From: Streptomyces sp. NBC_00820
GTDB taxonomy: Bacteria; Actinomycetota; Actinomycetes; Streptomycetales; Streptomycetaceae
Assembly: GCF_036347055.1 (NCBI RefSeq)
Contig: NZ_CP108882.1
Location: 5,250,501-5,314,500 of the forward strand
Reading direction: 5' to 3'
DNA: 64,000 bases
Part shown: positions 1 through 64,000 of the stretch, in pieces
How positions within the stretch are numbered: position 1 is the stretch's first letter
How the letters are laid out: each line of letters opens with the position of its first letter
The notes under the pieces: model-generated
The model's input: only the letters and a program-made list of their open reading frames with translations
What the model was told of the DNA's origin: nothing
The model's database searches: none
Translations under genes and position numbers: made by a program

Positions 1-1
1 C

Positions 2-1816
2 GCCGCGCCGGGCAACCCCGCCCTGCCGAAGCGGGCGGGCGGCGCGTCGGGCACTCCGGGTGCTTCCGGTACTCCGGGTGCCTCCGGAGCGGCCGGTACC
101 ACCGGCGCGCGCTCCGGGGGCCGCCCCGGGGGTGTCGTCGGCTCCATGACCGCGCCGGGCGGCTCCTCCCGTCCCGGCGGCACGAACGGCTCCGGCATGT
201 CCGGCGCCACCGGCGGCCCGGTGGCCCCCGGCCACGGCGGCGGCACCGGCTCCTTCGACGTCACCGAGGCGCTGGCCTCGGGCCCGCTGGGCGGTTCCCG
301 TCCCGGCGGCAACGGCGCCGGTGAGCCCAGCCGTGACGACCTGCCGTACTTCGCGGAGAACGGCGACCGCCAGGGCTTCGCCGGCGGCAACGGCGGCCCG
401 GGCGGCTCGACCGGACGCGGCGGCCCCGGTGGTCCCAGCGGTCCCAGCGGTCCCAGCGGCTTCAACGGTCCCAGCGGCCCGGGTGCCCCCGGCCCGAAGG
501 GCCCCGCGGGCCCCACGAGCGGCCCGGCCACCGGCAACGGCCCGTTCGTCCCGTCGGCCGGCCCCGGCGGCGGCCCCGGCGAGCCCTTCACCGGACCGGC
601 GGTCGCCTTCCCCGGCCCCGGCGCCCGCAACGGCCAGGGCGGCCAGCTCGCCCCCGGCGGCGGACTCAGCGACGACACCGCGATCCTCACCCCGCAGAAG
701 CCGGCTCCCGAACCGGGCACGCCCGGCTACCGCGCCCCGGACAACGTCTCCGGGCACACCGTCACCAGCGGCATCCCGGTGGTCCCGGGCGCCGGTAACG
801 TGCCGTTCGGCTCCGGCGTCCCGGCCGCGCCCGCCCCGGCCCCGCAGCCCAAGGCCGCGGCCAAGCCGAAGAAGAAGGGCCGCAGCAAGCTCGTGCTGCT
901 CGCCGTCGGCGTGGTCGTCGTCGCGGGCGGCGTCTACGGCGCCGGGCTGCTGATGAACCACACCGACGTGCCCAAGGGCACCACCGTGCTCGGCCTGGAC
1001 ATCGGCGGCGGCACCCGCGACGACGCCGTCCGCAAGCTCGACGACACCTTCGGCACCCGTGTCGACAAGCCGCTCAAGCTGGCCGTGGACGGCAAGACGG
1101 TCTCCATCACCCCGGACAACGCAGGCCTGCAGTTCGACTTCCAGGCCACGGTGAGCGACGCCGCGAAGAGCGACTACAACCCGGTCTCCGTCGTCGGCTC
1201 CCTCTTCGGGCAGAAGCGGGAGATCGCGCCGGTCATGCCGATCGACGAGGAGAAGCTCCAGGCCGCGCTCCAGCAGGCCGGCGGCGGTGCCGGTTCGGTC
1301 ACCGAGGGCGGCATCACCTTCGGGCCCGGCAAGGCGACCCCGGTCTACGGCAAGGCGGGCAAGGGCATCAACGCCGCGCAGGCGTCCCAGGCGGTCGAGC
1401 AGGCGTACCGCACGGCGGTGGAGACCGGAACCGCGACCCCGGTGCCCGTCCCGACGGCCACCAGTCAGCCGACGGTCTCGAACGCCGAGGTCGACCGCGA
1501 GATGAAGGAGTTCGCGGGGCCGGCGATGTCGGGCAAGGTCGTGGTCCAGACGGACGCCGCGCACTCCGTCCCGCTGAGCCCGCAGAACTCGCTGTGGAAG
1601 TTCCTCAGGGTGACGGCCGTCGACGGCAAGCTGGTCGACAAGCCCGACCTGAAGGCCCTGCAGGAGCTCTACGGCCACCAGTTCGACGGCGTGCTGATCA
1701 CCCGGGGCACCGGCAAGAAGACGGCCGTGACCCCGCAGGACGTCTACGTCGCCCTGCGCCAGGCGCTGCTGAGCAAGACCAACCGGGTCGGGGTCATCCC
1801 CACGAACCCGAGCTAG
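2..1816 (+). CDS. membrane-anchored protein with YoaR/VanW-type peptidoglycan-binding domain (5' end outside window)
   Basis: The frame is open from the first base, so the gene is 5'-truncated; the first in-window ATG is at 146. The N-terminal part is a long Gly/Pro/Ser-rich low-complexity stretch, probably disordered and cytoplasmic. It ends in a basic KKKGRSK patch followed by one hydrophobic helix (about residues 247-268 counted from the ATG at 146). The outer part begins with a region resembling the PG_binding_4 (YoaR-like) fold that precedes VanW domains in other bacteria (GTTVLGLDIGGGTRDDAVRKL, about residues 277-400), then an Ala/Val/Thr-rich tail. No VanW catalytic domain follows. A role at the cell wall is inferred from domain and topology only. 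Confidence 0.75.
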   Translation, partial: AAPGNPALPKRAGGASGTPGASGTPGASGAAGTTGARSGGRPGGVVGSMTAPGGSSRPGGTNGSGMSGATGGPVAPGHGGGTGSFDVTEALASGPLGGSRPGGNGAGEPSRDDLPYFAENGDRQGFAGGNGGPGGSTGRGGPGGPSGPSGPSGFNGPSGPGAPGPKGPAGPTSGPATGNGPFVPSAGPGGGPGEPFTGPAVAFPGPGARNGQGGQLAPGGGLSDDTAILTPQKPAPEPGTPGYRAPDNVSGHTVTSGIPVVPGAGNVPFGSGVPAAPAPAPQPKAAAKPKKKGRSKLVLLAVGVVVVAGGVYGAGLLMNHTDVPKGTTVLGLDIGGGTRDDAVRKLDDTFGTRVDKPLKLAVDGKTVSITPDNAGLQFDFQATVSDAAKSDYNPVSVVGSLFGQKREIAPVMPIDEEKLQAALQQAGGGAGSVTEGGITFGPGKATPVYGKAGKGINAAQASQAVEQAYRTAVETGTATPVPVPTATSQPTVSNAEVDREMKEFAGPAMSGKVVVQTDAAHSVPLSPQNSLWKFLRVTAVDGKLVDKPDLKALQELYGHQFDGVLITRGTGKKTAVTPQDVYVALRQALLSKTNRVGVIPTNPS

Positions 1817-1920
1817 TACGGCCTGGTACGGCCTGGTACGGCCATGACGGCGGGGGCGTCCACCGGGCGCCCCCGTCGTCGTGTCACCGCACCGGCCGCC
1901 GCCCGTGTCACCCGATCCGT

Positions 1921-1934
1921 ATGACATCTGTCAT
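1921..1934. promoter_or_regulatory. perfect 14-bp palindrome, probable operator
   Basis: ATGACATCTGTCAT reads the same on both strands apart from its central TC. It lies 51 bp before the start codon of the ABC-exporter/two-component operon. Exporter operons that carry their own DesKR/LiaSR-type system are often autoregulated through a short inverted repeat, so this is a candidate site for the NarL-type regulator encoded at 4881-5495. That assignment is inference. Confidence 0.5.
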
Positions 1935-1985
1935 CCGGCACTCAGGACCACCGGCACTGCCGGGCCCCGGGGCCGTCCGGCCACC

Positions 1986-2948
1986 ATGGACGCCATGACA
2001 ACGACAGCGGCACCTCCCACCACCGCCCCGGTGGTCGGATTCGACCAGGTGACCAAGACGTACGGCAGCGTGCGGGCCGTCGACGGACTCTCGCTCGAAC
2101 TGCACCCCGGCGAGACCGTCGCCCTCCTCGGTCCGAACGGCGCCGGCAAGTCCACCACCCTCGACCTGCTCCTCGGCCTCAAGCAGCCCGACAACGGCAC
2201 GGTGAAGGTGTTCGGCACCAGCCCGCGCGAGGCGATCGTCGCCGGGCGGGTCGGGGCCATGCTGCAGAGCGGCGGGCTGATGGACGAGGTCACGGTCGCC
2301 GAACTGGTGAAGCTGGCGTGCTCGCTGCACCCCAGGCCGTACAAGGCCGCCGACGTCCTCGCCCGCGCGGGCGTCACGCAGATCGCCGACCGCAAGGTCA
2401 ACAAGCTCTCCGGCGGGCAGGCCCAGCGCGTCCGCTTCGCCCTGGCCACCGCCGGCGACAGCGACCTGATCGTCCTGGACGAGCCGACCACCGGCATGGA
2501 CGTCTCCGCCCGCCAGGCCTTCTGGGCCACCATGCGCGAACAGGCCGACCAGGGCCGTGCCGTCCTCTTCGCCACCCACTACCTCGAAGAGGCCGACGCC
2601 ATCGCCGACCGGGTGCTCGTGCTGCACCGCGGCCGGCTCCTCGCCGACGGCACCGCCGCCGAGATCAAGGCCAAGGCGGGCGCCCGCAGGGTCTCCTTCG
2701 ACCTGGAGGGCGACATCGACGAGAGCGCCCTCGGCGCGCTGCCCTTCCTCACCTCCGTCACCGTGTCCAACAGCGGCTCCGCCGCGGGGTCCGTGCAGAC
2801 CGTCCGCATCCAGTCGTCCGACGCCGACGCGACCGTCCACGCCCTGTACGGCCTCGGCGTCTACCCCCGCAACCTCGAAGTCGCCGGGCTCGGACTGGAG
2901 CAGGCCTTCGTCGCCATCACGGAGGCCGAGGAGGCCAAGCAGTCATGA
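1986..2948 (+). CDS. ABC-2 type exporter, ATP-binding protein
   Basis: A 320-residue nucleotide-binding subunit of the DrrA/CcmA type. Walker A (GPNGAGKS), the signature LSGGQAQR and Walker B (LIVLDEP) are all present, followed by a C-terminal domain of about 100 residues as in drug or lipid exporters. The start at 1986 is followed three codons later by a second ATG (1995). No strong ribosome site precedes either. The stop overlaps the permease start as ATGA, so the two are coupled. With the permease it should form an exporter energised by ATP; the substrate is unknown. The attached kinase/regulator pair suggests induction by membrane or antibiotic stress. Confidence 0.9.
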   Translation: MDAMTTTAAPPTTAPVVGFDQVTKTYGSVRAVDGLSLELHPGETVALLGPNGAGKSTTLDLLLGLKQPDNGTVKVFGTSPREAIVAGRVGAMLQSGGLMDEVTVAELVKLACSLHPRPYKAADVLARAGVTQIADRKVNKLSGGQAQRVRFALATAGDSDLIVLDEPTTGMDVSARQAFWATMREQADQGRAVLFATHYLEEADAIADRVLVLHRGRLLADGTAAEIKAKAGARRVSFDLEGDIDESALGALPFLTSVTVSNSGSAAGSVQTVRIQSSDADATVHALYGLGVYPRNLEVAGLGLEQAFVAITEAEEAKQS

Positions 2949-3685
2949 ACTCCCTGATCAAACTGGAACTGACCCGCGCCCTGCGCAACCGCAAGTTCCT
3001 GTTCTTCTCGGTGATCTACCCCTCGGCCCTGTTCCTGCTCATCGCGGGCAACGCCGACTCCAAGACGAAGATCGACGGCAGCGGTCTCACCCTGCCGACG
3101 TACATGATGGTCTCCATGGCCTCCTTCGGCGCCCTGACCGCCGTGCTCATGGGCAACAGCGAGCGCATCGCCAAGGAACGCGAGAGCGGCTGGGTACGGC
3201 AGCTGCGGCTGACCACCCTGCCGGGGCGCGGCTACGTGCTCGCCAAGACCGCGAGCGCCGCGGTGGTGAGCCTGCCGTCCATCGTCATCGTCTTCGTCGT
3301 CGCCGCCGTCGTGAAGGACGTCCGCCTGGACGCCTGGCAGTGGCTCGCCCTCACCGGCGCCATCTGGGCCGGCAGCCTGGTCTTCGCCGCGCTCGGCGTC
3401 GCCATCGGCTACCTCGCGAGCGGGGACGCGGTCCGCCCGATCACGATGATCACCTACTTCGGCCTGTCCATGCTCGGCGGCCTGTGGATGCCCACCACGA
3501 CCTTCCCGGACTGGCTCCAGGACATCGCCAAGTGGCTGCCGACGCACGCGTACGCTGCCATGGGGCGGGCGATCGAGCAGAGCCAGGCCCCGCAGGCCCA
3601 GGACATCGCCATCCTCGCCGTCTTCTTCGTCCTCTTCGCGGGCGGCGCGGCCTGGCTGTACCGGAAGGACACGCTGAAGGCGTGA
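2945..3685 (+). CDS. ABC-2 type exporter, permease
   Basis: A 246-residue integral membrane protein with about six hydrophobic segments, beginning at about residue 20 (FLFFSVIYPSALFLLIAG) and ending at about residue 238. The length and the ABC-2 layout fit the DrrB family: a cytoplasmic amino-terminal stretch, a central RESGWVRQLRLTTLPG loop, and a conserved LGGLWMP segment. It overlaps the ATPase gene by 4 bp and the histidine kinase by 4 bp, so all four genes form one translationally coupled operon. It forms the export pore with the preceding ATPase. Confidence 0.88.
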   Translation: MNSLIKLELTRALRNRKFLFFSVIYPSALFLLIAGNADSKTKIDGSGLTLPTYMMVSMASFGALTAVLMGNSERIAKERESGWVRQLRLTTLPGRGYVLAKTASAAVVSLPSIVIVFVVAAVVKDVRLDAWQWLALTGAIWAGSLVFAALGVAIGYLASGDAVRPITMITYFGLSMLGGLWMPTTTFPDWLQDIAKWLPTHAYAAMGRAIEQSQAPQAQDIAILAVFFVLFAGGAAWLYRKDTLKA

Positions 3686-4884
3686 GCACCATGACGGAAG
3701 ACCCGCGGACCGGCGAGCCGGGGCCGACGCACCAGGTGCGAATGGGCCAGCCGCCCCGCACCCGGCGCGAGCTGCTGGTCAAGGTGCTGTGGATCGGCGT
3801 CTGGCTGGTGTTCCTCAGCTCGCCGATCGACGACCTGACCAGCGGCCGCCACACCACGGGCGGCACCGTCGCCGGGGCGCTCGGGCTGACCGCCTTCGTG
3901 GTGGTCTACCTGTCCCTGGTCTTCCGGAACATGGGCCGGGCGTTCTCGGGCCGGCTCGTCATCGTCCCGCTGGTGCTGCTCGGCGTCCTCGCCCCGGTGC
4001 TGGCCTACACCCTCGGCAGCCCCTGGCTCGGCCTCTTCGTCTACCTCTCGGTGGCCTGCGGGGCGACCCTGCCCGCGCGCGCCGCCGGGTGGGCGATCCC
4101 GGCCACGGGCGCCGTGATGTATTTCGTCGGCCTCCACTCCAGCGAGCAGGAGGCCCGCGGTCTGCTGGCCCTGGTGGTGCTCATCGGGTTCGCCATGGTC
4201 GGCGTCGGCCAGCTCATCCGCACCACCATCGAGCTGCGCAAGGCCCGGGCCACCGTCGCCCAGCTCGCCGCCAACGAGGAACGCCTGCGGCTCGCCCGCG
4301 ACCTGCACGACCTGCTCGGCCACTCGCTCTCCCTGATCACGCTCAAGAGCGAGCTCGCCGGCCGGATGCTGCCGGACCACCCCGAGAAGGCGGCCCAGCA
4401 GGTCGCCGACATCGAACAGGTCAGCCGTCAGGCCCTGGTCGACGTCCGCGAGGCCGTCACCGGCTACCGCCGCCCCCGCCTCGCCGACGAACTCGCCGGC
4501 ACCCAGGTCGCGCTCACCGCGGCCGGGGTCGCGGCCGAGGTACCCGCCGAACCGGACCTCACCGGCACCCCCGAGGAGGCCGAGGCCGCGCTCGCCTGGG
4601 CGCTGCGCGAGGCGGTCACCAACGTGGTCCGGCACAGCGGCGCCGACCGGTGCACGGTGGAGCTGCTGCGCCGCCAGACGCTCGACGGCCCGGTCCTCGA
4701 ACTCGCCGTCGAGGACAACGGTTCCGGCGGCTCCGGGACCGGCCCGGGCAACGGCCTGACCGGTCTGACCGAGCGCCTGGAGAAGGCCGGCGGCAGCCTG
4801 GAGGCGGGCCGGGCGAAGCATGGGTTCCGGCTGGTCGCCCGGGTCCCCGTCACCCCGTCGGCGGACATAGGATCCGGGGCATGA
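3682..4884 (+). CDS. sensor histidine kinase, DesK/HisKA_3 family
   Basis: A 400-residue kinase. The first 185 residues contain several transmembrane helices and no large extracellular loop, typical of sensors of membrane state that work beside an exporter. The phospho-acceptor box RDLHDLLGHSLSLI has His209; the N box EAVTNVVRH (E310, N314) and a G box (VEDNGSGGSG, NGLTGL) follow. GTG at 3682 overlaps the permease stop as GTGA; ATG at 3691 is an alternative. The stop overlaps the response-regulator start (ATGA). It should phosphorylate the regulator encoded next. Confidence 0.9.
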   Translation: MSTMTEDPRTGEPGPTHQVRMGQPPRTRRELLVKVLWIGVWLVFLSSPIDDLTSGRHTTGGTVAGALGLTAFVVVYLSLVFRNMGRAFSGRLVIVPLVLLGVLAPVLAYTLGSPWLGLFVYLSVACGATLPARAAGWAIPATGAVMYFVGLHSSEQEARGLLALVVLIGFAMVGVGQLIRTTIELRKARATVAQLAANEERLRLARDLHDLLGHSLSLITLKSELAGRMLPDHPEKAAQQVADIEQVSRQALVDVREAVTGYRRPRLADELAGTQVALTAAGVAAEVPAEPDLTGTPEEAEAALAWALREAVTNVVRHSGADRCTVELLRRQTLDGPVLELAVEDNGSGGSGTGPGNGLTGLTERLEKAGGSLEAGRAKHGFRLVARVPVTPSADIGSGA

Positions 4885-5495
4885 CGAGCCCGATCAAGGT
4901 CCTCCTCGCCGAGGACCAGTCCATGGTCCGCGAGGCACTGGCCGCCCTGCTCGGCCTGGAGGACGACATCGAGGTCGTCGCCCAGGTCGCGCGCGGCGAC
5001 GAGGTGGTGGCGGCCGTCGGCGAGCACGGTGTGGACGTGGCGCTGCTCGACATCGAGATGCCCGGCTGCACCGGCATCGAGGCGGCGGCCCGGGTGCACC
5101 GCGAGCACCCCGGCGTGAAGCTCGTCATCCTCACCACCTTCGGCCGCCCCGGCTATCTGCGCAGTGCCATGGAGGCGGGCGCCGACGCCTTCCTCGTCAA
5201 GGACGCCCCGGCCGCCCAGCTCGCCGCCGCGGTCCGCAAGGTGCTCTCCGGCGAGCGCGTCATCGATCCCACCCTGGCCGCGGCGGCCCTGGCCGAGGGC
5301 GCCAACCCGCTCACCGACCGCGAACGCGAGGTGCTCCGCGCGGCGGCCGACGGCTCTACCAACGCGGAGCTGGCCCGCGCCCTGCACCTCTCCCAGGGCA
5401 CGGTCCGCAACTACCTCTCCACCGCCATCCAGAAACTGGCCGTACGCAACCGCGCGGAGGCCGTGCGCATCGCCCGGGAAAAGGGCTGGCTGTGA
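4881..5495 (+). CDS. response regulator, NarL/FixJ (DesR-like) family
   Basis: A 204-residue two-domain regulator. The receiver has the acidic pocket E11-D12, the phosphorylation site Asp57 (LLDIEMPG), Thr in ILTTF and Lys in LVKDAP. The C-terminal LuxR-type helix-turn-helix (LTDREREVLRAAADGSTNAELARAL split over about residues 138-165) binds DNA as a dimer. It is the last gene of the four-gene operon and overlaps the kinase by 4 bp. The likely target is the operon's own promoter with its palindrome at 1921-1934. Confidence 0.92.
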   Translation: MTSPIKVLLAEDQSMVREALAALLGLEDDIEVVAQVARGDEVVAAVGEHGVDVALLDIEMPGCTGIEAAARVHREHPGVKLVILTTFGRPGYLRSAMEAGADAFLVKDAPAAQLAAAVRKVLSGERVIDPTLAAAALAEGANPLTDREREVLRAAADGSTNAELARALHLSQGTVRNYLSTAIQKLAVRNRAEAVRIAREKGWL

Positions 5496-5498
5496 CCT

Positions 5499-5663
5499 AG
5501 GGGGTGTCGTTTGGATCAGCTCGGGTCCGCGAGGCCCGGCACGGCACCTCGCCGCACGGCCGAATCGCCCACGTACGCCCAGTACGAGGACGATCCGGCC
5601 GCACGCCGAGGCACCGCACCGGACGCCGCGGCCTGATCCACGAAGATCGAAGAGACACCCCCT
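5499..5663. mobile_element. MITE-like palindromic element, 165 bp
   Basis: Perfect 10-bp terminal inverted repeats AGGGGGTGTC (5499-5508) and GACACCCCCT (5654-5663), with a second inner pair GGATCAG (5513-5519) and CTGATCC (5633-5639). The right arm carries an extra stretch of about 13 bp between the two. There is no coding capacity, and the element sits between a stop codon and a tRNA-like sequence. The layout is that of a non-autonomous transposon remnant of a small DDE insertion sequence. No target duplication can be defined with confidence. Confidence 0.5.
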
Positions 5664-5691
5664 GGACGCCGGGGGATATGATCACCGGCAA

Positions 5692-5767
5692 GGCGGGGTC
5701 GTAGCACAGAGGTAGCGCGCCGTGAGGCCATCCCGGAGGACGCCGGTTCGAATCCGGCCGCCCCGCC
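5692..5767 (+). tRNA. tRNA-like sequence, degenerate (anticodon position would read GCC)
   Basis: The two ends pair perfectly (GGCGGGG with CCCCGCC) and the T arm is intact (GCCGG-TTCGAAT-CCGGC). The D arm region (GTAGCACAGAGGTAGCGC) is clearly tRNA-like. The anticodon arm is not normal: the 17 bases in its place give a 5-bp stem with a T-C mismatch and a loop AGGCCAT that lacks U33. There is one extra base near the acceptor/D junction, and no CCA is encoded. It could be a decayed tRNA-Gly, a tRNA pseudogene, or a tRNA-like RNA with another job. Confidence 0.5.
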
Positions 5768-5778
5768 CCTCACACGGC

Positions 5779-6666
5779 TCAGTTGAGCAGGGAGCGCGCG
5801 GCCCGCGCCTCCGCCCGGGCGCGCTCCTCGGTCTCGGGGTCGACCACCCCCACCAGCTCGGCGTAGGCCTCCAACTCCGCCGCGCCTTCCGTGTACGCGC
5901 CCCGCCGCACCAGGAGCTGCGCCCGCTCGTAACGCAGCCGCGCCGGATGCGAGGGCAGCAGCAGGGCCAGCTCCACCGCCCACAGCGCGACGTCCGACCG
6001 CTCGGGCCGGGCGGCGGCCCACGCCCGCACGTTGTTCAGGATCCGCTGCACCACCTGCAGCGGCGTCGTGGGCACCAGCATGGAGGGGTGCAGCGGCGCT
6101 CCCGTGGACCCCACCACGAGCAGCTCGGCGTCCGTGCCGGTCAGCACCCGGCCCCCGTCGAACGGATCGGCCAGGACCCGCTCCTCGGCCGGCCCGAACC
6201 CGACCACGAAGTGCCCCGGAAGCGCGACCCCGTACACCGGGGCCCCCGCCCGCCGGGCCACCTCCAGCCACACCACCGACAGCAGGATCGGCAGCCCGCG
6301 CCGCCGCCGCAGCACCTCGTGCAGCAGCGAGGACTCCAGCCGGTCGTAGTCGCCCGCCGACCCGGAGAACCCGTACCGCTCACCCAGCAGCCGGCACAGC
6401 GCCTCCGCCCACGCGCGCGGCCCGCCCGGCCGGTACGGCACCTGCCCGGCGAGGCGGTCCAGCTCCATCTCCGCCGCGTCGATCCCGGCCTCGTCCAGCG
6501 AGCCGTCCGCCTCCGCCCCGAGCAGCAGGCACAGCGCCGACAGGTCCGGCCGCTCGGAGCGCGCCTCCTCGGCGAACCGGCGCCGCACCTCGGCGGACCG
6601 GCCGGGCGACGGCGGATACGGCGGCGGAAGGTACGGAGGACGCCTCGGGGGCTCATACGCGTTCAC
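5779..6666 (-). CDS. SirB1-family transglutaminase-like/TPR protein
   Basis: A 295-residue cytoplasmic protein. After a Pro-rich start (residues 4-22) comes a SirB1 N-terminal helical domain. Then comes the conserved core RRGLPILLSVVWLEVARRAG followed by LPGHFVVGFG, the hallmark of the SirB1/UPF0162 transglutaminase-like family. The C-terminal 60 residues look like a TPR hairpin pair. GTG at 6666 is chosen because it lies 8 bp after the stop of the upstream acetyltransferase and is preceded by an AGG. The two genes are probably co-transcribed. The biochemical role in actinomycetes is not established. Confidence 0.78.
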   Translation of the reverse strand: MNAYEPPRRPPYLPPPYPPSPGRSAEVRRRFAEEARSERPDLSALCLLLGAEADGSLDEAGIDAAEMELDRLAGQVPYRPGGPRAWAEALCRLLGERYGFSGSAGDYDRLESSLLHEVLRRRRGLPILLSVVWLEVARRAGAPVYGVALPGHFVVGFGPAEERVLADPFDGGRVLTGTDAELLVVGSTGAPLHPSMLVPTTPLQVVQRILNNVRAWAAARPERSDVALWAVELALLLPSHPARLRYERAQLLVRRGAYTEGAAELEAYAELVGVVDPETEERARAEARAARSLLN

Positions 6667-6674
6667 GGCGGTAC

Positions 6675-7790
6675 CTACGACCGTCCCGCGGGCGGGCCGG
6701 CCGGAGCTTCCGGCGCCCGGTAATGGTGGTACGCGTGGTGCGGGGTGAAACCCAGCCCGGTGTACAGCGCGCGGGCGGCCTCGTTCTCCTCCTCCACCTG
6801 GAGCCACGCCGCCGAAGCACCTTCCTCCAGAGCGCGGTGGGCCAGCGCCGACATCACCCGGGTGGCCAGGCCCTCGCGGCGCCTGCCGGGGTCCACCTCG
6901 ACGGCGGCGAAGCCGGCCCAGCGGCCGTCCACGACGCAGCGTCCGATCGCCGCCGGAGGCTCACCGGCCGCGCCGGGCACCGTCGCGAACCACACCGACG
7001 GGCCGTCCCCGCTCCCGGTCTCGTCCGATCGGGCGGACCCCGACCCGAGCACCCGCAGGGCCACCTCGCTCACTCCCTTGCGCTGGTACCGCGCGAGCCA
7101 CGCCTCGTCCGCCTCCCGGGAGAGCACCACCCCGGTGCCCTCGGCCCGGTCCGCGACCGGCGCCAGGGCCCCGGTCCACACTCCGGCGGTGACCTCACGG
7201 GTCCAGCCGCGCCGCTCCAGCTCCGCGCACAGCAGCTCCTGCGTGCCCTCGGCGCCGGTGGCGGTCTGGATGTAGGCGGGCAGTCCGCGCTCGTCGTACC
7301 AGCGTCGTACGGCGGCCAGGGCCGCGTCGAGCGGAAGACCCGGATCGCCCAGCGGCAGCACGCTGTTGGCTCGCCGGGTGAAACCCTCCCGCCGCCCGGC
7401 CGGCGCCCCGGCCGCAGGCGCTTGGCGCGGCCCCGCCTCGACCGCCGCGCGCAGCTCCCACTCGCCGAGCCGCTCGCTCTCCACCGGCCGCCACGCGCGC
7501 GCGGCGATCCGCGCCAGCTCCGCGAAGCCCGCCGAGGGACCCCGCCGGCGGGCCGGGGCGGCGGGCACGACTTTGCCCGCGACCAACGCCGACTCGGCGA
7601 TTCGTACGCTTCGTCCGTCGCGTCGTGTGATCATGAGCACGCCGTCGTCCCATGATGTGAGAACACCAACCGTGTCGGTGAACTTCTCACGCGCCGTCCC
7701 CGTGTCCGTCAACTGCCGTACGGATACCCGTTTGCCCACGTCATCGGGGGTGATTCGGACCTCGAGCCGTCCTGCTGCCGAGATTTCCAC
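6675..7790 (-). CDS. GNAT family N-acetyltransferase with N-terminal SH3-like domain
   Basis: 371 residues. The first 70 residues (DVGKRVSVRQLTD ... LVAGKVVPAAP) resemble the SH3-like module found before GNAT domains in actinobacterial Rv0428c-type proteins. The C-terminal GNAT fold carries the acetyl-CoA loop (VDPGRRREGLATRVMSAL, about residues 305-325) and a typical NEAARALYTGLGF tail. It is transcribed away from the ferredoxin gene; the 141-bp gap holds both promoters. The substrate is unknown. Confidence 0.82.
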   Translation of the reverse strand: MEISAAGRLEVRITPDDVGKRVSVRQLTDTGTAREKFTDTVGVLTSWDDGVLMITRRDGRSVRIAESALVAGKVVPAAPARRRGPSAGFAELARIAARAWRPVESERLGEWELRAAVEAGPRQAPAAGAPAGRREGFTRRANSVLPLGDPGLPLDAALAAVRRWYDERGLPAYIQTATGAEGTQELLCAELERRGWTREVTAGVWTGALAPVADRAEGTGVVLSREADEAWLARYQRKGVSEVALRVLGSGSARSDETGSGDGPSVWFATVPGAAGEPPAAIGRCVVDGRWAGFAAVEVDPGRRREGLATRVMSALAHRALEEGASAAWLQVEEENEAARALYTGLGFTPHHAYHHYRAPEAPAGPPAGRS

Positions 7791-7931
7791 TGGTCAGTTC
7801 ACCCCTCATGTTCGGATCATGCTCCGGAACGGAGATACTAGGGGCGGGCATCGACGACGCCGCGCTCCCGCGCGCCAGGCGGCGGAAGCCTGAGGAGGCC
7901 CGCCAGCGCCCTATCGAGGAGGAACGACAGC

Positions 7932-8252
7932 GTGACCTACGTCATCGCAGAGCCTTGTGTCGACGTCAAGGACAAGGCGTGCATCGAGGAGTGCCCGGTC
8001 GACTGCATCTACGAGGGCCAGCGGTCCTTGTACATCCACCCGGACGAATGCGTCGACTGTGGTGCCTGTGAGCCGGTCTGCCCGGTGGAGGCGATCTTCT
8101 ACGAGGACGACACTCCGGCGGAGTGGAAGGACTACTACAAGGCGAACGTCGAGTTCTTCGACGAGCTGGGTTCTCCCGGCGGCGCCAGCAAGCTGGGGCT
8201 GATCGAGCGCGACCACCCCGTCATCGCCGCGCTGCCGCCGCAGGGCGAGTGA
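7932..8252 (+). CDS. fdxA: 7Fe ferredoxin (FdxA/FdxC type)
   Basis: A 106-residue electron carrier. Cysteines CVDVKDKACIEECPVDC and CVDCGACEPVCPVEA form one [3Fe-4S] and one [4Fe-4S] cluster; the spacing in the first motif and the 45-residue C-terminal extension are those of mycobacterial FdxC/FdxA. GTG at 7932 follows a strong GAGGAGG site. It is followed by a long terminator hairpin and then dapC, the same order as Rv1177-Rv1178. Confidence 0.95.
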   Translation: MTYVIAEPCVDVKDKACIEECPVDCIYEGQRSLYIHPDECVDCGACEPVCPVEAIFYEDDTPAEWKDYYKANVEFFDELGSPGGASKLGLIERDHPVIAALPPQGE

Positions 8253-8287
8253 CCGTTTGAGCGGCCCAAGCGGCCCGCAGTAGCGCC

Positions 8288-8342
8288 GCCTCGGTCCCGT
8301 ACGGCCCCGATCGCCCTGATCGCGGCTGTACGGGACCGAGGC
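8288..8342 (+). terminator. terminator after ferredoxin gene
   Basis: A perfect 15-bp inverted repeat (8288-8302 with 8328-8342, 25-nt loop) lies 36 bp after the ferredoxin stop and just before the dapC start. It lacks a clear U tract, as is usual in Streptomyces. Part of it may lie in the dapC leader. Confidence 0.75.
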
Positions 8343-8374
8343 GTTTGCCGTACCGACGAAAGCGAGCAAGTCCC

Positions 8375-9472
8375 GTGTCCGCAGTCTCCGAACGTCTCCC
8401 CGCCTTCCCCTGGGACAAGCTGGAGCCGTACAAGAAGACGGCCGCCGCGCACCCCGGCGGAATCGTCGACCTCTCCGTCGGCACTCCGGTCGACCCGGTT
8501 CCCGAGCTGATCCAGAAGGCCCTGGTCGACGCGGCCGACTCGCCGGGCTACCCGACGGTCTGGGGCACCCCGGCGCTGCGCGACGCGATCACCGGCTGGC
8601 TGGAGCGCCGTCTGGGCGCCCGCGACGTCACCCACCGCCACGTCCTGCCCATCGTCGGCTCCAAGGAGCTCGTCGCCTGGCTGCCGACCCAGCTCGGTCT
8701 CGGCCCCGGCGACCGGGTGGCCTTCCCGCGCCTGGCCTACCCGACCTACGAGGTCGGCGCCCGCCTCGCCCGCGCCGAGTACGAGGTCTACGACGATCCG
8801 CGCGACCTGGACCCGGCGAACCTGAAGCTGCTGTGGCTGAACTCGCCGTCCAACCCCACCGGCAAGGTCCTCTCCAAGGAGGAGCTGACCGGCATCGTCG
8901 CCTGGGCCCGCGAGCACGGCGTGCTGCTGGTCTCCGACGAGTGCTACCTCGAACTGGGCTGGGAGGCCGACCCCGTCTCGGTCCTGCACCCGGACGTCAA
9001 CGGGGGCTCCTACGACGGCATCCTGGCCGTCCACTCCCTCTCCAAGCGGTCCAACCTGGCCGGCTACCGCGCCGCCTTCGTGGCCGGCGACCCGGCCGTC
9101 CTCGGCCCGCTGCTGGAGATCCGCAAGCACGGCGGCATGATGACCTCGGCGCCGACGCAGGCGGCGGTCGTGGCGGCGCTCGGCGACGACGAGCACGTCC
9201 ACGTCCAGCGCGAGCGCTACGCCGCCCGCCGCGCCGCCCTGCGCGAGGCGCTGCTGCGGCACGGCTTCCGCATCGAACACAGCGAGGCCAGCCTCTACCT
9301 GTGGGCCACCCGGGACGAGTCCTGCTGGGCCACCGTCGCCCACCTCGCCGAGCTGGGCATCCTGGTCGCCCCCGGCGACTTCTACGGCGAGGCGGGCGAG
9401 AAGTTCGTCCGCGTGGCCCTGACGGCGACGGACGAGCGGATCCAGGCGGCGGTGGAGCGGCTGACCGCGTAG
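8375..9472 (+). CDS. dapC: succinyldiaminopimelate aminotransferase (DapC)
   Basis: A 365-residue fold-type I PLP enzyme that converts N-succinyl-L-2-amino-6-ketopimelate to N-succinyl-LL-diaminopimelate in the lysine and peptidoglycan pathway. Visible motifs are NSPSNPTGKVL, the aspartate of VSDECYLELGW and the PLP lysine in SLSKRSNLAGYR. GTG at 8375 is preferred; an in-frame start at 8345 would lie within the terminator flank. Its neighbour dapE (11425) acts later in the same pathway, and ferredoxin-dapC order is conserved in mycobacteria. Confidence 0.92.
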   Translation: MSAVSERLPAFPWDKLEPYKKTAAAHPGGIVDLSVGTPVDPVPELIQKALVDAADSPGYPTVWGTPALRDAITGWLERRLGARDVTHRHVLPIVGSKELVAWLPTQLGLGPGDRVAFPRLAYPTYEVGARLARAEYEVYDDPRDLDPANLKLLWLNSPSNPTGKVLSKEELTGIVAWAREHGVLLVSDECYLELGWEADPVSVLHPDVNGGSYDGILAVHSLSKRSNLAGYRAAFVAGDPAVLGPLLEIRKHGGMMTSAPTQAAVVAALGDDEHVHVQRERYAARRAALREALLRHGFRIEHSEASLYLWATRDESCWATVAHLAELGILVAPGDFYGEAGEKFVRVALTATDERIQAAVERLTA

Positions 9473-9510
9473 CGGCCTGCGTAGCGGCCTGCGGCGCGGC
9501 CGCGGACGGC

Positions 9511-9546
9511 GCGACGGGGCCCGGGGAACTCCCCGGGCCCCGTCGC
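9511..9546. terminator. bidirectional terminator between convergent genes
   Basis: A perfect 16-bp stem (GCGACGGGGCCCGGGG at 9511-9526 with its complement at 9531-9546) with an AACT loop. It sits between dapC and the convergent secreted-protein gene. Confidence 0.85.
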
Positions 9547-9558
9547 CGTGCACGGGTC

Positions 9559-9999
9559 TCAGCCGCCGAGCGGCAGGCCCCCCAGCGGCAGTCCGCCCTT
9601 GGTCAGGGCGTCCGTCGGCAGGCCGCCCTTCGTCGCGCCGGCGGCGGTGTCCCCGAGGACGCCTCCCGCGGCCCCGGCGGCGGTCCCCGCGGCCTTCTGC
9701 GCCGCGGGCGCCGTCTTCTTCACGGCGCCGCCCCCGGTCCTGCCCGCGGCGGGCACCGTCTTCTTGACCGCCTTGCTGCCCGCGTTGCCCGCGAGGTCGC
9801 TGACGTGACGCGTCGTGTCGTCGACGGTGTTGCCGACGTGTGCCCCGTCCAGGGCGGTCAGGCCGCCCAGGTTCGGGGTGGCCGCCGGCAGGCCGGTGGT
9901 GGCCGCGCCGGCCGAGCCGGCCGCACCGACCCCGGCGGCCGCTCCCGCCGCGACGAGCAGCGCGGCACGGGCGATACGGCGGGTCAGAGGGAGGGACAT
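9559..9999 (-). CDS. small secreted Ala/Gly-rich protein
   Basis: 146 residues with a clear Sec signal peptide: basic RRIAR start, hydrophobic core to about residue 25 and a cleavage region around GSAGAATT. The mature part is rich in Ala, Gly, Thr and Lys, with repeated KKT(V/A)PAA and GGLP units, and has no recognised enzyme motif. It ends in GGLPLGGLPLGG. Upstream (10000-10273) is a relatively A/T-rich 274-bp gap that should hold its promoter. Related Streptomyces proteins are annotated inconsistently, and no function can be read from sequence. Confidence 0.7.
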   Translation of the reverse strand: MSLPLTRRIARAALLVAAGAAAGVGAAGSAGAATTGLPAATPNLGGLTALDGAHVGNTVDDTTRHVSDLAGNAGSKAVKKTVPAAGRTGGGAVKKTAPAAQKAAGTAAGAAGGVLGDTAAGATKGGLPTDALTKGGLPLGGLPLGG

Positions 10000-10273
10000 G
10001 GTGCTCCATTCGACGGGGGAGAACGGCGAGGCGTCCTGACTCGGACGCCGTGACTACCGCTCGAAGCCGACGAAGGTTGCGGACGCCAAAGGTAAAGAAT
10101 GGATAACGCGTCGCATTATCAGGTGTGGATAAAAACGGGCAAACATCGTTCGCGCGGATGCCTGAAGAATCCTTACGCCTCTTGACCCGCAAGGCCCGTC
10201 GGCGACGCCGCGCGGGCCGCCCGCACGGTGGCCCCGGCCCCGGCCGCACAACCCCGCGGGGTGAACCGCCGCA

Positions 10274-11329
10274 CTACTGTCCGGTGACGATCCGGACCGC
10301 CCCCACGGACAGCTCCGCGCCCGCGGCCCCCTCGGTGTGAACCGCGTGCCACCGGCTGTCCGTGGCCCCGCCGGTCCCGCCGTTCCCGCCGGTCCACTCC
10401 TGGCCCGCGTACGACACCCGCTGGATGCGCAGCGCCGAGGAGTTGGCCACCGCCCAGTGCGCCAGCTGCCAGCCCCGCTCCTGCTCGGTGCGCCCGGTCG
10501 TGTCGATCCGCTTCCCCTGCGGCACCGGGACGGTCACCGTGCGGCCGTGCGCGGTCGCGGTCACGCTCGGGGACGGCGTCAGCGACGGAACGGGCACCCC
10601 GCCCACCTCCGCGCCCGTCTCCCGCAGCGCGTCCCGCCCGAAGTCCCGTACCAGCGCGGACCGTACGGCGTCCGGACCCCTCACGGCCGCCGACGCCGAC
10701 GCCGTGGCCGGCGCCGTCGTGACCGCGGCCGGGTCCGCGCTCTGCGTGCGCCCGTCGCAGGTCAGCGTCGCCGGCGAGTACCCGGTGAGCGCCGACGCCA
10801 GCAGCGTGGCGTCCGGCTCGTGCTTGGCGTACGCCTCCGGGTAGCCGCTGCGCTGCACCTTCTGGGCCGCCACCGTCAGCGGCAGGTCGGCGTAGTCCGG
10901 CACCCGCGCCAGATGCGCGTAGAAGATCCCCGCCGAGTACGCCGGGTCCATGATCTGCCGCTCGGTGCCCCAGCCCTGCGAGGGCCGCTGCTGGAACAGG
11001 CCCAGCGAATCCCGGTCGCCGTGCCGGATGTTGCGCAGCCCCGACTCCTGCAGAGCGGTGGCGAGCGCGATGGTCACCGCCCGCTCGGGCATGCCGCGGC
11101 CGGTGCCCACGGCGGCGATCGTCGCCGCGTTCCCCGCCTGCTCGGGCGTGAACTCGTACGACGCCCCGTCGTGCGCGGCCGAGATCACCGTGCAGCCGCG
11201 CGCGCCTCCGCCTCCGGTGACGTACTGCATGACCAGGTAGGCGGCGACGGCGGACAGGACCAGCAGCGCCGCGCCGAAGCGGAAGATACGGCCGCGGCGC
11301 TTGGGGCGAGGGGGGGACGGCTCTGACAC
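10274..11329 (-). CDS. membrane-anchored protein with lysozyme-like region
   Basis: 351 residues. A short basic cytoplasmic start is followed by one transmembrane helix (about residues 17-37) and an extracellular domain. The stretch ALQESGLRNI...GDRDSLGLFQQRPSQGWG has the catalytic-Glu context of lytic transglycosylase/lysozyme-like proteins of Streptomyces (Glu of QESG). A Ser/Thr/Pro/Ala linker (about residues 205-270) leads to a small C-terminal domain. Homologues are sometimes called heavy-metal transporters, which the sequence does not support. GTG at 11329 is the start. The 95-bp gap to dapE is a divergent promoter region. Confidence 0.7.
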   Translation of the reverse strand: MSEPSPPRPKRRGRIFRFGAALLVLSAVAAYLVMQYVTGGGGARGCTVISAAHDGASYEFTPEQAGNAATIAAVGTGRGMPERAVTIALATALQESGLRNIRHGDRDSLGLFQQRPSQGWGTERQIMDPAYSAGIFYAHLARVPDYADLPLTVAAQKVQRSGYPEAYAKHEPDATLLASALTGYSPATLTCDGRTQSADPAAVTTAPATASASAAVRGPDAVRSALVRDFGRDALRETGAEVGGVPVPSLTPSPSVTATAHGRTVTVPVPQGKRIDTTGRTEQERGWQLAHWAVANSSALRIQRVSYAGQEWTGGNGGTGGATDSRWHAVHTEGAAGAELSVGAVRIVTGQ

Positions 11330-11424
11330 GCGTACAAGGTACTGGAGTCCGAAATCGCGCTCGATCCGGGTCCGTCGACCGCAGTTGAACCGGTCGGCGC
11401 GGACGGCGCGTTAGGGTCGCAAGC

Positions 11425-12504
11425 ATGGCCGACACCTCACTTGACCTCACGCTGGACGCCGCGGAGCTCACCGCGCGGCTCGTGGACTTCCCCTCCGAGA
11501 GCGGCACGGAGAAGCCCCTCGCGGACGCGATCGAGGCCGCCCTGCGCGCCCTGCCGCACCTGACGGTGGAGCGCTACGGCAACAACGTGATCGCTCGGAC
11601 CGGCCTCGGCCGCGCCGAGCGCGTGATCCTGGCCGGCCACATCGACACCGTCCCGATCGCCGGCAACGTCCCCTCCCGTCTCGACGAGGACGGCGTGCTG
11701 TGGGGCTGCGGCACCTGCGACATGAAGTCCGGCGTGGCCGTGCAGCTGCGTATCGCGGCGACGGTCCCGGCCCCCAACCGGGACCTGACCTTCGTCTTCT
11801 ACGACCAGGAGGAGGTGGCCGCCGACCTCAACGGCCTCAAGCACGTGGCCGAGGCCCACCCGGACTGGCTGGCAGGCGACTTCGCGGTCCTGCTGGAGCC
11901 CTCCGACGGCGAGGTCGAGGGCGGCTGCCAGGGCACCCTGCGGGTGCTGCTGAAGACCAAGGGCGAGCGCGCCCACTCGGCACGCGGCTGGATGGGCTCC
12001 AACGCCGTCCACGCCGCCGCCCCCATCCTGGCCCGCCTGGCCGCCTACAAGCCCCGGTGGCCTGTCATCGACGGCCTGGAGTACCGCGAGGGCCTGAACG
12101 CGGTGGGCATCAGCGGGGGAGTGGCCGGCAACGTCATCCCCGACGAGTGCGTGGTCACGGTCAACTTCCGCTACGCCCCCGACCGCACCGAGGAGGAGGC
12201 CGTCGCGCACGTCCGCGAGGTCTTCGCCGACTGCGGGGTGGAGGAGTTCGTGATCGACGACCACAGCGCCGGCGCGCTGCCCGGCCTGTCCCACCCGGCC
12301 GCGGCGGCCTTCATCGAGGCGGTCGGCGGCACCCCGAAGCCCAAGTACGGCTGGACCGACGTCTCGCGCTTCTCCGCGCTCGGCATCCCCGCCGTCAACT
12401 ACGGCCCCGGCAACCCGCACCTGGCCCACAAGCGGGACGAGCGCGTGGAGACCGCGAAGATCCTGGCCGGCGAGGAGCGGCTGCGGAACTGGCTCACGGC
12501 GTAG
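11425..12504 (+). CDS. dapE: succinyl-diaminopimelate desuccinylase (DapE)
   Basis: A 359-residue M20-family metallohydrolase that removes succinate from N-succinyl-LL-diaminopimelate, giving LL-DAP for lysine and the LL-DAP-type peptidoglycan of Streptomyces. Metal-binding and catalytic motifs are visible: AGHIDTVP, GCGTCDMKSG, the catalytic Glu pair in YDQEEVAAD, LLEPSDG, and a late His in NPHLAHKRDE. The dimerisation domain lies between. It is transcribed alone and divergently from the lysozyme-like gene. Confidence 0.94.
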   Translation: MADTSLDLTLDAAELTARLVDFPSESGTEKPLADAIEAALRALPHLTVERYGNNVIARTGLGRAERVILAGHIDTVPIAGNVPSRLDEDGVLWGCGTCDMKSGVAVQLRIAATVPAPNRDLTFVFYDQEEVAADLNGLKHVAEAHPDWLAGDFAVLLEPSDGEVEGGCQGTLRVLLKTKGERAHSARGWMGSNAVHAAAPILARLAAYKPRWPVIDGLEYREGLNAVGISGGVAGNVIPDECVVTVNFRYAPDRTEEEAVAHVREVFADCGVEEFVIDDHSAGALPGLSHPAAAAFIEAVGGTPKPKYGWTDVSRFSALGIPAVNYGPGNPHLAHKRDERVETAKILAGEERLRNWLTA

Positions 12505-12606
12505 TCCGGTGCGTGGCGCCGCGCCCCGGACATGCGTACTTCCCCCCTCTGTAACCCTCGCGGATCTAGTCTGAGATCGAACTACCGGCAAGCGGAGGGA
12601 GCGCAC

Positions 12607-13365
12607 ATGGCTACCGGAAACCCCGAGGGGAAGAAGCAGCCGCCGGACGAGCAGCGGCTCGGACCGGTCCTCCGGCGGCGCGGCCAGGTCACGTCCAGTA
12701 CGACCGACCAGCGGCTGCTGGACGAGCGCGCCCCCTCGGACTGGGTGCACACCGACCCCTGGCGGGTCCTGCGCATCCAGTCGGAGTTCATCGAGGGCTT
12801 CGGCACGCTCGCCGAACTGCCACCCGCGATCAGTGTGTTCGGCTCGGCGCGTACGCCGGTGGGCTCACCGGAGTACGACGTGGGGGTGCGGCTGGGCCGG
12901 GCGCTGGTCGAGGCCGGCTGGGCGGTGATCACCGGCGGCGGTCCGGGCGCCATGGAGGCGGCCAACAAGGGCGCGCTGGAGGCGGGCGGCATCTCGGTCG
13001 GCCTCGGCATCGAGCTGCCCTTCGAGCAGGGGCTCAACCCGTACGTCGACATCGGGCTGAACTTCCGCTACTTCTTCGTCCGCAAGATGATGTTCGTGAA
13101 GTACGCGCAGGGGTTCGTCGTGCTGCCCGGCGGGCTCGGCACCCTGGACGAGCTCTTCGAGGCCCTCACCCTGGTCCAGACCCAGAAGGTCACCCGCTTC
13201 CCGATCGTCCTCTTCGGCAGCGAGTACTGGGGCGGCCTGGTGGACTGGCTCAGGAACACCCTGATCGCCCAGGGCAAGGCCTCCGAGAAGGACCTGCTGC
13301 TGTTCCACCTCACGGACGACGTGGACGAGGCGGTGGCCCTGGTCTCCAAGGAGACGGCCCGCTGA
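12607..13365 (+). CDS. LOG-family nucleotide phosphoribohydrolase
   Basis: 252 residues. The TIGR00730/LOG core is clear: VITGGGPGAMEAANKGA and PGGLGTLDELFEALTL (the PGGxGTxxE motif), with Arg/Glu in the active site. Enzymes of this family cleave N6-modified AMP (cytokinin riboside monophosphates) or AMP to base and ribose 5-phosphate. The 70-residue N-terminal extension (QRLGPVLRRRGQV...) is typical of the actinobacterial group with Rv1205. ATG at 12607 is preceded by GCGGAGGGAG. It converges on folP. Confidence 0.88.
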   Translation: MATGNPEGKKQPPDEQRLGPVLRRRGQVTSSTTDQRLLDERAPSDWVHTDPWRVLRIQSEFIEGFGTLAELPPAISVFGSARTPVGSPEYDVGVRLGRALVEAGWAVITGGGPGAMEAANKGALEAGGISVGLGIELPFEQGLNPYVDIGLNFRYFFVRKMMFVKYAQGFVVLPGGLGTLDELFEALTLVQTQKVTRFPIVLFGSEYWGGLVDWLRNTLIAQGKASEKDLLLFHLTDDVDEAVALVSKETAR

Positions 13366-13425
13366 AGCCGGGACTCCCGCTTCTCGGCCGACCGAGACGG
13401 CCGGGTCCGGGTGGGCGAACGGGGG

Positions 13426-13448
13426 GCCAGGGGGCGGAGCCCCCTGGC
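13426..13448. terminator. terminator between LOG gene and folP
   Basis: A perfect 10-bp stem GCCAGGGGGC/GCCCCCTGGC with a GGA loop lies between two convergent genes. Confidence 0.65.
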
Positions 13449-13456
13449 GGGCCCAC

Positions 13457-14317
13457 TCAGGCCAGGCCGCGCCTGGCGACCGCGGGGGCCCGGTGCCCGG
13501 CGATGGCGGCCACCATGTCGAGAACCTGCCGCGTCTCGGCCACCTCGTGGACCCGGTACACCTGAGCCCCCAGCCACGCGGACACGGCCGTCGTCGCCAA
13601 CGTCCCGACCAGCCGCTCCTTGACCGGCCGGTCCAACGTCTCGCCCACGAAGTCCTTGTTGGACAGGGACACCAGCACCGGCCACCCCGTGGCGACCATC
13701 TCGTCCAGCCGACGCGTCGCCTCGAGACTGTGCCGCGTGTTCTTCCCGAAGTCGTGACCGGGATCGATCAGCACCGACTCGCGCGGCACCCCGAGCGACA
13801 CCGCGCGCTCGGCCAGCCCCACGGTCACCTCCAGGATGTCGGTCATGACGTCGCCGTACACCGTCCGGTGCGGCCGGGTCCGCGGCTCGACACCGCCCGC
13901 GTGGGTGCACACCAGCCCCACCCCGTACCGCGCGGCGACTTCCGCGAGGCCCGGGTCGACCCCGCCCCAGGCGTCGTTCAGCAGATCGGCGCCCGCCTCG
14001 CACACGGCCTCGCCGACCTCGGCCCGCCAGGTGTCCACGCTGATGATCACATCGGGGAACCGCCGCCGTACCTCCGCGACGAACCCGACCGTCCGCCGCG
14101 CCTCCTCCTCGGCGGTGACCTCTTCGCCGGGACCGGCCTTGACTCCGCCGATGTCGATGATCGCGGCACCCTCGGCCACCGCCTGCTCCACGCGCGCGAG
14201 GGCGGGCTCGTCACGGAACGTCGCCCCCTGGTCGTAGAAGGAGTCCGGGGTCCGGTTCACGATCGCCATGATCACCGGCTCGTGCGGCCCGAATTCCCGC
14301 TTGCCCAGCCTGAGCAT
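13457..14317 (-). CDS. folP: dihydropteroate synthase family protein (FolP2-like)
   Basis: A 286-residue TIM-barrel enzyme. Pterin-binding motifs are visible: MAIVNRTPDSFYDQG, IIDIGGVKAGPG, ISVDTWRAEV, LLNDAWGG and VLIDPGHDFGKN. Dihydropteroate synthase joins p-aminobenzoate to a pterin diphosphate in folate synthesis. The order next to a LOG gene matches mycobacterial folP2 (Rv1207). FolP2 paralogues may have diverged in activity, so the exact substrate is less certain than the family. Confidence 0.88.
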   Translation of the reverse strand: MLRLGKREFGPHEPVIMAIVNRTPDSFYDQGATFRDEPALARVEQAVAEGAAIIDIGGVKAGPGEEVTAEEEARRTVGFVAEVRRRFPDVIISVDTWRAEVGEAVCEAGADLLNDAWGGVDPGLAEVAARYGVGLVCTHAGGVEPRTRPHRTVYGDVMTDILEVTVGLAERAVSLGVPRESVLIDPGHDFGKNTRHSLEATRRLDEMVATGWPVLVSLSNKDFVGETLDRPVKERLVGTLATTAVSAWLGAQVYRVHEVAETRQVLDMVAAIAGHRAPAVARRGLA

Positions 14318-14457
14318 CCGCTGTGACCTCTCCTCGTTCGTCCGGCAGTACGGCCGCCTGTGACCCTAACCGTCAGACTCGCATGGCACGATCGGACCCA
14401 GACACATTGGGCGCCCGGCGCAAGGTCCGGGCACATCGAGCGTGGGGACCTCTCGCG

Positions 14458-14808
14458 ATGGTGATGTTCTTGTTCCTTGTCGTCGCACTGGCCGTCGTGG
14501 TCGCCGCGGTGACGCTCGCCGTGGTGGGCGGCGGGGAGAGCGCCCCGCTCCCGGAGGCCGCACCGCAGCGGCTTCGAGACCCGCTGCCCGCGGACCGCCC
14601 GGTGCACAGCGCCGACGTGGAGACACTGCGCTTCCCGCTCGCCCCGCGCGGCTACCGCATGTCCGACGTCGACGACGCGCTCGGCCGCCTCGCCGCCGAA
14701 CTGGCCGAGCGCGACGCCCGTATCGCCGATCTCGAGTCCGCGCTGGCCGGCGCCCGGGACACCACGCGCACCCGCCTGGACAAGCCCGAGCGGGAGGACC
14801 GGCCGTGA
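14458..14808 (+). CDS. DivIVA-domain membrane protein
   Basis: 116 residues. An N-terminal transmembrane helix (FLFLVVALAVVVAAVTLAVV) is followed by a DivIVA-like motif (FPLAPRGYRMSDVDDALGRLA) and a short coiled coil (ELAERDARIADLESALAGA). The protein is likely to sit at the membrane near division or growth sites. Overlapping starts ATG 14458 and ATG 14464 are both possible. Its stop overlaps the tag start (GTGA). The pair mirrors Rv1209-Rv1210. Confidence 0.82.
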   Translation: MVMFLFLVVALAVVVAAVTLAVVGGGESAPLPEAAPQRLRDPLPADRPVHSADVETLRFPLAPRGYRMSDVDDALGRLAAELAERDARIADLESALAGARDTTRTRLDKPEREDRP

Positions 14809-15401
14809 CCTCCGCGATCGCCCTCGCCGGGCCCGACGGCCTGCCGCGCTGCCCGTGGGCCCTGTCCACCGAGGACTACGTGGCCTACCACGACGAGGAG
14901 TGGGGCCGTCCCGTCCACGGCGACGACGCCCTCTTCGAGCGCCTGAGCCTCGAGGCCTTCCAGTCCGGCCTGTCCTGGATCACCATCCTGCGCCGTCGGC
15001 CGGGCTTCCGCGACGCCTTCGCCGGCTTCCGGATCGAGAAGGTCGCCGCGTTCACCGAGGAGGACCGCGAGCGCCTCCTGGAGGACGCGGGCATCATCCG
15101 CAACCGCGCCAAGATCGACGCGACCCTCGCCAACGCGCGCGTGCTCGCCGACTGGTCCGAGGGCGACCTGGACGCGCTGATCTGGTCCCACGCCCCCGAT
15201 TCCGCCGCCCGTCCCGCCCCCAGGACGCTCGCCGACGTTCCCGCCGTCACGCCCGAGTCCACGGCCCTGTCGAAGGCCCTGAAGAAGAGCGGTCTGCGAT
15301 TCGTCGGCCCGACGACGGCGTACGCCCTGATGCAGGCCTGCGGACTGGTCAACGACCACCTGGAGACCTGCGTGAGCCGGAACGGCCACACGGGGGCCTG
15401 A
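14805..15401 (+). CDS. tag: DNA-3-methyladenine glycosylase I
   Basis: A 198-residue base-excision repair enzyme that removes 3-methyladenine from alkylated DNA. Family motifs are visible: RCPWALS near the start with the first zinc Cys, YHDEEWGRPVHGDDALFE, LSLEAFQSGLSWITIL and KKSGLRFVGPTTAYALMQA. The C-terminal zinc ligands are in NDHLETC. GTG at 14805 overlaps the previous stop by 4 bp, so it is translationally coupled to the DivIVA-like gene. Confidence 0.93.
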   Translation: MTSAIALAGPDGLPRCPWALSTEDYVAYHDEEWGRPVHGDDALFERLSLEAFQSGLSWITILRRRPGFRDAFAGFRIEKVAAFTEEDRERLLEDAGIIRNRAKIDATLANARVLADWSEGDLDALIWSHAPDSAARPAPRTLADVPAVTPESTALSKALKKSGLRFVGPTTAYALMQACGLVNDHLETCVSRNGHTGA

Positions 15402-15541
15402 GGCGGCCGTGGCGGGGCCCTGCAAGGGGGCGCCGGCAACGGGGGGCCGGTGAGGTCCGTCGCCGCCCCCTGCCGACCCGCGTCCTGCCCCGCCCTGGGC
15501 CCTCCTCGGGCCCGCCCGCGCCCTCCCGCACCTCTTCTGGC

Positions 15542-16345
15542 CTAGCGGCCCAGATACTTCGGCTTCTCCTTGTTCACGAACGCCTGCACCGCGATCGCGT
15601 GGTCCTCGGACTGCCCCGCGCGAGCCTGGAGTTCGTCCTCCTTCTCCAGGGTCTCGGTGAAGGAGTGCGTCAGGCCGTAGGCCACCGACTCCTTGATCGC
15701 CGCGTACGACACCGTCGGGCCCTCGGCCAGCTTCCGCGCCAGCTTCTCCGCCTCGGCGCGCAGCTCGGCGGCCGGCACCACCCGGTTGGCGATGCCCAGC
15801 TCCAGCGCCTCCTGGGCGCTGATGCTGCGCGGGAAGAGGAGCAGGTCGGTGGCGCGGCTCGGGCCGACCACGCGCGGCAGCGTCCAGGAGATGCCCGAGT
15901 CGGCGGTCAGCGCGACCCCCGCGAAGGAGGTGTTGAAGGACGCCGTGTCGGCCACGATCCGGTAGTCGGCGGTGAGAGCGAAACCGAAGCCCGCCCCGGC
16001 CGCGACCCCGTTCACCGCCGCGACCACCGGCTTCGGCGCCCCCGCCAGCGCCGTGGCGATGGGGTTGTAGTGCTCCTTGACCGTGCTCATCGTGTTCCCG
16101 GAGCCGGTCTCCCGGTCGGCGGCGAGCAGCCCGATGTGCTCCTTGAGGTCCTGCCCCACGCAGAACGCGCGGTCTCCGGCGGCGGTCAGCAGGATCGCCC
16201 GTACGGCCTCGTCCGAGGCCGCGGACAGAACCGCCTCCCGGAGGGCGACCTTCGTCTCGACGTTCAGGGCGTTCATCGCCTCGGGGCGGTTCAGCGTGAT
16301 CGTCGCGAGCCCGTCGCTCACCTCGTAGAGCACGGTGTCGGCCAT
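15542..16345 (-). CDS. enoyl-CoA hydratase/isomerase family protein
   Basis: 267 residues with the crotonase fold: NRPEAMNALN, the first oxyanion-hole stretch FCVGQDLKE, and NGVAAGAGFGFALTADYRI carrying the second oxyanion glycine. In place of the second catalytic Glu of classical hydratases the loop reads ADSGISWTLPRVVG, so it may be an isomerase or another crotonase rather than a standard hydratase. It converges with tag. The 373-bp gap upstream (16346-16718) holds its promoter and that of the DUF3117 gene on the other strand. Confidence 0.85.
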   Translation of the reverse strand: MADTVLYEVSDGLATITLNRPEAMNALNVETKVALREAVLSAASDEAVRAILLTAAGDRAFCVGQDLKEHIGLLAADRETGSGNTMSTVKEHYNPIATALAGAPKPVVAAVNGVAAGAGFGFALTADYRIVADTASFNTSFAGVALTADSGISWTLPRVVGPSRATDLLLFPRSISAQEALELGIANRVVPAAELRAEAEKLARKLAEGPTVSYAAIKESVAYGLTHSFTETLEKEDELQARAGQSEDHAIAVQAFVNKEKPKYLGR

Positions 16346-16598
16346 GGAAACCCCTCCGGTGTCGTCACACTGGCGACGTACCGTCCGGTACGCCGCTGTC
16401 CGGGGAACAGCATGGCGGAGATCCCCGCGCGAGGGCCCGACGTGTGACCTGCGTCAAAGAAATCAGGAGCGAAGTCGGTCGGCAGGCCTCCGTGTGGCGG
16501 TGCAGTATCGCAGTCACATCCCCGAATTGGGTGGTTTTGCTCGCGCGCGTTGCCCAAGCGATGCCGACTGATGTTGGTCATCGGGTGCCGGGATGCGG

Positions 16599-16604
16599 GA
16601 TAAT
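16599..16604 (+). promoter_or_regulatory. probable -10 box for the DUF3117 gene
   Basis: GATAAT lies 19 bp after a TTGGTC that could act as -35, in the otherwise gene-free interval 16346-16718. The distance to the 16719 start leaves a leader of about 110 nt. Spacing is longer than ideal, so confidence is modest. Confidence 0.35.
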
Positions 16605-16718
16605 GGCTTGGAAGCAATGTGTTCGATGCCGGTGTCGCGTGCCTTTTCCATGGACCGCGGGTGCCCTCCAAGGGGCAGTCGGCTGACGATGAGCCTGGTT
16701 TCAGGAAGGGGTACGAGC

Positions 16719-16886
16719 ATGGCGGCCATGAAGCCGCGGACGGGCGATGGCCCGCTCGAGGTGACCAAGGAGGGGCGGGGCATCGTCATGCGCGTTCCGC
16801 TCGAAGGCGGCGGTCGACTCGTCGTCGAGCTGACCCCCGATGAGGCCGAGGCGCTCGGCGACGCCCTCAAGAAGGTTGTCGGCTGA
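16719..16886 (+). CDS. DUF3117 protein
   Basis: A 55-residue protein that matches the DUF3117 family, almost invariant across actinobacteria (Rv1211 in M. tuberculosis). The sequence starts MAAMKPRTGDGPLEVTKEGR and ends ALGDALKKVVG. It is a compact beta-rich small protein of unknown function. ATG at 16719 is preceded by AGGAAGGGG. A strong hairpin follows 22 bp after the stop. Confidence 0.92.
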   Translation: MAAMKPRTGDGPLEVTKEGRGIVMRVPLEGGGRLVVELTPDEAEALGDALKKVVG

Positions 16887-16908
16887 CGCGCCAGCAATCC
16901 TTTCCTTC

Positions 16909-16946
16909 CGGCTGCCCCGGCATCGTCAACGGTGCCGGGGCAGCCG
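16909..16946 (+). terminator. terminator after DUF3117 gene
   Basis: A perfect 14-bp stem (16909-16922 with 16933-16946) and a 10-nt loop, between the DUF3117 gene and the convergent O-methyltransferase. Confidence 0.85.
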
Positions 16947-17006
16947 CGTTCCCGGGCCCCGGACCGTGCCCCGGGTTCCCGTGCGGTCCCGGCCGGGGCG
17001 AACGCG

Positions 17007-17690
17007 TCAGCGCTTGACGGCGCACAGCAGGCCGTCGCCCACCGGCAGCAGCGACGTCAGCAGTTCCTCGCTCTCGCGCACCGTGCGCAGCAGCTCCCGC
17101 AGCCGCACCACCTCGGTGGGCTGCGGTCCCGAGTCGACCGTGCGGCCGTTCGCGAAGACGCCCTCGAAGGCCACCAGGCCACCCGGACGCAGCAGGCGCA
17201 ACGATTCGGCGAGATAGTCCGAGTACTCCAGCCGGTCCCCGTCGCAGAAGACGAGGTCGTAGCCGGCGTCCGCGAGCCGGGGCAGCACGTCCAGGGCGCG
17301 GCCCGGGATGAAACGGGCCCGGTTGCTGGCGAAGCCGCTGGCGCGCAGGGCCTGCCGGGCGAACTGCTGGTGCTCCGGCTCCGGGTCGACCGTGGTCAGC
17401 ACCCCGTCCGGGCGCATGCCGTGCAGCAGGTGGATCCCGGACACCCCGCACCCGGTGCCGATCTCCGCGACCGCCTTCGCGTCCACGGAGGCGGCGAGCA
17501 GGCGGAGGGCGGCGCCCGTGCTGGGCGCCACCGAGCGCAGCCCCGCCTCGCGGGCCCGGTCGCGTGCCCACAGCAGTGCCTCGTCCTCGGCGACAAAGGC
17601 GTCGGCGAACGCCCAGCTTGTCTGCCGGTTGCCGGTAATGACCCTCTCCTGTCCCCGTGATTGCCTCGGCGTGACTGTATCCGTTGGCAC
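17007..17690 (-). CDS. class I SAM-dependent O-methyltransferase
   Basis: 227 residues of the caffeoyl-CoA/catechol O-methyltransferase type. SAM-binding motif I is VAEIGTGCGVSG, the acidic motif II is TTVDPEPEH, and the metal-binding Asp lies in YDLVFCDGDRLEY. It is transcribed divergently from the ECF sigma gene, the same arrangement as Rv1220c-sigE in mycobacteria. GTG at 17690 is the only good start. The methyl acceptor is unknown. Confidence 0.87.
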   Translation of the reverse strand: MPTDTVTPRQSRGQERVITGNRQTSWAFADAFVAEDEALLWARDRAREAGLRSVAPSTGAALRLLAASVDAKAVAEIGTGCGVSGIHLLHGMRPDGVLTTVDPEPEHQQFARQALRASGFASNRARFIPGRALDVLPRLADAGYDLVFCDGDRLEYSDYLAESLRLLRPGGLVAFEGVFANGRTVDSGPQPTEVVRLRELLRTVRESEELLTSLLPVGDGLLCAVKR

Positions 17691-17867
17691 CGGGAACCCG
17701 CAGATGGGACCGCGCGTTTAGAGAGATGAACCGGTGGGCCGGGACGTGACGGGGGGCAAGAGGTGGATCAGGGCGCCGAGCGCACGCTGACGCGGCCGGA
17801 TGAGCCGTATCAGCCTGTATCAAATTCTCGTAAAACCGCTTATCCGGAGCTAACGGGCGAGGTGGCT

Positions 17868-18656
17868 ATGGTAGGGGCTCCACTGGACACCACCAGAGCC
17901 GACAGGGGAGGTGCGGCTGCGCCCGGGGATCGGGGAGGAGTGCTGCGGCGCTTTCTCGGGTCGGCGGGCAAGCCGAAATCCGTGACCAACACCGCTGCTG
18001 ACCGCCACTCCGCCGGCTTCGCCGCCGGCGCCTCGACCGCGACCGCGACGTTCGCCACCGACGCGGACGGGCAGGCATGGACTCCGCCCTCGTGGGAGGA
18101 GATCGTCAGCACGCACAGCGCCCGGGTCTACCGGCTCGCCTACCGCCTCACGGGCAACCAGCACGACGCCGAGGACCTCACGCAAGAGGTGTTCGTCCGC
18201 GTCTTCCGCTCCTTGTCCACGTATTCGCCGGGCACCTTCGAGGGCTGGCTGCACCGCATCACCACCAACCTCTTCCTGGACATGGTCCGGCGCAAGCAGC
18301 GCATCCGCTTCGACGCCCTCGGCGACGACGCGGCCGAGCGCCTGCCCAGCCGCGAGCCCACCCCGCAGCAGGCCTTCAACGACGCCCACTTCGACGCGGA
18401 CGTCCAGCAGGCCCTGGACACCCTCGCGCCCGAGTTCCGCGCCGCCGTCGTCCTGTGCGACATCGAGGGACTGTCGTACGAGGAGATCGCCGCGACCCTC
18501 GGCGTGAAGCTCGGCACCGTCCGCTCCCGTATCCACCGTGGCCGCTCCCAGCTCCGCAAGGCCCTCGCCCACCGTTCGCCCCAGGCGCGGCAGGCCGAGC
18601 GGCGTTCCTTCGTGGCCCGTGTCCCCGCTCTGGGGGGAGGGGGCGCGACCGCGTGA
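17868..18656 (+). CDS. ECF-type RNA polymerase sigma factor (orthologue of mycobacterial SigE)
   Basis: 262 residues from ATG 17868; a GTG at 17763 would add 35 residues, and both have purine-rich sites upstream. After about 75 variable residues come region 2 ([22 protein letters not shown], split here at residues ~90-112) and region 4 ([22 protein letters not shown]). It directs polymerase to envelope-stress promoters. It overlaps the anti-sigma gene by 4 bp and shares the sigE-rseA-htrA-tatB order of M. tuberculosis. Streptomyces 'sigE' usually denotes a different ECF factor, so no symbol is given. Confidence 0.88.
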
Positions 18657-19633
18657 GTGGATCTCGGCCGAACCCTGCGGAGACGCACTTCGCAGAGCAG
18701 CACCTGGGAGACCGGCTCTCCGCCCTGGTGGACGGAGAACTCGGTCATGAGTCGCGCGAGCGCGTCCTGGCCCACCTGGTCACCTGTAACCGGTGCAAGG
18801 CGGAGGCGGACGCCCAGCGGCGGCTGAAGAACGTGTTCGCGGAGGCGGCCCCGCCCCCGCCCTCCGAGAGCTTCCTGGCCCGTCTCCAGGGCCTTCCCGG
18901 GGGAGGTGACCTCGACGGCGGCGGCACGCCCACGCCCGGGGGAGGCTTCCTCGGGCGCGGCGCCGAGGACGGACTCTTCGGCGTGAGCCACGACGAGCGC
19001 TTCGCGTTCGGCTACGTACCGGCCGCCGCCGTGCACGCGGTCGCCCCCGGGGAGCGCGGATTCCGCATCCATCCCGTCGGCCGCCCCGAAGCCGACCGCT
19101 CCGCCTCGCGCGGAATGCGCTTCGCGTTCGCCGCCGCCGGAGCGGTGTCGCTTGCCGCCGTCGCCCTCGGCGGCGTGACCACCGCCCTCCCCGGCGACCT
19201 CGGCGCGGAGGCCCGCGGCGGCTCCGGCACCGGCAGCAACGTGAGCCCCACCCGCTCCTCCGGCACCGGCACCGGCACGGCGGCTCCCGACGCCCAGCGG
19301 CGCCGTTCGGCGGGTCCGCTCCCGCAGGGCAGCAGCCTGCTCGGCCCGACGCCGGTGGCACCGACCTCCATGTCTGCGCCGCTGCTGCCCGGCATGCCGA
19401 CCCCGATCTCCGGGCCGGTCCAGGACACCGCGCGCGACCTGACCGGGCCGGTGATGGCCGGTGCGGCCGTGGTCTCCCCGCTGATACGACCGATGGACGA
19501 CGTCGCCCCGCTCACGCTGACCACCCGGTCCGCGGTTCCCCAGACGTCCACCCCCAGCCCGTCGGCGTACCCCCCTCCCGGCTCTGCCTCCGCCTCCGGC
19601 CCTTCCGCCACCGCATCACGCCGGGCACCCTGA
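18653..19633 (+). CDS. zinc-binding anti-sigma factor (RseA-like)
   Basis: 326 residues. An N-terminal zf-HC2 domain has the complete H-x3-C-x2-C signature in [11 protein letters not shown] (about residues 41-50), which binds the cognate sigma factor. One transmembrane helix (about residues 160-180, [20 protein letters not shown]) separates it from a Ser/Thr/Pro-rich extracytoplasmic tail. GTG at 18653 overlaps the sigma gene stop (GTGA). Release of the sigma factor by proteolysis or redox change is how the family works. The HtrA protease downstream is a plausible partner. Confidence 0.88.
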
Positions 19634-19767
19634 CCGGCCTCTGCGCCGCGCCTCCCGGACCTGGTTGAATCCTGCGTGTCCGTGCCCGTGGCGCTGAACC
19701 GGGTACGGGATCGACGTTCCGCGGCCGCGGCGCCACGCGCGCGGCCGCGGCCAGCCGTGGGGAGAGC

Positions 19768-21666
19768 ATGAACGAGGGGAACCCGACGCACGTCCCGGCA
19801 CGGGAGCAGGGGGAACGTGGGGAGCAGCGGGAGCACCGGGAGCATGAGGAGCGCCGGGAGCACCCGGAGTACCCGGAGCAAGGCCCGCTGGGCGGGAACG
19901 GCGAGCAGAGGCAGTCGGCGCCGACGAGGGACGCGCTGGTGAGCCCGGCGGGTCACGACGACGCGCCACGCGACGGCGACACGTCCGGCGGCAACGGCCC
20001 GGCAGGCGACCACGACGCTCCGGGCGACGGGGACTTCGAACTCGCCAAGCCGGCGCCGGTGGGTGCGGGACCGGTCGGCGCGGACTTCCCCGAGGCGGCC
20101 GAGGCGGCCCAGGACGGGTCCGAGGGTGCCGCGGAGCAGTTCCCCGAGCGGCTCAAGCCCCTGCACGACCCCGACCCCTACAGCACCCCGCCCTACGGCG
20201 AACCGGGCCCCTGGGCGCCCGCACCGCCGGTCCAGCACCCGTCGGCGACCCCGGCCCGGGGGACGGTCGTACCCGCACCCATGCCCGCCGCCCCGGCGGC
20301 CCCGGAACCGGCCCAGCCGCACGCGCACGCCCCGGCTCCCGCTCCCGCTCCCTCCGCCCCGCAGGCGCACGCCCCGGACCCCGCTCCCTCCGCCCCGCCG
20401 ATGGCGCCTCTGCCCCCGTCCCCGTCCCCGCCCCCGTCCGACGAGCCCTGGCGGCAGCGGTACGACCCCTGGGCCGGTACCTCCGCCGCGCAGCAGGCCG
20501 GTGCCCAGGCGCCGTTGCAGCAGACCGGTGCCGCCGTGCTCACCGACCGGCAGCGCAAGCGCCGGGCGTGGCGGCTCCTGCTCGGCGGCTCCCTGGCGAT
20601 CGCCCTCGTCGCGGGCGGCATCGGCGGTGTCGCCGGCGCCTGGCTGGAGCGCGAGGGCGTCGGGGACATCCACCTGCCGCAGGCCGCGGGGGTGCCCGCC
20701 GGGCGGGCACCCGACAGCGTGGCCGGGATCGCCGCGCGGGCCCTGCCCAGCGTCGTCACGCTGCACGTCAGCGGGAAGGACGAGGCGGGCACCGGCACCG
20801 GCTTCGTCCTCGACACGCGCGGGCACATCCTCACCAACAACCACGTCGTCGCGCCCGCCTCGTCCGGCGGCGAGATATCCGTGACGTTCAGCAGCGGCGA
20901 CACCGCCAAGGCGAAGGTCGTCGGCCGGGACAGCGGGTACGACCTCGCCGTCGTCCAGGTCAGCGGCGTCAGCGGGCTCACCCCCATGCCGCTCGGCAAC
21001 TCCGACGACGTGCGGGTCGGCGACCCCGTGGTCGCCATCGGCGCCCCCTTCGACCTGGCCAACACCGTCACCTCCGGCATCATCAGCGCCAAGGAACGGC
21101 CCATCACGGCCGGCGGCGAGAAGGGCGACGGCAGCGATGTCAGCTATGTCGACGCGCTGCAGACCGACGCCCCCATCAACCCGGGCAACTCAGGCGGCCC
21201 GCTCCTCGACACGCGTGGCCGGGTCATCGGCATCAACTCGGCCATACGCTCGGCCGACGGCGGCTCGGACTCCGGCGAGGGCCAGGCCGGCTCCATCGGC
21301 CTCGGCTTCGCCATCCCGGTCAACCAGGCCAGGCGCGTCGCCGAGGAACTGATCAACGAGGGGCGCGCGACCCACCCCGTGATCGGCGTGACCCTCGACA
21401 TGGGCTACACCGGCGACGGCGCCCGCATCGGCACCAAGGGCGGCAACGGCGGCCCCGCCGTCGCCCGGGGCGGCCCCGGTGCCCGTGCCGGACTCGCGGC
21501 GGGCGACGTCATCACCGAGGTCGACGGCGAGCACGTCCACTCGGGCGAGGAACTGATCATCAAGATCCGCGCCCACCGGCCCGGCGACCGGCTGCGGCTG
21601 ACCGTCGAACACGGCGGTGTCGAACGTGACGTCCCGCTCGCGCTGGGAGCGTCGGAGCAGAACTGA
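19768..21666 (+). CDS. membrane-anchored HtrA/DegP-like serine protease with PDZ domain
   Basis: 632 residues. A long Pro/Glu/Ala-rich cytoplasmic part (1-265) is followed by one transmembrane helix (about 268-290). The trypsin-like domain has His359 (LTNNHVV), Asp392 (GYDLAVVQ) and Ser475 (NPGNSGGPLL). A PDZ domain (PGARAGLAAGDVITEVDGE) occupies about residues 560-625. It degrades or refolds damaged envelope proteins. The position after the sigma/anti-sigma pair fits Rv1223 (HtrA) and a feedback role in that stress response. Confidence 0.93.
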   Translation: MNEGNPTHVPAREQGERGEQREHREHEERREHPEYPEQGPLGGNGEQRQSAPTRDALVSPAGHDDAPRDGDTSGGNGPAGDHDAPGDGDFELAKPAPVGAGPVGADFPEAAEAAQDGSEGAAEQFPERLKPLHDPDPYSTPPYGEPGPWAPAPPVQHPSATPARGTVVPAPMPAAPAAPEPAQPHAHAPAPAPAPSAPQAHAPDPAPSAPPMAPLPPSPSPPPSDEPWRQRYDPWAGTSAAQQAGAQAPLQQTGAAVLTDRQRKRRAWRLLLGGSLAIALVAGGIGGVAGAWLEREGVGDIHLPQAAGVPAGRAPDSVAGIAARALPSVVTLHVSGKDEAGTGTGFVLDTRGHILTNNHVVAPASSGGEISVTFSSGDTAKAKVVGRDSGYDLAVVQVSGVSGLTPMPLGNSDDVRVGDPVVAIGAPFDLANTVTSGIISAKERPITAGGEKGDGSDVSYVDALQTDAPINPGNSGGPLLDTRGRVIGINSAIRSADGGSDSGEGQAGSIGLGFAIPVNQARRVAEELINEGRATHPVIGVTLDMGYTGDGARIGTKGGNGGPAVARGGPGARAGLAAGDVITEVDGEHVHSGEELIIKIRAHRPGDRLRLTVEHGGVERDVPLALGASEQN

Positions 21667-21751
21667 CAGAAGTCTCACCTCGGGACGGTACCGGTCGGAC
21701 AGGTACGCCGGGTACCGTTGACCGACCGAGGACATCGCAAGGAGCTTTCAG

Positions 21752-22195
21752 GTGTTCAATGACATAGGGCCGCTCGAGCTGGTGACGCTCATCGTCCTCG
21801 CCGTGCTCGTCTTCGGTCCGGACAAGCTCCCGAAGGTCATCCAGGACGTCACGCGCACGATCCGGAAGATCCGCGAGTTCTCGGAGAGCGCCAAGCAGGA
21901 CATCCGCGACGAGCTGGGTCCCGAGTTCAAGGACTTCGAGTTCGAGGACCTCAACCCCAAGACCTACCTGCGCAAGCAGCTCGACGGCGACGCGCTGGGG
22001 CTCGGCGAGATCCGCAACGGCTTCGACCTGAAGAAGGAGATCGCCGAGGTCACCGACGCGGTCAACGGCCGCGCCGGCGCTGATTCCTCCGACTCCTCCG
22101 CCGCCTCTTCGGCCGTCGGCCGTGTCGACATGACCAAGCGGCCCGAAGTGCCCGCCAAGGACGACCGCCCGCTCTTCGACGCCGACGCCACCTGA
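21752..22195 (+). CDS. tatB: Sec-independent protein translocase TatB
   Basis: 147 residues. The N-terminal helix FNDIGPLELVTLIVLAVLVFGP with the conserved Glu and the FGP hinge is followed by an amphipathic helix (KLPKVIQDVTRTIRKIREF). TatB, with TatA and TatC, exports folded twin-arginine proteins. GTG at 21752 follows AAGGAGCTTT. The interval after it (22196-22523) has no gene: it holds degenerate CCGGGACAC-type repeats and, around 22431-22438, a possible -10 box (GATATGCT) for the next gene. Confidence 0.94.
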   Translation: MFNDIGPLELVTLIVLAVLVFGPDKLPKVIQDVTRTIRKIREFSESAKQDIRDELGPEFKDFEFEDLNPKTYLRKQLDGDALGLGEIRNGFDLKKEIAEVTDAVNGRAGADSSDSSAASSAVGRVDMTKRPEVPAKDDRPLFDADAT

Positions 22196-22523
22196 CGCTC
22201 CGACCGCGCGGCCGACCGCGCGGGCCCCGGCCGGTCCCGAAACACCGCGACACACCGGGACACACCCGGGCACTCGGAAACACGCGGAGACTCACCCGGA
22301 CTCGCCGGGACACGCGGGGAACACCTCGTACGTGACGCGTTTCATAGCCCGCACCTGCCGTACGAGCCTCTGACGGGCCGTCCGGACGACCCACGCGCCG
22401 ATCGGTTTCCCTGCTGCTCTCAGCAGTGTGGATATGCTGCCGAGTTGTTGTGCGGACCGGCGGAGTACGCCCGAGGGGGGCGGGCAGCCCCGGTCCGACG
22501 AGAGCGAGGAGGCGTCCGGGCAG

Positions 22524-23195
22524 ATGGAGACGACGAGTCGGGTGGGCGCGAACGCGCCGGCCGCGTCGGGCGGACAGCAGTTCCCCGTCGCACGGCGCAC
22601 GGTCGACGGCTACCTGCAGGCGCCCTTCCCGTGGTACGGCCTCGACGAGGCGTTCACGGGGCCGCGTTGGCTGATGCAGGTCGGCATGGCGGCTGATGGC
22701 GCGGTTGAACACGGATCGATGGGGCACGGGGACGAGCCCTCCGTCCGTAACGAGCATGTGGCCGCGTCCACGGACGAGCCGAGGGAGAAGTTCGCGGTCG
22801 TGGTGACCGTGCCCGCGAACCCGTCCCGGCGCAGCGCCGACGGCACGGGGCTGCTGGAGGCGACATCGGTGTCCTCGGCGGCCTGGCTGGCCGGTGTGGG
22901 GCTGCTGTCGTTCACCTGGCCGGGGCAGATGGACCACAGCCTGCGGGACGACTGGCTGGACCAGCAGACGGAGACCGCCTGGGCCCTGGCCGACGACCTC
23001 GAGGGACCGGAGTGGTCCAGGCTCTCCCTGCCGGTGGACGGGGTGGCCACGTCGTTCTACTACCGGGAGTCGGAGTTCGGCTGGGTGCTGGCCGGCGCCA
23101 CCGAGGCCGGGGTGCATGTCGGGGCCTACGGCCGGGGCATGAGCGCGTACGGGCTCGGGTTCGCCGTCGTGAAGGACCTCGCCGCGTACGCCTAG
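22524..23195 (+). CDS. conserved hypothetical protein
   Basis: 223 residues starting METTSRVGANAP at an ATG preceded by GAGGAGG (14 nt upstream). A longer in-frame ATG at 22428 is less likely. There is no signal peptide or membrane helix. The first half contains the DGYLQAPFPWYGLDEAFTG motif, the second half alternating beta-like stretches (ATSFYYRESEFGWVLAGATEAGVHVGAYG, in two parts). I do not recognise the family. The gene lies between tatB and the element insertion site, convergent with mrp before the insertion. Confidence 0.7.
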   Translation: METTSRVGANAPAASGGQQFPVARRTVDGYLQAPFPWYGLDEAFTGPRWLMQVGMAADGAVEHGSMGHGDEPSVRNEHVAASTDEPREKFAVVVTVPANPSRRSADGTGLLEATSVSSAAWLAGVGLLSFTWPGQMDHSLRDDWLDQQTETAWALADDLEGPEWSRLSLPVDGVATSFYYRESEFGWVLAGATEAGVHVGAYGRGMSAYGLGFAVVKDLAAYA

Positions 23196-23218
23196 CCGGC
23201 GAGGTCCTTCACGACGGC
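23163..23218 (+). terminator. terminator built partly from the coding sequence
   Basis: A perfect 22-bp inverted repeat (23163-23184 with 23197-23218) with a 12-nt loop that contains the TAG stop of the preceding gene. The left arm encodes the last residues (VVKDLAA). The right arm is an exact inverted copy downstream. Confidence 0.8.
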
Positions 23219-23321
23219 CGGCCGGGGGAATCCCCGGCCCGCCGCTTCGGCGGCGGACCCGTCGACGAGCGCAGGATCCGACTACGCGCGTTGGGCCCGC
23301 CGACGAGCGCAGGGCCCAACG

Positions 23322-23355
23322 GCGAAGGGGCGCCCACGATGTGGCGCCCCTTCGC
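23322..23355 (-). terminator. probable original terminator of mrp
   Basis: A perfect 13-bp stem (GCGAAGGGGCGCC with its complement, 8-nt loop) lies 12 bp beyond the left copy of the mrp 3' end at 23368. Read on the minus strand it is placed exactly as a terminator for mrp before the element separated them. Confidence 0.65.
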
Positions 23356-23367
23356 TGTGAGCAGTGC

Positions 23368-23383
23368 TCAGAACTTGTTCTTC
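23368..23383. repeat. attL-like direct repeat (copy of the mrp 3' end)
   Basis: TCAGAACTTGTTCTTC, identical to 29797-29812. On the minus strand it encodes KNKF-stop, the last codons of mrp. It lies 15 bp from the stop of the integrase remnant, the usual position of int next to its attachment site. Confidence 0.8.
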
Positions 23384-23398
23384 CGGTAAAATACCAGG

Positions 23399-24335
23399 TC
23401 AAGCCTCTTTCCCGGTATCCGGGGCCGTGCTCGGGCCGTCAGAGCGGGAAGACCCCCCGAAGAGAGCATCCACAGCGGACCTCGTTCGGCTGTCACTGCT
23501 GGGCATGAGGTGCGTGTACGTGCGCAGCGTGAAGGCCGGATCAGCGTGACCGAGGTACTCGCTGAGAGCCTTGATGCTCTCCCCGGCGTCGAGCAGCACC
23601 GATGCGTAGAAGTGCCTCAGCGCATGCATGCCGTTGCCCGGCCCAGGAGTGATTCCGCCGGCTAGAAGCGCCGGTCGCCAAAACTGCTTGTTGAACGGGT
23701 TTCGGTCGATTGCCATCCCCCCTGGAGACCGACAGATCACCGGCACAGAGACAGCCGAGCCGTCCAGCGTCCGCCAAGGCAGCTCGACCTCCGCAGGAGG
23801 GTTGCTGAGTCAGGTGTGCCGCCAACGAGGCAGCCACGGAATCCGGCAGCGGCACGTCCCTCACCTTGCCGCCCTTAGGTAGGGCGAAGACCCGACGTCC
23901 ATGCAAGAGCTTCACCTGTCGCACGACGTGCAGAGTGCCGCTCCGGAAATCGACGTCATCTGCACCGAGCCCGAAGGCTTCCCCCTGACGAAGCCCACAA
24001 CCGGCCGCGAGGTCCACAAGGACCCGGTAGCGGGCATCGAGCGCGCCCCGCACGGCACACACTTGCTCGAACGACCAGGGCACGACCTTTCTGGGATCAA
24101 GCCGCGGGGCCTTCACCGAGCGCGACCGGCAGGGGTTCTCGTGGATGATCCGGTCCTCCACAGCGGCGGTGAACACGGTCGAGACATGAGCGAAGATGGC
24201 ACGGCGATAAGCGGAGGCCAGACCGTTCCCTTCCAGAGTCCGGAGCCAGGACCGCACATGTGACGGCGTGAACGACGCCATGGGCCGTCCGCCGATGTGC
24301 GGGAGGGGGCGCCGTTGCCGCCCGCGGGTCCGTAG
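23399..24335 (-). pseudogene. tyrosine recombinase/integrase, frameshifted and N-terminally degraded
   Basis: The minus strand encodes a phage-type integrase in two frames. The upstream part (from LPHIGGRPM, about 24300, to HLTQQP) contains the core-binding end and the first catalytic region AAGCGLRQGEAFGLGADD. The downstream part (from about 23800 to 23399) carries MHALRHFYASVLLDAG and LSEYLGHADPAFTLRTYTH with the catalytic His-Arg, His and Tyr. One extra C in the run at 23799-23801 breaks the frame; removing it joins HLTQQP to PAEVELPW. The usual N-terminal domain is not found in one frame. It lies directly beside the attL-like repeat. Confidence 0.85.
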
Positions 24336-24349
24336 TGGCGTGCGCGGGG

Positions 24350-24497
24350 TGCTCCCATCCCGTACACCATCGACCCAGGCAGAGCCGAGCAGACGCGGCC
24401 CATGGCGTCCAGGTCGTTCGTACAGTGGCGCGCTCCACCTGGACGCCATGAACCACGCCCGCTCCACGGTGTGTGGGTCGACGGCGTACGGGATGGG
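24350..24497. repeat. long imperfect inverted repeat
   Basis: Two outer arms of 27 bp (starting GCTCCCATCCCGTAC at about 24352 and ending GTACGGGATGGGAGC near 24497) match at 25 positions. Two inner arms of 14 bp (CATGGCGTCCAGGT and ACCTGGACGCCATG, about 24402-24452) are perfect. The 23-bp middle blocks are about half identical. Both arms, read outward on opposite strands, encode similar short peptides (containing YGMGA). Confidence 0.65.
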
Positions 24498-24661
24498 AGC
24501 TGGGGTGAGCGGTGGGTATGGGGAGGTGGTTAGCCACGCTGCTAAGCCGAAAGGACCTTCACATTCCTCTACTTGCCGCTGTGGTTCCCCTCTTGGGTAC
24601 TTTTGCCGTACGGTGGATGTAAGCGCTGACCCGTAGCTCATGCTTCGGCTAGGCACTTTCC

Positions 24662-24684
24662 GCCCCCTGGTGTATCCAGGGGGC
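24662..24684 (+). terminator. Rho-independent terminator with U tract
   Basis: GCCCCCTGG-TGTAT-CCAGGGGGC followed by CTTAACTTTTT. This is an unusually canonical terminator for this genome, on the plus strand, 20 bp from the DUF3800 stop on the minus strand. No plus-strand gene that it would serve is evident, although a short ORF starting at ATG 24448 would end near 24636. Confidence 0.65.
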
Positions 24685-24685
24685 C

Positions 24686-25444
24686 TTAACTTTTTCGCAC
24701 TACGATCCTCGGTGCAGGCCCGCCAGACATCCTGTTGGTCTCGCGTCTCATGGCATCACCGAGCTCAAGCCACATGTCTGCCGGGCAAACGGAAGAGACC
24801 GCGCGCGAAGGTGGCACGTAAGCTCTGAACGCCGCGTGGGCGGCGAGGTCGGCAAACTGGATGAAATAGGAATGATCCGAGCGTCGAGGAACCGGGTCAT
24901 CGAGCAGCATCCACGCCGGAACGTTGATTGATCCAGTGCCATAGGCGCTGCCAGCAGTCATGTGCCGCCGAGACTTTCGTACGAGGCGCCGAACGTGGTC
25001 GTCTTCGCCTTCGTCATGAAAGATCATGATTGGAGTCTTTGCGGCGTGACTGGCCCGCTCCAAGCGTTGCATGAGCGTGGTCCAAGCCAGCTCAAAGCAT
25101 GCACCATCGCTGAGTCCAACCGCCCGCTTGTCGATGATGATGGCAAATGCCTTGGCTTTCAGGTCCACCAAGGCCCGCATGTGGGCGCGGTAGATGATCT
25201 GTCGGCCGCGCGGCCCGATGCCGAGGTGTCGGATGCTCCCGCTGTTGCGCAGTAGGAAGTTCGCCTTGAGTTCGGAGCGCATGAGCACCCCGAACTTATC
25301 TCGGAGGCGCCGGCGGAAGGCAACGGCCTCATCGAACGAGGTGGCCCAGTTGTGATCTTCGATCAGGACACACCCGAGGGTGTACGTAAGGGTGCCGCCC
25401 TGCTCCACGGCACCAGTGTTGCCAGACTCATCGATATAGGCCAT
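24686..25444 (-). CDS. DUF3800 domain protein
   Basis: 252 residues beginning MAYIDESGNTG, the hallmark of DUF3800, whose first Asp-Glu is thought to be part of an RNase H-like/nuclease-type active site. A second conserved acidic part is seen in FHDEGEDDHVRRL, with a C-terminal QFADLAAHAAF helix. A GTG at 25468 would add eight residues. Members are frequent on integrated elements and near defence genes, but their activity is not established. It is divergent from the DndB-like gene, with 306 bp between them that contain a 12-bp inverted repeat. Confidence 0.8.
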   Translation of the reverse strand: MAYIDESGNTGAVEQGGTLTYTLGCVLIEDHNWATSFDEAVAFRRRLRDKFGVLMRSELKANFLLRNSGSIRHLGIGPRGRQIIYRAHMRALVDLKAKAFAIIIDKRAVGLSDGACFELAWTTLMQRLERASHAAKTPIMIFHDEGEDDHVRRLVRKSRRHMTAGSAYGTGSINVPAWMLLDDPVPRRSDHSYFIQFADLAAHAAFRAYVPPSRAVSSVCPADMWLELGDAMRRETNRMSGGPAPRIVVRKS

Positions 25445-25613
25445 TAGCACCACAACATCATGCAGCACTCACCCGAACGAAGACCATCCTGTCACTCAAT
25501 CTGAATTGATCTACGGTCAGTTGCGATCCGACGTTGTACCCCTTCCGGCGAAGCGTGTTGACCTGGGATTAGACGCTCATCGCCACCTTGCGCCACCCGC
25601 CGCCACCGGTCCG

Positions 25614-25677
25614 CTACGCAAGAACTCCAGCTCTAGACGCAGGATTTAACTGGTAGTCAGGTGAGGTTCTTGCGTAG
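25614..25677. promoter_or_regulatory. 12-bp inverted repeat upstream of the dndB-like gene
   Basis: CTACGCAAGAAC (25614-25625) and GTTCTTGCGTAG (25666-25677) are exact inverted copies separated by 40 bp, ending 73 bp before the dndB-like start in the divergent promoter region of the DUF3800 and dndB-like genes. It could be a looping operator pair; function inferred. Confidence 0.45.
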
Positions 25678-25750
25678 TAGTGTCCTCTTCCGCGACTGGC
25701 GCTCACTTGGTCTGCTGTAGGCCTGCGTCAACGCGCGGAGGGGGAGCGGG

Positions 25751-26962
25751 ATGCCTAAGATCCACATTCCTGTCATCGGCTACAAGCAGGGCGGTCGACA
25801 GATGATGACCACCGCCATGTCTGCCGTCGACCTCGTGTCGATGGTGGCCAAGCCGGAGGCGTGGGATCCGGTCAAGACCACCGCCCATGGCAATCGGCCG
25901 CGCGACAACAACCACATGGCCGGCATCGTCAGCTACTTGGAGACCGAGGAGAAGTTCGTCCTCGGCGCCGCGGTGCTGTACCTCACGTCGAAGGAGGCTG
26001 AGTTCAAGCCCATCCCCGTTCCCGGCGTCACGACGGAAATCGATGCCGCGCAGGTGGGCACCCTCGCCATCGACATTGGGGCAAAGTTCGACATCGGTGA
26101 CGGACAGCACCGCATCGGCGCTTACGAGAAGATCGTCCAGAGTCGCGACGAAGACGATCCGCTCATTGAGCGCTTGCGCACCGCCGGCCAGCCTCTGATC
26201 ATCGTTATCGAGGACGACCCCAAGCACCGCGCGCAGGACTTCGCCGATCTTCAGCGCAACGTCAAGGCCCCGACGGCCTCTATGGGTCAGTCCATGGATC
26301 GCCGTCAACCCATCAACCGCGAGCTCTCCGACCTCTTCGACGACGTCCCGCTCCTCCAGGACAAGGTCGAGTACTTCAAGGACAACCCGGGCAAGCTCTC
26401 GGCGAAGGCGTTCAGCTTCAAGACCGTCCGTTACGTCTCTGGGCTGCTTCTGGTCGGCAATGGCTACCGCTCGCCGGCCACCATGGACAAGGCTGTCAAC
26501 GGCCGCTTCGAGGGCGAAAAGAGTGATCCTGAGAAGGCTCGCTCCACCCTGAAGGAGTTCTGGACTGGGCTGGGAGAGCTGGTTCGCTTCGCTGACGTCG
26601 TGGACGGCAACGTCACCGTTCCTGAGCTGCGTGAGGCTACCTACCTCACCTCTGCCGGCGTTCTGTACGCCATCGCTTTTGCGGTCCACGCGATCACCCT
26701 CGACGGCAAGACCAGCGTCGCGGATGCGGTCCGCGCCTTGGATGGGGTGGACTTCGACCGCACCACCAAGACGGCCGACATTAAGATCGAAGACACGATC
26801 TTCGCCGGCAACCTGATCGACCCCGAAACGGGCAAGCTCGTGGCTGGTCGAACGGCCTGGGAGGCCGCGGGCGCCCTGCTCTTCGCAGAGATCGCCACGG
26901 TTCTCCATGGCAGCGGCACCGTCCCCGCTCAGACGTCTGCAGATGAGACGGCCAGCGTCTGA
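25751..26962 (+). CDS. orphan DndB-family (DGQHR domain) protein
   Basis: 403 residues. The DGQHR signature is intact in FDIGDGQHRIGAYE (about residues 115-128) and is preceded by the N-terminal beta region typical of DndB (IHIPVIGYKQGGRQMMTTAM). In dnd systems DndB represses and modulates DNA phosphorothioation, but no dndA, C, D or E is present here. DGQHR proteins also resemble ParB-type nuclease folds. The ATG at 25751 follows a GGAGGGGGAG run. A 15-bp terminator lies 20 bp after the stop. It is plausibly a defence or counter-defence gene of the element. Confidence 0.82.
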   Translation: MPKIHIPVIGYKQGGRQMMTTAMSAVDLVSMVAKPEAWDPVKTTAHGNRPRDNNHMAGIVSYLETEEKFVLGAAVLYLTSKEAEFKPIPVPGVTTEIDAAQVGTLAIDIGAKFDIGDGQHRIGAYEKIVQSRDEDDPLIERLRTAGQPLIIVIEDDPKHRAQDFADLQRNVKAPTASMGQSMDRRQPINRELSDLFDDVPLLQDKVEYFKDNPGKLSAKAFSFKTVRYVSGLLLVGNGYRSPATMDKAVNGRFEGEKSDPEKARSTLKEFWTGLGELVRFADVVDGNVTVPELREATYLTSAGVLYAIAFAVHAITLDGKTSVADAVRALDGVDFDRTTKTADIKIEDTIFAGNLIDPETGKLVAGRTAWEAAGALLFAEIATVLHGSGTVPAQTSADETASV

Positions 26963-26982
26963 TCGATGCCGTTCCGACACTG

Positions 26983-27023
26983 ATCGGTCGCCGTTCCTTG
27001 ACATCCGCGGAACGGCGACCGAT
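26983..27023 (+). terminator. terminator after dndB-like gene
   Basis: A perfect 15-bp stem (26983-26997 with 27009-27023) and an 11-nt loop. Confidence 0.8.
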
Positions 27024-27181
27024 GTGCATACGGCTTAGGAGGGCAGCATGCGCAGCGAAGAGCAATGCTCGGAACCTGTGGATCGGTGCCGGGAGGAACG
27101 CGGAGGGCGTACCTTCCCGATGATCCCTTGAAGGTCTCCGAGTAGGCCCGCGTTCGCAGCGCGGGTCGGGAAGGCACGCCC

Positions 27182-28435
27182 GTGCTGAGCGTAGTGAACG
27201 CGGACGGCAGTATCGCGTCCGGCTCCCTGATCGACGAGATCGTCCGCGAGGGCGCCCGCCGGATGCTGGCCGCCGCGCTGGAGGCGGAAGTCAACCAGTA
27301 CATAGCCGAGTTGGCTGCCGAGACCGACGAGCGCGGACGGCGCCTGGTCGTACGCAACGGCCACCACCGGCCCAGGACAGTCGTCACCGCGGCCGGGCCG
27401 GTCGAGGTCACCGCGCCGCGCGTCAACGACCGCCGCGTCGACGAGGCCACCGGCGAGCGCAAGCGGTTCTCCTCCAAGATCCTTGCGCCGTGGTGCCGCA
27501 AGTCACCGAAGATCTCGGAGGTGCTGCCGCTGCTCTACCTGCACGGACTGTCGTCCGGAGACTTCGTGCCCGCGCTGGAGCAGTTCCTCGGCGGCACGGC
27601 CGGACTGTCGGCCGCGACGGTGACCCGGCTGACGAAGCAGTGGAGCGACGACCACGCCGCCTTCCAGGACCGGGACCTGTCCGACCGTGATTTCGTCTAC
27701 GTATGGGCCGACGGGGTCCACCCGAAGGTGCGGCTCGGCCAGGCGCACTCGTGCGTGCTGGTCATCCTCGGCGTCCGCCTGGACGGCACCAAGGAGCTGA
27801 TCGCGCTGGCCGAGGGACTGCGGGAGTCCACCGAGTCGTGGGCCGACCTGCTGCGCGACTGCCGCCGCCGCGGAATGCGCGACCCCGAACTCGTCATCGG
27901 CGACGGCGCGATGGGCCTGTGGAAAGCCCTGATCGAGGTGTTCCCGACGGCTCGGCACCAGCGCTGCTGGGTCCATAAAGCCCGTAACGTGACGAACTGT
28001 CTTCCGAAGTCCGCACAGCCGGGCGCAACGAAGGCAATGCAGGAGATCTACAACGCAGAGGACAGGGCCCACGCCGAGAAGGCGATCGAGGCGTTCTCCC
28101 GCACTTACGGCACGAAGTGGCCCAAGGCCGTCGCGAAGATCACCGACGACCGGGACGAACTGCTCGCGTTCTACGACTTCCCGGCCGAGCACTGGGTCCA
28201 CCTGCGGACCACGAATCCCATCGAGTCGACCTTCTCCACCGTCAAGCTCCGGACCAAGGTCACCCGAGGCGCCGGCAGCCCGGCCGCGGCCCTGGCCATG
28301 GTGTTCAAGCTCGTCGAATCCGCCCAGGCCCGCTGGCGGGCGATCACCGGAGCCCACCTGGTCCCACTCGTCCGGGCCGGGGCCCGGTTCGAGAACGGTC
28401 TGCTGGTCGAACGCACCGAAAGCCACGCGGCCTGA
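27182..28435 (+). CDS. IS256-family transposase (mutator type)
   Basis: 417 residues, apparently full length. The DDE triad contexts are VWADGVH, VIGDGAMGLW and TNPIESTFSTVKLRTK, and the HQRCWVHKARNV stretch (the C-x2-H region) is typical of the family. GTG at 27182 is the chosen start; about 120 bp separate it from the left inverted repeat. No frameshift is visible, so the enzyme is probably active. Confidence 0.93.
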   Translation: MLSVVNADGSIASGSLIDEIVREGARRMLAAALEAEVNQYIAELAAETDERGRRLVVRNGHHRPRTVVTAAGPVEVTAPRVNDRRVDEATGERKRFSSKILAPWCRKSPKISEVLPLLYLHGLSSGDFVPALEQFLGGTAGLSAATVTRLTKQWSDDHAAFQDRDLSDRDFVYVWADGVHPKVRLGQAHSCVLVILGVRLDGTKELIALAEGLRESTESWADLLRDCRRRGMRDPELVIGDGAMGLWKALIEVFPTARHQRCWVHKARNVTNCLPKSAQPGATKAMQEIYNAEDRAHAEKAIEAFSRTYGTKWPKAVAKITDDRDELLAFYDFPAEHWVHLRTTNPIESTFSTVKLRTKVTRGAGSPAAALAMVFKLVESAQARWRAITGAHLVPLVRAGARFENGLLVERTESHAA

Positions 28436-28448
28436 GGAGAATGCCCAG

Positions 28449-28775
28449 ATGACCGTCTCCGACACCTACGGCACGAACTCCTACACAGCCAAGGAGTTGG
28501 CCAGCCTGCTCGCCGACCGACTCGACGTGACCTTCACCGAACGCGAGAGCGACTACCTCGGCGTCTACTTCCTGGCCACCCTCGCCGACACGACCCGCCT
28601 CCAGATCCAGCCGAACGCCATTCCCGGAGACGACGAGGAAGACGATCTCTACGACGACGAGCACCCCGACGTGTCGGTACTCCTGCTCATCACCTCGCCG
28701 GCCGCCGCCGAGCCTCTCAGCAACGAGCTCTCGGCGGTCGGAGAACTCACCAGGCTCCGATCAACTCGAAGCTGA
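28449..28775 (+). CDS. passenger gene inside the IS256-type element
   Basis: 108 residues, 13 bp after the transposase stop, with GAGGAGAATGCCCAG before the ATG. It ends 7 bp before the right inverted repeat, so it is fully inside the element. The sequence has TAKELASLLADRLDVTFTER, an acidic loop (GDDEEDDLYDDEHPD) and a LLLITSPAA beta strand. I do not recognise it. A role as transposition regulator or as immunity-like cargo is possible but unsupported. Confidence 0.65.
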   Translation: MTVSDTYGTNSYTAKELASLLADRLDVTFTERESDYLGVYFLATLADTTRLQIQPNAIPGDDEEDDLYDDEHPDVSVLLLITSPAAAEPLSNELSAVGELTRLRSTRS

Positions 28776-29024
28776 GCAACTGCCGATCCACAAGTCTTGA
28801 CTATTGCTCCGCAGCGAACCCAGCTCTGCGGTACAGCAGTGAAGTACAGCAACCGCAGCAACCGGCCTCACCCAGCACCGGCCCCGCAAGACCGTAGCTC
28901 GACCGGTATGACCGTTCGCGACCGATCCACATAGAGCTACGGATCAGAAGGTGCCCGTGCCCCATCCGTGCCCGATGCCGCGGGAACCTGCGGGGAACAC
29001 CGGGCAGGCACGGTGATCGAGCAC

Positions 29025-29067
29025 GAGAACGGCCCCCGACCAGATGCCCAGGTCAGGGGCCATTCTC
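29025..29067 (-). terminator. terminator beyond the tRNA-Ser fragment
   Basis: A stem of 15 pairs in 17 positions (29025-29041 with 29051-29067) lies just 3' of the tRNA-Ser fragment on the minus strand, as expected for a former tRNA transcription unit. Confidence 0.6.
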
Positions 29068-29080
29068 ACTGCTCATCAAG

Positions 29081-29141
29081 CGGAGGTGGTGGGATTTGAA
29101 CCCACGGTGACATCGCTGCCACGACGGTTTTCAAGACCGTA
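29081..29141 (-). pseudogene. 3' half of tRNA-Ser(UGA)
   Basis: On the minus strand the anticodon arm ACGGT-CTTGAAA-ACCGT (anticodon TGA, Ser), a long variable arm, the T arm GTGGG-TTCAAAT-CCCAC, the acceptor 3' strand CACCTCC and discriminator G are all present. The expected 5' acceptor strand (GGAGGTG) and the D arm are absent; the sequence becomes unrelated after 29141. It is the kind of 3' tRNA remnant left by integrases that target tRNA genes. A tRNA finder may report it as a pseudo-tRNA. Confidence 0.75.
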
Positions 29142-29167
29142 TGCCGCAGCCCGAGGCGGGCGGGCGA

Positions 29168-29545
29168 TCAGTTACCAGTGAAGACGGGGACGATCACTGC
29201 TGCGATCGCAGAGAGTAGGCCGGCTACGGCCAAGAAGGCGTTGAACTTCTCCTTCGGGGTCGGGAAAACGGCACGACTCACGTCCCCGACCTTGCTCCGC
29301 AGCACGATCATCTTGAGCTTCTGCCAACGATGTTGGCGGTTTCGGCACCCCATCAGTACGCCATAAGCGTTGTTCCGGCAGTAGGTCCGACCGTCCCGAT
29401 TGACCGCTCCACACCAGACCGGCACCTGGAAAGAAGCGTAGGCGAAGACCGCAACGGACAAAGCGGCGGTGATCGGGAGGGCCCATCGCTGGGTCCACGC
29501 GACGACGAGTGCCCCAACCGCGATATATCCCCAGTACAGGCGCAT
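29168..29545 (-). CDS. small membrane protein of the element
   Basis: 125 residues from an ATG preceded by GGGGAA (an upstream ATG at 29557 has no good ribosome site). Two adjacent N-terminal hydrophobic segments (YWGYIAVGALVVAW, LPITAALSVAVFAYASF) are followed by a Cys-containing loop (VWCGAVNRDGRTYCRNNAYG ... GCRN) and a C-terminal helix (AFLAVAGLLSAIAAVIVPVF). The Cys pattern hints at metal binding or disulphides. Function unknown. Confidence 0.6.
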   Translation of the reverse strand: MRLYWGYIAVGALVVAWTQRWALPITAALSVAVFAYASFQVPVWCGAVNRDGRTYCRNNAYGVLMGCRNRQHRWQKLKMIVLRSKVGDVSRAVFPTPKEKFNAFLAVAGLLSAIAAVIVPVFTGN

Positions 29546-29735
29546 GGCTTTCCCCATGAGAGCGCAGCGTAATGGCATATGCGCAGGTCAAGCAGCAGCG
29601 CGAATCAGACAGAATCGCCGCTATGGCGTATACGTCCCTCTTGACTGCCGGTGCCTTTGGCGAAGCGGTCCGGTCCGGGCCGTCTCCGGGCCGTCCGGCG
29701 GTGCTCGGCGATGACCGGCGATGACAAACGTCGAC

Positions 29736-29775
29736 GGCTCCGCCGCTGGTCAGAGAGTTGACCGGTGACGGAGCC
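29736..29775 (-). terminator. hairpin now serving mrp
   Basis: GGCTCCG/CGGAGCC outer stem with an inner GGTCA/TGACC stem, 21 bp beyond the mrp stop and inside the element. It appears to replace the native terminator displaced to 23322-23355. Confidence 0.5.
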
Positions 29776-29796
29776 GCAGATCGCAGGGGGGCGACT

Positions 29797-29812
29797 TCAG
29801 AACTTGTTCTTC
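29797..29812. repeat. attR-like direct repeat (3' end of the present mrp)
   Basis: TCAGAACTTGTTCTTC, identical to 23368-23383; flanking bases differ on both sides of both copies. It includes the mrp stop codon. Confidence 0.8.
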
Positions 29813-30954
29813 GGGGTGAGACCCAGTGACAGGCCCGACAGGCCGCGCTGCCGGCCGCCCAGCTTGCCCGCGATGGCACGCAGGGCGGAGCCGGCCGGGG
29901 AGTCCGGGTCGGTGAGGACGATCGGCTTGCCCTCGTCGCCGCCCTCGCGGAGGCGGACGTCGATGGGGATGCTGCCGAGGACCGGAACCGTCGTGCCCGT
30001 GGTGCGGGTCAGGCCCTCGGCGACCATCTGGCCGCCGCCCGTGCCGAAGACGTCGACCATGTCGCCGCAGTGCGGGCACGGCAGGCCGGACATGTTCTCG
30101 ACCACGCCGACGATCTTCTGGTGGGTCTGTACCGCGATCGAGCCGGCGCGCTCGGCGACCTCGGCCGCGGCCTGCTGCGGCGTCGTGACGACCAGGATCT
30201 CGGCGTTCGGGACCAGCTGCGCGACCGAGATGGCGATGTCACCGGTGCCGGGCGGCAGGTCCAGGAGCAGGACGTCCAGGTCGCCCCAGTACACGTCCGC
30301 CAGGAACTGCTGGAGGGCGCGGTGGAGCATCGGGCCGCGCCAGACGACCGGGGCGTTGCCCGGGGTGAACATGCCGATGGAGATGACCTTCACGCCGTTC
30401 GACTGCGGCGGCATGATCATGTTCTCGACCTGGGTCGGGCGGCCGTCCACGGCCAGCATGCGCGGCACGCTGTGGCCGTAGATGTCGGCGTCCACGACAC
30501 CGACCTTCAGACCGTCGGCGGCCATCGCGGCCGCCAGGTTCACCGTCACCGAGGACTTGCCGACGCCGCCCTTGCCGGAGGCGACCGCGTAGACGCGGGT
30601 GAGGCTGCCCGGCTTGGCGAAGGGGACCTCGCGCTCCGCCTGGCCGCCGCGCAGCGCGTTGGCCAGCTCCTTGCGCTGCTCGTCGCTCATCACGTCCAGC
30701 GTGACGCCGACACGGGTGACGCCTTCGACCCGGGACACCGCATCGGTCACACGCTGGGTGATCGTCTCGCGCATCGGGCAGCCGGAGACCGTCAGGTAGA
30801 CGGTGACCGCGACCGCTCCGTCCGCTCCGATCTCCACCGATTTGACCATGCCGAGTTCGGTGATGGGGCGGTTGATCTCGGGGTCGTTCACCGTCGCGAG
30901 CGCTGCGTGCACGGCGTCACTCGTCGGGGTGGAATCCGGCCTATCGGCAGCCAT
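29797..30954 (-). CDS. mrp: Mrp/NBP35-type Fe-S cluster carrier ATPase
   Basis: 385 residues. An N-terminal MIP18/DUF59 domain (residues 8-85, with GCPM) is followed by the P-loop ATPase domain with the deviant Walker motif SGKGGVGKSS and the bridging Cys pair in GLPCPHCGDM. The family carries and transfers [4Fe-4S] clusters to target proteins. ATG at 30954. The C terminus GLTPKNKF overlaps the attachment site of the integrated element, whose arrival kept the protein intact. The order with DUF1003 and the CBS/MgtE-like gene upstream is conserved (Rv1229c-Rv1232c). Confidence 0.94.
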   Translation of the reverse strand: MAADRPDSTPTSDAVHAALATVNDPEINRPITELGMVKSVEIGADGAVAVTVYLTVSGCPMRETITQRVTDAVSRVEGVTRVGVTLDVMSDEQRKELANALRGGQAEREVPFAKPGSLTRVYAVASGKGGVGKSSVTVNLAAAMAADGLKVGVVDADIYGHSVPRMLAVDGRPTQVENMIMPPQSNGVKVISIGMFTPGNAPVVWRGPMLHRALQQFLADVYWGDLDVLLLDLPPGTGDIAISVAQLVPNAEILVVTTPQQAAAEVAERAGSIAVQTHQKIVGVVENMSGLPCPHCGDMVDVFGTGGGQMVAEGLTRTTGTTVPVLGSIPIDVRLREGGDEGKPIVLTDPDSPAGSALRAIAGKLGGRQRGLSGLSLGLTPKNKF

Positions 30955-31094
30955 CGGTCTTCCTTCGCAGCTAGTCTCCTGCTCGAGCCATAAGGCGCCG
31001 GGCAGGGCTTGTCCGTCGTGAGGGCGCGGACGCGTTCAAATGAGAAGCCGCTCCCTCCGGGAGAGGCGGAGTCACAAGGACGATGTTACGGCGC

Positions 31095-31673
31095 TCAGAG
31101 CCGCCGTCGAGAACCGTCTCTCTGTACCACCGAAGTCCGGTGCTCCTCGATCTCCCGCAGGAGATCTTGGAGCTCGGCTCGCATCCAGTCGCGGGTGGCC
31201 ACCTCGCCCAGGCCCATGCGCAGCGCGGCGATCTCGCGGGTCAGGTACTCGGTGTCGGCGATGGACCGCTCGTTCTGCTTGCGGTCCTGCTCCAGGTTGA
31301 CGCGGTCGCGGTCGTCCTGCCTGTTCTGCGCGAGCAGGATCAGCGGGGCCGCGTAGGAGGCCTGCAGGGACAGCATCAGGGTCAGGAAGATGAACGGGTA
31401 CTGGTCGAAGCGGACCGCCGTCGGCGCGGCGATGTTCCACACCACCCACAGGATGATGACGACCGTCATCCACACGATGAAGCGGCCGGTGCCGAGGAAC
31501 CGGGCGATCTTCTCCGACAGGCGGCCGAAGGCCTCCGGGTCCCACTCGGGCACGATCCGGCGGCGGGGCGGGCGCGGCTGGTCCAGCCGGGCGCGCGGCC
31601 GGCCGGCCGCCGTGGCGCCCGTCGGGGTGCGCTCGCGGCCGCTCTCGCGGATGCCGTCGCGCTCAGGAGCCAT
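31095..31673 (-). CDS. DUF1003 membrane protein
   Basis: 192 residues. After a basic, Pro-rich start come the conserved ARFLGTGRFIVWMTVVIILWV transmembrane segment (in part), the FDQYPFIFLTLMLSLQASYA second segment and the AAPLILLAQNRQDDRDR motif, all typical of DUF1003, then a cytoplasmic coiled coil. It overlaps the end of the CBS/MgtE-like gene by 11 bp and is probably co-transcribed with it. The function of the family is unknown. Confidence 0.9.
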   Translation of the reverse strand: MAPERDGIRESGRERTPTGATAAGRPRARLDQPRPPRRRIVPEWDPEAFGRLSEKIARFLGTGRFIVWMTVVIILWVVWNIAAPTAVRFDQYPFIFLTLMLSLQASYAAPLILLAQNRQDDRDRVNLEQDRKQNERSIADTEYLTREIAALRMGLGEVATRDWMRAELQDLLREIEEHRTSVVQRDGSRRRL

Positions 31674-32976
31674 GGCCGTCAGCCTTCCGGTCCGCCACGA
31701 GGCCGGTTCCGTCGTCCTCGTCCAGGTGGAACTCCGTCTCCCGCCAGTCGTCGGGCAGCATGTGGTCCAGTACGTCGTCCACGGTGACCGCGCCCAGCAG
31801 CGAGCCGGACTCGTCCACCACGGGGGCGGCGACCATGTCGTACGTGGCGAAGAACCCGGCGATGACGGGCAGGGCGTCGTCGGGGTCGAGGGCCTGGAGG
31901 TCGTCGTCGAGGAGGGCGCTGACCAGGGTGTACGGGGGGTCGCGCAGCAGCCGCTGGAAGTGGACGGTGCCCAGGTACTTGCCGGTCGGGGTCTCGTCCG
32001 GCGGCCGGCAGACGTAGACCTGGGCGGCGAGCGCCGGGGTGAGGTCCTGGTTGCGGACCCGGGCGAGCGCGTCGGCGACGGTGGCGTCCGGGCGCAGCAC
32101 GATCGGCTCGGTGGTCATCAGACCGCCCGCGGTGTGCTCCTCGTACGACATCAGGCGCCGCATCTCCGCCGCGTCGTCGGGCTGCATCAGGCTCAGCAGC
32201 CGCTCCTTGTCCTCCTCCGGCAGTTCGGAGAGCAGGTCGGCCGCGTCGTCCGGGTCCATGGCCTCCAGGACGTCCGCCGCGCGCTCCTCCTTCAGCTTGC
32301 CGAGGATCTCGATCTGGTCGTCCTCGGGCAGTTCCTCCAGGACGTCGGCGAGGCGGTCGTCGTCCAGGGCGGCGGCGACCTCGGCGCGGCGCTTGGCGGA
32401 CAGATGGTGCAGGACGTTGGCCAGGTCGGCGGGGCGCAGCTGCTCGAAGGTGGCCAGCAGGCTTTCGGCGCCCTGCCCGTGCTCCTCCAGGGAGAACCCG
32501 GTGACGGCCGACCACTCCACGGTCAGCGTCTCGCCCTTGGCTCGCCGGAAGGCCCCGGCCTTCTTCCCCTTGCGCACGAACACGCGGTCGACCTCCCAGT
32601 CCCGGCGGGCGGGCAGCTGCTGGACGGACAGGTCCAGGACGGTGACCTCCTCGCCGGTGTCCACCAGCTGCACGCGCCGGTCCAGCAGCTCCCCGAAGAC
32701 CAGCCGCTCGGTGGGCCGCTGCTCGAAGCGGCGCACGTTGAGCACGCCGGTGGAGATGACCTGGCCGGAGTCGATGCCGGTGACCCGGGTCATGGGCAGG
32801 AAGATGCGGCGCCGGTTCGACAGCTCGACGACCAGCCCGAGGACGCGCGGGGGCTTGCGCCCGACGCGCAGCATGACGACCACGTCGCGTACGCGGCCCA
32901 CCTGGTCGCCGGTCGGATCGAAGACGGGGACCCCGGCGAGGTGCGAGACGAAGATCCGGGGGGCGCCGGCTGCCAT
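31663..32976 (-). CDS. PRC-barrel/MgtE-N/CBS-domain protein without membrane part
   Basis: 437 residues. An N-terminal PRC-barrel-like domain (VFDPTGDQVGRVRDVVV) is followed by an MgtE intracellular N domain (about residues 190-290, with repeated LEELPEDDQIEILGKL and LSELPEEDKERLLSLM helices). Two CBS domains (about 295-420) follow. The transport domain of MgtE channels is missing, so it may be a magnesium or nucleotide sensor. A GGAAG site precedes ATG 32976. It lies beside DUF1003 and close to corA, a further magnesium gene. Confidence 0.88.
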   Translation of the reverse strand: MAAGAPRIFVSHLAGVPVFDPTGDQVGRVRDVVVMLRVGRKPPRVLGLVVELSNRRRIFLPMTRVTGIDSGQVISTGVLNVRRFEQRPTERLVFGELLDRRVQLVDTGEEVTVLDLSVQQLPARRDWEVDRVFVRKGKKAGAFRRAKGETLTVEWSAVTGFSLEEHGQGAESLLATFEQLRPADLANVLHHLSAKRRAEVAAALDDDRLADVLEELPEDDQIEILGKLKEERAADVLEAMDPDDAADLLSELPEEDKERLLSLMQPDDAAEMRRLMSYEEHTAGGLMTTEPIVLRPDATVADALARVRNQDLTPALAAQVYVCRPPDETPTGKYLGTVHFQRLLRDPPYTLVSALLDDDLQALDPDDALPVIAGFFATYDMVAAPVVDESGSLLGAVTVDDVLDHMLPDDWRETEFHLDEDDGTGLVADRKADGHGS

Positions 32977-33167
32977 GACGGTGCTTCCTTTGCGTGGGGA
33001 TCGTGGGAACTGCTCGGATTTGCCCTCTCGCGTGCGCTTCAGGCTAGCCCGTACTGATCGGAGGCGCCCTGGTGGGCGGTCCGGACGGACTGGCTCGGCC
33101 GGGCGTGCGGCGCCCTTGTACGCTGCCGTACGCCGCTTTCGGAACCCTCAGAGAGGCAGCCCCGCCT

Positions 33168-33905
33168 GTGATCGCGATTGACCACGGCCGTACTCGCCGG
33201 ACCACGCTGGTGGCCACGATCTGCGCGCTGGCCGTGGCGGGGGCGGCGCTGCTGACGGGGTGCGGCGGTGACGATCCGGACGCGGGGACGAACGGGGTGG
33301 GCAAGCTGCCCCCCGACAGGATCCAGGCGAAGACGCGGGCCGCCGCGGATACCGCGCGCGCGGTACGGCTGTCCGGGACCGTCGTCACCAGCGGGCTCAC
33401 CTACACGCTGGACATGCGGCTGAAGAGCGGCGGGGGCACCGGCTCGGTCACCTCCAAGGGAGGGACCTTCCGGCTGCTGCGCGTCGGCAAGCAGCTCTAC
33501 CTGAAGGCCGACGCCGACTTCTGGCACCACAGCGGGGACACGTCGGCGGCCGGCAAGCTGGACGACAAGTACGTGAAGGTGCCGCAGGGCGACCCCGCGT
33601 ACAGGAAGTTCAGCGGTTTCACGGACAAGGACGTCCTCCTCGGCGGGCTGCTCACCCTGCACGGCAAGCTGGCCGCCGCCGGCCACCACGACCAGGCGGG
33701 CACCCGCACGATCCGCATCACCGGCGACAACGGCTCCGGCGGCACCCTCGACGTCTCCCTCGACGGCACCCCCTACCCCCTCCGCCTCGTCCGCGCGGGC
33801 AGCGCCGGCACGCTCACCTTCTCCGACTGGGGCAAGGACTTCCCGGCCGCCGAGCCGGCGAAGTCGGAAACGGTGGACTACGGCCGGCAGCTGCCGGGGT
33901 CCTGA
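33168..33905 (+). CDS. lipoprotein, LppX/LprG-like fold
   Basis: 245 residues. A basic start (RTRRTT) precedes a hydrophobic stretch and the lipobox LLTGC-GG, so Cys is lipidated after export. The mature domain (about 200 residues) has the AVRLSGTVVTSGLTYTLDMRL start, alternating beta strands and the ADFWHHSG motif seen in LppX/LprG-type lipid-binding lipoproteins. GTG at 33168 follows GAGAGG. It is divergent from the CBS/MgtE-like gene. Confidence 0.75.
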   Translation: MIAIDHGRTRRTTLVATICALAVAGAALLTGCGGDDPDAGTNGVGKLPPDRIQAKTRAAADTARAVRLSGTVVTSGLTYTLDMRLKSGGGTGSVTSKGGTFRLLRVGKQLYLKADADFWHHSGDTSAAGKLDDKYVKVPQGDPAYRKFSGFTDKDVLLGGLLTLHGKLAAAGHHDQAGTRTIRITGDNGSGGTLDVSLDGTPYPLRLVRAGSAGTLTFSDWGKDFPAAEPAKSETVDYGRQLPGS

Positions 33906-34028
33906 ACCCGCGGACGCCCGCCGATCAGGCCGTACCTTTCCCGGCCCCGACCCGGCGCCGCGTCGGTGCCGCTTCGGCTCCTGCCCCTGTTTCGGCTCCT
34001 GCCCCTGCCCCCGCTTCTGCCGCTTCCG

Positions 34029-34568
34029 CTACTTCGGCTGCTTCCGCTTCCGACGCTTCGTCAGGAGGCGCGGCAGGGCCGCCGGTACCGGCTCGCGGGT
34101 GGTCGCCGGAGTCGGCAGCGGGCGTTCGGCCAGGCTGCCCGTGGGCGGCGGTGCCACGGAACCCGTCGGGGTCAGGCGGAGCACCCTGCACTCGCGGGCC
34201 CAGCGGGCCGGCATCTCCTCGCTGTCGGGGGCGTTCAGCCGCTTGCCCTTCAGCTCGGCCACCGCCGCCTCCCACTCCGGGGAGCCGGGGGCCGGTTCGG
34301 ACACGGTCGCCTGCCAGGTCACCAGCCGGCCGCCCTTGTCCTTGCCGCGCACGGTCACCTCGGCCGAGCCGCCGTCGGTGAGGCCGGGCAGCGGCTGCTC
34401 GCCGGGCCCGTCGCCGACCAGGCAGACCGCGCCCTCGTGCCACACGTGCCACAGCGGGCGCGCCGCGGGAGCCGAGGCCCCCCGGACCCAGACGAGGCCG
34501 GACTTCTTGGAGGCCTCCTCGATGAGCGCCCCGTCGAAAAGGGCCTGTCCGAGCAGCTCGCTAGTCAT
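34029..34568 (-). CDS. conserved hypothetical protein, possible split-barrel fold
   Basis: 179 residues. The N-terminal 110 residues (LIEEASKKSGLVWVRG, PLWHVWHEGAVCLVGDG, WQATVSEPAPGSPEWEAAVAEL) resemble pyridoxamine-5'-phosphate-oxidase-like split barrels of actinobacteria, without a clear flavin motif. The C terminus is Pro/Thr-rich and ends in a very basic RLLTKRRKRKQPK. It lies 22 bp after corA's end on the same strand, so may be co-transcribed. The family assignment is weak. Confidence 0.62.
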   Translation of the reverse strand: MTSELLGQALFDGALIEEASKKSGLVWVRGASAPAARPLWHVWHEGAVCLVGDGPGEQPLPGLTDGGSAEVTVRGKDKGGRLVTWQATVSEPAPGSPEWEAAVAELKGKRLNAPDSEEMPARWARECRVLRLTPTGSVAPPPTGSLAERPLPTPATTREPVPAALPRLLTKRRKRKQPK

Positions 34569-34590
34569 GCACCCAGCCTATCGAGCCCGC

Positions 34591-35721
34591 TCACAGCCAG
34601 CCGTTGCGCTTCAGCGTGCGGTGGATGCCGAGACACAGCACGGCCGTGACGCCCATGATCACCGGGTAGCCGTACTTCCAGTGCAGCTCCGGCATGTACT
34701 TGAAGTTCATGCCGTACACGCCGCACACCATCGTCGGTACGGCGATGATCGCGGCCCACGCGGTGATCTTCCGCATGTCCTCGTTCTGGGCGACGGACGC
34801 CTGGGCGAGGTTGGCCTGGAGGATGGAGTTGAGGAGTTCGTCGAAGCCCACGACCTGCTCCTGCACTCGGGCGAGGTGGTCGGCGACGTCGCGGAAGTAC
34901 TTCTGGATGTCCGGGTCGATCAGCCGCATCGGCCGCTCGCTGAGCAGCTGCATCGGCCGCAGCAGCGGGGCCACCGCGCGCTTGAACTCCAGTACCTCTC
35001 GCTTGAGCTGGTAGATCCGCGCCGAGTCCACACCGCGCGAGACGCCGCCCTTGCGGCCGGGGGAGAAGACCTCGATCTCCACCTCGTCGATGTCGTCCTG
35101 CACGGCGTCGGCCACCGCGATGTAGCCGTCCACGACATGGTCGGCGATGGCGTGCAGCACCGCCGAGGGGCCTTTGTCGAGCAGCTCGGGGTCGGCCTCC
35201 AGCCGGTGGCGCAGCGCCCGCAGCGAACCCTGGCCGCCGTGCCTGACGGTGATGAAGAAGTCCCGGCCGGTGAAGCACATGACCTCACCCGTCTCGACGA
35301 CCTCGCTGGTGGCGGTGAGCCGGTCGTGCTCGACGTAGTGGATGGTCTTGAAGACGGTGAAGAGCGAGTCGTCGTACCGCTCCAGCTTCGGCCGCTGGTG
35401 GGCCTGCACCGCGTCCTCGACGGCCAGCGGGTGCAGTCCGAACTCGCCCGCGATGTCGGCGAATTCCTCCTCCGTCGGCTCGTGCAGCCCCATCCACACG
35501 AACCCGCCGTCGCGGCGCACCAGACGCATCGCCTCCTGCGGGGTCAGCGGCTTGCCGGTCTCCAGGCGCGTGCCGTCGCGGTAGACGGCGCAGTCGACGA
35601 CGGCGGAGGGCGTCGCGGGGTCGCGCGTGGTGTCGTACGGCTGCGGAGTGCTCGTCTCCTTGCGCAGGGACGGGCGGGACGACGGGCGGACCACGGCGCG
35701 CAGGTCGCGGATCATCGACAT
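34591..35721 (-). CDS. corA: CorA-type magnesium/cobalt channel
   Basis: 376 residues. A large cytoplasmic domain, about 300 residues with long helices (residues 200-310), is followed by two C-terminal membrane helices. The signature YGMNF lies at the end of the first, with the selectivity loop KYMPELHWKYGYP after it. CorA is a pentameric Mg2+ channel. The 459-bp interval upstream (35722-36180) has no convincing gene. It contains a small hairpin with a UACG loop (minus strand, about 36043-36056) and several partial repeats, and could be a regulatory leader. Confidence 0.93.
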   Translation of the reverse strand: MSMIRDLRAVVRPSSRPSLRKETSTPQPYDTTRDPATPSAVVDCAVYRDGTRLETGKPLTPQEAMRLVRRDGGFVWMGLHEPTEEEFADIAGEFGLHPLAVEDAVQAHQRPKLERYDDSLFTVFKTIHYVEHDRLTATSEVVETGEVMCFTGRDFFITVRHGGQGSLRALRHRLEADPELLDKGPSAVLHAIADHVVDGYIAVADAVQDDIDEVEIEVFSPGRKGGVSRGVDSARIYQLKREVLEFKRAVAPLLRPMQLLSERPMRLIDPDIQKYFRDVADHLARVQEQVVGFDELLNSILQANLAQASVAQNEDMRKITAWAAIIAVPTMVCGVYGMNFKYMPELHWKYGYPVIMGVTAVLCLGIHRTLKRNGWL

Positions 35722-36147
35722 GGGCAGGCTCCTTCGCGGGCGGGCAGCGAAGTGACGCGGCGACGGTTGGAACTACCCGGAATGGGGACGTCCTGACCAC
35801 AGATGTTTGGCACGTCCACAAAGCGGGGAGCACCGCACCGTCGCGGTGGCGACTTCGCTGCTGATGCAGAACTGATTCAGATCAGACAGATCAGGCAAAG
35901 CGAAAAGAAGTGCTCTTCCGAACGACGACGCGAAGGTGAAGGCGGCAGCCGGCCAGGAACCAGATTCAGCAACCGGAAGAGCGAGTGGTACTGCACGGTC
36001 GACTTCGATCCATGACAGCCCCACCTCCTCCGGCCGGTCCCTCGTAAGGGAGTCTCATCGGCGTCGGGACTCGATAGCATCGCTTCGGCGTGCTGCCCCG
36101 AACCACCGGCTCAGCGTAGCAGCAGCCCGAAGTGTCAAGGTGCCGCT

Positions 36148-36180
36148 TTGCCTGTCACTGACGAGTTCTATGCTCGCCGC
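36148..36180 (+). promoter_or_regulatory. promoter for a probable leaderless transcript
   Basis: TTTGCC/TTGCCT (about 36147-36153) and TATGCT (36169-36174) are spaced 15-16 bp, and the -10 box ends only 6 bp before ATG 36181. Transcription would start at or next to the A of the start codon. Confidence 0.45.
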
Positions 36181-36789
36181 ATGGTTGATGTTCTCCCTCT
36201 GGTCGAGGCACGGTTGAACACCGCGCTGGGCGAGCCGGACGCGCGCGCCGCGGTCACCTTCCTCGGCACGGACCGCATCGAGGTGCTCCGCTTCCAGGGC
36301 AGCGACCCGGAGGGAGCCGTGGTCCGTTACGCCACGCTCGGGATGTCCGCGCAGCCCATGGCGGACCCCACGGCGATGCTCGCCGACCCCGTCGAAGGCC
36401 CCCGCGCCGAGCTGGTCCTCTCCGTCCGCGCCGGCCGTGCCGACACCGACAAGGTGCTCCGCCCGCTCGCGGTGCTCGCCGCGTCCCCGCAGGTGGAGGG
36501 TGTGGTGGTGGCGCCCGGCGCTTCCCTGGACGTGGGTGAGCCGCTGTGGCCCGGCGCCCCCTTCACCTCGGTCCTGGTGGGCGAGCCCGGCGGACTCGTC
36601 GAGGACCTGGAACTCGACGACCCGATGGACCCCGTGCGGTTCCTGCCGCTGCTGCCGATGACCCCGAACGAGGCCGCCTGGAAGCGGGTGCACGGTGCGC
36701 AGGCCCTCCAGGAGCGCTGGCTCGCGAACGGCACGGACCTGAGGGACCCCGCCCGTGGGTCCGTCCCGCTGGACACCGCCCCCGAGTGA
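36181..36789 (+). CDS. suppressor-of-fused (SUFU) domain protein
   Basis: 202 residues. The chain VLPLVEARLNTALGE ... EVLRFQG ... RAELVLSVRAG ... FLPLLPMTPNEAAWKRVHG matches the bacterial SUFU domain family, found in many actinobacterial genomes and often linked to toxin immunity or unknown roles. ATG 36181 is favoured by the -10 box just upstream. A TTG at 36148 with an AAGGTG site is an alternative. There is no membrane segment. Confidence 0.75.
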   Translation: MVDVLPLVEARLNTALGEPDARAAVTFLGTDRIEVLRFQGSDPEGAVVRYATLGMSAQPMADPTAMLADPVEGPRAELVLSVRAGRADTDKVLRPLAVLAASPQVEGVVVAPGASLDVGEPLWPGAPFTSVLVGEPGGLVEDLELDDPMDPVRFLPLLPMTPNEAAWKRVHGAQALQERWLANGTDLRDPARGSVPLDTAPE

Positions 36790-37073
36790 TCAAGTTCACC
36801 AAGGACCGCTTGTAGGTGGCCAGTTGGCGGAGGTGGTGACGCCGTCCTCGTCGGCGTGCGCCGGTGCCGCCGTCGACGAGCGCGCCGGACAGGGTCGTGC
36901 GGGCGATCGCCGCGGCGTGGCCGCCGTGCCCGGGCGCCAGCGCGTCGGCCGCGAGCAGGCACTGATTGATGCAAGGTGCATCTGGTTTCTGGCGGTGCGG
37001 GACGGGTGTCCGTTCCGTCCGGACGGGTGATCGTCCTTGACGTGGCGCGGCAGGGGTAGGACCGTGGAGCCCT
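36790..37073. other. 284-bp interval, no supported gene
   Basis: No ORF with a good start or codon pattern. On the minus strand about 120 bp read as LAADALAPGHGGHAAAIA-like protein without start or stop context, which could be a coding remnant. It contains the promoter for the following gene. Confidence 0.35.
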
Positions 37074-37715
37074 ATGAGGGGCGAACCCAGTTGCCCGAAG
37101 TGTGGTGGCCGGGTCCGGGCTCCCGGCCTTTTCGCCGATTCGTGGCAGTGTGATGCGCACGGGGCGGTGTATCCGCTGCAGCCCGTGATCCCGCCCAGCG
37201 TCGAGGCCCTGACCGTCGTCGTGCAGCGCACCCAGGTCCCGGTGTGGATGCCGTGGCCGCTGCCGGTCGGATGGCTGTTCACGGGCGTGACCTACGCCGG
37301 GGACGACCGGGGCGGAGGCCGTGCGACCGCCGTCGCCTGCTCCGGCCCCGGCCCGCTCGGCGGTCCTGGCGAGCTGATCCTGGTCGCCGAGGAGCTGGGC
37401 GTCGGCCTCGGTGCGCGGTACGCGGGCATCGACGGCCCGGACCCGGGGCCGTACCTGAACGTCGAGAAACCACCCCAGGCCAAGGTTCTGGCCGCCGGCC
37501 GGCCGACCCCGCTGTGGCACGTCTCCGGAACCTCGGGCGACCGCGCGGTCTTCGCCGGTGAGGCGCTCGGGATGTGGCTGTGGGCGGTGACGTGGCCCGA
37601 ACAGTCGGGGCTGCTGATGTACGACGAGCTGGTGCTGACGGATCTGCGGGACGCGGGGGCGGAGATCGATCTGGTGCCGTGCGGGGCGTTGTCGCCGCGC
37701 TTGCTTCAGCCGTAG
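37074..37715 (+). CDS. zinc-ribbon protein of the DUF6758 type
   Basis: 213 residues. It begins with a zinc ribbon (PSCPKCGGRV ... WQCDAHG, four ligands). A conserved domain with VWMPWPLPVGWLFTGVTYAGD, PGELILVAEELGVGLGARYAG and LWHVSGTSGDRAVF follows. Streptomyces genomes carry a close relative beside the PHP-domain gene. A GGAG site precedes ATG 37074. Function unknown. Confidence 0.75.
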   Translation: MRGEPSCPKCGGRVRAPGLFADSWQCDAHGAVYPLQPVIPPSVEALTVVVQRTQVPVWMPWPLPVGWLFTGVTYAGDDRGGGRATAVACSGPGPLGGPGELILVAEELGVGLGARYAGIDGPDPGPYLNVEKPPQAKVLAAGRPTPLWHVSGTSGDRAVFAGEALGMWLWAVTWPEQSGLLMYDELVLTDLRDAGAEIDLVPCGALSPRLLQP

Positions 37716-37747
37716 GGCGGGGGTGTGGGGCGTCGGCCGGTTGCCGG

Positions 37748-37965
37748 GTGCGGGTTGGTGGGGGCTGGGCGCGCAGTTCCCCGCGCCCCTTGGGTGGGTG
37801 GGGTCGAGGGTGTCTTGGAGGTGCGGGTTGGCTGGGGCTGGGCGCGCAGTTCCCCGCGCCCCTTGGGTGGGTGGGGTCGAGGGTGTCTTGGAGGTGCGGG
37901 TTGGCTGGGGCTGGGCGCGCAGTTCCTCGCGCCCCTGGGTGGGTGGGGGTGAGGGTGCTTTGGGG
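37748..37965. repeat. three tandem copies of a 73-bp GC-rich unit
   Basis: Units start at 37748, 37821 and 37894. The first two are almost identical and the third has drifted. Each contains the segment CTGGGCGCGCAGTTCCCCGC, a sequence widely dispersed between Streptomyces genes, which can fold as GGGCGCG/CGCGCCC. The repeats fill the 358-bp interval between two plus-strand genes (37716-38073). Confidence 0.85.
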
Positions 37966-38073
37966 GTGTGGGTTGTAGGGGGTGCTTTGGGCGTTCGGGT
38001 GTGACAGGTCAGGCTTCTCTGCCGTTATGCTGGAGCGTCCACCCCTCTCCCGTCACCGCCTGGAGTACGCGTC

Positions 38074-38931
38074 GTGCGCATCGACCTGCACTGCCACTCC
38101 ACGGCCTCCGACGGTACGGACACCCCCGCCGAGCTGGTGCGCAACGCCGCCGCTGCCGGACTGGACGTCGTCGCGCTGACCGATCACGACACCACCCGGG
38201 GTCATGCCGAGGCGATCGCCGCGCTGCCCGAGGGGCTCACGCTGGTGCCCGGGGCCGAACTGTCCTGTCGGGTCGACGGCGTGTCCATGCACCTGCTGGC
38301 CTACCTCTTCGACCCCGAGGAACCCGCGCTGCTCGCGGAGCGTGAGCTGGTCCGGGACGACCGGGTGCCGCGCGCGCGAGCCATGGTCGGCAAGCTGAAC
38401 GCGCTGGGCGTGCCCGTCACCTGGGAACAGGTCGAGCGGATCGCCGCCGGCGGGTCCGTGGGGCGGCCGCACGTCGCCTCCGCGCTGGTCGAGCTGGGTG
38501 TCGTACCGACGGTGAGTGACGCCTTTACGAAGGAGTGGCTGGCCGACGGCGGCCGGGCCTTCGTGGAGAAGCACGAGACCGACCCCTTCGAGGCGATCCG
38601 GCTGGTCAAGAACGCGGGCGGGGTGGCCGTCTTCGCGCACCCGGCCGCCACCAAGCGCGGGCGCACCGTCCCGGAGTCCACGATCGCCGAGCTGGCCGCG
38701 GCCGGCCTGGACGGCATCGAGGTCGACCACCTGGACCACGACGCCGACGCCCGGGCCCGACTGCGCGCTCTCGCGAAGGAGCTGGGGCTGCTGGTCACGG
38801 GGTCCTCGGACTACCACGGCAGCCGCAAGACCGTCTCGCTCGGCGAATGCACGACCGACCCCGACGTCTACGGGGAGATCATCCGACGGGCCACCGGCGC
38901 GTTCCCGGTCCCCGGCACCGGCGGAATCTGA
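38074..38931 (+). CDS. PHP-domain phosphoesterase
   Basis: 285 residues. Metal-binding motifs are typical of the TrpH/YciV/RnaAM family: DLHCHSTASDGTDTP at the start, ALTDHDTT, GAELSC, VFAHPAA and a late SSDYHG. Relatives hydrolyse 3',5'-bisphosphate nucleotides or trim 5' ends of small RNAs. GTG at 38074. The gap after it (38932-39101) has a marked pyrimidine-rich tract. Confidence 0.88.
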   Translation: MRIDLHCHSTASDGTDTPAELVRNAAAAGLDVVALTDHDTTRGHAEAIAALPEGLTLVPGAELSCRVDGVSMHLLAYLFDPEEPALLAERELVRDDRVPRARAMVGKLNALGVPVTWEQVERIAAGGSVGRPHVASALVELGVVPTVSDAFTKEWLADGGRAFVEKHETDPFEAIRLVKNAGGVAVFAHPAATKRGRTVPESTIAELAAAGLDGIEVDHLDHDADARARLRALAKELGLLVTGSSDYHGSRKTVSLGECTTDPDVYGEIIRRATGAFPVPGTGGI

Positions 38932-39101
38932 GGCTCGGGCCGGCCGCCGCGACGGGTTCGCCCGTCCGGTCCCCTCCCGCTGCTCCCCTCCCGCTGTTCT
39001 TCTCTCGTCTCGCTCGTCTCTGTTTCTCTCATCCGCACTGTCCGCCGTGCCCGTGCTCAGGCCCGTGTCCGCGGCGGTGGCTCCATCATGCAAGGCTCAC
39101 C

Positions 39102-39707
39102 ATGTTCGACGTCGCCGTCTTCGGCTCCCTGTTCCTGACCCTTTTCGTCATCATGGATCCCCCTGGGATCACCCCGATCTTCCTCGCCCTGACCGCCGGA
39201 CGGCCGGCGAAGGTGCAGAAGCGGATGGCCTTCCAGGCCGTCTGCGTCGCGGGCGGCGTGATCGCCGTCTTCGGCCTCCTCGGCCACCAGATCCTCGACT
39301 ACCTGCACGTGTCCATCCCCGCGCTGATGATCTCGGGTGGACTGCTGCTCCTGCTGATCGCGCTCGACCTGCTCACCGGCAAGACGGACGAGCCGAAGCA
39401 GACCAAGGACGTGAACGTCGCCCTCGTGCCCCTGGGCATGCCGCTGCTGGCGGGCCCCGGTGCCATCGTGTCCGTCATCCTGGCCGTGCAGAAGGCCGAC
39501 AGTGTCGCCACGCAGGTGTCGGTGTGGTCCGCGATCGTCGCGGTCCACATCGTGCTGTGGGTGACCATGCGCTACTCGCTGCTGATCATCCGGGTCATCA
39601 AGGACGGCGGCGTGGTCCTCGTGACGCGGCTCGCGGGCATGATGCTGTCCGCCATCGCGGTGCAGCAGATCATCAGCGGTGTCGTGCAGGTGGTCAAGGC
39701 TTCCTGA
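39102..39707 (+). CDS. MarC-family integral membrane protein
   Basis: 201 residues with six membrane segments. Family motifs are visible: LFVIMDPPGITPIFLALT, ISGGLLLLLIALDLL, VPLGMPLLAGPGAI and a C-terminal RLAGMMLSAIAVQQI. Despite the historical name, MarC proteins are not shown to give multiple antibiotic resistance. ATG 39102 follows AAGG. A 38-bp perfect palindrome terminates it. Confidence 0.9.
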   Translation: MFDVAVFGSLFLTLFVIMDPPGITPIFLALTAGRPAKVQKRMAFQAVCVAGGVIAVFGLLGHQILDYLHVSIPALMISGGLLLLLIALDLLTGKTDEPKQTKDVNVALVPLGMPLLAGPGAIVSVILAVQKADSVATQVSVWSAIVAVHIVLWVTMRYSLLIIRVIKDGGVVLVTRLAGMMLSAIAVQQIISGVVQVVKAS

Positions 39708-39735
39708 ACCGCTCGTACGGCAGCCCCCGTACGCG

Positions 39736-39773
39736 CAGAGCCCCTGTACGGCAGCTGCCGTACAGGGGCTCTG
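39736..39773. terminator. 38-bp perfect palindrome, bidirectional terminator
   Basis: Left arm 39736-39754 and right arm 39755-39773 are exact inverse complements with no spacer. It separates marC from a convergent small gene. A related shorter repeat (CGTACGGCAG) occurs just before it. Confidence 0.8.
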
Positions 39774-39798
39774 AAGCTTCTGCGGTGATCCGCGCGTG

Positions 39799-39951
39799 TT
39801 ACGAAGCCGTGGTCCCGGCCGGGCGGATCCACAAGCGCTGCCCGATGGCGGCGGCCTGCTGAACGATCCGATTGACGGAGGCGGCGTCTACGACGGTGCT
39901 GTCCACGGTGGAGCCGTCGACCTCGTCGAGTCGCATGATTTCGAAGCGCAT
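39799..39951 (-). CDS. small conserved protein (50 residues)
   Basis: MRFEIMRLDEVDG start at ATG 39951, with GAAGGGAGAAG just upstream. The rest reads VDSTVVDAASVNRIVQQAAA and ends in RLWIRPAGTTAS. The size, ribosome site and codon use support a real gene. Closely similar short proteins lie beside the NYN gene in other Streptomyces as far as I recall. Function unknown. The A/T-rich 40040-40085 region upstream should hold its promoter. Confidence 0.72.
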   Translation of the reverse strand: MRFEIMRLDEVDGSTVDSTVVDAASVNRIVQQAAAIGQRLWIRPAGTTAS

Positions 39952-40151
39952 GGGCTTCTCCCTTCGTCTGGTCATCCTCCTGCGGAGAACTACTGGTGTG
40001 AGACGTGGTGTCTCGTACCTGTTCAACGGCTTGCATGTGTCAAACATTCCCTACGCTAAGGAAATTTTTCGAAGGACTAATTACTGACTGGTAAGCGGCG
40101 TCCGCTGGACGGACCGGGACCAGTTGTGTTCGCAGCGTGACCGCCGGGACA

Positions 40152-41057
40152 ATGGAGACGATGAACGACGACCTGGCGGCCTTGGGCGCCCGCATCGACC
40201 ACACCAACGAGCTGCTCCTGCGCATGCTCGCCGAAGTGGCGAAGACCCCCTCCACCCACGCGATCTTCGTCGACGCGGGATACCTGTACGCGGCCGCCGG
40301 CCGGCTCGTCGCCGGGACGGAGGACCGCCGCGCCTTCGACCTCGACGCCGAGGGCCTGATCGACGCGCTCATCGACAAGGCCCGCTCGATCTTCGCGGAC
40401 AGCCGTCTGCTGCGCGTCTACTGGTACGACGGCGCCCGCCGCCGTATCCACACCGCCGAGCAGCAGACGATCGCCGAGCTGCCGGACGTCAAGGTGCGGC
40501 TCGGCAACCTCAACGCCAACAACCAGCAGAAGGGCGTCGACTCCCTCATCCGCACGGATCTGGAGTCCCTTGCCCGCCACCGCGCCATCAGCGACGCGGC
40601 GCTCCTCGGCGGCGACGAGGACCTGGTGTCGGCGGTCGAGGCGGCCCAGGGCTACGGCGCCCGTGTCCACCTGTGGGGCATCGAGGCGCCCGAGGGCCGC
40701 AACCAGGCCGAGCCGCTGCTCTGGGAGGTCGACAGCCAGCGCACCTTCGACCTGGAGTTCTTCAAGCCGTACGTCTCCCGGCGCACCGCCGCCACCTACG
40801 ACGCGACCGCGGGCAACCGGCCCACCCGCGAGGCCGTCCGCTTCGTCGGCGCCCAGATCGCGGCGAAGTGGCTGGCCGCCCGGGGCCGCGACTCACTGAG
40901 CGAGCTCCTCCCCGGCCACCCGTACCTTCCCGGATCCGTCGACCAGGACCTCCTCGTCGAGGCCGAGGGGCTGCTCCAGTACTCCCTGCGCGGCCAGGCC
41001 GATCTGCGTCGCGCCCTGCGGGACGGGTTCTGGGAGCATCTGCAGACGCAGTACTGA
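40152..41057 (+). CDS. NYN-domain (PIN-like RNase) protein
   Basis: 301 residues. The NYN/LabA-type nuclease core shows the acidic residues THAIFVDAGYLY, VYWYDG, KGVDSLIRTDL and LLGGDEDLVSAVE. A C-terminal domain (AGNRPTREAVRFVGAQIAAKWL) follows, resembling OST-HTH-type modules of bacterial NYN proteins. Such proteins are metal-dependent RNases. ATG 40152 is chosen; GTG 40137 and ATG 40161 are alternatives. Confidence 0.83.
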   Translation: METMNDDLAALGARIDHTNELLLRMLAEVAKTPSTHAIFVDAGYLYAAAGRLVAGTEDRRAFDLDAEGLIDALIDKARSIFADSRLLRVYWYDGARRRIHTAEQQTIAELPDVKVRLGNLNANNQQKGVDSLIRTDLESLARHRAISDAALLGGDEDLVSAVEAAQGYGARVHLWGIEAPEGRNQAEPLLWEVDSQRTFDLEFFKPYVSRRTAATYDATAGNRPTREAVRFVGAQIAAKWLAARGRDSLSELLPGHPYLPGSVDQDLLVEAEGLLQYSLRGQADLRRALRDGFWEHLQTQY

Positions 41058-41088
41058 CGAGGCCGGAGCGCGCCGGTTCCGGGCGGGG

Positions 41089-41967
41089 TCAGTCCTCGGC
41101 CGTCTCGTCCCAGAAGTCCGCGAGCGCGCGGGCCGTCTCGGCGGGGCGGTCGGTGTTGGGGGAGTGTTCGGCACCCTCGACGACCGTCCGGCGGGCCCGC
41201 AGCCGTGCGGCCATCTCGTCGAGCAGGGGCAGCGGCCAGGTGTCGTCCAGCGCGCCCGACAGGACATGGAACGGCAGCGGTACGGCGGCCAGTTCGGCGA
41301 CGCGGTCCGGTTCGGCACACAACTGCCGTCCGGTGGAGATGAGTTGGGCGGGCTTGGTGCCCAGCCAGCGGCGGCGCAGGTCCTCCCGGTTGTCGAGGCC
41401 GTCGCCCAGTTCCACGGCGGCCGCCTCCTCGGGCGCGTCCATCGCCCGCATCGCCTCCCACACTTCCGCCATCGTCATCACGGCGAGCGCGTCCCGCAGC
41501 AGCTTCACGCGCTCCTGCTGGGAGGGCGCGATGTGGGCGGGTCCGGACGCCATCAACGTCAGCGAGCGGAAGGGCGTGTGGTCCAGGAGTGCGGCCGCGC
41601 GCGCGATCTGCCCGCCGAGCGAGTGCCCCAGCAGATGCACGGGCTCACCGAGCGCCGCCACCTGGGCCAGGACGTCCCGCGCCAACTCCTGCTGGGCGTA
41701 AGCCGATTCGTCCTCGGCCGGACCGTCGGACTCGTACTGCCCGCGTCCGTCCACGGCCACGGTCCGGTACCCGCGCTCGGCCAACGGCACGTGCAGCGGA
41801 TTGAAGTCCTCCTTGCTCCCCGTGAACCCCGGCACCAGCAGCGCGACACCCCGGGGCACCACCCCGTCGGCCACGGGTGCGTCGACGACGGCGAACTCCC
41901 CGCGTGCCGTCCGCAAGGAGTAGGCGCGGGCACCGGGCGGCGGGGTGAAGGTGGCAGGGCTGCTCAT
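41089..41967 (-). CDS. alpha/beta hydrolase
   Basis: 292 residues. Oxyanion and nucleophile motifs are LLVPGFTGSKEDF and GHSLGG with the catalytic Ser, followed by a helical lid (about residues 140-200). The acid/His pair lies in LSGALDDTWP and EGAEHSPNTD. Convergent with the NYN gene and downstream of the helicase on the same strand, 229 bp away. Substrate unknown. Confidence 0.87.
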   Translation of the reverse strand: MSSPATFTPPPGARAYSLRTARGEFAVVDAPVADGVVPRGVALLVPGFTGSKEDFNPLHVPLAERGYRTVAVDGRGQYESDGPAEDESAYAQQELARDVLAQVAALGEPVHLLGHSLGGQIARAAALLDHTPFRSLTLMASGPAHIAPSQQERVKLLRDALAVMTMAEVWEAMRAMDAPEEAAAVELGDGLDNREDLRRRWLGTKPAQLISTGRQLCAEPDRVAELAAVPLPFHVLSGALDDTWPLPLLDEMAARLRARRTVVEGAEHSPNTDRPAETARALADFWDETAED

Positions 41968-42196
41968 GGGGAGAGGTTAGCGGGCGGCGTACGGGCCGGC
42001 GCGGGCCGCCGGACCTGGCCCGTACTGAGCCGGACCTGCCCACACTGCGCTGCCGCCCCGTGCGCGCTGCCGCCCCGTGCTGCGCCGTCCCCGTACTACG
42101 CCGTCCCTGTACTACGCCGACGGCCCGGCCCCCGTCAGGGGACCGGGCCGTCGGCCGGGCGATGCGCGGCCGCCCGCTGTCGCGGGCAGGCGCGGA

Positions 42197-45076
42197 TCAG
42201 GCCTCGGTGGCCTCGGCGGCAGCCGCCGCCTTGCGCGTGCGCCGGGCCTTGGGCTTGGCCTCGGCCTCGGGGGCCTCGGTCGTGGCGGCCGCGGCCTTGC
42301 GGGTACGGCGCGGCTTGACCTCAGGCTCCGCGGTCGCCTGCGCCGGAATCTCCGGAGCGGCGGCCGTGGCAACGGCCTTGCGGGTCCGTCGTGCCTTCGG
42401 CGCGGCAGCCTCCGCCCCGTCGACCGTCTCCACCGTGGTGGTGGCGGCCTTGCGGGTACGGCGCGGCTTGACCTCGGTCTCGGCCTCAGGGGCCTCCACC
42501 GTGGTGGCGGCGGCCTTGCGGGTGCGGCGCGGCTTGGCTTCCGTGCCCTCGGCGGTGTCGACGGCGGCTTCGGCGGTGACAGCGGCCTTCCGCGTGCGGC
42601 GCGGCTTGACCTCGGCCTCGGCCTCGGGGGCCTCCACCGTGGTGGCGGCCGTCTTCCGCGTGCGGCGCGGCTTGACCTCGGCCTCGGCCTCGGGGGCCTC
42701 CACCGTGGTGGCGGCCGTCTTGCGGGTGCGGCGCGGCTTGGCCTCGGTCTCCGTCTCGACCGTCTCCACCGTGGTGGCGGCGGCCTTGCGGGTGCGGCGC
42801 GGCTTGGCTTCCGTGCCCTCGGCGGTGTCGACGGCGGCTTCGGCGGCGACAGCGGCCTTCCGCGTGCGACGCGGCTTGACCTCGGCCTCGGCCACGGGGG
42901 CCTCGGTCGTGGCGGCGGCGGCCGTCTTGCGGGTGCGGCGCGGCTTGGTCTCCGTGCCCTCGACCGTGTCCACGGCGGCCTCGGCGGTGGCAGCGGCCTT
43001 CCGCGTGCGACGCGGCTTGACCTCGGTCTCCGTCTCGACCGTCTCGGCCGTCTCGGCCGTCTCCACCGTGGTGGCGGCGGCCTTGCGGGTGCGGCGCGGC
43101 TTGGTCGCCGGGGCGACCTCCTGCGCGGTCTCGACCGGCGCGACTGCCGCTTCGGCGGCCGGCGCGGCCGGCTCGACCGTGTTGCGGGTGCGGCGCGACT
43201 TGGCCTCGGCAGCCTCACTGGCCTTCGTGGCCTCCGCGGCCTTCGTGGCCTCGGCGGCCGCGAGTGCGGCGGCGGCGGCCTCGGCCGCGGCGCGCTCCGG
43301 GGTCTGGAACCTCGGCGCGGTGAACACCGGGGCCCGGAACGTCTGCGCCGGCCTGGCCTCGGCGGACTGCGCCGCCTTGCGGGCGCGACGACGGCGCGGC
43401 TGCTCCGGGGTCTCCACGGCGGCCGGCCGCTGCGCCTTGGCCACGGCGGCCTCGGGGGCCGAGGCCGTGGTCGCGGCGGCGGTGTTCACCGTCTCCGAGG
43501 CTCCGGCGCGCATGCGGCGACGGCGGCGCGGGGTGCGGGTCGCCCGGGACTCGTCGACGGTGCCGGTCTCGGCGGCCGGCGCCGAGACGGTCGTAGCAGT
43601 CGTAGCAGTCGTGGCGGTCGTGGCGGTCGCGGCGGCGGAGGTCTCGACGGGGGAACCCTCCTCCGTGCTGCCGTTACGGGTGCGGCGGCGACGGCGCGGG
43701 GTGCGGTCCGGACGCTCGCGCTCGGCCGGCGCGGCCTCCGCGGGGCCACCGCGGCCGTTGCGACCGCCGCGCGCACCGCGGCCACCGGTCTCGCCCAGGT
43801 CCTCCAGCGCCTCGGCCTCGAGCCCGGCGCGGGTCCGCTCCGAGCGCGGCAGTATGCCCTTGGTGCCCGCGGGGATCGACAGGTCGGAGAACAGGTGCGG
43901 GGAGCTCGAGTACGTCTCCACCGGCTCGGCGAAGCCCAGCTCCAGCGCCTTGTTGATGAGCTGCCAGCGCGGGATGTCGTCCCAGTCGACGAACGTGATC
44001 GCCGTACCCTTGGCGCCCGCGCGGCCCGTACGGCCGACGCGGTGCAGGAACGTCTTCTCGTCCTCGGGGGTCTGGTAGTTGATGACGTGGGTGACGCCCT
44101 CGACATCGATGCCGCGCGCGGCGACGTCGGTGCAGACGAGGACGTCGACCTTGCCGTTGCGGAAGGCGCGCAGCGCCTGCTCGCGGGCGCCCTGGCCGAG
44201 GTCGCCGTGGACCGCGCCGGAGGCGAAGCCGCGGCGCTGGAGCTGCTCGGCGATGTCGGCGGCCGTGCGCTTGGTGCGGCAGAAGACCATCGCCAGCCCG
44301 CGGCCGTCGGCCTGCAGGATGCGGGCGACCATCTCCGGCTTGTCCATGTTGTGCGCGCGGTAGACGAACTGCTTGGTGTTGGCGACCGTCGCGCCCGAGT
44401 CGTCCGGCGACGTGGCGCGGATGTGCGTGGGCCGGTTCATGTAGCGGCGCGCGAGGCCGATGACCGCGCCCGGCATGGTGGCCGAGAACAGCATGGTCTG
44501 GCGCTTGGCCGGCAGCATGCCGATGATCTTCTCGACGTCGGGCAGGAAGCCCAGGTCGAGCATCTCGTCGGCCTCGTCGAGGACCAGGCACTTGACGTGG
44601 CTGAGGTCCAGCTTCTTCTGGCCCGCGAGGTCCAGCAGGCGGCCCGGGGTGCCGACGATCACGTCGACGCCCTTGTTGAGCATCTCGACCTGGGGCTCGT
44701 AGGCGCGGCCGCCGTAGATCGCCGCCACGCGCACGTTACGGACCTTGCCGGCCGTCAGCAGGTCGTTCGTGACCTGCTGGCACAGCTCGCGCGTGGGTAC
44801 GACGACGAGCGCCTGCGGGGCGCTGGTGAGAGCCTCGGGGGCGGCGCGCCCGGCCTCCACGTCGGCGGCGACGGTGACGCGCTCCAGGATCGGCAGGCCG
44901 AAGCCCAGCGTCTTGCCCGTGCCGGTCTTGGCCTGGCCGATGACGTCCGAGCCCGAAAGGGCGACGGGGAGTGTCATCTCCTGGATGGGGAAGGGGTTGA
45001 TGATGCCGACGGCCTCCAGGGCCTCGGCGGTCTCGGGAAGGATTCCGAGTTCACGAAACGTCGTAGTCAGGGTCAT
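42197..45076 (-). CDS. DEAD-box RNA helicase with long basic repeat tail
   Basis: 959 residues. Residues 1-400 form a complete helicase: Q motif (INPFPIQEMTLP), AKTGTGKT, PTRELCQQ, VLDEADEM, SAT, the ARGIDVEGV region and HRVGRTGRAG. From about residue 420 the protein is low complexity, with Arg-rich RRRRR clusters and then fourteen copies of K[PAS]RRTR[KN] separated by acidic Ala/Glu/Thr linkers. ATG 45076 has a GAAGAGG site; an upstream in-frame start at 45118 is less likely. The 431-bp divergent interval 45077-45508 has no gene. Orthologue of Rv3211 (RhlE). Confidence 0.92.
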   Translation of the reverse strand: MTLTTTFRELGILPETAEALEAVGIINPFPIQEMTLPVALSGSDVIGQAKTGTGKTLGFGLPILERVTVAADVEAGRAAPEALTSAPQALVVVPTRELCQQVTNDLLTAGKVRNVRVAAIYGGRAYEPQVEMLNKGVDVIVGTPGRLLDLAGQKKLDLSHVKCLVLDEADEMLDLGFLPDVEKIIGMLPAKRQTMLFSATMPGAVIGLARRYMNRPTHIRATSPDDSGATVANTKQFVYRAHNMDKPEMVARILQADGRGLAMVFCRTKRTAADIAEQLQRRGFASGAVHGDLGQGAREQALRAFRNGKVDVLVCTDVAARGIDVEGVTHVINYQTPEDEKTFLHRVGRTGRAGAKGTAITFVDWDDIPRWQLINKALELGFAEPVETYSSSPHLFSDLSIPAGTKGILPRSERTRAGLEAEALEDLGETGGRGARGGRNGRGGPAEAAPAERERPDRTPRRRRRTRNGSTEEGSPVETSAAATATTATTATTATTVSAPAAETGTVDESRATRTPRRRRRMRAGASETVNTAAATTASAPEAAVAKAQRPAAVETPEQPRRRRARKAAQSAEARPAQTFRAPVFTAPRFQTPERAAAEAAAAALAAAEATKAAEATKASEAAEAKSRRTRNTVEPAAPAAEAAVAPVETAQEVAPATKPRRTRKAAATTVETAETAETVETETEVKPRRTRKAAATAEAAVDTVEGTETKPRRTRKTAAAATTEAPVAEAEVKPRRTRKAAVAAEAAVDTAEGTEAKPRRTRKAAATTVETVETETEAKPRRTRKTAATTVEAPEAEAEVKPRRTRKTAATTVEAPEAEAEVKPRRTRKAAVTAEAAVDTAEGTEAKPRRTRKAAATTVEAPEAETEVKPRRTRKAATTTVETVDGAEAAAPKARRTRKAVATAAAPEIPAQATAEPEVKPRRTRKAAAATTEAPEAEAKPKARRTRKAAAAAEATEA
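42215..43205 (-). repeat. degenerate tandem repeats encoding PRRTRK tails
   Basis: Repeats of about 66-84 bp inside the helicase gene, each encoding a K[PAS]RRTR[KN] motif plus a linker such as TAATTVEAPEAEAEV. Two neighbouring units are identical in protein sequence, a sign of recent duplication or conversion. Confidence 0.85.
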
Positions 45077-45508
45077 GCCTCTTCTGTGTGCGCGGCGCGA
45101 GGCGAGCGCGGGGGCCATGTCTGACCATGCCGGGGACGTCGGCCGTCGTACGGCCGGACCACTCGGGCAAGCCGTATGACACGGGACCTCTGCTCACGCT
45201 CTAGCGCTCGTACCGCTGAGGGTGTCCCTCCGGTCGTCGTACGTGCGGTGCAGTACGGCCACGGAGAGCTGTCGGGTCGGAGCCGATCGGGCCACCGACC
45301 GGGCATCCTCATGCGTGCGGCCTGGAGGAAAGCGTCAAACGTCAAACACCGTCGACGCACCCAGCAGGCGCATTACCACCATACCCCGGATTCACGCACA
45401 CGTGATGGCCGAATTGGTCACGTAGTCGTCGTCACAGTCGCTTCCGTCGCCGCCACAGTGCTCCACCAGGAGCTTCCGGGGTGCGGCGAGCGGGCTATTG
45501 TGCGCCTC

Positions 45509-46255
45509 ATGACTAGCTCTGACAAGCCTGAGAACGCGTCCGCCGCCTCCGCCGAACCCACCGGTGTCGCCGCCCAGGACTGGGCTACCGCCGCCGCGGA
45601 CCCGCAGTACCGTGCCGCGGTCGTGGACCTGCTCGGCGCGCTCGCGTACGGCGAGATGGCGGCGTTCGAGCGGCTCGCGGAGGACGCGAAGCTGGCGCCG
45701 ACCCTCGCGGACAAGGCGGAGCTGGCGAAGATGGCCTCGGCGGAGTTCCACCACTTCGAGCGGCTGCGGGACCGGCTGACCGAGATCGGCGCGGAGCCGA
45801 CGGCGGCGATGGAGCCGTTCGTCGCCGCCCTGGACGGCTTCCACAAGCAGACCGCGCCCTCGGACTGGCTGGAGGGCCTGGTCAAGGCCTACGTCGGCGA
45901 CTCGATCGCGAGCGACTTCTACCGGGAGGTCGCGGCCCGCCTCGACTCCGACACGCGTGAACTCGTCCTCGCGGTCCTCGACGACACCGGGCACGCCGGC
46001 TTCGCGGTGGAGAAGGTGCGCGCCGCGATCGACGCCGACCCGCGCGTGGGCGGCCGGCTGGCGCTGTGGGCGCGGCGGCTGATGGGGGAGGCGCTGTCGC
46101 AGTCCCAGCGGGTGGTCGCCGAGCGCGACGCGCTCTCGACGATGCTGGTGGGAGGCCTGGCCGACGGGTTCGACCTCGCCGAGGTCGGCAGGATGTTCTC
46201 GCGGATCACCGAGGCGCACACCAAGCGGATGGCCGCGCTGGGCCTGGCCGCGTAG
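45509..46255 (+). CDS. ferritin-like protein (MiaE-like/PF13794)
   Basis: 248 residues. Four-helix-bundle diiron-type ligands are visible as YGEMAAFERL, SAEFHHFERLRDRL and DDTGHAGF. The family is related to tRNA hydroxylase MiaE and other ferritin-like proteins; the actinobacterial member (Rv3210c) has no proven substrate. ATG 45509 lies 9 bp after a TATTGT that could be a -10 box, so the message may be leaderless. Confidence 0.82.
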   Translation: MTSSDKPENASAASAEPTGVAAQDWATAAADPQYRAAVVDLLGALAYGEMAAFERLAEDAKLAPTLADKAELAKMASAEFHHFERLRDRLTEIGAEPTAAMEPFVAALDGFHKQTAPSDWLEGLVKAYVGDSIASDFYREVAARLDSDTRELVLAVLDDTGHAGFAVEKVRAAIDADPRVGGRLALWARRLMGEALSQSQRVVAERDALSTMLVGGLADGFDLAEVGRMFSRITEAHTKRMAALGLAA

Positions 46256-46313
46256 CGCTTCGCGAGGGAGTCGCGGGGCGGCCCCGCCCTGCCCCGCCTC
46301 CGCTCTCCGCTGC

Positions 46314-46583
46314 CTACGCCGGGGCTGATCGTCGCAGGCGGCGGGTCGTGGGGCGCAGGAGCAGCGAGAGTGAGGCCGCCGAGACGATCGCGGCGCCCAG
46401 GAGACTCGGCAGGGTGCTGCCCGGGCCCAGGGCGGTGTGGGTGACGAAGTCACCGAAGAGTGCTCCGGCGACGCCCGTCGAGAGAACCAGCGGGCGGGCA
46501 GGCAGGCGGTGCGAAAGGCGGTGTGCCGCCGCCCAGGCAAGGATCAGGCCGAGCAAGGCGGATCCGAGCGCTTCCAGGATCAT
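46314..46583 (-). CDS. small membrane protein
   Basis: 89 residues with three hydrophobic segments (ALGSALLGLILAWAAA; PLVLSTGVAGALFGDFV; LLGAAIVSAASLSLLL) and a basic C terminus (RPTTRRLRRS). ATG 46583 is preceded by GGAGGG. The glycine-rich layout resembles transglycosylase-associated (GlsB) small membrane proteins. Family uncertain. Confidence 0.65.
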   Translation of the reverse strand: MILEALGSALLGLILAWAAAHRLSHRLPARPLVLSTGVAGALFGDFVTHTALGPGSTLPSLLGAAIVSAASLSLLLRPTTRRLRRSAPA

Positions 46584-46744
46584 GTCGGGGGGTCCCTCCC
46601 ACGGCGTCCCGTGCTTCACGGTCGTAGCCCGTCATACCCGTGACCTGCGGATTCCAATCCTCCCCTGTGGGCGAGTTGTGCACCTTCTGTGTACACACGT
46701 GCGAACGCTCCCCTTCTGTGCACATGCGTACGGGCGCCGGTACG

Positions 46745-46783
46745 CGGAAGGGCCCGGCGGCACAGTGCCACCGGGCCCTTCCG
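46745..46783 (-). terminator. terminator after DUF3107 gene
   Basis: A stem of 16 pairs in 17 positions (46745-46761 with 46767-46783), 11 bp after the DUF3107 stop. Confidence 0.8.
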
Positions 46784-46794
46784 TCGGTTGCGGC

Positions 46795-47022
46795 TCAGAG
46801 CGTGCCGAAGCCCACCTTGCGGACGGTCGGCTCGCCGATCTCCACGTACGCCAGACGGTCAGCCGGGACCAGGACCTTGCGGCCGCGCTCGTCCTCCAGG
46901 CTCAGCAGAGCCGACTTACCGGCCAGCGCCTCGGCCACCACGCGCTCGATGTCCTCGACGCTCTGACCGCTCTCCAGAACGATCTCGCGGGGCGCGTGCT
47001 GCACGCCGATCTTGACCTCCAC
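46795..47022 (-). CDS. DUF3107 protein (TB9.4-like)
   Basis: 75 residues: VEVKIGVQHAPREIVLESGQ at the start and the AGKSALLSLEDERGRKV middle are characteristic of the family, which in M. tuberculosis is Rv3208A (TB9.4). GTG at 47022 is preceded by GGAGGGACAT. It forms a small single unit between terminators. Function unknown. Confidence 0.9.
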   Translation of the reverse strand: MEVKIGVQHAPREIVLESGQSVEDIERVVAEALAGKSALLSLEDERGRKVLVPADRLAYVEIGEPTVRKVGFGTL

Positions 47023-47132
47023 GGCTATGTCCCTCCGACGGCCAGTGATGTGCGCGATCTTCCGCGCCGTACGCTGCACACATTAGCCCGGTGAGGGGAC
47101 GTACACGCTGTGGGCCGGAACGCCAACAGCGA

Positions 47133-47165
47133 ACACCCCGCGGGAACAGATGTCCCGCGGGGTGT
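47133..47165 (-). terminator. terminator after tetR gene
   Basis: A perfect 13-bp stem ACACCCCGCGGGA/TCCCGCGGGGTGT with a 7-nt loop, 48 bp after the TetR stop. Confidence 0.75.
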
Positions 47166-47213
47166 GAGGGGGCGTCAGCGGTGGCCGCCGGGCGCGCTCG
47201 CGACCGGTCGCCG

Positions 47214-47855
47214 TCAGTGGTGTTCGTTGCCGTGCAGCGGGAACCCGGCGATGCCCCGCCAGGCGAGCGAGGTCAGCAGCTGCACCGCCTGGTCGCGCGG
47301 CACGCTGCGGTCGCTGTGCAGCCAGGAACGCGCCACCACCTGGGCGAGACCACCGAGGCCGGAGGCGAGCAGGATCGACTCCGCGCGCGAGAGGCCGGTG
47401 TCCTCGGCGATGACCTCGCAGATCGCCGCCGCGCACTCGTTGGTGACCTTGTCGACGCGTTCGCGCACTGCGGGCTCGTTCGTCAGGTCCGACTCGAAGA
47501 CCAGCCGGAAGGCGCCGCCGTCGTCCTCGACGTACGCGAAGTAGGCGTCCATGGTCGCCCGGACGCGCTGCTTGTTGTCGGTCGTCGAGGCGAGCGCGGC
47601 GCGCACGGACTGGATCAGCGACTCGCAGTGCTGGTCCAGCAGGGCGAGATACAGGTCGAGTTTTCCGGGGAAGTGCTGGTAGAGCACCGGCTTGCTGACG
47701 CCGGCCCGCTCGGCGATGTCGTCCATCGCGGCCGCGTGGTAGCCCTGTGCGACGAAGACCTCCTGGGCGGCGCCCAGGAGCTGGTTCCGTCGGGCTCGGC
47801 GCGGCAGACGTGTGCCGCGCGGGCGTGCTGCCTCAGTTTGCTCGATGGCTGTCAC
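47214..47855 (-). CDS. TetR-family regulator (FasR-like, Rv3208 orthologue)
   Basis: 213 residues. The N-terminal helix-turn-helix reads MDDIAERAGVSKPVLYQHFP (about residues 42-61). The ligand domain starts at LDLYLALLDQHCESL and includes the AFRLVFESDLTNEPAVRERV stretch shared with mycobacterial Rv3208, reported to control fatty-acid synthase genes. GTG 47855 has GGGAGGCGGC before it; an ATG at 47879 would extend it by eight codons. A lipid-related role here is by orthology only. Confidence 0.87.
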   Translation of the reverse strand: MTAIEQTEAARPRGTRLPRRARRNQLLGAAQEVFVAQGYHAAAMDDIAERAGVSKPVLYQHFPGKLDLYLALLDQHCESLIQSVRAALASTTDNKQRVRATMDAYFAYVEDDGGAFRLVFESDLTNEPAVRERVDKVTNECAAAICEVIAEDTGLSRAESILLASGLGGLAQVVARSWLHSDRSVPRDQAVQLLTSLAWRGIAGFPLHGNEHH

Positions 47856-48020
47856 GCCGCCTCCCAATGTCGTCCACATGCGGTGTCGGCCGCGCGGCCA
47901 TCGTACTTTTCGGTAACCCAGGTGTGCGCGGTGCGAGCGCAGAATTTCACGTCCCGGGCGGTGACGAAAGCCGTGCGGCGTGCCGCGCCGTGGCGGCGGG
48001 TGCCACAAGGTCATGCCTGG

Positions 48021-48242
48021 TCAGCGGTAGTCGTCCTCATCGTGTGAGACGACGCGCGCCTGTTCGATGAGATCGGCTTCGCTTCCGCTGCCCGGATCGA
48101 CTCCGGTCAGAGGGTCGTCGCGCTCCGACGTGACCTCGGCGTGCTGTTCGACGGCGTCGCCCTCGGGGGCCTCGACGTCGATCTCCGTGAGATCGGCCTC
48201 CAGGTCCTCGATGGCGTCGGGCTCGATGGGGTCATAGGCCAT
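48021..48242 (-). CDS. small acidic protein
   Basis: 73 residues, MAYDPIEPDAIEDLEADLTE start, strongly acidic and without hydrophobic segments, ending SHDEDDYR. GGAAGGGAG precedes ATG 48242. Likely disordered. No function recognised. Confidence 0.65.
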   Translation of the reverse strand: MAYDPIEPDAIEDLEADLTEIDVEAPEGDAVEQHAEVTSERDDPLTGVDPGSGSEADLIEQARVVSHDEDDYR

Positions 48243-48466
48243 GGCGGGCTCCCTTCCTACGAACGTCCCCGAAAGCAGCAGGGGGCCACATACGGGTGCC
48301 CTGTGTATGAGCCTAGGAGACACCTGATCCCGACGCCATGCCATCGGCGCGCGTCCGCTGTACGGTGTGGCCGCGCTGTCCCCGCGCGGCCGGTTTCAAA
48401 CCCTGTCGCGCCTGTTGTGACCGCCGCCACATGAACCACGGTGTGATCGTCTCGTAACATTGCCGC

Positions 48467-49513
48467 ATGTCTTCGACCGAGTCGCCGTCCGTGCCGGCCG
48501 CCAGCGTGCTCCCGAGGGTGGCACCCGTCAGGGTGGGCGAAGGTGAGCGACTGCGGTCGGTGGGACTGCCCGGCGTCACCCTGTCGGTCCGTTCCCGCCG
48601 GCACACGCGCGCGGGACTCCCGTCCGCTCTGTACGTGCACGGGCTCGGCGGCTCCTCGCAGAACTGGTCGGCGCTGATGGCCGAGCTGGACGGGGTCGTC
48701 GACAGCGAGGCGGTCGACCTGCCGGGTTTCGGTGACTCCCCGCCGCCGGACGACGGGGACTACTCCGTCACCGGACACGCGCGCGCGGTCATCCGTTACC
48801 TCGACGCCTCCGGCCGCGGCCCGGTCCACCTTTTCGGCAACTCGCTCGGCGGCGCCGTCGCCACGCGCGTGGCCGCCGTACGCCCCGACCTCGTCCGCAC
48901 CCTCGCGCTGGTCTCGCCCGCGCTGCCGGAGCTGCGGATCCAGCGGAGCGCGGCGCCGACCGGCCTGCTGGGCGTGCCCGGTGTGGCCCTGCTCTTCAAC
49001 CGCCTCACCAGGGAGTGGACGGCCGAGCAGCGGGTGCACGGCGTTCTGGGGCTCTGCTACGGCGACCCCGGGCGCGTCACGCCCGAGGCGTTCCGGTACG
49101 CCGTGGAGGAGCTGGAGCGGCGGCTGCAACTGCCGTACTTCTGGGACGCGATGGCGCGCTCCGCGCGCGGGATCGTCAACGCCTACACCCTGGGCGGCCA
49201 GCAGGGGCTGTGGCGCCAGGCCGAGCGCGTCCTCGCCCCGACGCTGCTCGTCTACGGCGGCCGCGACCAGCTGGTCGGCTTCCGCATGGCCGCCAAGGCC
49301 GCCCGCTCCTTCCGCGACTCCCGTCTGCTGTCCCTGCCGGACGCCGGGCACGTCGCGATGATGGAGTACCCGGAGGTGGTGGCCACGGCGTTCCGCGAAC
49401 TCCTCGCGGAACGGGGCCGGCCGGCCCCCGAGGGCACGGACTTCCGCGCGCCGGGCTCCGGTGCGGACATGACTGCCGGGGACGACGTTCCCGTCACGGG
49501 CGCGGGGAGCTGA
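48467..49513 (+). CDS. alpha/beta hydrolase
   Basis: 348 residues. Motifs are YVHGLGGSSQNW (oxyanion region), GNSLGG with the nucleophile Ser, DLPGFGDSPPP, VYGGRDQLV (acid) and DAGHVAMMEYP (His). A TAACAT box 6 bp before ATG 48467 suggests a leaderless message. It is followed 8 bp later by the DUF3152 gene, so the two are probably an operon. Confidence 0.86.
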   Translation: MSSTESPSVPAASVLPRVAPVRVGEGERLRSVGLPGVTLSVRSRRHTRAGLPSALYVHGLGGSSQNWSALMAELDGVVDSEAVDLPGFGDSPPPDDGDYSVTGHARAVIRYLDASGRGPVHLFGNSLGGAVATRVAAVRPDLVRTLALVSPALPELRIQRSAAPTGLLGVPGVALLFNRLTREWTAEQRVHGVLGLCYGDPGRVTPEAFRYAVEELERRLQLPYFWDAMARSARGIVNAYTLGGQQGLWRQAERVLAPTLLVYGGRDQLVGFRMAAKAARSFRDSRLLSLPDAGHVAMMEYPEVVATAFRELLAERGRPAPEGTDFRAPGSGADMTAGDDVPVTGAGS

Positions 49514-49521
49514 CGACACAG

Positions 49522-51015
49522 GTGGGACGCCACAGCCGCCGGGGACGGGCCCCCAAGGGCGAGACCGCGGACATCGCGGACATAGCGAGCACGAATCCGG
49601 CCGCCCGGCCGGACACACGGAACGCCGGCGGCTTCCCCTCGCCCGCGACCCCGCCGGACTCCGGGACGGCCGGCCGGCGGCAGGTGCCGCAGGCGACGGG
49701 CGGCGGAGCGGGAGCGGGCCGCGGGGTCGGCGCGCAGCGCGCCGCGCAGGGGGTGCCCCCGCGCGCGGACGGCACGCCCGCGGGTGGTGTGCCGCGGCTG
49801 CCCGACGGCACCCCCGCGCACGGTTTCCCGCGGGTCGGGGACGGCGCCGCTCGTGGCGGGCATCCCGAACAGCGTGAACGAGGCGGCGGCTGGGGCCGGT
49901 TCACCGGCGCGGGCGGCGCCACGGGAACCGACGCCGCTCCGGGCCGGGCGTCCGGTGCGGGCGGCGCGTTTCCGCGGCAGCGGCAGGCCGGATCCGAGGG
50001 GGCGGCGGCCGGCGGAGCCGGACCCCGGCAGGAGTACCTCGACGCCTTCCAGGCCGACGACGGCCTCTCCGGGGGCCGTCCGGGTGCCGGTCAGGGCGGC
50101 CGTCGTGGCGCCGCCGAGGTGTGGGAGCCGTACGACAACGGTGTCCGCCCGGCGGACGCGACGGCCCCTGGCCGCGGCGACGGCGGCGTGTCCCCGGCCG
50201 AGGTGCCCGCACAGCGCAACGGCGGCAAGGGGCGGGCCTTCGCGGGTATCGCGGCGGCCGCGGTGACGACCGTGCTCGCGGTCGTGGCCGTGGGGCACGT
50301 CGCGGGGCGGGACACGGGCGGCGACGGGAGTACGCAGTCCGCGGCCGACGGTCAGGCGCGGGGCGCGCGGACCGCCGGGCAGGCGGCCCCGTCCGCCGCG
50401 CCGAGCGCGGTCACGCTGACCTACGACCAGAAGATGGGCATCAAGTACCCGCTCGGCGCCACGTTGAAGGGCTCGGGGAAGTTCGACGCCGTTCCCGGCT
50501 TCGACAAGGCGCCCGGCAAGGGCCGGAAGTACACCTACCGCGTGGACGTCGAGCGGGGACTCGGCCTGGACGGCGCCCTGTTCGCCGAGGCCGTGCAGAA
50601 GACGCTCAACGACGAGCGCAGTTGGGCCCATGGAGACGCCCGCAGCTTCGAGCGTGTCTCCTCCGGCAAGCCCGACTTCGTGATCACGCTCGCCAGTCCC
50701 GGCACCACCGCCGAGTGGTGCGCCAAGTCCGGCCTGGACACCACGGAGGACAACGTCTCCTGCGACTCCGCGGCCACGGAGCGCGTGATGATCAACGCCT
50801 ACCGGTGGGCACAGGGCAGCAAGACATACGGGGACAAAATCCACCCTTACCGGCAGATGCTCATCAATCACGAGGTCGGTCACCGCCTCGGTCACGGCCA
50901 TGTGACGTGCCAGAAGGACGGCGAACTCGCGCCGGTCATGCAGCAGCAGACCAAGTTCCTCGACCACGACGGAATCCACTGCCTGCCCAACCCCTGGCCC
51001 TATCCGGCCAGTTGA
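49522..51015 (+). CDS. membrane-anchored DUF3152 metalloprotease-like protein
   Basis: 497 residues. A basic start (GRHSRRGRAPK) is followed by about 220 residues of Gly/Ala/Pro-rich sequence, then a transmembrane helix (about residues 238-260, FAGIAAAAVTTVLAVVAVG). An extracellular DUF3152 domain follows, with the zinc site H450-E-V-G-H454-R-L-G-H458, the HExxHxxGH pattern of metzincin-type peptidases. GTG 49522. Orthologue of Rv3207c. The target protein is unknown. Confidence 0.88.
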   Translation: MGRHSRRGRAPKGETADIADIASTNPAARPDTRNAGGFPSPATPPDSGTAGRRQVPQATGGGAGAGRGVGAQRAAQGVPPRADGTPAGGVPRLPDGTPAHGFPRVGDGAARGGHPEQRERGGGWGRFTGAGGATGTDAAPGRASGAGGAFPRQRQAGSEGAAAGGAGPRQEYLDAFQADDGLSGGRPGAGQGGRRGAAEVWEPYDNGVRPADATAPGRGDGGVSPAEVPAQRNGGKGRAFAGIAAAAVTTVLAVVAVGHVAGRDTGGDGSTQSAADGQARGARTAGQAAPSAAPSAVTLTYDQKMGIKYPLGATLKGSGKFDAVPGFDKAPGKGRKYTYRVDVERGLGLDGALFAEAVQKTLNDERSWAHGDARSFERVSSGKPDFVITLASPGTTAEWCAKSGLDTTEDNVSCDSAATERVMINAYRWAQGSKTYGDKIHPYRQMLINHEVGHRLGHGHVTCQKDGELAPVMQQQTKFLDHDGIHCLPNPWPYPAS

Positions 51016-51023
51016 CGGGTGCC

Positions 51024-51064
51024 ACTCATGTCACATTGACATGAGTCGAAGGTTCGTTCATATT
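51024..51064 (+). promoter_or_regulatory. promoter with palindromic operator for the peptide-transporter operon
   Basis: ACTCATGTCA and TGACATGAGT (51024-51033, 51037-51046) form a perfect 10-bp palindrome with a 3-bp spacer. Its right half overlaps a consensus -35 TTGACA (51036-51041). A CATATT -10 follows after 17 bp (51059-51064). A repressor bound here would block transcription. Confidence 0.65.
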
Positions 51065-51071
51065 TTTGCGC

Positions 51072-51167
51072 ATGTGGTCCCGTCACGCCCTCTCTCGCAG
51101 CGCCGCCATCGAGCTGGCGCTGATCGGCGTGACCGCGCTCTGCGTGGCCGACATCCACTGTCGCTGA
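51072..51167 (+). CDS. leader peptide (31 residues)
   Basis: MWSRHALSRSAAIELALIGV, then TALCVADIHCR and stop. It begins 8 bp after the -10 box and has two Cys codons near its end. Short Arg/His-rich leader peptides ending in Cys precede sulphur-related genes in mycobacteria and Streptomyces (Ms5788A-type), where ribosome stalling at Cys codons is proposed to control the downstream operon. With only 31 codons, expression is inferred from position and composition. The 157-bp leader that follows has short inverted repeats but no obvious U-tract terminator. Confidence 0.55.
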   Translation: MWSRHALSRSAAIELALIGVTALCVADIHCR

Positions 51168-51324
51168 CGCCGCCTCCTGGCGTTCGCGTCGCGACTTGTT
51201 TCCTTCTGCTGCGTCCGTGACCCGGTCGCGGATACTTCGACGACCCGACGCCGGGACCGACGTCTGTTCACAGCCGTCTCATTCCTCGTTCACTTGTCTC
51301 AGTACTTGAGAGGTCGTCATTCCG

Positions 51325-53037
51325 ATGCGTCAATCGTCCGTCATAGCGCGCCGCGTGGCAGCGGCATCCGTCAGCCTGGTTGTGGCGGCGGGCGCCGCCG
51401 CCTGCGGCCCGAAGGACAACGATGCCAAGGGCTCCGGTGGCGACTCCACGCCGCACAAGGGCGGCACGCTCGCGGTGCTGAACGCGCAGCCGCAGCAGGA
51501 CTTCGACCCCGCCCGCCTCTACACCTCCGGCGGCGGCAACGTCCCCTCGCTCGTCTTCCGCACCCTCACCACGCGCAACCGCGAGAACGGTGCCGCCGGC
51601 GCCAAGGTGGTCCCGGACCTCGCCACCGACACCGGACGTCCCAACAAGGACGCGACCGTGTGGACGTACACCCTGAAGCAGGGCCTCAAGTACGAGGACG
51701 GCACGCCGATCACCTCGGCCGACATCAAGTACGGCATCGAGCGCTCCTTCGCCCCCGAACTCTCCGGCGGCGCCCCCTACCTGCGCGACTGGCTGGTCGG
51801 CGCGGCCGACTACCAGGGCCCCTACAAGGACAAGAAGGGCCTTGCGGCGATCGAGACGCCGGACGCGCGGACCATCGTCTTCCATCTGGACAAGCCCGAG
51901 GGCGAGTTCCCGTTCCTCGCCACCCAGACGCAGTTCACCCCGGTGCCCAAGGCCAAGGACAAGGGCACCAAGTACGAGGACCACCCGGTCTCCTCCGGCC
52001 CCTACAAGGTCGTCAGGAACGAGAACGACGGCGAGCACATCGTCCTCGCGCGCAACACGTTCTGGTCCGGCGACGACGAGCGCAAGGCCTACCCGGACAC
52101 CATCGACGTCCGCTCCGGCCTCGACTCCTCCGTGATCAACCAGCGGCTGTCCGCGTCCCAGGGAGCGGACGCCGCCGCGGTCACCACGGACACCAACCTC
52201 GGCCCGGCCGAACTCGCCAGGGTCACCGGCGACAAGGATCTCGCCGCGCGCGTGGACACCGGCCACTTCGGCTACACGAACTACATCGGCTTCAACCCCA
52301 AGGTGAAGCCGTTCGACGACCCCAAGGTGCGGCAGGCGATCTCGTACGCGATCGACCGCTCCTCGGTCGTCAACGCGGCCGGCGGTTCGGCGCTCGCCGA
52401 GCCCGCCACCACCTTCCTGCCCGACCAGAAGTCCTTCGGCTACACGCCGTACGACCTCTTCCCCGCGGGCAAGGGCGGCAACGCGGCCAAGGCCAAGGAG
52501 CTGCTGAAGGAGGCGGGTCACAAGAACGGGCTCACCGTGACCCTCACCCACTCCAACAGCAAGGACTTCGAGACCAGCCCGGAGATCGCCACCGCGCTCC
52601 AGGACGCGCTCAAGAAGGCCGGCATCACGGTCAAGCTCCAGGGCCTGGAGGACAACGACTACCGGGACAAGATCCACAGTGTGAAGACCGAGCCCGGCTT
52701 CTTCCTCGCCCACTGGGGTGCCGACTGGCCCTCCGGCGGCCCCTTCCTCGCCCCGATCTTCGACGGCCGCCAGATCGTCAAGGACGGCGCGAACTTCAAC
52801 ACGGGCCTGCTGGACGACAAGTCGGTCAACGACGAGATCGACGCGATCAACAAGTTGACCGACCTCGACGCCGCCGCGAAGCGGTGGGGCGCGCTGGACA
52901 AGAAGATCGGCGAGCAGGCCCTCGTCGTGCCGCTGTTCCACCCCGTCTACAAGCGCCTGTACGGCAAGGACGTCAAGAACATCGTCATCAGCGACTGGAC
53001 CGGCGTCCTGGACATCTCCCAGGTCGCGGTGAAGTAG
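51325..53037 (+). CDS. peptide/oligopeptide ABC transporter, substrate-binding lipoprotein
   Basis: 570 residues, SBP family 5. Signal peptide with lipobox (GAAACG, Cys about 27), then KGGTLAVLNAQPQQDFDPARL, the conserved WTYTLKQGLKYEDGTPITSADIKYGIER signature (seen in two parts at about 110-140), and DDPKVRQAISYAIDR. It captures peptides outside the membrane for the two permeases that follow. The start ATG 51325 has GAGAGG upstream. First structural gene of a four-gene operon. Confidence 0.93.
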   Translation: MRQSSVIARRVAAASVSLVVAAGAAACGPKDNDAKGSGGDSTPHKGGTLAVLNAQPQQDFDPARLYTSGGGNVPSLVFRTLTTRNRENGAAGAKVVPDLATDTGRPNKDATVWTYTLKQGLKYEDGTPITSADIKYGIERSFAPELSGGAPYLRDWLVGAADYQGPYKDKKGLAAIETPDARTIVFHLDKPEGEFPFLATQTQFTPVPKAKDKGTKYEDHPVSSGPYKVVRNENDGEHIVLARNTFWSGDDERKAYPDTIDVRSGLDSSVINQRLSASQGADAAAVTTDTNLGPAELARVTGDKDLAARVDTGHFGYTNYIGFNPKVKPFDDPKVRQAISYAIDRSSVVNAAGGSALAEPATTFLPDQKSFGYTPYDLFPAGKGGNAAKAKELLKEAGHKNGLTVTLTHSNSKDFETSPEIATALQDALKKAGITVKLQGLEDNDYRDKIHSVKTEPGFFLAHWGADWPSGGPFLAPIFDGRQIVKDGANFNTGLLDDKSVNDEIDAINKLTDLDAAAKRWGALDKKIGEQALVVPLFHPVYKRLYGKDVKNIVISDWTGVLDISQVAVK

Positions 53038-53041
53038 CACC

Positions 53042-54061
53042 GTGAGCGAGGCACTTGCCGCCGTCGAGGCCGCCGGGGCGGAGACTTCCGCCCCGGCGGC
53101 CTCGGGGGCCCGTCAGTTCTGGCGGCGGCTGCGCACGCACCGCGCCGCCCTGGTCGCCGCAGCCGTCGTCGCGCTGCTCGTCCTGGCCGCACTCGCCGCG
53201 CCGCTGCTCACGGCGATCGAGGGCCAGGACCCGACCACGTACCACCCCTCCCTGATCGACTCCGCGCGCGGAGGCGTGCCCATGGGCTCCTTCGGAGGCA
53301 TGAGCGCCGACCACTGGCTGGGCGTCGAACCGCAGACCGGCCGCGACCTGTTCGCGCGCCTGCTCTACGGGGCGCGGGTGTCGCTGGGCGTGGCCCTGGC
53401 GGCCACCCTGATCCAGATCGCCATCGGTCTCGTGGTCGGCATGGCCTCCGCCCTCGGCAACCGATGGGTTGATCAACTGTTGAGCCGGGCCACGGACATC
53501 ATCGTCGCCCTGCCCCTGATGATCATGTCGCTGGCGCTGCTGGCGATCGTCCCGTCCAGCTTCCCCCGGCCCGTCCTGGTCACCCTCGTCATCGGCCTGA
53601 TCGCCTGGGGCAACATCGCGAAGATCGTGCGCGCGCAGACCCTCGCCCTCAAGGGGCTGGACTACGTCTCCGCCGCCCGGCTCAGCGGCTGGGGCACCTG
53701 GCGCATCGCCCGCCGCGAACTGCTGCCCGGACTCGCCGCGCCCGTCATCACCTACGCCGCGCTGCTGGTGCCCGTCAACATCTCCACCGAGGCGGCCCTG
53801 TCCTTCCTCGGCGTCGGCGTGAAGCCGCCGACGCCCTCCTGGGGACAGATGCTCACCGCGGCCGACGTCTGGTACCAGGCGGCCCCGCAGTACCTGCTGC
53901 TGCCCGCCGGCGCCCTGTTCGTCACCGTCCTCGCCCTCACCGTCCTCGGCGACGGCGTGCGCACCGCCCTCGACCCGCGCGCTGCCTCCCGCCTGCGCGT
54001 CGGCACCGGCCGCAAGAACGAGGCGGACCACGCCGGTGCCGGGAAGGAGGAGACCTCATGA
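53042..54061 (+). CDS. peptide ABC transporter permease, DppC/OppC type
   Basis: 339 residues with six membrane segments. The N-terminal OppC segment (FWRRLRTHRAALVAAAVV) and the EAA loop (LSGWGTWRIARRELLPGLAAP, in part) that contacts the ATPase are visible. GTG 53042 lies 4 bp after the binding-protein stop, and its stop overlaps the next permease (ATGA). The DppC-like gene precedes the DppB-like gene, the reverse of the usual order. Confidence 0.9.
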   Translation: MSEALAAVEAAGAETSAPAASGARQFWRRLRTHRAALVAAAVVALLVLAALAAPLLTAIEGQDPTTYHPSLIDSARGGVPMGSFGGMSADHWLGVEPQTGRDLFARLLYGARVSLGVALAATLIQIAIGLVVGMASALGNRWVDQLLSRATDIIVALPLMIMSLALLAIVPSSFPRPVLVTLVIGLIAWGNIAKIVRAQTLALKGLDYVSAARLSGWGTWRIARRELLPGLAAPVITYAALLVPVNISTEAALSFLGVGVKPPTPSWGQMLTAADVWYQAAPQYLLLPAGALFVTVLALTVLGDGVRTALDPRAASRLRVGTGRKNEADHAGAGKEETS

Positions 54062-55056
54062 GCGGCTTCGGCGGCTTCCTGCTGCGCCGCACCCTGGGCG
54101 CGCTGGTCACCCTGCTCGCCATCTCGGTGCTCGTCTACGTCGTCTTCTACGCCACCCCCGGCAACGTCGCCCAGATCACCTGCGGTCCGCGCTGCTCCCC
54201 GGAACAGGTGCACCAGGTCGCCCAGCAGCTCAAGCTCGGCGACCCGCTCTACCTGCGCTACTGGCACTTCCTGGAGGGCATCCTCGCCGGCCAGGACTAC
54301 TCCACGGGCACCTCGGTCGCGCACTGCCCGGCCCCGTGCCTCGGGCTGTCGTACCAGAGCGACCAGCAGGTCATGGACATCATCCTGACCAAGCTGCCGG
54401 TCAGCCTCTCGCTGGTCCTCGGCGCCATGGTGCTGTGGCTCGTCCTCGGCGTCGGCACCGGCGTGCTGTCCGCGTGGCGGCGCGGCCGCCTCTCCGAGCG
54501 CGTGCTGACCGTCGTCACGCTCGCCGGCTGGGCCACGCCCGTCTTCGTGCTCGGACTGGTCCTCATGATCGTCGTCTGCGGCGAACTCCAGCTGCTGCCC
54601 TTCCCCGAGTACGTGGACTTCGGCGACGACCCCGAACAGTGGGCGTGGAACCTGCTGCTGCCCTGGCTGTCGCTCGCCCTCATCGAGGCCGCCGCGTTCG
54701 CCCGGCTCACCCGCTCGGCGATGCTGGAGACGCTCGCCGAGGACCACATCCGCACCTTCCGCGCCTACGGCGTCTCCGAGCGCCGAATCGTCGGCCGGCA
54801 CGCCCTGCGCGGCGCGCTCGCGCCCGTCATCGCGCTCAACGCCAACAACGTCGGCTCGGCCGTCGGCGGCGCGGTCCTCACCGAGACCCTGTTCGGCCTG
54901 CCCGGCATCGGCCAGGAGCTGGTGCACGCGGTGAAGGTCGTCGACCTGCCCGTCGTCGTCGGCATGGTGCTGGTCGTCGGCTTCTTCGTGGTCATCGCCA
55001 ACGCCGTCGCGGACGTCCTGTACGCCGTGGCCGACCGACGGGTGGTACTCGCATGA
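54058..55056 (+). CDS. peptide ABC transporter permease, DppB/OppB type
   Basis: 332 residues with six membrane segments. FLLRRTLGALVTLLAISVLV at the start, a large periplasmic-side loop with several Cys (TCGPRCSPEQ, HCPAPCLG) and the EAA loop AYGVSERRIVGRHALRGALAP are seen. It overlaps the previous gene and the ATPase gene by 4 bp each. The Cys pairs in the external loop could form disulphides. Confidence 0.9.
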   Translation: MSGFGGFLLRRTLGALVTLLAISVLVYVVFYATPGNVAQITCGPRCSPEQVHQVAQQLKLGDPLYLRYWHFLEGILAGQDYSTGTSVAHCPAPCLGLSYQSDQQVMDIILTKLPVSLSLVLGAMVLWLVLGVGTGVLSAWRRGRLSERVLTVVTLAGWATPVFVLGLVLMIVVCGELQLLPFPEYVDFGDDPEQWAWNLLLPWLSLALIEAAAFARLTRSAMLETLAEDHIRTFRAYGVSERRIVGRHALRGALAPVIALNANNVGSAVGGAVLTETLFGLPGIGQELVHAVKVVDLPVVVGMVLVVGFFVVIANAVADVLYAVADRRVVLA

Positions 55057-56759
55057 GCCTGGTCGAAGTCAAGGACCTCACCGTCGAGTTCGGCTCCCTG
55101 CGGGCCGTGGACGGTCTCTCCTTCCGCCTGGAGGAGGGCGCGGCCCTCGCCCTCGTCGGCGAGTCCGGCTCCGGCAAGTCCACGGTCGCGGGCGCCCTGC
55201 TGGGCCTGCACCGGGGCACCGGGGCACGGGTCGGCGGCTCCGTCCGGGTCGCCGGCACCGATGTACGGCAGGCCCCGGACGAGGAGCTGCGGCGGCTGCG
55301 CGGCGCCAAGGCGGCCATGGTCTTCCAGGACCCGCTGTCCTCGCTCGACCCGTACTACGCGATCGGCGACCAGATCGCCGAGGTGTACCGCGTCCACACG
55401 CGCGCGTCGCGGCGCGCGGCACGCGCGCGTGCCGTGGACGTCCTGGAGCGCGTCGGCATCCCGGACGCGGTACGGCGCTCCCGTTCCCGCCCGCACGAGT
55501 TCAGCGGCGGCATGCGCCAGCGCGCCCTCATCGCCATGGCCCTCGCCTGCGAGCCGGAGCTGCTGATCGCCGACGAGCCGACCACCGCCCTCGACGTCAC
55601 CGTGCAGGCCCAGATCCTCGACCTGCTGCACACGCTGCGCGAGGAGACCGGCATGGGCCTGCTGCTCGTCACCCACGACGTCGGCGTCGCCGCCGAGAGC
55701 GTCGACGACGTGCTGGTCATGCGGCACGGCCGCGCGGTCGAACACGGGCCCGTGGGCGACGTCCTGGGGGCACCCCGCGAGGAGTACACCCGCGCGCTCC
55801 TGGCCGCCGTACCGCGCGTCGACGCGGTACGGCCCGCGCCGGCGGGGACGTCCGGTGCGGGTTCTGCCGAGGTGTCGTCCGGTGAGACGTCCGGTGTGTC
55901 GTCTGGCGAGGCCCTCGCCGAGCGGTCCGACGAGTCGTCGGGCAGGGCGTCCGGCGAGGTGTCCGGCGAGGTCGTCCTGGAGGCGACCGGGCTGCGGCGC
56001 GAGTTCGGGCGTGGCAGACGGGCCTTCACGGCCGTGGACGACATCTCCCTGGCCATCCACCGGGGCGAGACCCTGGGGATCGTGGGGGAGAGCGGCAGCG
56101 GCAAGACGACGCTGGGCCGCATGCTCGTCGGGCTGCTGGAGCCGACCGCCGGCGCCATCCGCTACGAGGGGCGCCCGCACGACGGCGTGAACCCGGCCGT
56201 GCAGATGGTCTTCCAGGACCCCGCCTCCTCTCTCAACCCCCGCCGCAGCGTGGGCGAGTCCATCGCCGACCCGCTCCGCGCGCGCGGGGACCGCGACGAG
56301 GGGCGCGTCCGCGCGCGCGTGACGGAACTGCTGGAGCGCGTGGGACTCGAAGCGGCCCACTACGACCGCTACCCGCACGAGTTCAGCGGCGGCCAGCGTC
56401 AGCGTGTGGGCATCGCGCGGGCGCTCGCCGCCGACCCGCGCGTCATCGTCTGCGACGAGCCGGTCTCCGCGCTCGACGTCACCACGCAGGCGCAGGTCGT
56501 CGCCCTGCTCGGCGAACTGCGGCGGGAACTCGGCCTCGCGCTCGTGTTCATCGCGCACGACCTCGCCGTGGTCCGCCAGGTCAGCGACCGGGTCGTGGTC
56601 ATGCGCCACGGCCGGGTCGTCGAGTCCGGTCCCGCCGACGAGGTGTACGACGCCCCGCGCGACCCCTACACCCGTCAACTCCTGGCCGCCGTACCGGCCC
56701 TGGACCCGGAGCTGGCCGCCGCGCGGCGCGCGGCACGGCGCGAGCCGGTCACCGTGTGA
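55053..56759 (+). CDS. peptide ABC transporter, fused double ATPase (DppD-DppF)
   Basis: 568 residues with two complete nucleotide-binding domains in one chain. The first (about 1-265) has [18 protein letters not shown] and LLIADEP. The second (about 310-560) has [18 protein letters not shown] and VIVCDEP. Each ends with the oligopeptide C-terminal region. The linker (about 270-305) is Ser/Gly/Glu-rich with repeated SSGE/VSGE units. It powers peptide uptake with the two permeases. Confidence 0.93.
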
Positions 56760-56971
56760 GGTGACGTAACGTTTCGCATGCACGCGATCACCGTGTGATC
56801 TCTTAGCGCGACGGAACGCGACCCGCACGCGAAAGTTACGACCGTTCACCCCTTTTGGTGGTGCGGCGGACAACCGTCCGCCGCACCACCGCCTTGTCCG
56901 CATACGTTCGTCCCGCTGCGAGCCGCCGGGACGGAGGCGGCTCCCACTCATGGGAGATCGGGGGTGCACGC

Positions 56972-58801
56972 GTGCGCATCGGACTGCTTACGGAGGGTGG
57001 CTATCCGTATGTGAACGGTGACGCCGGACCCTGGTGCGACCGGCTCGTGCGCGGGCTCGGGCAGCACGAGTTCGACGTCTACGCGCTCAGCCGCGGACGG
57101 CAGCAGGAGGACGGCGGTCGGGTTCCGCTCCCGCCGCAGGTCAGCCGCGTGCGTACGGCTCCGCTGTGGACGGCGCGGGACGACGGGGTCACCTACGGAC
57201 GGCGCGCGCGCCGGCGCTTCGGCGAGGCTTACGGGGAACTGCTGGCCACGGTGTGCGCGGGGGCCGGTGCGGGCTCGGGTTCGGGCGCAGGGGTTGGCGC
57301 CGGGTCCGGTGCGGGGGCCGATGTCCTGGCCGGGTCCGGGGCGGATTCCGATGTCGATTCCGGTACCGGTGTCGGCTCCGTCGATCTGGCGGACCGTTTC
57401 GGCAACGCTCTGTACGGGCTTGCCGAACTCGCCCGTGACAAAGGCGGACTGGTCGGCGCGCTCCGCTCCGACACCGCCGTACGCATCCTGGAGCGGGCCT
57501 GCCGCGCCCCCGGCGCGCTGCACACGGCGCGCGAGGCGCGCGTACCCGACCTGCTGACCTTCACCGCACACCTCGAACGCGCCCTGCGCCCCCTCTCGCT
57601 GGACTGGTACGGCGACGACGCCCTCGGCGCGGCCGACCTCTGCCACGCCGCCTCCGGCGGCCTCGCGGCACTGCCCGGACTGCTCGCCCGGCACCTGAAC
57701 GGCGTGCCCCTGCTGGTCACCGAGTACGGCGTGCAGCTGCGCTCCCACTACCTGACCCTCGGCCCCGACGCGGCCGCCCCCGCCGTACGGGCGCTGCTCG
57801 CCGCCTTCCACGGCCGGCTGGCCACCGAGATCTACCGCCGTTCCGAGATCCTCACCCCGGGCAACGCGCACGCCCGTCGCTGGCAGGAACACTGCGGCGC
57901 CGAGCGCGCCCGGATCCGTACCGTCCCCCCGGGCATGGAGGCGTCCCGCTTCGCCGAGGTCGGCGAGTCCCCCGACCGCGCCGACCCGGACACGCTCGTC
58001 TGGGTCGGGCGCGTCGAACCCGGCAAGGACCTGGTCTCGCTGCTGCACGCGTTCGCCGAGGTCCGCAAGGAGGAGCCCGGGGCCCGCCTGCGCATCGTCG
58101 GCGTACCCGTGGACGCCGAGGGCGAGTCGTACCTGGGGCACTGCCGGGCGCTCGCCGCCCAGCTCTTCCCGGACGAGGCCGAGGGCGTGCACGCGGTCGG
58201 CTGCAATCCCGTCTCCTTCGAGGAGGTCGGCGGCCCCGAGGCGCCGACCCTTGCCGACGCGTACGCCGCCGGTGCCGTCGTCGCCCTCTCCAGCGTCGTC
58301 GAGGGCTTCCCGGTCAGCCTGGTCGAGGCCATGTTCTGCGGCCGCGCCACCGTCTCCACGGACGTCGGAGCGGTGGTCGAGGTCATCGGCGGGACGGGTC
58401 TCGTCGTACCCCCGCGCAATCCGCGGGCGCTCGCCGAGGCGTGCGTGTCGCTGTTGCGCGACCCCGAGCGCCGCGAGCGGCTCGGCGCCGCCGCACGCGC
58501 CCGCGCACTCGAACTGTTCACCGTCGAGCAGAACATCAAGGCATTTCACGGCATTTACCTGGAGATCGTCTCACGCTGCCCGGTCCGCCGCGTCGCCCTC
58601 GACGCGGCCGGCGACCCGCGCCCGTTCGCCGCTCCGGCCGAGACCCACGTCCCGGGCCGCTGGCACGGCCTCACGGCCCGCGTACTGCCCCCTGGCATCG
58701 CGCCGAGCTGGGCGGCGGGCGGTCCGGTCCGCGCGACATCCGCGACCGTCGCAGTGACGGCTCCAGTGACGGCTCCGGCGGCGCCGGAGGGGGCGCTGTG
58801 A
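56972..58801 (+). CDS. GT4 glycosyltransferase, PelF-like (DUF3492)
   Basis: 609 residues. The start RIGLLTEGGYPYVNGDAGPW matches the DUF3492/PelF N-terminal signature (LxTEGxYPYVxGG). The donor-binding domain has LVWVGRVEPGKDL, a LRIVG strand, and ALSSVVEGFPVSLVEAMFCG with the conserved EGFPVSLVEA Glu motif. PelF polymerises UDP-activated hexosamine in Pel polysaccharide synthesis. A Gly/Ser/Ala-rich run (about residues 93-130) interrupts the N-terminal domain. GTG 56972 is preceded by GGGG. The following genes overlap it, so they form one unit. Confidence 0.87.
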   Translation: MRIGLLTEGGYPYVNGDAGPWCDRLVRGLGQHEFDVYALSRGRQQEDGGRVPLPPQVSRVRTAPLWTARDDGVTYGRRARRRFGEAYGELLATVCAGAGAGSGSGAGVGAGSGAGADVLAGSGADSDVDSGTGVGSVDLADRFGNALYGLAELARDKGGLVGALRSDTAVRILERACRAPGALHTAREARVPDLLTFTAHLERALRPLSLDWYGDDALGAADLCHAASGGLAALPGLLARHLNGVPLLVTEYGVQLRSHYLTLGPDAAAPAVRALLAAFHGRLATEIYRRSEILTPGNAHARRWQEHCGAERARIRTVPPGMEASRFAEVGESPDRADPDTLVWVGRVEPGKDLVSLLHAFAEVRKEEPGARLRIVGVPVDAEGESYLGHCRALAAQLFPDEAEGVHAVGCNPVSFEEVGGPEAPTLADAYAAGAVVALSSVVEGFPVSLVEAMFCGRATVSTDVGAVVEVIGGTGLVVPPRNPRALAEACVSLLRDPERRERLGAAARARALELFTVEQNIKAFHGIYLEIVSRCPVRRVALDAAGDPRPFAAPAETHVPGRWHGLTARVLPPGIAPSWAAGGPVRATSATVAVTAPVTAPAAPEGAL

Positions 58802-60267
58802 GCGGGGACACGGAGAACGGTTCCTTCAGAGGCGAGGGGGGCGTCGTGAGCGGCGGGGACGGCCGGGACGGCGAGTCCGGCGAGGCCGGAAGGGACGGCG
58901 GGGGCGTCGTGAGCGGGTTGAGCGAACTGGACTGGACGTTCGCCGGGTTGGGCGGCGAGGGGGTCTCGCCCGCAGAGCCGTCCGACGGTGCCGCTCGCCC
59001 GGCGGTGTCCTCGGTGTCCTCGGTGTCCTCGGTGTCCGTGTCTTCGACCCCGTCGGCCCCGCCGACCTTGCCGGAACCTTCGACACCTCTGGCACCTTCG
59101 GCCCCCTCGGCACCTGGGCGCGCCGGAGGAGACGCCGGGCCGGACAGGGGCCGTAGGACCGCCCCCCGGCGCGGTGCCGCCGACCCCGTGAAGACCCTGC
59201 TGCACCGGCACCGTGAACTGTGCGAGCGGGCGGTGGACCCGCTGGAGATCGCCGCGGGGCTGGAGGCGCACGGGGTCACCGACCGGACCGCCGCCCGCTT
59301 CCGCCACCGCGACGTCTTCTCACTGGCCGAGGAGTTGTACGCGCGCGTGCCCCGCGACGGGGAACCGCACGCCCAGGACGAGCCCGCGCGCGGACCCCGC
59401 GTCCGTACCGACTGGGTCCTGCTCACCCTCCTGCCCGGCGCGCTCGGCGTGGCCGCGGTGACCGGGCTGCGCCTCACCCACGGCCAGGCCCGGCCGCTGG
59501 TGGCCCTCGCCGGACTCCTCGCGGTCGGGCTCGCCGTCCGCGCGGCCCTGCGCCACGGCCCCCTCGCCACCCGGCCCGGCCCGGTACCGGGGCAGACCAC
59601 GTCCGGCACGCGCGCGTGGACCCTCTGGCTGCTCTCCTACGCGCTCCTGGGTGACGGACTCCTGGACGCCGTCGTGTCGGGCGGCCCCGACGCCCTGCCC
59701 ACCGGTGCCCCGGACGGCGCCTGGCCCGTGGCCACAGCGCCCGCCCTGGCCCTCGCCCTGGCCTGCGCCCCGGCCGCCTGGTGCGCCCATCTCCTCACCG
59801 CCGGCGCCCGCCGCAGGCTCGCCGGGAGCCGCGGCCTGGAGGACTTCACGTCAGCCGTGCGCCCGTTGCTCCTCGCCGTCGTCGCCCTGTACCTCTGCGC
59901 GCTCACCGGCCTGCTCGCCCTGTGCGCCGCCGCGCTGGACGAGGACCCCGCCTACCCGCAGACCCTCACCCTCGGCACCCTGCTCCTGCTCGCCCGTCTC
60001 CTCACCGTGCACCACCACCGCCACGCCCCCGCCCTCGTGCTCGGCGCGGCGGGCGCCGCCCTGGTGGCGTGTCCCGCGCTGGTCCTGGCCGGCCGACTGC
60101 CCGGCTGCGCCTTCCTCGCGCTTCCCGCGCAGCCGCTGGTGGACACCTGGGGCGCGGCCGCTGCCCCGGCGCTCGCCTGCGGCACCGCGGCCCTGACCCT
60201 GCTGGTCCACGCGTTGCGCACCCTCACGCGGGCCTCGGCCCACGCGTCCACGGGAGCACCCGAGTGA
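58798..60267 (+). CDS. polytopic membrane protein of the polysaccharide cluster
   Basis: 489 residues. The first 120 residues are low complexity (repeated VVSG, SVSS and PSAP). A conserved soluble segment follows (DPVKTLLHRHRELCERAVDP ... LEAHGVTDRTAARFRHRDVF, about 130-175), then about eight to nine membrane segments to the end. It is not recognisable as PelG or Wzx, but its place between a glycosyltransferase and an epimerase suggests a transport or membrane-complex role. GTG 58798 overlaps the previous stop (GTGA). Confidence 0.72.
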   Translation: MSGDTENGSFRGEGGVVSGGDGRDGESGEAGRDGGGVVSGLSELDWTFAGLGGEGVSPAEPSDGAARPAVSSVSSVSSVSVSSTPSAPPTLPEPSTPLAPSAPSAPGRAGGDAGPDRGRRTAPRRGAADPVKTLLHRHRELCERAVDPLEIAAGLEAHGVTDRTAARFRHRDVFSLAEELYARVPRDGEPHAQDEPARGPRVRTDWVLLTLLPGALGVAAVTGLRLTHGQARPLVALAGLLAVGLAVRAALRHGPLATRPGPVPGQTTSGTRAWTLWLLSYALLGDGLLDAVVSGGPDALPTGAPDGAWPVATAPALALALACAPAAWCAHLLTAGARRRLAGSRGLEDFTSAVRPLLLAVVALYLCALTGLLALCAAALDEDPAYPQTLTLGTLLLLARLLTVHHHRHAPALVLGAAGAALVACPALVLAGRLPGCAFLALPAQPLVDTWGAAAAPALACGTAALTLLVHALRTLTRASAHASTGAPE

Positions 60268-60398
60268 ACCTTCCGCCACCGGCCCCGCCCGTGCCCGCCG
60301 GCCACCGCCCCGTGCGTGTGACGGCACGCGGCGGTGGCCACCCGCCTCCGGCGCACGCCGGAGGCGACCGCACCATCCCTTTGAAGGAGAAGATCCAG

Positions 60399-60608
60399 AT
60401 GACCACCTCCCGACACGGAGCCTCCAGCGCTCCCGGAGCGCCCAGAGTGGCCGGCGCGCACGGTGCGCCCGGCGCGTCCGCAGTGCGCGGAGCGTCCGGT
60501 GCGTGCGCAGTGGCCGGTGCGCGCGGAGTGTCCGGCGCGCGCGGCGCGTGCGGAGCCCCGGGAGCCGGCGGAGCCGCCGGAGCGCACACCCCGGGAGCGG
60601 CACGATGA
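60399..60608 (+). CDS. 69-residue Gly/Ala-rich ORF, coupled to the epimerase
   Basis: ATG 60399 has a strong AAGGAGAAG site 6-14 bp upstream. The protein, MTTSRHGASSAPGAPRVAGA and onward, is built of GA-x-GA and VxGAxG units with three Cys and no hydrophobic helix. Its stop overlaps the epimerase start (ATGA). It may be a real peptide or mainly serve translational coupling. Function unknown. Confidence 0.5.
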   Translation: MTTSRHGASSAPGAPRVAGAHGAPGASAVRGASGACAVAGARGVSGARGACGAPGAGGAAGAHTPGAAR

Positions 60609-61564
60609 GAGTCCTGCTGATCGGAGCCAACGGATACATCGGCCGCTTCGTGGCCGACCGCCTGCTCGCCGACCCCGCCGTCCAGCTCACCGCGCTCGGC
60701 CGCGGCGACGACGCCGACGTCCGCTTCGACCTCGCCACCGGCAGCCCCGGCGCGCTCACGCGGTTCCTCGACGCGGTCCATCCCGGAGTCGTCGTCAACT
60801 GCGCGGGCGCCACCCGGGGCGGTGCCCGCGAACTCACCCGGCACAACACCGTCGCCGTCGCCACCGTCTGCGAGGCCCTGCGCCGCAGCGGCTGCGGCGC
60901 CCGGCTGGTGCAGGTCGGCTGCAGTTCCGAGTACGGCCCCAGCCAGCCCGGTTCCTCCACGGCCGAGGACGCCGTACCGCGCCCCGGCGGCCCGTACGGC
61001 GTCAGCAAGCTCGCCGCCACCGAACTGGTCCTCGGCTCGGGCCTCGACGCCGTCGTGCTCCGCGTCTTCTCGCCCGCCGGACCCGGCACCCCGGCCGGCT
61101 CCCCGCTCGGCCGGCTCGCCGAGGCCATGCGCCGCGCCATGCAGTCCGGCGACGGCGAACTCAAACTCGGCGGCCTCGGCGTCCAGCGCGACTTCATCGA
61201 CGTACGCGACGTCGCCCGCGCGGTGCACGCGGCCTCGCTCTCCGCCGCCCAGGGCGTCATCAACATCGGTTCCGGCCGCGCCGTACGCCTGCGTGACGCC
61301 GCCGGCGTCCTCGCCCGGGTCGCCGGATACGGCGGCGCCCTCCACGAGCTCGACAACCCGCAGGGTCCGCTGCGCGGCGCCATCGCGCACCCCCGGTCCG
61401 ACTCCGAGCACGTGGCGCCGGTCGCGTACCCGTACCCGGACGGCTGCGGCAGCTGGCAGCAGGCCGACGTGCGCACCGCCCGTGACCGGCTCGGCTGGCG
61501 CCCCCGCATCAACCTCGAAGAGTCCCTCGCCGACATCTGGATGGAGGCGGCATGCCGCATCTGA
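60605..61564 (+). CDS. NAD-dependent sugar-nucleotide epimerase/dehydratase
   Basis: 319 residues, extended short-chain dehydrogenase type. The dinucleotide motif is GANGYIGRF, the catalytic Ser is in GCSSEYG and the Tyr-x3-Lys pair is in YGVSK. DFIDVRDVARAV and a C-terminal RLGWRPRINLEESLADIW are typical of NDP-sugar epimerases. It would supply an epimerised NDP-sugar (for example galacto- from gluco-) to the neighbouring transferase. Its last 13 bp overlap the next gene. Confidence 0.88.
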   Translation: MRVLLIGANGYIGRFVADRLLADPAVQLTALGRGDDADVRFDLATGSPGALTRFLDAVHPGVVVNCAGATRGGARELTRHNTVAVATVCEALRRSGCGARLVQVGCSSEYGPSQPGSSTAEDAVPRPGGPYGVSKLAATELVLGSGLDAVVLRVFSPAGPGTPAGSPLGRLAEAMRRAMQSGDGELKLGGLGVQRDFIDVRDVARAVHAASLSAAQGVINIGSGRAVRLRDAAGVLARVAGYGGALHELDNPQGPLRGAIAHPRSDSEHVAPVAYPYPDGCGSWQQADVRTARDRLGWRPRINLEESLADIWMEAACRI

Positions 61565-62376
61565 CCAGCGCCGCGGCAGGCCCGACCAGCACCGGCGTAC
61601 GCACCGGCCTCGGCGTCCCGGGCTACGCACACCCCCTGCTCGCCCCGGCCGAGTGGGCCGAACTCACGCGCCCGGGCACCCCGCTGGACTGGGTCGTGCT
61701 GAACGTCTCCGGCGGCGGGCCCGGTATTCGCCCCGACCCGCACTGCCTCCAGGCCGCGGGACGGCTGCGCAACGCGGGCGTCCGCGTCCTCGGTCACCTG
61801 GACCTCGCCCACGGCGCCCGCGCCGCCGCCGGCCTGTTCGCCGACGCGCACCGCTACGCCGACTGGTACCGGGTCGACGGGTTCCTGCTGGACCGCTGTC
61901 CCACCGACCGCGCCGCGCTCCCCGAGGTCCGCCGCGTGGTCACCACCCTGCGGACGGCCGACGCCGGCACCCACATCGTCCTCGGCCACGGCGGCCACCC
62001 GCATCCGGCGTACGCGGAGAACGCCGACCAGCTGGTGACCTTCTCCGGCCCCTGGTCCGCGTACCGCTGGTCGCAGGTCGCCGAGTGGACCGCGGACTAT
62101 CCCCCCGACCGCTTCTGCCACTTCGTGCACAGCGTGCCCCTCGGCCACCTGGAGGAGGCCCTGCGCATCGCCCGCTGGCAGGGCGCGGCGACGATCTACT
62201 TCACCGACCGCACCGACCGCACCGACCGCACCGACCGCACCGACCGCACCGACCGCACCGACCGCACCGACCGCACCGATCGCGGCGGCCGGGCCGACCG
62301 CACCGACCCCTGGGAGACCATGCCCGGCTACTGGGACGAGATCGTCTCGCGCATCGGAACGGGTGTCTCGGAATGA
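61552..62376 (+). CDS. Spherulin-4-type (GH135-like) glycosidase family protein
   Basis: 274 residues. The TIM-barrel family pattern is visible: VVLNVSGGGPGIRPDP (family xxNPxxGPG), GVRVLGHLDLAHGAR (family GYVdTxYGxR), DWYRVDGFLLDR (family wYxvDGIFxDE) and LGHGGHPHPAYAENADQLVTF. The family includes fungal Sph3, an endo-alpha-1,4-N-acetylgalactosaminidase needed for galactosaminogalactan. Here the Glu of the DE pair is Arg (LLDRC), which questions activity. No signal peptide is seen. A (TDR)9 run lies near residue 220. Confidence 0.78.
   Translation: MPHLTSAAAGPTSTGVRTGLGVPGYAHPLLAPAEWAELTRPGTPLDWVVLNVSGGGPGIRPDPHCLQAAGRLRNAGVRVLGHLDLAHGARAAAGLFADAHRYADWYRVDGFLLDRCPTDRAALPEVRRVVTTLRTADAGTHIVLGHGGHPHPAYAENADQLVTFSGPWSAYRWSQVAEWTADYPPDRFCHFVHSVPLGHLEEALRIARWQGAATIYFTDRTDRTDRTDRTDRTDRTDRTDRTDRGGRADRTDPWETMPGYWDEIVSRIGTGVSE
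62203..62283 (+). repeat. nine 9-bp units encoding (Thr-Asp-Arg)9
   Basis: ACCGACCGC is repeated exactly eight times, with a ninth copy ACCGATCGC, in frame inside the Spherulin-4-like gene. A perfect microsatellite of this kind can change length by slippage without shifting the frame. Confidence 0.95.
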
Positions 62377-62439
62377 AGAAGGCCGTGGCAGTGTTACGAG
62401 GAGAACATCTGTAGTGATCGACCGATCAACGGAGTCCCC

Positions 62440-63618
62440 GTGTCGCTGCCACCCCTGGTCGAGCCAGCCGCTGAGCTCACCGTAGACGAGGTCCGCCGGT
62501 ACTCCCGCCACCTGATCATCCCGGACGTCGGGATGGACGGGCAGAAGCGGTTGAAGAACGCCAAGGTGCTCTGTGTGGGTGCGGGCGGCCTGGGCTCGCC
62601 GGCGCTGATGTACCTGGCCGCCGCGGGCGTCGGCACCCTCGGCATCGTGGAGTTCGACGAGGTCGACGAGTCGAACCTGCAGCGTCAGATCATCCACAGC
62701 CAGGCCGACATCGGCCGCTCCAAGGCCGAGTCCGCGCGCGACTCCGTCCTCGGCATCAACCCGTACGTGAACGTGATCCTTCACGAGGAACGGCTCGAGG
62801 CCGAGAACGTGATGGACATCTTCGGCCAGTACGACCTGATCGTCGACGGCACGGACAACTTCGCGACCCGTTACCTGGTCAACGACGCGTGCGTGCTGCT
62901 GAACAAGCCGTACGTCTGGGGCTCGATCTACCGCTTCGACGGCCAGGCCTCGGTCTTCTGGTCCGAGCACGGTCCCTGCTACCGCTGCCTCTACCCGGAG
63001 CCCCCGCCGCCGGGCATGGTCCCCTCCTGCGCCGAGGGCGGCGTCCTGGGCGTGCTGTGCGCGTCCATCGGCTCCATCCAGGTCACCGAGGCGATCAAGG
63101 TCCTTACCGGCATCGGCGACCCGCTGGTCGGCCGCCTGATGATCTACGACGCCCTGGAGATGCAGTACCGCCAGGTCAAGGTCCGCAAGGACCCCGACTG
63201 CGCGGTCTGCGGCGAGAACGCCACCGTCACCGAGCTCATCGACTACGAGGCCTTCTGCGGCGTCGTCTCCGAGGAGGCGCAGGCGGCGGTCGCCGGCTCC
63301 ACGATCACTCCCAAGCAGCTCAAGGAGTGGATCGACGACGGCGAGAACATCGAGATCATCGACGTCCGCGAGCCGAACGAGTACGAGATCGTCTCCATCC
63401 CCGGCGCCAAGCTGATCCCGAAGAACGAGTTCCTCATGGGCAACGCCCTGCAGGACCTGCCCCAGGACAGGAAGATCGTCCTGCACTGCAAGACGGGCGT
63501 CCGCAGCGCGGAGGTCCTCGCCGTCCTGAAGTCCGCGGGCTTCGCGGACGCCGTCCACGTCGGCGGCGGAGTCATCGGCTGGGTCAACCAGATCGAACCC
63601 GACAAGCCGGTCTACTGA
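62440..63618 (+). CDS. moeZ: adenylyltransferase/sulfurtransferase MoeZ
   Basis: 392 residues. The N-terminal MoeB/ThiF domain (1-280) has GAGGLGSPALMYLAAAGVG, the acidic VEFDEVDESNLQRQ and two zinc Cys pairs (CYRC, CAVC). The C-terminal rhodanese domain (290-392) has the active Cys in LHCKTGVRSAEV. MoeZ adenylates and sulphurates carrier proteins such as MoaD, ThiS and CysO, feeding molybdopterin, thiamine, cysteine and, in Streptomyces, some thio-metabolites. GTG 62440. Confidence 0.94.
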   Translation: MSLPPLVEPAAELTVDEVRRYSRHLIIPDVGMDGQKRLKNAKVLCVGAGGLGSPALMYLAAAGVGTLGIVEFDEVDESNLQRQIIHSQADIGRSKAESARDSVLGINPYVNVILHEERLEAENVMDIFGQYDLIVDGTDNFATRYLVNDACVLLNKPYVWGSIYRFDGQASVFWSEHGPCYRCLYPEPPPPGMVPSCAEGGVLGVLCASIGSIQVTEAIKVLTGIGDPLVGRLMIYDALEMQYRQVKVRKDPDCAVCGENATVTELIDYEAFCGVVSEEAQAAVAGSTITPKQLKEWIDDGENIEIIDVREPNEYEIVSIPGAKLIPKNEFLMGNALQDLPQDRKIVLHCKTGVRSAEVLAVLKSAGFADAVHVGGGVIGWVNQIEPDKPVY

Positions 63619-63632
63619 GCAGCCGTCTCGCC

Positions 63633-63673
63633 CACGGAGGCGGCCCTGGCCTTCCGCCAGGGCCGCCTCCGTG
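63633..63673. terminator. terminator between moeZ and the convergent gene
   Basis: A perfect 18-bp stem (63633-63650 with 63656-63673) and a 5-nt loop. Confidence 0.88.
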
Positions 63674-63685
63674 TCGACGTCGGTG

Positions 63686-64000
63686 TCAGGCCGTCCGGCC
63701 GTCGCCGGCCTCTCTGTGCATTCCCATGCACAGCGCCCAGATGATGAAGATGTTGATGGCGATCAGCACCAGAGCCCACAAGGGGTAGTACGGCAGCCAC
63801 AGGAAGTTGGCGAACGCCCCCAGCCCTGCCATGGATACGCCGAAGAAGCGCGCCCACAGCGCTCCGGTGAGCACGGCGCACCCCGCAAGGACGAGGACGA
63901 AGCCCAGGAACAGATGGACCCAGCCCCAGCCCGTCAGGCTGAACTGGAACACGTAGCGACGTGTCGCGAGGAACAGGCCGTCCCCGGCGATGGCCGAGAT
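63686..64000 (-). CDS. DUF7144 small membrane protein (5' end outside window)
   Basis: The frame stays open to the window edge, so the start lies beyond 64000. The visible part has GLFLATRRYVFQFSLTGWGW, then VHLFLGFVLVLAGCAVLTGA, ARFFGVSMAGLGAFANFLW and PLWALVLIAINIFIIWAL. These are the four-helix pattern and YxxFQFxxxxWGW motif of DUF7144. Function unknown. Confidence 0.85.
   Translation of the reverse strand: MSAIAGDGLFLATRRYVFQFSLTGWGWVHLFLGFVLVLAGCAVLTGALWARFFGVSMAGLGAFANFLWLPYYPLWALVLIAINIFIIWALCMGMHREAGDGRTA

Follow-up and report, generated by a model that had tools for sequence, protein, structure and literature searches.

A decayed, probably integrative element at the 3′ end of mrp

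Streptomyces sp. NBC_00820 carries a decayed mobile element placed exactly at the 3′ end of mrp, and this 6.4-kb island very probably derives from an integrative element, most likely an AICE, that inserted there. The evidence comprises a target sequence directly repeated at the two island borders, empty sites in relatives, relics at mrp in other species, the clade of the integrase remains and paired arm motifs, all of which were observed. Features of the window, i.e. the whole 64000-nt stretch of DNA that was analysed, are collected in Table 1.

The borders are formed by the 16-mer TCAGAACTTGTTCTTC, of which the 8.1-Mb genome contains two exact copies and no more, and which can be extended to 19 nt with one mismatch; for a given 16-mer ~0.004 occurrences would be expected in a genome of this size, both strands counted and equal bases assumed. 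The minus strand of the right copy reads AAG AAC AAG TTC TGA, the KNKF-stop that closes mrp, and the original observation that a repeat with this sequence bounds the island was confirmed at both borders. Between the repeats lie broken pieces of a tyrosine integrase, cargo genes, an IS256 transposase and a 3′ fragment of a tRNA-Ser gene, and the G+C content is 64.4%, compared with 72.1% in the flanks taken.

The host genes on either side are conserved, the order tatB-ORF-mrp being found in 20/20 loci (L172–L191) and likewise in L223. Mrp itself matched the MrpORP and ApbC models, both below cut-off, and Pfam and NCBIfam scans of the intervening ORF returned no family. A native mrp terminator had been placed at 23322–23355, outside the left repeat, and a slightly longer hairpin does fold there; in most relatives a similar G+C-rich hairpin, judged by eye, lies directly past mrp. 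On the right arm a second hairpin is a candidate replacement terminator: on the mrp-sense strand, positions 29735–29796 fold with −33.7 kcal/mol (z −5.3), and the hairpin is kept in all five copies that were compared, including one that is not at mrp, and shows little covariation. The insertion had also been read as restoring the frame of mrp. Insertion at the 3′ end of the gene stands, but any restoration is slight, since the native coding sequence is the one on the right and the element can supply only bases inside the shared core; what was displaced is the terminator.

Table 1. Features of the island and its flanks (positions within the window)
Feature	Position	Strand	Evidence
tatB, conserved host flank	21752..22195	+	NCBIfam NF002374 above cut-off
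Conserved host ORF adjoining the site, family none	22428..23195	+	tblastn ~62% and more, 21 loci
Hairpin, native mrp terminator, displaced outside left repeat	23318..23362	-	-31.3 kcal/mol, z -5.7
Left 16-bp repeat (attL core)	23368..23383	+	exact 16-mer match, 16/16 bases
Integrase C-terminal piece	23399..23746	-	Pfam Phage_integrase
Left arm motif GGGCCGT-N4-GGGCCGT	23422..23439	+	38 bp inward of left repeat
Integrase middle piece, other frame	23793..24305	-	85% to P0002 residues 114-284
MITE-like repeat, 14-bp inverted ends	24352..24499	.	inverted ends at 24352 and 24486
Cargo DUF3800 protein	24686..25468	-	Pfam PF12686, E 1.1e-13
Cargo DGQHR-domain protein (DndB-like)	25751..26962	+	Pfam DndB, E 4.5e-37
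IS256-family transposase	27182..28435	+	NCBIfam NF033543 above cut-off
ORF beside transposase, family none	28449..28775	+	no match in Pfam, PADLOC or NCBIfam
3′ fragment of tRNA-Ser(UGA)	29083..29140	-	58 nt, 98% to two own-genome tRNA-Ser(tga) genes
136-aa ORF	29168..29578	-	95% identical translated copy in G163:C6
Right arm motif GGGCCGT-N4-GGGCCGT	29677..29694	+	~100 bp inward of right repeat
Right-arm hairpin, candidate replacement terminator	29734..29777	-	~20 nt downstream of mrp
Right 16-bp repeat (attR core), mrp end	29797..29812	+	exact 16-mer match, 16/16 bases
mrp, Fe-S carrier gene, target	29797..30954	-	Pfam ParA, FeS_assembly_P

Integrase remains, arm motifs and cargo

The integrase gene adjoins the left border and is broken. 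It is split over two frames (23417–23800, which has 84% identity with P0002 residues 282–409, and the middle piece), and its N-terminal part is absent; its stop codon at 23399–23401 agrees with the remnant that had been described 15 bp from the left repeat. The long ORF at 23541–24656 is not integrase over residues ~46–118, which belong to a MITE-like repeat adjoining the lost N-terminus. Copies of this repeat occur in the genome itself and, with 85–96% DNA identity, in 8/40 loci compared. An integrase in this condition would make self-excision unlikely.

The motif GGGCCGT-N4-GGGCCGT occurs only twice in the 64 kb on either strand, once inside each repeat. Close to the integrase stop it was found in 53 of 63 loci of the integrase family, with 0.019 expected for each, and in 34 of 42 when identical integrases were counted once.

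As for cargo, the DGQHR protein satisfies the DGQHR model (75.6 against a cut-off of 58.85); its score of 49.8 bits falls short of the DndB equivalog cut-off of 328. The sole PADLOC matches on the island, DndB- and DpdB-like, were both to this protein. The IS256-family transposase shows 86–88% identity with its ten best plasmid records, and the 136-aa ORF has a Pfam CapC match below cut-off. No tRNA gene was called at the tRNA-Ser fragment, which is perhaps the attachment scar of another element, and an Rfam scan over 22000–31000 gave no match at gathering score. With its IS256, MITE and tRNA-Ser fragment the island is a composite relic and no longer an intact element; among the eight island ORFs scanned we found neither a RepSA-type replication initiator nor an FtsK/SpoIIIE-type transfer protein.

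The mrp site in relatives

Empty tatB-mrp sites had been anticipated in related Streptomyces, and they were found: in 16 of the 21 relatives read, which were selected rather than sampled at random, no more than 271 bp separate the conserved ORF from mrp. Two of these 16 loci (L173 and L190) carry extra tandem cores. In 2/21 loci the joined empty site gave one alignment spanning the junction; elsewhere a spacer divided it into two separate pieces. Insertions of 2.0 and 3.6 kb without a repeat occupy the interval in L174 and L181, and therefore not every insert at this place is the element described here.

Relics at mrp with the same right end as the window were found in G292, G061 and G239. The first has the layout terminator, TCAGAACGTGTTCCTC, ~0.7 kb, arm, TCAGAACTTGTTCCTC, mrp, and its own 16-bp repeats equal those of the window at 15/16 bases, both copies having CCTC where the window has CTTC. 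G061 retains two integrase scraps at mrp, with 18/18 and 20/21 residues equal to P0006, of the clade to which the window piece also belongs; its left core copy matches over only 10 bases. Altogether the right end reaches the core at five places, one of which is off mrp (G163:C6, core TCAGAACTTGTTCCTC).

In 3/48 genomes the mrp end recurs within the 1.5 kb that follow the gene, against 0/48 for a control stretch inside mrp, counting one hand-chosen locus per genome and omitting the window's own genome. In two of the three, G163 and G014, short tandem copies of the mrp end stand where the element is absent, and these could have arisen by slippage.

The second check that had been proposed, a search for integrases next to another copy of the mrp 3′ end, found no intact one. 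In 392 genomes of the genus, no listed match to P0002 exceeded 70% identity at E ≤ 1e-120, a limit that misses broken copies, the window's own among them. Likewise, 0/80 loci from a scan of genome contigs with the long integrase ORF had an mrp match above 60% identity, most of these loci matching only the MITE-like stretch, in which the query patterns partly lay.

An integrase family with many protein-gene targets

Related integrases adjoin the 3′ ends of a CAP-domain gene, hisN, nusG, murA, glnA or gpm, and others adjoin the 5′ end of rlmN. In a quick tree, with no bootstrap, the window piece formed one clade (SH-aLRT 100) with P0002 (S. collinus), P0003 (Streptomyces sp. NPDC001816), P0004 and P0006 (Streptomyces sp. 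FB2). The target tracks the integrase clade, rlmN excepted, with nine changes, the minimum possible and matched by 0/200 shuffles, on a tree in which 7/42 locus rows have no target label. The rlmN integrases taken alone are not a single clade (two changes; 31/500 shuffles as low), and support for the CAP clade is only 47. Target labels were assigned by patterns at 53/66 loci, and L085, L089 and L091 were added by hand from the DNA, the weakest of these being L085 (rlmN 5′ end). The intact target gene lies on the arm side for mrp and rlmN and on the integrase side for the other targets read.

Six relatives had both ends in hand; four of them have repeats at the gene end, and two of those four carry RepSA. 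Among four related elements scanned in part, RepSA was present in L224 and L228 and absent from the scanned ORFs of L226 and L229, and all four have a GntR-type regulator; the sole match to an FtsK/SpoIIIE-type protein, in L229, was below cut-off. The integrase middle parts of L224 and L228 are 67 and 51% identical with that of the window, so that the window's integrase family is shared with AICE-like elements. As RepSA occurs in two of the four related elements, the island is probably an AICE relic. Other sources yielded four distant relatives from viral contigs and two from plasmids at ~55%; no relative was found in phages at E 1e-40, and a family-wide search at E 1e-200 gave 0/394, which carries no weight alone.

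Alternative origins

The tRNA-Ser fragment raises the question of whether the element belonged to tRNA-Ser, with positions 29083–29140 as the true attachment site and the mrp repeat incidental. In its favour, the fragment lies within the island and is nearly identical with two genes of the same genome, and a degenerate one occupies the same relative place in G163:C6. Against it, the integrase remains and the arm motifs lie close to the mrp repeats, the same right end recurs at mrp in three other species, the integrase relatives adjoin the ends of protein genes, and ARAGORN found no tRNA when it was run on the locus of the window and on 29 loci from relatives. We consider this origin very improbable and rejected tRNA-Ser as the target, the relics at mrp speaking against it.

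We give just as little credence to a second mrp end made by local duplication or replication slippage, with cargo inserted later and no integrase involved. The tandem copies in G163 and G014 and the repeat-less insertions in L174 and L181 are compatible with such events, but this origin leaves unexplained the paired arm motifs inside both repeats, the presence at mrp, in two species, of integrase remains from a single clade, and the agreement of target with clade across the family, and on these grounds slippage with unrelated insertion was rejected. Less plausible still is an integrase brought by another element and inserted later beside a pre-existing cargo island: the composite make-up of the island would accord with it, but the motif is the same in both arms, and four species share at mrp a conserved right end that includes the mrp core.

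Proposed mechanism and relation to known systems

Under the preferred reading, insertion of an integrative element at mrp, a tyrosine integrase would have recombined a ~10–16-bp core, located where mrp ends in its stop codon, with an identical sequence in the attP of the element, probably helped by binding to the paired arm sites on both sides. The outcome would be one core copy on each side, an intact mrp and a terminator moved 6.4 kb away. Decay may then have broken the integrase, through loss of the N-terminus next to the MITE and a break in the frame, and genes for replication and transfer may have been lost as IS256 and other cargo stayed; the order of these events is conjectural.

A target other than a tRNA gene had been thought unusual. 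That a protein gene, mrp, was used stands; the view of such a target as exceptional was overstated and we rejected it, as protein genes are the rule among the integrase relatives read and are published for AICEs and PAISt. One paper lists 36 tRNA, 14 protein-coding and one intergenic site for Streptomyces AICEs (PMC9513070), and PAISt targets the 3′ end of the protein-coding gene bacA (PMC4057263). Among the papers listed in our literature searches, none names mrp as an integration target.

AICEs and their decayed forms, as described in PMC3218068 and PMC9513070, resemble the island in having a tyrosine integrase beside one attachment site and direct repeats at both ends, and the decayed AICEs of PMC9513070 likewise combine repeats, a truncated integrase and cargo. 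The island differs in that its scanned ORFs include no Rep or Tra, and in its target, where the AICE papers mention tRNA genes, rlmN and a gene for a glycosyltransferase (PMC3218068, PMC9513070). The pSLS subfamily, the one AICE tyrosine-integrase subfamily reported outside tRNA genes (PMC3218068), resembles the island in this respect. PAISt of Streptomyces turgidiscabies shares a tyrosine recombinase, gene-end copies at the borders and integrase loss in relatives, but is described as having an 8-bp palindromic core at bacA and a size of 674 kb; its INTSt is reported to go unrecognized as an integrase by Pfam (PMC4057263), whereas Pfam does recognize the integrase of the island. The dusA-associated integrases are likewise one family bound to a conserved protein-coding gene, and their islands vary widely, but they use the 5′ end of dusA and belong to other bacteria (PMC4482086); here clades of one family use different genes.

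It is possible, and little short of probable, that an integrase family of Streptomyces with constant arm sites radiated by retargeting its core among at least eight conserved gene ends (mrp, hisN, nusG, murA, glnA, gpm, the CAP-domain gene and rlmN), most clades being fixed on one gene, with elements supplying the last bases of the host gene and, at mrp, also a replacement terminator hairpin. For AICEs at a tRNA-Arg gene, integrase sequence and site are said not to correlate (PMC9513070); in the present sample they do, which qualifies that remark. The island extends the integration targets of streptomycete elements to mrp, and the related integrases form a natural series on different conserved genes in which the residues that set core specificity may be mapped, as well as candidates for chromosomal insertion in Streptomyces.

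The duplicated mrp end and the contents of the island

The 16-mer TCAGAACTTGTTCTTC has two exact copies and no further exact match in the 8,106,388 bp genome; the right copy forms the stop codon and final codons of mrp, the Fe-S carrier gene. These data confirm the original prediction that a 16-bp direct repeat, one copy of which is the mrp end, bounds the island. A broken integrase gene lies 15 bp inside the left copy and a strong hairpin lies outside it, and the G+C content of the island is 64.4%, compared with 72.1% in the flanks taken. The integrase gene lacks its N-terminal part, next to a MITE-like repeat, and contains a frame change. Elsewhere in the same genome, the MITE-like repeat has one copy at 96% and two that are partial; among 40 loci compared, eight contain DNA copies at 85–96%.

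The tRNA-Ser fragment within the island is perhaps the attachment site of a second element; the two genes that it matches lie approx. 5.6 kb from each other. The DGQHR-domain (DndB-like) gene is the sole dnd-type gene among the island ORFs scanned.

Features of the island and its borders (window positions)
Feature	Position	Remarks
16-mer, left copy	23368-23383	
Arm motif, GGGCCGT-N4-GGGCCGT	23422 and 29677	only occurrences in the window
Integrase frame change	near 23793-23800	
MITE-like repeat	24302-24520	inverted ends CTCCCATCCCGTAC / GTACGGGATGGGAG
DGQHR-domain (DndB-like) gene	25751-26962	
tRNA-Ser(UGA) 3' fragment	29083-29140	inside island; 98% match to two tRNA-Ser(tga) genes of the same genome
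Arm hairpin	29734-29777	
Folded segment	29735-29796	-33.7 kcal/mol, mrp-sense strand
16-mer, right copy	29797-29812	
mrp	29797-30954	minus strand

Empty sites in related Streptomyces

The exact 16-mer is present in 34 of 392 genomes of the genus, with two copies only in that of the window; in all the others it marks the mrp end (29 loci first examined, and the remaining four). We compared 21 long-flank loci (L172–L191 and L223), a non-random set picked via 16-mer matches, near relatives and the right-end search described below, and the order tatB, conserved ORF, mrp was unchanged in every one. The interval from conserved ORF to mrp is 271 bp or less in 16 of the 21 loci, as expected for the empty site. 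The window flanks, joined by a script, gave a one-piece alignment across the junction in two loci (L179 and L187), the alignment in the other 19 being split by a short spacer. The five loci with longer intervals are those of G239 (333 bp), G292 (approx. 0.8 kb), G141 (2.0 kb), G016 (3.6 kb) and G061 (4.4 kb). The insertions of 2.0 kb (L174, 11760-13792) and 3.6 kb (L181, 10452-14076) lie in the same interval, and neither the G141 nor the G016 insert has an mrp-end repeat. In G014 (L190, 2606-2711), with no element at this place, two near-copies of the genome's own mrp end lie within 38 bp beyond the gene.

As most of the short-interval relatives have a G+C-rich hairpin (judged by eye) directly beyond mrp, the hairpin that today lies beyond the left repeat is most likely the native mrp terminator, as had been proposed from the window alone.

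Relics at mrp in other species

A search of the 392 genomes with the right end of the element (29640-29812) gave some match in 171 at E 0.001, and among the matches listed the core was reached at five places: the window and contigs G239:C6, G061:C91, G292:C34 and G163:C6. All except the last lie at mrp. G292 displays the order terminator, TCAGAACGTGTTCCTC, approx. 0.7 kb, arm, TCAGAACTTGTTCCTC, mrp, and G239 has kept the right end and a MITE piece and nothing else. Most of the integrase has been lost from G061, leaving two scraps with 18/18 and 20/21 residues equal to P0006, one of the integrases closest to that of the window; the other cargo, read from translations, resembles a MarR regulator, an MBL-fold hydrolase and an aldo/keto reductase. 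On the G163 contig (L222, 9562-10275) the right end lies together with a degenerate tRNA-Ser fragment, and the 136-aa island ORF also has a copy there; the mrp of that genome carries the 16-mer in two tandem copies, 27 bp apart.

The integrase family and its targets

Proteins P0002–P0006 match the middle piece of the window integrase at 83–86% (the next proteins at approx. 62–73%), and P0002, P0003, P0004 and P0006 form one clade with it (SH-aLRT 100). An intact integrase beside a second mrp end, which the original prediction had suggested seeking, was not seen in the 392 genomes, in which no listed P0002 match exceeded 70% (E 1e-120, a threshold that misses broken copies).

No tRNA gene was predicted by ARAGORN in any of 30 loci (2.4–4.1 kb) surrounding the closest integrases, a set that includes the window locus. 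Across the 30 loci that P0002 retrieved (L242–L271), the gene end adjoining the integrase belonged to a CAP-domain gene (13), hisN (six), a gene ending in QLWLF (four), nusG (two), murA (one) or glnA (one), with three unassigned; further targets in other loci were gpm, a second glutamine synthetase and the rlmN 5' end. One example per named gene was run against Pfam, and all except the CAP gene against NCBIfam; the QLWLF example had no Pfam family, and the MurA example scored above the PRK09369 cut-off and below that of TIGR01072. Four of six loci with both ends available have a gene-end repeat (CAP gene, 15 and 11 bp; gpm, 18 bp; rlmN start, 41 bp), and no clear repeat was found in the other two, L225 and L227. 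The 41-bp repeat (L228, 4016-4056 and 13337-13377) spans the rlmN start codon.

On a tree of 49 integrase rows, 36 with target labels, the labels required nine changes, the minimum possible for ten groups and a value that none of 200 shuffles reached; rlmN, analysed on its own, required two changes, and support for the CAP clade was only 47. The pattern is one of clustering to which near-copies contribute, and is not proof of single origins.

In 53 of 63 loci, or 34 of 42 with identical integrases counted once, the motif GGGCC[GC]T-N2..8-GGGCC[GC]T falls in the interval from -250 to +150 bp relative to the integrase stop; the remainder of these loci gives an expectation of 0.019 per locus.

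Discussion

The core duplication, the empty and occupied sites and the conserved arms are established from sequence; crossover by the integrase would fall inside 10–16 bp at the mrp stop. The mrp coding sequence, being located to the right of the core, is native, and the element can supply core bases only. Integration would have shifted the native terminator away from mrp, leaving the arm hairpin after the gene. This hairpin is, at a fair guess, a replacement terminator; alternatively, it may be a binding site for the integrase or an excisionase. It is present in all five copies compared, including that in G163 away from mrp, and two of 32 predicted pairs are kept with both sides changed.

The core repeat, the empty sites and the relics in other species uphold the interpretation of an integrative element at the mrp 3' end, whereas the rarity ascribed to such a target was overstated, as protein-gene ends are used across this integrase family and in published cases. 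In the available text of PMC9513070, AICE (actinomycete integrative conjugative element)/ICE sites comprise 36 tRNA genes, 14 protein-coding genes, rlmN among the sites, and one intergenic site. The part of PMC3218068 available places the vast majority of tyrosine-integrase AICEs at tRNA 3' ends, the pSLS subfamily being the exception, and excerpts of other papers describe PAISt at the bacA 3' end (PMC4057263), a dusA family of integrases (PMC4482086), and 56.6% of islands at tRNA, tmRNA or intergenic sites with many in protein genes (PMC12884075). We did not find mrp itself as a target in print: no paper listed by our literature searches (in one of them, 12 of 619) describes mrp as a site, and mrp is absent from the PMC9513070 text, although supplementary site tables may list it; PMC3218068 contains mrp twice, the context shown being that of the plasmid recombinase MrpA.

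Among four family elements scanned in part, RepSA is carried by two and an FtsK match below the cut-off by one; a GntR/UTRA regulator occurs in three, and a GntR domain in the remaining one. The family therefore resides, at least in part, on AICE-like elements. For the window element, the most likely identity is that of a decayed relic of AICE type; it resembles the decayed AICE/ICE forms described in the available text of PMC9513070, and belongs to an integrase family whose targets are the ends of conserved protein genes.
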